Source: Candidatus Hydrogenedentota bacterium (GTDB lineage: Bacteria > UBA8481 > J006). From it: a stretch of DNA of 15,899 nucleotides. Location: the NCBI GenBank assembly GCA_003697085.1, contig RFFU01000130.1, positions 1 to 15,899 of the forward strand, in the 5' to 3' direction. The position numbers and the translations under genes are program-made. Positions 1 to 15,899 of this stretch are shown in pieces (positions within the stretch are counted from its first letter, which is position 1; every line of letters starts with the position of its first letter). Under the pieces are notes generated by a model that ran no database searches, had not been told where the DNA came from, and worked only from the letters and a program-made list of their open reading frames with translations.

Positions 1-3
1 CAT

Positions 4-40
4 TGTCATTCCGAGGCGCCTTGGCGCCGAGGAATCCCCT
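4..40. repeat. GTCATTCCGAG...GAGGAATCCCC palindromic repeat, copy 1
   Basis: The outer arms ATTCC and GGAAT pair, and the inner part is GGCGCC-TT-GGCGCC, so the unit can fold into a long imperfect hairpin. A second copy at 82-113 has the same ends and a shorter centre. Both copies are followed within about 15 nt by TATCCCG. From memory, repeats with GTCATTCCGAG ends are scattered in intergenic DNA of several uncultivated bacterial lineages; that comparison was not tested. Confidence 0.7.
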
Positions 41-81
41 CGATAGGATATCCCGCCCCGTGGGCCGATTGGCACCCCGGA

Positions 82-113
82 TGTCATTCCGAGCGCCAGC
101 GAGGAATCCCCTT
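82..113. repeat. GTCATTCCGAG...GAGGAATCCCC palindromic repeat, copy 2
   Basis: It begins TGTCATTCCGAG and ends GAGGAATCCCCTT, the same borders as the copy at 4-40. The centre here is only GCGCCAGC instead of the longer GGCGCC-TT-GGCGCC, so the ends are conserved while the loop side differs. The flank GGTATCCCG at about 120-128 matches the GATATCCCG after copy 1, so the repeated unit probably extends to that point. Confidence 0.7.
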
Positions 114-192
114 CAGGCGGTATCCCGAGGGAAGGGCAAGGGCGAGAAAAAGGGAATGGGGAAGGGAAACCAAAAAGGGAGAGGGAAGCGCT

Positions 193-270
193 TCCTGGGA
201 ACGCAAATCTGCCTGCACAAAGGCCCGCAAGGAGCGCCATCCCTGGGAACGCAGGCATCCTGCCTACAGG
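193..270. repeat. Pair of direct CCTGGGAACGCA repeats
   Basis: CCTGGGAACGCA occurs at 194-205 and again at 242-253. Each copy is followed by a short segment ending CTGCCT (207-215 and 258-265), so each unit is about 25-30 bp. In the second copy AGGCA-TCC-TGCCT can form a small stem. The units are 48 bp apart and lie in gene-free DNA. No function is proposed. Confidence 0.55.
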
Positions 271-339
271 AATGAGAGCAGGGTATAGGCACGGCATGGG
301 GCGCAGGTTCTTCAACAAGCGGGGGGCGGTTCTGTGCTT

Positions 340-359
340 CGCAGACAAGAGTGTCTGCG
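340..359. repeat. Perfect 8-bp hairpin in gene-free DNA
   Basis: CGCAGACA (340-347) and TGTCTGCG (352-359) are perfect complements around a 4-nt loop. Transcription of the operon upstream would read through it on the minus strand, but no T-run follows on that strand, so it is not a standard rho-independent terminator. It is more likely the core of another interspersed repeat, or an mRNA 3'-end stabilising stem. Confidence 0.6.
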
Positions 360-375
360 CCCTACATCTCCTGTA

Positions 376-436
376 TCCTTTTTCCTTTTGCCGTTTGACT
401 TTTGCCTTTTTCCTCTTCCGTGTCTTCCGTGGTTCA
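376..436 (-). repeat. Composite ACGGAAGACACGG / GGCAAAAGGAAAAAGG repeat at a gene end
   Basis: Read on the minus strand, the sequence after the TGA stop is AACCACGGAAGACACGGAAG, then GGAAAAAGGCAAAAG and GGCAAAAGGAAAAAGG. The stop codon itself is the first part of the repeat (TGAACCACGG). The same two modules, in the same order and orientation, follow the stop codon of the FecR-domain gene at 13272 downwards. It is probably a mobile or amplified intergenic repeat; a role in mRNA 3' ends is possible. Confidence 0.65.
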
Positions 437-910
437 GTTCGATTCCGTCTTCGGCGCGTAATACACGAAGATACCGCTGCCCTTCGCGAAGCCTTGACGA
501 GGGCTTATCGTCACCTGAGCAATCTTTCCCGGCTTGTCGAAGACCATACGCACCTTTTCCCGTTCAATCATCGAAACCAACTGCCAATCGTAATTCGGCA
601 TCTCTTTGCGGAAGAACTCGATCACAGCCCCCACCTCGGCCGGCCCCTGAAAATAAACCGTGCCGGCCAGAACATCGCCGTACTCGAGAATCATCGACTT
701 CGCGGCATCGTAGGTGAACCCGGCCGGGACGGGAAGATCGGGAATCCGTAACGCCGCGGCCGGCTGAAGTTCCTCGACAACGCCTTCTTCCTCCACGGCA
801 AGCCCGCTTCCCTCGTCCGCTTGCTTCTCCGGCAACGTGCAACCCGCCGCCAGAATCAGTCCCACACCGAAGATCGCCGCTCCCATTCTCCTCGTTCCGA
901 TGCCTTTCAT
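434..910 (-). CDS. Small lipoprotein of unknown function, last gene of the operon
   Basis: A 158-residue predicted lipoprotein. The N-terminus has charged residues, a hydrophobic stretch and a lipobox LAAGC at about residues 20-24, so the mature protein would start at Cys24 and be membrane-anchored. A short acidic linker (about 25-50) leads to one compact domain (about 53-155), which begins IPDLPVPAGFTYD and contains FFRKEMPNYDWQLVS. That pattern of hydrophobic strands plus a P-Y-x-W helix resembles small exported domains seen in other bacteria, but I cannot name the family. The start is well supported: GGAGGAGAA lies six to nine bases before ATG, and ATG overlaps the previous stop as ATGA, implying translational coupling to the coiled-coil HhH protein. 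It is probably a membrane anchor or accessory subunit of the complex encoded upstream. Confidence 0.85.
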   Translation of the reverse strand: MKGIGTRRMGAAIFGVGLILAAGCTLPEKQADEGSGLAVEEEGVVEELQPAAALRIPDLPVPAGFTYDAAKSMILEYGDVLAGTVYFQGPAEVGAVIEFFRKEMPNYDWQLVSMIEREKVRMVFDKPGKIAQVTISPRQGFAKGSGIFVYYAPKTESN

Positions 911-2817
911 TTCTTCTCCTCCTCTCCAAATCCTACAACGCCTCTCAATCGCTTGATCCGCGCCTCGTTGAAACCCGGAACCCTTCTCAAGGTTTCGAAA
1001 TCGGTAATCGGCCCGACCTGTTCGCGGTACCAGATGATCGCCCGCGCGCGGGAAGGGCCGATTCCCGACACCGCCGCCAATTCATCGAACCCGGCGCGGT
1101 TGATATTCAACAACGCTTTCCCCGGTTTCGTCAATGCCACCGGCGGCGCGGAAACCGTCTCCGCGCTCGAACCCTCCCGGACGGAAGCAGGGGACGGTTT
1201 CCCCTCTTCCCCGGCCCGCGGCGCCAATGCTCCTCCCGCAAGGGCCGCCCTCAACGCGGCCACCTCCTTCCGCAGATCATCGCGCTCGCGTTCGAGTTCA
1301 GCGGCGTGGTTGAGCGCTTCCGCAAGCCTCCGCGTCACGGAGCGCAATCGCGAATCGGCACCGGCCAGAGCGGACGCTTCCGCCGCCTTTTCTTTCCATT
1401 CGTCGCGCTCCTTCCGAGCCGCCTTCAACGCCGCCTCGCTCTTCTTCAGGATCGCCGCCGCTTCCCGCAGCGATTTCTGGTTCTCCTCCAGTTCTCGGAT
1501 CAATCGATCCCGCTCCTTCGCCACGGCATCCCGGTCCTTCCGGAGTTTTTCCATCTTCGCTTCTTGTTCCTTCAACTCTTCGTCGAGTTGGTTCAGTTTT
1601 CCTTCCAAAACTTCTCCGTAACGCACACGCGCCGCCAGGGCCTTCGAATCCGACTCGAGACGCCGTACTCTCTCTTCCAACGTCTCCGCGCGTTTTTTCC
1701 ATTTTTCGAGGTCCTGGTCCGCTCCCTTCCGCAAGGCCGCCAGTTTCTCGATCAATTTCAGGTTTTCCTTCTCCTTCTCGCGAAACCGAGCCTGCGCCTG
1801 TTCGGATCGGTTCTTCAAGGCCGCCACCTTCTCCTTCAATTTCGTGACATCCGCCCGTAATCGATCCCGCTCCGCCTCGACCGCCGCCAGCGAATCGGCC
1901 ACGATCGCGCCCGAAACGATTTCCTCCTTCAGATGAAGGAAAGAATCCCTCCACTCCGCGGCTTCGGCGGCAAACCGGTTCTTCTCCAATACCAGACGCG
2001 CGATGCTGTCTTCCCAAGCATTGCGCTCCCCTCGAAGTTTCGCCATCTCCCCCCTCAACTCCGCCAGTTTTTTCACTACGCCCTCCCGCTCGATCAATTC
2101 CTTCTCCTGGAGCGCCGCGCGCGTCTGGAGGCTTTGCGCGCGCTCTTTCCACTCGTCGCGATCCTTCTCCGCCCGGACCAATCGCGCTGAAAGCGCCTGT
2201 ATCGTCTCGGAAGATTCGCTCCTTCGAACGGCCTCCTTCAAGGAAGCCTCTTCCTTCTCCAACTCTGCAATCCGAGCCTGCAGATCGGCGTTCTTCTTCT
2301 CGAGTTCCGCCTTCTCCCGCACGGTACCTTCCAAGGAAGCCTTTTCCTTCTCCAAATCCGCGATTCGGCCGCGCAAATCCGCGATCTTCTTCTCGAACTC
2401 CGCTTTTTCCCGCTTGGTGTTCGCAATCTCAACCTTCAGATTCTTCAGCGATTCCTCGAGAGAATACAACCGGCCTTGCGCCGCGTTCCATCGCCGTACC
2501 AGGGAATCGTTCCGCTCGGTCAATCTCCGGTTCTCCGCCTCGATCTCGGCAACGCGTTTTTCGAGCACCGAGGCGCGATTCTCGGCTTCCACGATCTTGG
2601 CTTGGATTTCCGCGACACGACGATTCGCCTTCGCTTCGGCCAACGCCACCGCGGCCATCGCCCGTTCCACGATCCGGCGTACCTGCTCCTCCGACGGAGC
2701 CTCCGCCGGCTTCTTCGCCTCGGCCCGAACGGACGCCACTCCGGCAACGAAAAGAAGAAAAAGAAGAAGAAACGCGAAGCGACACCCCTCCCGGGCGGCG
2801 CGGACGCCGCACATCAT
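907..2817 (-). CDS. Exported coiled-coil protein with C-terminal ComEA-type helix-hairpin-helix domain
   Basis: A 636-residue protein. Residues 1-32 form a Sec signal peptide (hydrophobic core 14-28, likely cleavage VRA|EA). Residues about 38-525 are almost continuous coiled coil rich in E, K, R, L and A. A flexible linker (about 526-565) precedes a C-terminal HhH domain (about 566-630) containing LLNINRAGFDELAAVSGIG, then ARAIIWYRE and a second VPGF hairpin. This matches the ComEA HhH family, which binds double-stranded DNA during natural transformation; ComEA itself is short, so the long coil is an unusual addition. A 31-residue segment is tandemly duplicated at about residues 134-196. The start overlaps the previous stop as ATGA, with two consecutive Met codons and no clear ribosome-binding site, so re-initiation is likely. 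It shares its architecture with its upstream neighbour. It probably sits in the periplasm as a rod or tether; DNA binding is inferred from family only. Confidence 0.85.
   Translation of the reverse strand: MMCGVRAAREGCRFAFLLLFLLFVAGVASVRAEAKKPAEAPSEEQVRRIVERAMAAVALAEAKANRRVAEIQAKIVEAENRASVLEKRVAEIEAENRRLTERNDSLVRRWNAAQGRLYSLEESLKNLKVEIANTKREKAEFEKKIADLRGRIADLEKEKASLEGTVREKAELEKKNADLQARIAELEKEEASLKEAVRRSESSETIQALSARLVRAEKDRDEWKERAQSLQTRAALQEKELIEREGVVKKLAELRGEMAKLRGERNAWEDSIARLVLEKNRFAAEAAEWRDSFLHLKEEIVSGAIVADSLAAVEAERDRLRADVTKLKEKVAALKNRSEQAQARFREKEKENLKLIEKLAALRKGADQDLEKWKKRAETLEERVRRLESDSKALAARVRYGEVLEGKLNQLDEELKEQEAKMEKLRKDRDAVAKERDRLIRELEENQKSLREAAAILKKSEAALKAARKERDEWKEKAAEASALAGADSRLRSVTRRLAEALNHAAELERERDDLRKEVAALRAALAGGALAPRAGEEGKPSPASVREGSSAETVSAPPVALTKPGKALLNINRAGFDELAAVSGIGPSRARAIIWYREQVGPITDFETLRRVPGFNEARIKRLRGVVGFGEEEKK
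2230..2415 (-). repeat. Tandem 93-bp direct repeat inside the coiled-coil HhH gene
   Basis: Two adjacent 93-bp units encode near-identical 31-residue segments. One starts REKAEFEKKIADL and the next REKAELEKKNADL; each ends with a KASLEGTV- or EASLKEAV-type sequence. The matching sequence CAAGGAAGC recurs at an offset of exactly 93 nt (2239 and 2332). The unit is in frame and close to a multiple of the heptad, so it lengthens the coil without breaking it. The differences between units indicate the duplication is not very recent. Confidence 0.75.
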
Positions 2818-5800
2818 CGCACGCGCACCAGACTCCGCAAAATCTTCGCCGACTTCGCGTCGAATCCGGGCACCTTCGCCAACTCGTCCACGCTCCGGAA
2901 CTCCCCCACGTTCTCGCGGTACCAGACGATGTTCCGCGCCTCCTGAATCCCAACCCCCGGTAAGGCCCGCAATTCCTCGATCGAAGCCGTATTGAGATTG
3001 ATCCCCTTCTCGAGCGGTTCCTCCAGGACCGTCACGCTCTTGTACCTCCTCGCCTCCTGTTCCAACGCCCCCAACCGCGCTTGAAGGTTCGCCATCTCGG
3101 AACGCAACTGGTCCGACTCCCGAATCAATTCCTCCTTCTCACGCCCCAATTCCTCGAGGCGTTTCCGGGCGGAGGCGAGATCCTGCCGGATCATCGCATT
3201 CTCGCGAACCACACGCTGGTAAATATCCGAGCGCGCCAGAAGAGCCGTATCGTTCTTCGTCAAGGCCTCCATCTGCTCCTGCAACCGCTTCGCTTGGGTC
3301 TGCGCCGCCTCGAGGCGCTTTTGATACTCCGCCTGCAATGAACTCAACTGGTTGTCGTAATCCCTCTGCATCCGAATTCGATCCGCTTCGTAAGTTGCTT
3401 CGATCTTCGCTTTCTCCTCGAGATACTTCACCTGCGCGTTCGCCTCGATCTCCGCGCGCAATTTCTCAGCTAACGCCAGTCTCTTCGCCAAGGCCTCCGA
3501 GGCCAACCGCTGCTTTTCTTCGTTCACGCGCCGAATCACTTCGGAATCCGCCGCGGCTTGCGCCTTCGCGATCTCTTCCTCAGCCTGCACCCGCGCTCGA
3601 TCGATCTGCTTCTTCGCATCCGCGAGAACCTTCGCGATCTCGGAATCGGCCTGGAGTCGAATGCGGCGGATCCGCTCCTCGGCGTCCAACTGGTTCTTCG
3701 CGACACGCGCGTCCGCCGTCAAACGAACCTTTTGAATGTAGTACTTCAAACGCTCGAGCGGAGTCCGGTTCGCAACCTCCTCCGTCTCCGCGCCGAGTTC
3801 CTTCAAGCCGAACATAATCTCTTTGTCGATCTGCTCTTCGAGTTCCTTCGCCTCGCGGGTCTTCGCCTCCGCTTCGGCCCGCTTCCTCTCCGCCGCCGCT
3901 AACGCCTCTTCCTTGATCGCCTTCTCACGCTCCAACGCCGCGGAGAGCGTCGCGATCCGCTCGCGGAGATTGGCCAACGAGGCGGATTCCACGGCCTCGT
4001 ATCCCGGAGGGATTCCTCCCGTTCCGGCCTCGACAGCCGGTTCCCTTTCCGCCGCCTTCCGACTCCCCCGCTCTCCGCCGACTTTTCCTCCTACGGCCGC
4101 CGATTCCGTTTCCGGCGCTTCCGTCGCCTTCGCCGACTCCGCTCCGGGCGCCGGAGCCATCCGCGCGGGACCACTCCTTCGCTCCAACGCCCTCGCACGC
4201 TCCTCCGCCTGCTCCCTCAACGTGCGCTCCCGGCGCAACGCCGCCTCCCAATCCCTCTTCTCCCGCTCGAAGTGCTCCAAAAGTTCCTTGCGAACCTCTT
4301 CGCGAATCCGATCCGCTCCAACGGCGGTTTGCGCCGCTTCCCGAATCTGCTCGACCTGCTTCCGCGCCGTCTCTTGGATCCATGCCACGCGCGAATCGGC
4401 TTCGGCCTGAATCCGGCGGATCTTCTCTTCCATCTCCCGACGCATCGCCTCGACCTTCTTCGCCGCCGCTTCGTTGATCTCCTGAATCCGGCGCTCGTTC
4501 TCTTCCTGAGCCTTCGCCAGACGCTGCTCCGCATCCTTCGCCAGCTTCTCGTAGCGCGAACGCCAAATCGCCCGCTCCGCCTCCACCGCTTCCTGCACTT
4601 CGTTCTGTTCACTTACATCTCGATACTTCCGTTCGTATTCCAACGCCCGCGCCGCGCGGCCCACCTCGGCATAGAGCGAGGCGAGTTTCTTGTAATAGGG
4701 CGCCCGGTCTTGGGCGCGCTCGGCAATCAATTCGTAACTGCGGATCGCTTCCTTCAACCTCCCCATCCGGTAATAGACGTCCGCAAGAGAGTTGAGCACT
4801 TCGCTGTCCGAGGGATTCGCGCGCCACGCACGCTCCAACTCCGGTAACGCCGCGTCATACTTCCCCAACCGGTAATACCCCAAGCCCAACGGAGCCGATA
4901 GCTCGGGGTAGTCACCATATTCGCGAACCTTCTCCATCTCCCGTACGGCCTCGCCGATCCGGCCGACCTCGAGGAGCGCCTGCGCGAGTTTGTACCTCAC
5001 CGCGACATCCTTCTCGTTCTCGATGAGGACGTTCCGGAAACTGGAGATTGCCTGGTTGTAACGCCCGAGGTCGAACTGAACGAGGCCGAGTGTGCGGTAT
5101 GCCAGACGGCTTTCCTTAACGCGCGGCGCGGCGCGTTCCAACTGGCGCGCCGCTTCTTCCAACCTCCCCCGGCTCTTCTCGATCAACCCCAGATTCAACC
5201 GAACCTCCGCATCGTCCGGCGCTTTCGCCAAGACCTGACGATAGAGATCGGCCGCCTTCTCCAAATTCCCCAGTTTGTGATAACAGAAGGCCCGCAATGT
5301 CAAAGCCGTTCGGTCGCTCTTCAGAGCCGGCACCTTCTCCAAGAGATCGATCGCGTTGCGGTAACGTTGTTTACCGAGTTCGACGCGCGCAAGAAGCATT
5401 CCGATCTTCGGCTGATTCGGGTTCAGAAGAAGCGATTTCCGGTAATGCACCAGGGCGGCCGATTTGTTTCCGGCGCGATAGAGCGTTCCGGCATACGCGG
5501 CTTGCAAGACGGCATCGTTCGGCCGAATTTCAACCGCCTGCTTGTAGTACTTCGCGGCATCCGCATACCGACGCCGATCGATCAGAAGTTTCGCGGTCTG
5601 AACCTGGGCCTCGTAGAATGCGGGGTCGGCGTCGGCCGCTTGCTGAAATTCGTTCAAGGCCTTCTCCGACAGACCCGCGGCAAGATAGCGCAGCCCAAGA
5701 TCGTAGTGGGAACGGGCAATCGTCGAAAGACTTCCCGCTCCGGAAGCCGGCGCGGCCGCGGCCGCCGAAATAACTCCTCGTGGGAAGAAGAAAGAAAGGA

Positions 5801-5924
5801 GAAGGAGAACGATCAGAAAACGAAGGATCGACGCACGTTCCCACCGGCCGATACTTTCCCCGGCACGATTCGATTTCCCATTTCCGTATTCAACTCCGGT
5901 CTTCTCCGCGATCATCGTCCTCAT
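2814..5924 (-). CDS. Exported TPR / coiled-coil protein with C-terminal ComEA-type helix-hairpin-helix domain
   Basis: A 1036-residue protein. After a long polar N-region, residues about 33-57 are hydrophobic and end in an Ala-rich stretch, consistent with a Sec signal peptide or anchor. Eleven TPR units follow (about 66-435), each with the usual G-Y-x-x-A and A-x-P pattern. Then come a coiled coil (about 436-585), a Pro/Ala/Gly-rich linker (about 586-645), a second coiled coil (about 646-965) and an HhH domain (about 972-1036) with INLNTASIEELRALPGVG, ARNIVWYRE and KVPGF. The HhH domain is closely similar to ComEA and to the one ending the next gene. The motif IRRI-x-x-x-ADS recurs near residues 500 and 748, so the two coils may be related by duplication. 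GGGAG lies three bases before the ATG, which is tight, and Met4 is an alternative start. It is separated by 81 nt from the gene upstream. A structural or scaffolding envelope protein is inferred. Confidence 0.87.
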   Translation of the reverse strand: MRTMIAEKTGVEYGNGKSNRAGESIGRWERASILRFLIVLLLLSFFFPRGVISAAAAAPASGAGSLSTIARSHYDLGLRYLAAGLSEKALNEFQQAADADPAFYEAQVQTAKLLIDRRRYADAAKYYKQAVEIRPNDAVLQAAYAGTLYRAGNKSAALVHYRKSLLLNPNQPKIGMLLARVELGKQRYRNAIDLLEKVPALKSDRTALTLRAFCYHKLGNLEKAADLYRQVLAKAPDDAEVRLNLGLIEKSRGRLEEAARQLERAAPRVKESRLAYRTLGLVQFDLGRYNQAISSFRNVLIENEKDVAVRYKLAQALLEVGRIGEAVREMEKVREYGDYPELSAPLGLGYYRLGKYDAALPELERAWRANPSDSEVLNSLADVYYRMGRLKEAIRSYELIAERAQDRAPYYKKLASLYAEVGRAARALEYERKYRDVSEQNEVQEAVEAERAIWRSRYEKLAKDAEQRLAKAQEENERRIQEINEAAAKKVEAMRREMEEKIRRIQAEADSRVAWIQETARKQVEQIREAAQTAVGADRIREEVRKELLEHFEREKRDWEAALRRERTLREQAEERARALERRSGPARMAPAPGAESAKATEAPETESAAVGGKVGGERGSRKAAEREPAVEAGTGGIPPGYEAVESASLANLRERIATLSAALEREKAIKEEALAAAERKRAEAEAKTREAKELEEQIDKEIMFGLKELGAETEEVANRTPLERLKYYIQKVRLTADARVAKNQLDAEERIRRIRLQADSEIAKVLADAKKQIDRARVQAEEEIAKAQAAADSEVIRRVNEEKQRLASEALAKRLALAEKLRAEIEANAQVKYLEEKAKIEATYEADRIRMQRDYDNQLSSLQAEYQKRLEAAQTQAKRLQEQMEALTKNDTALLARSDIYQRVVRENAMIRQDLASARKRLEELGREKEELIRESDQLRSEMANLQARLGALEQEARRYKSVTVLEEPLEKGINLNTASIEELRALPGVGIQEARNIVWYRENVGEFRSVDELAKVPGFDAKSAKILRSLVRVR

Positions 5925-6005
5925 TCACTCCCGCACACCGGCTCCCGAGACCGCCGCCTCGGAAACCTCCAGCTGCATTCCCTTGCTTGTCTCTTCCGAG
6001 TATTT

Positions 6006-9000
6006 CTATCGGTTCCTTTTTTGACCCTCTTGAACAGTTAACGCCTCCCTGATCTTCTCCCGATCCCGGCGGATCGCCTCCGCCAACGCCTCGTCCTCGG
6101 TGATCGAAAGGGCCTGATCGAAATCGGCACGAGCCCGCGGAAAGATCTTCCTCGCCGCGAAAATCTTTCCCCGCTGGTAGAGTCTCTCCGCCGTCACCTT
6201 GATCTCCAGCGCCGCCGAAATCGCCTTCTCCGCCTCTTTCAGATCACCGGCTTCATAATACGCCCGCGCCAACGTCGCGTAAATGGCACCGTTGAACCGT
6301 GGCTCCTCTTTCCCTAGATCCTTTACCAACGCGATAGCCTCTTCCGCAGAACGCCCCATCTCCAAATAGAGGTCGGCGAGATTGTTCCGGGCCACGGGAT
6401 CCCTCGGATCGATCGCCAGCGCTTCCTGATATTCCCGCACGGCTCCGGAAAGATTCCCCGCCCCGCGCAACGCCAACGCCCGCTCGATATGGATCCGTTC
6501 GTCCTCCCGGCGCTCCGCCTCGACGCCGGTCGCCCCCGCCGATCCGCCCGAACCCTTCAGTCGATTCAAAGGACCATACTCTTGCGCCGCCTTTCGCAGA
6601 CGCGTCCGCAACGGCTCGACCGAAACCGTGTACGCCGGCTCCGGAACGGTCCGTTTCACAGTGCGAGGTCCACGGGAGACCGGCTCCTCTTCCTCCGCCT
6701 TCGAAAGCCCGCCCCGGCCTCGTTCCTCCGATACCGCCTCCGAAGCCGCACGCGACTCCTCCTTCGTCACCGCCGCTCTCTCTTCCCCAACCCCCGGAGC
6801 CGCCGTTCCGCGGGCTTGCGCCGCTGGAATAGTCGCCGCTGGCACGGCCGGAACCGGAGCCGAAACCGCCGTCGGAAGAACCGGCTCCACCTCCGGAATG
6901 ACCTCCGCCTCTTCCGCCTCCACCGCTCCGACAACGTCCGGTATCACCAGCAACTCGCCCGTCCCGCTGCTCGTCACACCCGCCATCTCGTCCCCCTCCC
7001 CGCCAGCAACCGCGACTCTCTTTCCCGTCGCAATCTCCCCCGTTCCTCCACGGCTGGATGGCGCTGCCTCTGGAATCGATTCGATCGGAACGGAAACCGG
7101 TGTCACCGGAGCGACCACGGGTTGCGCGCTTCCCAAGCCCGGAACCTCCTCGGCCAAAACCTCCGGAACCACCGGGGCGACGGGTTCGCTCATCTCAAGC
7201 GTTCCCGGCACCGCAGGTCCGCGGGACTTTTCCTCCTCCGGTCCGGCCTGCGCCGCCCCCGATTGCTCTTTCCGCGCTTTCCGTCCGCGTGAAACCGCCC
7301 CCGCCGCTTCCTCCGATTTCTCCTCGGTTTCCGCCGTCTTCACTTCTTTCTCGACGTTTTCCTCTCGCAACTCCGCTCCCTCTTTTTGTCCCCCCATCTC
7401 GAGTTCCTTCCTCTCCTTCCGCTGCTCGGCCTTTGCTTGTACCGATTTCTCCACTGCAACCTCTTTCTCCGCGGGCTCCCCCGCCTTCTCTTTCAAAACC
7501 TCTTCCGCGGGGACGAGCCGGAAGAGAACGACCGATTCCTCCGCCTTTCCCCTCTTCGCCGGTTTTTCCTTCTTCCCCGCCTTCTTCACCTGCCTGCGAT
7601 GACTCACGGACTTGACAGTCGTTTCTTCACCTCGGAGTTTTTCGGCGGACGCATTCGCCGGACGCGATTTCGGCTCCTCCTTCCCTTTCTTCCCGCCCGT
7701 CACCCCTTTTTCCTTGCGATGAGCCGCACTTTTTGCCGTTTCCTCGTGCTTCTTGGGCTTTGCTTTTTCTTCTTCCCTCTCGAAGTATTTCCATACCGCA
7801 GTGCTCATGACCGGCAACGGCTTCGAAGAAATATCGAGCCGGAACTCGCTCAGAATTTTTCGCGCTTCCTCTTTCTCCTTCGACGTTGCCGGTTTCGGTG
7901 CCGGCCGGAATTCCTCCGGACCGTTCACTCCCAACCCAAGAACGGCTTCCGGAGACGGTACTTTCTTGAGAACGGGCTTCGGCGGGGGAGGCGGAACACT
8001 GATGGCCTTCGCCGTGGTCTCTGATTCCTCTTTTCCAATTCTTGGCGAAACCGCAGGCTTCTCGATGCCCCTTTTCTCTTCGGATATCTCTTTCTTCTCT
8101 CCGCCTGTTTCACGGTGCGAGACCGCCTCCGAAACGGAGACCAGTTCGAAGGGACGCTCCGATTCCTCGGGAGCCTTTACCGCCGCCGCCCGCGCCTCTC
8201 TCTTTTCCTCCGGCTCCACGCCTCGCGCCGGCAGTGTCCCGGCTGGTTCCAACGCTTCCTCTTCCGCAACCGGAAGGAGAATGAACTCCTCCGGCGGAAC
8301 AGGACGAGCCCGCGAGGCAGCGGGAACGGCCCTCGATTCTTTCGTTGCAGGCCCGGGTTTCCGGGTCGGTCCCGCGGGGGCAATGGGCGCGGGTTTCTTT
8401 TCTTCCTTCTTCTCCTCCGCTTCCGCCTTTCGCCTCTCCCTTCCACGATTCTTCCCCGCCGACACCGCTTCGCTTTCTCTCTCCGGTGCCTCCCTCCGCG
8501 CCTCCCGCGGTTCTCCCATCTCGACCGAGATCGTCGAGACCGCGACTCTGCGCGTCACGGGAGGCACGGGCGCGGGGGCTTCTTTGGAAGAAACCTCCAC
8601 GACGGGCGGACTCTCTCTCCCACCTCCTTTCGCACGACCGGTCGCCGGCGTTTCCTGCGCTCTTGGAGTAACCGACGGCATCAAAGCCGTCGGGACGACG
8701 GAAACCGGCGAGGGCAAAGTTTTCGCTTCGCGCCTCGGAACAGGAAGATGTTTTTCGGGATAGACCACCGCTGTCTGTTCCGCCGTTTTCTTGACACTTC
8801 GGCCGGCCTTGGAGATCGGGAATCGATTCGAAACCTCCTTCGCGGTCCCTCGTTCCTTATGCGGAAGAAAACGAAGCGGAAATTCCGCGCCTTCCCCTGC
8901 CACCGGCGTTTTTCGCCCAACGGGACTCTCGGGCACCTTCGGAAACGTTCTTCGATGTTCCGGCGGCTTCTTCGCGACCTTTCTCTTCTTAGAGGACGAT

Positions 9001-9485
9001 GCGGCTTTTTCGCGAAGGATATCCTCCAGAACCTCGTCAGCGAGGCGCCGGGCCGAGGAGGATTTCCGTCGGGAAGCCCGCGAGCGTTCGGCGGAGGCGT
9101 TCCTCGCCAAGGACTCGATCTCCTTCAACCGTCTCTTCGCGAAACGAACCATCTCGGAATTCCCGTACTCTTTGACGAGGCGTTGGTAAGCACGGCGGGC
9201 CGCGTCGTACTGCTTCAATCGCTCGTAGGACAATCCGAGATAATACGCTGCTACGGCCGCTTCGGGAGCCGAGGGGAATGACGCTAGCACCTTCCCGAAG
9301 AGCCGCGCCGCTTCGGTGTATTCGCGCCGATCGAAGGTTCTTCTCGCCTCCTTCAACTGCTCTCCGGGCCCCGCCGCAGCCGCCGCAAGCACGATGCAAA
9401 AGATCAAACTAAAAACGATCGGACTTCGCCCCCGCATCCCCCGCTCCGGCATCCTCTTCACCGATGTTTCCGCCGTCTCTTCCAT
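6006..9485 (-). CDS. Exported protein with TPR domains at both ends and a very long low-complexity centre
   Basis: A 1159-residue protein counted from the first Met. The hydrophobic segment at about residues 21-38, ending AAAAAG, is a likely signal peptide. Residues about 40-125 form two or three TPRs of the kind found in YbgF/BamD-like envelope proteins, with KVLASFPSAPEAA and YYLGLSYERLKQYDAA. Residues about 130-985 are rich in E, K, P, A, R and S with no predicted fold. Residues about 995-1150 are again TPRs, with GNLSGAVREYQEALAIDPRD. Three short hydrophobic motifs stand out in the disordered part: FILLPVAEE (about 400), FELVSVSEA (about 445) and FRLVPAEEV (about 652). The start is uncertain: Met1 would overlap the previous gene by 28 nt, while Met12 (9452) and Met17 (9437, with GGAG six bases upstream) do not overlap. 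It may be a long flexible linker joining two TPR-bound partners across the envelope. Confidence 0.82.
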   Translation of the reverse strand: MEETAETSVKRMPERGMRGRSPIVFSLIFCIVLAAAAAGPGEQLKEARRTFDRREYTEAARLFGKVLASFPSAPEAAVAAYYLGLSYERLKQYDAARRAYQRLVKEYGNSEMVRFAKRRLKEIESLARNASAERSRASRRKSSSARRLADEVLEDILREKAASSSKKRKVAKKPPEHRRTFPKVPESPVGRKTPVAGEGAEFPLRFLPHKERGTAKEVSNRFPISKAGRSVKKTAEQTAVVYPEKHLPVPRREAKTLPSPVSVVPTALMPSVTPRAQETPATGRAKGGGRESPPVVEVSSKEAPAPVPPVTRRVAVSTISVEMGEPREARREAPERESEAVSAGKNRGRERRKAEAEEKKEEKKPAPIAPAGPTRKPGPATKESRAVPAASRARPVPPEEFILLPVAEEEALEPAGTLPARGVEPEEKREARAAAVKAPEESERPFELVSVSEAVSHRETGGEKKEISEEKRGIEKPAVSPRIGKEESETTAKAISVPPPPPKPVLKKVPSPEAVLGLGVNGPEEFRPAPKPATSKEKEEARKILSEFRLDISSKPLPVMSTAVWKYFEREEEKAKPKKHEETAKSAAHRKEKGVTGGKKGKEEPKSRPANASAEKLRGEETTVKSVSHRRQVKKAGKKEKPAKRGKAEESVVLFRLVPAEEVLKEKAGEPAEKEVAVEKSVQAKAEQRKERKELEMGGQKEGAELREENVEKEVKTAETEEKSEEAAGAVSRGRKARKEQSGAAQAGPEEEKSRGPAVPGTLEMSEPVAPVVPEVLAEEVPGLGSAQPVVAPVTPVSVPIESIPEAAPSSRGGTGEIATGKRVAVAGGEGDEMAGVTSSGTGELLVIPDVVGAVEAEEAEVIPEVEPVLPTAVSAPVPAVPAATIPAAQARGTAAPGVGEERAAVTKEESRAASEAVSEERGRGGLSKAEEEEPVSRGPRTVKRTVPEPAYTVSVEPLRTRLRKAAQEYGPLNRLKGSGGSAGATGVEAERREDERIHIERALALRGAGNLSGAVREYQEALAIDPRDPVARNNLADLYLEMGRSAEEAIALVKDLGKEEPRFNGAIYATLARAYYEAGDLKEAEKAISAALEIKVTAERLYQRGKIFAARKIFPRARADFDQALSITEDEALAEAIRRDREKIREALTVQEGQKRNR
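9444..9447 (-). promoter_or_regulatory. Candidate ribosome-binding site for an internal start (Met17) of the long TPR/disordered gene
   Basis: GGAG lies six bases before the ATG at 9435-9437. Starting there gives an N-terminus MRGRSPIVFSLIFC, a compact signal peptide with two Arg before the hydrophobic core. The Met1 start at 9485 has GAGGA only two or three bases upstream and would overlap the preceding gene. I favour Met12 or Met17 over Met1, but sequence alone does not decide. Confidence 0.45.
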
Positions 9486-9913
9486 TTCCTCGAATCCTTG
9501 TTCAAGAACATCGTCGCCTTGTATTTCGGAAGAAGAAGCGTTCCGTGATCTTCCATTACAAGCACATATTCATAGAGTTTTTTTCTATGCGTGCGGGCTT
9601 GAGGGGAAGGTGAAAAAACCACGGAGAACTTCTGCGTCCGCGAATCCGGCTTGTCGAAAAGATGCACCTCGTTGATGCGCTTCATCTGGTAATTCGGAGC
9701 GATACCCTCTTTCGGCATCTCAAATACGTCATCGGCCAACGGGGGATAGTAATGAAAATTCGAGCCGAGGATGCCATTGTCCACGCCGAGTCGGACTTCC
9801 TCCACGAACTTCCGCGCCTCCTTTTGGGGAAGATAATCCACGGCCACCTTCATCCAGCCGAAGACCCCCAGGGCCACAACCGCCAAAATGAAGAGTATGT
9901 CCTTGAGACTCAT
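9458..9913 (-). CDS. Small single-pass membrane-anchored protein of unknown function
   Basis: A 151-residue protein. Residues about 5-25 (ILFILAVVALGVFGW plus neighbours) form one transmembrane segment with a short N-terminal tail, so the rest (about 30-151) is probably periplasmic. That part is mixed polar sequence with ANYQMKRINEV-like strands in its middle and ends in the very basic KWKRRRKHR. It lacks the GFTLIE-type prepilin signature, so it is not an obvious type IV pilin. The start is firm: GAGGAG lies just before ATG, and ATG overlaps the previous stop as ATGA. Its last codons lie against or within the start region of the next gene. I do not recognise the family. Its place between an outer-membrane TPR protein and a large TPR protein suggests an inner-membrane component or chaperone of the same system. 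Confidence 0.75.
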   Translation of the reverse strand: MSLKDILFILAVVALGVFGWMKVAVDYLPQKEARKFVEEVRLGVDNGILGSNFHYYPPLADDVFEMPKEGIAPNYQMKRINEVHLFDKPDSRTQKFSVVFSPSPQARTHRKKLYEYVLVMEDHGTLLLPKYKATMFLNKDSRKWKRRRKHR

Positions 9914-11220
9914 TTCTCCTCGATCTCTCCCAAAAGCATCAGATTCTTCTTCGCCCGTTCATGATTCGGGTCGAGTTTCACGGCCTGTGCGAAGGCCCGG
10001 CGCGCTTCCCATAAATCGCCGTGCTTGTAATACACCAGACCCATATTGAAAAATATATCGGCATTGGTTGGGTCTAGGGTTGAGGCTTTTTCGTAGGCTT
10101 TCAGAGCCTGTTGTGTTTTTCCAACGTTGAAATAGGCGTTGCCGAGGTTGTTCCAGGCCGAAACGATACTTGAATCGCGGGACAGAGCCTGCCGGTAGAG
10201 CCGAATCGCTTCGCTGTAATCTCCGACCCGCATCGCGTCCTCCGCCCGCGCCACATCGGCTTCGGGAGGAGGAGCCGGCGGGCGGGCCCACTGAGCCCGC
10301 CCGTAACGCGTCGCCACTCCGGCATCCCGGCCGAATTCCTTTTTCAAACCTAAACGAAATTGCCAACTCGGGCTCGAACTGTTCAGCCCCGCTCCGCCGC
10401 TGATGTAATATTCCAACGTCGGCGTCACCTCCCCGGCAAGCCCTCCCTCCACCACAATGTCATTCTTTACGCCGGGAATCTCTTGCCCCCCTGAAACGGC
10501 ACTGATCGTGCCCCGAAGTTTCCTCAGGAGCCGATATTCGAACGCCGCTCCCCATTTGAATACGTCCGGGCGGTTCCCGGAAAAAAAAGTGTACCCCAGA
10601 TTCATATGGCCGACGCCGCGGGGGCCGAAACGCCTCGAAAGAGAATAATTGATGCCCACGGAGAGAGCCCCGCTGGCCACGACATCGTTCGGCCCGTTCC
10701 CTATGATCAACTCCGTTGCACTCGCCGGGGTTCCTCCGACATTCTCCGACATTTGATACTTGATTGAACCCTTCACGTCCGAAAGACCACTCCCGTCGTA
10801 ACGAACGTCGTCGGAACGTTGGATCGCAAACGGTACCTCCAAACCGAACTCCAATCGGTCTTTCCAGCCGTAACGAATCGAGGTGGGAACCTTTCGAAGG
10901 TCGATCTTCGTGCCGTTGAGCGGATAGCCGCCGCCGAGTTCCGCTCCCAACCCGACCTCCCAGACCCCGCGCCAGAGAACGGAGGCATCATCGACAGTGG
11001 CGACTCCGTAGCCGATCCGCGCCGAGACGGGATTCGAAAGGGAAAGGAGCAGCAGGAACGCCGGAAATTGGAAGGAAAAACGGAATCTTCTCGAGAGGGG
11101 CCGGCGTCGAAAATTGACCGTTCCAGCACCGCTTTGGCCGGTATCTCGAATGCCGATATTTCGGCGTCGGCCGCAACTCCCCCACTTTGTCATCTCCGTT
11201 CGCCTCATCGTCTCCATCAT
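9910..11220 (-). CDS. Outer-membrane beta-barrel protein with C-terminal TPR domain
   Basis: A 436-residue protein, first gene of the six-gene operon. The N-terminal region is long and Arg-rich; a hydrophobic stretch (about 51-62) ends at VSA|RI near residue 67, a likely signal peptidase site. Residues about 68-300 alternate polar and hydrophobic residues in beta-strand fashion, with WKDRLEFGLEVPFAIQ and GLSDVKGSIKYQM. This resembles outer-membrane transporter families such as the MetA-pathway phenol-degradation family (PF13557); that assignment is from memory. Residues about 320-425 are three clear TPRs, with AWNNLGNAYFNVGKTQQALKA as one (quoted in part). The barrel presumably leaves the TPR domain in the periplasm as a docking site. 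GGGGGAG lies just before two consecutive ATG codons. The next gene overlaps by ATGA. The extended N-region before the signal peptide is unusual and a later start cannot be excluded. Confidence 0.8.
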   Translation of the reverse strand: MMETMRRTEMTKWGSCGRRRNIGIRDTGQSGAGTVNFRRRPLSRRFRFSFQFPAFLLLLSLSNPVSARIGYGVATVDDASVLWRGVWEVGLGAELGGGYPLNGTKIDLRKVPTSIRYGWKDRLEFGLEVPFAIQRSDDVRYDGSGLSDVKGSIKYQMSENVGGTPASATELIIGNGPNDVVASGALSVGINYSLSRRFGPRGVGHMNLGYTFFSGNRPDVFKWGAAFEYRLLRKLRGTISAVSGGQEIPGVKNDIVVEGGLAGEVTPTLEYYISGGAGLNSSSPSWQFRLGLKKEFGRDAGVATRYGRAQWARPPAPPPEADVARAEDAMRVGDYSEAIRLYRQALSRDSSIVSAWNNLGNAYFNVGKTQQALKAYEKASTLDPTNADIFFNMGLVYYKHGDLWEARRAFAQAVKLDPNHERAKKNLMLLGEIEEK

Positions 11221-11282
11221 ACTCCCCCTCGACCGGCCCTGACAACAGAATCAAGGCACGCGGTGCGGTTTTGTCGGCAGCG

Positions 11283-11361
11283 CTGGACAGCCGCAGTCGC
11301 CTTGGAACGGCTTCGCGAGCCGTTGGAGACGTCCAGGAATGGACCTTGAGGCGTACGCCTC
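11283..11361. repeat. Nested inverted repeats in the leader of the six-gene operon
   Basis: CTGGAC (11283-11288) pairs with GTCCAG (11331-11336). Inside it AACGGCT (11306-11312) pairs with AGCCGTT (11318-11324) around TCGCG. Just outside lies the perfect 14-bp palindrome GAGGCGTACGCCTC (11348-11361). In minus-strand RNA this would give two adjacent stems about 60-140 nt upstream of the first start codon. It may be an interspersed repeat, a leader structure or an operator; the sequence does not decide. Confidence 0.5.
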
Positions 11362-11413
11362 GGCGGGGTAGGGCGGACGAGGGCACCCGCCCCTCAATTG
11401 CTGGTCCACGATG

Positions 11414-11439
11414 GGAGGTCCCGCCGTCCTCGCCGGGAC
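11414..11439 (-). repeat. GTCCCGG-type palindromic element, copy downstream of argB
   Basis: On the minus strand this is a 26-bp element beginning GTCCCGGCG and ending CGGGACCTCC, with CCCG/CGGG arms that can pair. A copy with 22 of 26 identical positions lies on the plus strand at 12931-12956. The two copies are in opposite orientation and bracket argB. Similarity extends weakly a few bases beyond each end (GTGCTC against CACGCTT; CCCATC against CATC). Confidence 0.65.
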
Positions 11440-11709
11440 GAGCACAGACGAGAACGCGCCGTAGTTCCTATCTCCCCCCCTACCCCTGATTTCGCCCCCG
11501 TCCTTGATCCTTCTCCTTTTTTGCCCTTGCCCCTGCCCTTGCCCTCCCTGTTACGCTGGCCGGGTGGACCACCTACGAAATAAATCGCACCCAAGGCAAG
11601 AGGGAACCTATCAATAAACCGGTATTCTGCACCAATCTTGTCCCCGGAACACCGTTCTCCCTCTCCGCAGGTCGGAGACCCCGCGCTCCATGGCCCTCCT
11701 AGCAAGAAC

Positions 11710-11724
11710 AAGCACGACGTGCTT
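11710..11724. repeat. Small hairpin AAGCAC-GAC-GTGCTT downstream of argB
   Basis: AAGCAC and GTGCTT are perfect complements around a 3-nt loop, about 58 nt past the argB stop codon in the direction of transcription. On the minus strand it is followed by GTTCTTGCTAGG, without a real T-run. It is therefore a poor candidate for a rho-independent terminator, though it could mark the end of the argB transcript. Confidence 0.4.
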
Positions 11725-11781
11725 CGCCTCGCTCTCCGAAACGTTGCCTCAAAAAATCTTACCCCTCGGTTCGAAAATAGC

Positions 11782-12666
11782 CTACCGCCGGATCATCGTT
11801 CCGACACCTTCCGAGGTGAAGAGTTCGAGCAACAAGGCGTGAGGGACGCGGCCGTCGATGATGTGAACGCTCTTCACTCCCCCCTCGAGCGCATGCCGGG
11901 CCGACTCCATCTTCGGAATCATTCCCTTCGAGATGATCCCGCGCCTCGTCATGCCCTCGATCTCCTCGACCCGAATCTCCGAAATGAGTGTTTCGGGATT
12001 TCCCACCTCCGCCAGAACACCTACCTGATCCGTCAGAAAAATCATCTTCTCGGCCTTCAGACTGGCGGCAATGTGCCCCGCGACGGCGTCGCCGTTGATA
12101 TTGAGCATCTCGCCGGAAGGGCCCATTCCGGTCGGAGCAACCACCGGAATGTAGTGCTTCTCGATGAGATCCGCCAGAATCTCCGGATTGATCTTCCTCG
12201 GCTGCCCCACTTGTCCAAGATCAACATTTTCTCCGTTGACGGCAACGGGCTTCGCCCGTCGCGCCCAAACGAGATTTCCGTCCCGCCCCGAAAGCCCTAT
12301 GGCCCTTCCCCCAGCCAGGTTGATTTCAGCAACCAACCCCTTGTTGATCTTGCCCACCAGGACCATCTCGGCAACCTCGGCCGTCTCTTCGTCTGTCACC
12401 CGCAAGCCCTCGACGAACTTCGTCTCCTTCCCGAGACGCCCCAGCATCTCCGAGATCTCGGGGCCCCCGCCGTGAATCAACACCGTTCGGATTCCGACGG
12501 CTTCCATCAACACGAGATCCTCACAGACGTTGCGCCGCAATCCGGCATCGACTTGAGCACTCCCCCCGTACTTGATCACCACGGTCTTCCCAGCGAAATG
12601 CTTGAAGTAAGGCAAGGCCTCGATGATCGCGTCCGCCGCTTGCTCCGCCTTCGACGTTCTCTTCAT
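11782..12666 (-). CDS. argB: Acetylglutamate kinase (arginine biosynthesis)
   Basis: A 294-residue protein matching the amino-acid kinase fold of ArgB, which phosphorylates N-acetyl-L-glutamate with ATP in the second step of cytoplasmic arginine synthesis. Visible signatures are VVIKYGGSA (ATP-site Lys at residue 32), IHGGGPEI (64-71), FVEGLRVTD (substrate Arg at about 89), NGDAVAGH, FLTDQVGVL and GMIPKMESA, ending with IIDGRVPHALLLELF. The length is typical. The extra N-terminal helix ending ALPYFKHF is the kind present in hexameric, arginine-inhibited ArgB proteins, so feedback inhibition is likely. GGAGGAGGA precedes ATG with suitable spacing. No other arginine gene is in the window. It is flanked on both sides by long repeat-rich gene-free DNA, so it is probably transcribed alone or as the tail of an unrelated unit. 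Confidence 0.97.
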   Translation of the reverse strand: MKRTSKAEQAADAIIEALPYFKHFAGKTVVIKYGGSAQVDAGLRRNVCEDLVLMEAVGIRTVLIHGGGPEISEMLGRLGKETKFVEGLRVTDEETAEVAEMVLVGKINKGLVAEINLAGGRAIGLSGRDGNLVWARRAKPVAVNGENVDLGQVGQPRKINPEILADLIEKHYIPVVAPTGMGPSGEMLNINGDAVAGHIAASLKAEKMIFLTDQVGVLAEVGNPETLISEIRVEEIEGMTRRGIISKGMIPKMESARHALEGGVKSVHIIDGRVPHALLLELFTSEGVGTMIRR

Positions 12667-12743
12667 TCCTCCTCCACCTCGCGTGTGTCAACACCGCCTC
12701 GAAATCCTCGGAAATCCATGCCTTCTTCCGAACGAGTCGATTC

Positions 12744-12830
12744 TACGGAAGAAAGAAGGGAAAGGCAAAAGGCAAAAGGCAAAAGGAAAAAGGAAAAGGG
12801 AAAAGGGAGGAGCGAAGAGGGAAGAGGAAA
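12744..12830 (+). repeat. Polypurine tract with three tandem GGCAAAA units
   Basis: GGCAAAA occurs three times in tandem at 12764-12784, followed by GGAAAAA, GGAAAAG and GGGAAAAG units, and preceded by ACGGAAGAAAGAAGGG. The tract is almost purely A and G on the plus strand. It contains the same modules, in the same order, as the composite repeats at 376-436 and 13147-13272, but in the opposite orientation. It lies about 80-165 nt upstream of the argB start codon. Confidence 0.7.
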
Positions 12831-12930
12831 TCGGAGCGGGGGTTCTCAACCTGCCGAGGCGACAGAAGCGATGGAGGGAGTGGCGTCCTTGTCCGCCCAT
12901 GTGCCTTCCGCCCGCGTTCCGCCCACGCTT

Positions 12931-12956
12931 GTCCCGGCGCGGGCACCGGGACCTCC
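12931..12956 (+). repeat. GTCCCGG-type palindromic element, copy upstream of argB
   Basis: GTCCCGG (12931-12937) and CCGGGAC (12946-12952) are perfect 7-bp inverted arms around an 8-nt GC-rich loop, followed by CTCC. It is 22/26 identical to the minus-strand copy at 11414-11439. Immediately beyond, ACCTCCAT (12951-12958) pairs with ATGGAGGT (12972-12979), so two overlapping stems are possible. Confidence 0.65.
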
Positions 12957-13000
12957 ATCAGCCGATCCGTAATGGAGGTGCGGAATCCACGAGATTCTTT

Positions 13001-13090
13001 TCGTTTTATCCATGTCTTCCGTATGCTCCGTGGTTGTCGCCGTCTATCGTTTTCCGTTTACCGTTCTTCGTTTTTCATTTTCCATGGTTG
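13001..13090 (-). repeat. Degenerate ACGGAAGAC / AAAACG repeat zone
   Basis: Read on the minus strand, it contains CGAAGAACGGTAAACGG, AAAACGATAGACGG and CCACGGAGCATACGGAAGAC. These are diverged relatives of the CCACGGAATACACGGAAGAC units found nearer the FecR-domain gene, in the same orientation. It appears to be an older part of the same repeat family. Confidence 0.5.
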
Positions 13091-13146
13091 AACGGCATGG
13101 TTGAAACCGTCAACGGAAAGGAGTGAACAGTGAATGTTGGACAAGA

Positions 13147-13272
13147 ATTTCTTTTTTTTCCTTTTGCCTTTCTCATTTTCCGTGTCTTCCGTCTATTCCG
13201 TGGTTTTATTCCCTTCCGTGTCTTCCGTGTATTCCGTGGTTCCTTTCCCTTCCACGTATTCCGTGTGTTCTG
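13147..13272 (-). repeat. Tandem composite ACGGAATACACGGAAGAC / GGCAAAAGG repeat behind the FecR-domain gene
   Basis: On the minus strand, directly after the TAG stop, come a diverged ACACGGAATACGTGGAAGG, then CCACGGAATACACGGAAGAC and CCACGGAATAGACGGAAGAC, each followed by GGAA-type spacers, and finally AAAGGCAAAAGGAAAA. That is about two and a half ACGGAA units followed by the purine module, the same order as at 376-436. Both copies begin within a few bases of a stop codon. Confidence 0.7.
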
Positions 13273-14463
13273 CTATTCGCAGATGCCTTTCACTCCAATA
13301 CCGATCTGAACCTGAAACTCGGCCGCAACAACCGGTTGGACGAGAACATCTTGAACCCTCTGTAACTCCACGTTGTTTTCCGCCATAATCCCCGGCTGTT
13401 GCACCAGCGGCGCTTCTCCACCGGGCGTCAAATCCCCCCCCCCTTCCAGGGTTTGCTCGCTGAGAATCGTGATTTCTCCGGCTCCGGCTCCTTCTCCCCC
13501 CGCTCCTTCACCGCCTTCACCTCCCCCTTCGGCTCCTTCGCCACCGGTCAGAACTCCCTCTCCTCCCCCTTCACCGCCGCCGGTTCCTTCGCCTTCTCCG
13601 CCCCCACCGCCTTCCGCCGTGGCTCCGCCGCCCTCGCCGCCGGCATTTCCCGCCGTTGCTTGGTTCGGACCTCGGCCTCGATTTCCTCTCCCCGTGTTCC
13701 CAAAACCCCGCCCTCGATTCCCGGCTCCGCGATGCCCTCGTCCCTGTACCATTGCTTCCATACGAAACGTCTGCCCCGCGTTCACCAACGTCGCGGCCGC
13801 CGGACCCGTCGGGTCGACCGATACCTGCCCCTCCAACACCGTGCACTCGAACCGCATCAACGCTCCCCCCGCCGGAAACTGCCCCAGCGTCACCGGCTCC
13901 TTCGCCGCGGACGTTCCTCCTCCGCCGACGCCCCCTTCTTTCTCCACCAACCGCACGCTGAAAACCGTCCCCCGCACGCCCGCCACCGCGACCGGCGTGT
14001 TGACCTTGTAATCCGAATTTCGTCCCATGCCTTTCAGGATCGAGACCGCCTCGCCTTTCTCCAACTTCATGCTGTATCGATAATCCGTCTTCTTCGTCGA
14101 GAAGATCCCGATCTTCGCGCCGGGACGCGTGATCTTCTCCGCACGCTCGATCTCGAACTCTGTCTCCGGCGCCAGGCTCACAACGTTCTTTTCCGATAAT
14201 CGCAAAACAACCCGGGAACGCTTTCCTGTCCTGATCACGGTTCCCGGCCGCAAACGTTCCCGCTCGTGAAGTATCCGAAACGTCTCTTCTCCGGGGGGCT
14301 TCACGCTCACGTCTCCGTCGGCGCGCAGAACCGTCGCTAATTGAACCCTCTCCTTCGCCCGCACCGCGGTAGGAGGCATCAGTGCCAGAAGGACGGCTAC
14401 GATCGTGAAGAGACTCACTCCTCTCCTCAGCCCGCTCCTATTCACCTTCACCCTCATCTTCAT
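13273..14463 (-). CDS. Exported FecR-domain protein with Gly/Glu-rich C-terminal region
   Basis: A 396-residue protein. Residues 1-36 form a signal peptide (core about 16-29, cleavage VRA|KE). Residues about 40-170 match a FecR domain: VLRADGDVSVKPP, the central LRPGTVIRTGKRSRVVLRLS, and the hallmark VNTPVAVAGVRGTVFSV (154-170). In this family the domain is a periplasmic beta-rich module, either sensing signals for anti-sigma control or simply acting as an exported binding domain. No sigma factor is in the window and no cytoplasmic anti-sigma segment is visible, so the second type is more likely. Residues about 240-335 are dominated by Gly, Glu and Ala. The last 60 residues are more ordered, ending VKGICE. 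GGAGG precedes ATG, and the gene lies 34 nt after the porin-like gene, so the two are probably co-transcribed. Partner and ligand are unknown. Confidence 0.85.
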   Translation of the reverse strand: MKMRVKVNRSGLRRGVSLFTIVAVLLALMPPTAVRAKERVQLATVLRADGDVSVKPPGEETFRILHERERLRPGTVIRTGKRSRVVLRLSEKNVVSLAPETEFEIERAEKITRPGAKIGIFSTKKTDYRYSMKLEKGEAVSILKGMGRNSDYKVNTPVAVAGVRGTVFSVRLVEKEGGVGGGGTSAAKEPVTLGQFPAGGALMRFECTVLEGQVSVDPTGPAAATLVNAGQTFRMEAMVQGRGHRGAGNRGRGFGNTGRGNRGRGPNQATAGNAGGEGGGATAEGGGGGEGEGTGGGEGGGEGVLTGGEGAEGGGEGGEGAGGEGAGAGEITILSEQTLEGGGDLTPGGEAPLVQQPGIMAENNVELQRVQDVLVQPVVAAEFQVQIGIGVKGICE

Positions 14464-14497
14464 CGCCTCCTCCCTCCTTTTGACCTCCGCGCAAACC

Positions 14498-15577
14498 TCA
14501 CCAGGCTGTCAGCGCTTGAATCGCAAAAACGTCGTCCTTCACTTTTCTCCCGTCCGGATAGAGCGCATTCACGCTGTTGAAATCGTACTCGGCTTGTATT
14601 TGTAAAACCGGATTCGCCTGCCAGGTAACGCCAATCCTTCTTGCAATCCGATCCCAGGACCACGGTCGATCGAAATCGACGACGTCGGCGTTCACCCGAT
14701 ATTGCCCAAAGGAACCCAGAAGACTCAAATTCGACCGGATTTTTCCTCGAATTCCGACCTCCCACGCCTCGTGCTCCAAGTCCCCCTCGTCCGCGAAGAC
14801 CCCGTCGCCGTAAAAACGCACCGGACCATAGATGTAATCGACGGAACCCTCGATCACGCGACGGTTCCGATCGTTCTGATTGATGAAATACATCCCCGAG
14901 TTGGCGATCGTCCGCACGTCCTCGTCCGACAACGTTCCGTATGTTCCCGTCATATTCACCTCGACCGTCCCCCAGGCTCCTCCCGCACCCGACCCCAACG
15001 AGAGATAAATCTCCGGAGGGTCCGCGCTGAACGGCGCTATCGAAGGGCGGCTGATCGCCAAAACGTTCGCGATGGAAGTTCCGGAGAGCGAAAGCGGATT
15101 CCGATTCGTTACTCCGAACTCGTATCGCACTTGCTGATCCTCCATCTCTCCCGAATATTTGATTCCGATCGTCGAGAAAGAACGAAAGATAAGCGTGGGA
15201 AGGGAAAGATTCAATGTGGGAATCGGCGCGCCCCGCGGGCGGTAAAACTGCCCGAAGGTCAGCCGCCCCGGGCCCAGTCCGTCCAGCGCCAACCACGCCT
15301 CCGTTACCGCCAACGTGTCCGGCAAAAGACTCACCCGGGCCATCCCCTGAAGTATCTCCGAAAAACGCGGCTGAAGGATCAACTGGGCCTGCGTGAAACG
15401 GATCCTGTTGTTCGCATCGTCGGGCCCGTAGAGCGGATGGCCGAACTCCGCATCCTGATACTCCGCGATGAAGTTCCCGTGTATCTCCATCTCCACCGCA
15501 ACGACCGGCGCTCCGAACACCACCAGCAATACCGCCGCCAAAACGGCACCGCCTCTTTTTCCCATGAATTCCTTCAT
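14498..15577 (-). CDS. Porin-like outer-membrane beta-barrel protein
   Basis: A 359-residue protein. A signal peptide covers about residues 1-27 (GAVLAAVLLVVFGAPVVA). The mature chain alternates residues as beta-barrel strands do, with EIHGNFIAEYQDAEF near the start, LGPGRLTFGQFYRPRGAPIP (about 104-123) and VRFYGDGVFADEGDLEHEAW. It ends in an aromatic residue (LTAW), a common signal for outer-membrane insertion. The strand-turn pattern and the F-G-Q-F segment resemble phosphate-selective-porin-like (OprO/OprP type) proteins of uncultivated Gram-negatives; substrate cannot be read. Start choice: the first ATG has AAGGA only just upstream, whereas Met5 (15565) has AAGGA four bases before it, so Met5 may be the true start. 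It follows the PorV-like gene by 93 nt and precedes the FecR-domain gene by 34 nt. Confidence 0.82.
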   Translation of the reverse strand: MKEFMGKRGGAVLAAVLLVVFGAPVVAVEMEIHGNFIAEYQDAEFGHPLYGPDDANNRIRFTQAQLILQPRFSEILQGMARVSLLPDTLAVTEAWLALDGLGPGRLTFGQFYRPRGAPIPTLNLSLPTLIFRSFSTIGIKYSGEMEDQQVRYEFGVTNRNPLSLSGTSIANVLAISRPSIAPFSADPPEIYLSLGSGAGGAWGTVEVNMTGTYGTLSDEDVRTIANSGMYFINQNDRNRRVIEGSVDYIYGPVRFYGDGVFADEGDLEHEAWEVGIRGKIRSNLSLLGSFGQYRVNADVVDFDRPWSWDRIARRIGVTWQANPVLQIQAEYDFNSVNALYPDGRKVKDDVFAIQALTAW

Positions 15578-15670
15578 TCCTTCGGACCCACTCCTCCTTA
15601 TCCCACCCTGCTATCTTCTCCCCCTCCGGCGCTTCGCTCAACATCTTTTTTCTCTCCCCCCGGTTCTTTT

Positions 15671-15899
15671 TCACGGTCCCCACCGGTATCCGATTCCGAA
15701 ACGGTGATTCTCGCCGATCTCCCCGAACGGCATAAAAGCGTAATCGAGACTGAATTCCTCCCACCGGATTCCCAATCCCCCCGTCAGTCCGTTGTCCACC
15801 CCCGTTACGCTTCCGTCATACCCCAACCGCAACGCCAGAACCTTCCCCACCCAGTACTCTCCTCCGCCCCGAATGATCGCATCGTCCCGCCGCGCTTTC
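15671..15899 (-). CDS. PorV/PorQ-family (UPF0164-like) outer-membrane protein, C-terminal 75 residues only
   Basis: An open minus-strand frame runs in from the window edge and ends with TGA at 15671-15673. It is missing its N-terminal part because the window stops. The visible segment is beta-strand-like: GEYWVGKVLALRLGY, then a Gly-rich turn, GLTGGLGIRWEEFSLDYAF and finally MPFGEIGENHRFGIGYRWG. The pattern S-L-D-Y-A-F-x-P-F-G followed by H-R-F-x-x-G-Y-R is the typical C-terminal ending of PorV/PorQ or UPF0164 outer-membrane barrels. In Bacteroidetes, PorV is a type IX secretion shuttle protein, but members of this family in other phyla have no established role. It is likely the first visible gene of the unit continuing into the porin-like and FecR-domain genes. 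Confidence 0.75.
   Translation of the reverse strand, partial: KARRDDAIIRGGGEYWVGKVLALRLGYDGSVTGVDNGLTGGLGIRWEEFSLDYAFMPFGEIGENHRFGIGYRWGP

Follow-up and report, generated by a model that had tools for sequence, protein, structure and literature searches.

The window analysed here, 15,899 nucleotides long, is the complete contig C28 of a Candidatus Hydrogenedentota bacterium genome (G000; 3.2 Mb in 145 contigs, completeness 94.6%). The listing of its open reading frames places six genes, A to F, on the minus strand, read from position 11220 to position 434. Gene A (9910–11220; 436 residues) encodes a Sec-type signal, a predicted outer-membrane β-barrel (about residues 68–297) and C-terminal TPRs (319–429), and gene B (9458–9913; 151 residues) a lineage-specific product made up of an N-terminal membrane anchor and a small, mostly β domain. 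The product of gene C (6006–9485; 1,159 residues) has a signal peptide and a TPR region at either end (42–113 and 991–1135), joined by a Pro-rich low-complexity linker of about 860 residues. Gene D (2814–5924; 1,036 residues) encodes a signal peptide, a TPR array (about 66–431), a charged helical rod (435–962) and a C-terminal HhH domain, and gene E (907–2817; 636 residues) a signal peptide, a helical rod of about 495 residues and, again, a C-terminal HhH domain. Gene F (434–910; 158 residues) encodes a lipoprotein with the lipobox LAAGC (Cys24), whose small family is widespread.

Packing, export signals and conservation of the cluster

A sequence-only reading of this DNA had described six tightly packed genes whose products all carry an export or membrane signal and together could span the envelope, and the layout agrees with it. 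Overlaps of 4 bp (ATGA) occur at three junctions, A/B, D/E and E/F, and the widest junction of the cluster is the 81-bp gap between C and D. The 28-bp overlap of B and C hinges on the start chosen for C and is probably an artefact, since Met17 of C (position 9437), the likely true start, aligns with Met1 of its homologue in a second genome of the phylum. Terminator-like sites within the cluster are not commoner than in shuffled sequence. The N-termini of A, C, D and E each have a Sec-type hydrophobic stretch; with the N-terminal anchor of B and the lipobox of F, all called by eye without a predictor, these signals would direct every product to the envelope.

Profile searches, in line with that reading, found TPRs in A, C and D (Pfam) and an HHH_3 domain at the C-terminal end of both D and E; B had no Pfam or NCBIfam match, and F no Pfam match. 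The barrel–TPR description of A held for its TPR part, which was modelled confidently by AF2 (pLDDT 86–96), whereas the barrel appears as a low-confidence alternating-strand pattern of 11 strands (pLDDT about 20–47). The model of B was likewise of low confidence, the alignments for both A and B having only two rows. Homologues of B were found in 2 of 386 genomes, with a single marginal match besides and no credible homologue outside the phylum among the genomes searched. Cross-phylum homologues of the A barrel were weak, mostly unfused generic barrels, and were set aside.

The rods that the sequence-only reading had placed before the HhH domains are borne out by composition: the 495-residue rod of E (residues 36–530) contains 2 Pro, and 44% of its residues are charged; the D segments 435–590 and 660–962, with one Pro each, are similarly charge-rich and poor in Pro and Gly. 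Homologues of F occur in 28 of 386 genomes, in other gene contexts, and in several of these genomes they adjoin a TPR-like membrane protein; given this spread, F was ruled out as a marker of the system.

In the genome set analysed, the phylum is represented by two genomes, that of the window and G001 (completeness 86%), whose DNA bears the NCBI label Candidatus Hydrogenedentes bacterium CG07_land_8_20_14_0_80_42_17. The A-B-C order is the same in both, with identities of 51% for A, 35% for B and 40% for C over its N-terminal 149 residues. The G001 contig stops within the C homologue, so that conservation of gene order is visible for A-B-C and the linkage to D–F lies beyond the contig's end. 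Upstream of A stands argB in the genome of the window and a gene for a 693-residue TPR-like protein in G001. The G001 assembly (86% complete) yielded no homologue of D beyond isolated TPR or HhH matches, no homologue of F and no clear orthologue of E. A G001 reading of suitable length on contig C15 (L042:2864–6031) was rejected as a D homologue; it has an amidase-like start, one HhH domain and a phospholipase-D-like end.

These data raise the possibility, which we regard as somewhat unlikely and which is compatible with the other readings considered below, that two neighbouring units, a conserved A-B-C and a D-E(-F), are joined just in this genome. The width of the C/D junction, the lack of D and F homologues in G001 and the different surroundings of F elsewhere would all fit such a junction, but the genes share a strand and a consistent envelope theme, terminator-like sites are no commoner than in shuffled sequence, and the missing D–F in G001 may be an assembly gap because the contig stops inside C.

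Intergenic stretches of the window (1–433, 11221–11781 and 12667–13272) are 72–93% identical to other regions of the same genome, and such interspersed repeats may account for contig breaks. At 13273–15577, an exported protein that has a FecR domain and a Gly-rich tail adjoins a 359-residue exported porin-like protein that has no Pfam match.

HhH domains of D and E

The HhH domains occupy positions 2832–3008 in D (minus strand; residues 973–1031) and 940–1110 in E (minus strand; residues 570–626). Both exceed the curated Pfam cut-off of 27 bits for HHH_3 (64.9 bits, E = 6.9e-18, in D; 52.4 bits, E = 5.8e-14, in E), and the ComEA-type structures 8dfk, 8dss and 2duy are among their nearest solved relatives. 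They fall below the NCBIfam models of ComEA itself, scoring 55.0 (D) and 48.7 (E) against a cut-off of 152.35 for TIGR01259, and 48.8 and 52.1 against 53.1 for TIGR00426. The sequence-only reading had offered DNA capture as one possibility and had pointed to the Gly hairpins as the place to look: hairpin 1 is intact in both domains (PGVG in D, SGIG in E), whereas hairpin 2 is degenerate in both (VPGFD and VPGFN), so that neither has the two intact GxG hairpins of ComEA.

The two domains belong to a rare sub-type. In a collection of 112 HhH domains from the loci examined, 11, including D and E, combine a Trp in the second helix (column 28, as in NIVWYRE) with a ‘VPG’ second hairpin. None of these Trp-type domains keeps GxG in hairpin 2, and nine of the 11 have lost it from hairpin 1 as well, leaving D and E as the only two in which hairpin 1 is intact; both hairpins are kept in 42 of the 101 other domains. 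Eight of the 11 fall in one clade of nine (support 0.83) in a 100-sequence tree of this short domain, which is modest evidence for their grouping.

The central DNA contact of ComEA is K164 in Bacillus subtilis, equivalent to K63 in Vibrio cholerae (PMC9747964, PMC3879209), and K193, K197 and K199 of the B. subtilis protein have likewise been tested for DNA contact (PMC9747964). In V. cholerae, the K63E substitution abolishes transformation, and variants lacking either HhH motif lose DNA binding (PMC3879209). At the columns of K164, K193, K197 and K199, the solved ComEA fragment 8dfk has K, K, K and K, D has E, K, I and R, and E has R, A, R and R. With Glu at the K164 column and a degenerate hairpin 2, the domain of D makes an unpromising candidate for DNA binding of the ComEA kind; for that of E, DNA contact is possible, given its intact SGIG and Arg at three of the four contact positions.

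D and E thus resemble ComEA in their HHH_3 fold, export and hairpin 1, and differ from it in lacking hairpin 2, in the Trp of helix 2, in the absence of the key Lys from D and in rods of 500–1,000 residues in place of a short receptor. A second comparison is offered by GspK, in which a periplasmic HhH-like domain serves protein contacts. The D domain scores above the Pfam cut-off for the SAM-like (HhH-type) T2SSK family (26.2 versus 24.2), although D differs from GspK in having a signal peptide and TPR and coil segments in place of a pseudopilin N-terminus, and the window contains no T2SS genes.

The genome also contains the competence and type IV pilus genes that the sequence-only reading had suggested looking for, all of them away from the cluster. 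There are two copies of comEC domains, and contig C110 (L011:5257–8415) encodes in succession an exported ComEA-like protein with four HhH domains, a metallo-β-lactamase protein resembling the ComEC C-terminal domain, and a lipoprotein with two HhH domains. Lys at the K164 position occurs in none of the six HhH domains of this row. Pilus assembly genes were recognized by reading the sequences of contigs C110 and C88.

It is against this background that a DNA-capture or DNA-tethering device has to be weighed, in which the HhH heads (that of E in particular) would bind incoming periplasmic DNA on long rods and pass it to the ComEA/ComEC pathway. The kinship with 8dfk, the intact first hairpins, the Arg residues of E (with two basic contacts in D) and the presence of comEC, ComEA-like and pilus genes speak for it. 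We nevertheless consider it quite unlikely: hairpin 2 is degenerate in D and E, the other Trp-type members have lost both hairpins, D carries at its K63 equivalent the very charge reversal that ends transformation in V. cholerae, and the cluster is not linked to the competence genes.

Secretins with HhH tails and related rod proteins

Contig C88 of the same genome (L012:5880–13910) encodes a type IV pilus-type secretin, near pilN/O/P-like genes, whose 2,676-residue reading carries seven Secretin_N stretches together with a Secretin domain and ends in four HHH_3 domains (Pfam). Equivalents occur in G001 and in three genomes of a family denoted f31 (G030, G177 and G312), with a divergent one in G019 (family f20); those of G001 (L043:4116–8759) and G030 (L051:5229–11834) are similarly giant, with repeated Secretin_N domains and a C-terminal tail of three or four HHH_3 domains. 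The tails of the G000, G001 and G030 proteins lack GxG in both hairpins, and secretin HhH tails also match T2SSK. A description of an HhH-tailed secretin was not found in the open-licence literature searched.

The strongest matches to a secretin-HhH profile (at least 99 bits; 356 genomes searched) and to a Trp-type HhH profile (at least 84 bits; 386 genomes searched) come from one and the same set of five genomes (G000, G001, G030, G177 and G312). These represent two lineages, or three with f20, in which both features are present more weakly; both profiles were seeded with members of two of these lineages.

The design of D itself recurs in f31, in all three genomes and three genera. There, proteins of 557–735 residues combine an N-terminal hydrophobic export signal, TPRs, a disordered or coil segment and a C-terminal Trp-type HhH domain; they differ from D in being shorter, in having lost both Gly hairpins and in lacking adjoining A, B or C genes. 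The gene is preceded by one for an exported TPR-like protein of 308–326 residues in 3 of 3 cases, and followed by a lipoprotein gene in 2 of 3. Barrel–TPR proteins exist in f31 and were considered as counterparts of A; they do not adjoin the HhH protein. Comparison of a single gene, that for ValRS, does not place f31 specially close to the genome of the window, a hint that the sharing of these features goes beyond simple sister-group ancestry. Exported TPR-coil-HhH proteins were not found described in the open-licence literature searched, nor was any system of the composition of the whole cluster, in accord with the sequence-only reading.

Pilotins of secretins (PilF/PilW/Tgl, TadD) are, like D, TPR proteins at the envelope; to our knowledge, those known are small lipoproteins that lack both coil and HhH segments. 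The TPRs of D match the corresponding models below their curated cut-offs (type_IV_pilW, 80.9 versus 154; social_mot_Tgl, 89.9 versus 225). TadD and RcpA are a described lipoprotein–secretin pair (PMC10499894).

A general envelope-maintenance scaffold of Tol-Pal/CpoB kind, which would connect the outer membrane with peptidoglycan and the inner membrane, with no tie to secretin or DNA and with HhH as just an oligomerization head, is a further reading, and in our judgement an unlikely one. The N-terminal TPR of C is YbgF/CpoB-like, at 38.0 against a cut-off of 90.1 for the curated Tol-Pal CpoB/YbgF model, and the company of TPR proteins and lipoproteins, around the D-like genes of f31 and around F-type lipoproteins elsewhere, would suit such a role. 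Yet the window holds no Tol-Pal gene or peptidoglycan-binding domain, and the Trp-type HhH tracks the HhH-tailed secretins.

A candidate docking scaffold

The reading that we favour, tentatively and at a little short of an even chance, is that the cluster encodes an envelope-spanning protein scaffold with the HhH domains of D and E as docking heads, plausibly around the type IV pilus secretin. The barrel of A would be anchored in the outer membrane with its TPRs facing the periplasm, B would be anchored in the inner membrane, and C, with a TPR region at either end, would serve as a flexible linker in the periplasm. D and E would be long periplasmic rods, accompanied by the small lipoprotein F. 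Their heads would mainly dock proteins, much as the HhH/SAM-like domain of GspK does, and might assemble around the secretin, whose own C-terminus carries four HhH domains here. We infer these positions, the joint assembly and the docking from the exported or anchored nature of the products, the conservation of A-B-C in G001, the hairpin loss, the Glu in D, the recurrence in f31 and the co-occurrence with the secretins. The scaffold reading is tempered by the GIG and three basic contacts that E keeps, the position of the secretin genes on other contigs, the reach of the co-occurrence across only about three lineages with profiles seeded by two, the low-confidence models of the barrel and B, and the fact that D, F and a clear E orthologue were not found in G001.

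A bolder form of the docking scaffold, which we think distinctly improbable, posits a periplasmic HhH docking code, with the tandem non-DNA-binding HhH domains of the secretin tail binding the HhH heads of long TPR or coiled-coil rods. In the few little-known lineages concerned, the result would be an envelope-spanning scaffold built around the secretin, here joined to an outer-membrane barrel–TPR protein.

Outside the cytoplasm, an HhH domain of the ComEA type is usually interpreted as a DNA receptor. If the docking scaffold is real, the Trp-type HhH, with most DNA-contact hairpins lost, would be an instance of the domain put to new use as a docking module in the envelope. Annotators would then have reason to be wary of assigning such proteins to competence, and a new kind of secretin tail would gain a concrete partner that can be tested.

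Further Trp-type coil-HhH proteins are encoded on contigs C1 and C46 of G000 and on contig C185 of G001. On contig C1 (L013:2–4247), a gene for a coil and TPR protein of more than 1,168 residues, cut by the contig start, overlaps one for a 254-residue exported coil-HhH protein, which gives the genome of the window a second locus built in this style. In another lineage, clustered genes on contig C33 of G030 (L080, L053) encode Ser/Thr-kinase-like proteins that end in HhH domains.
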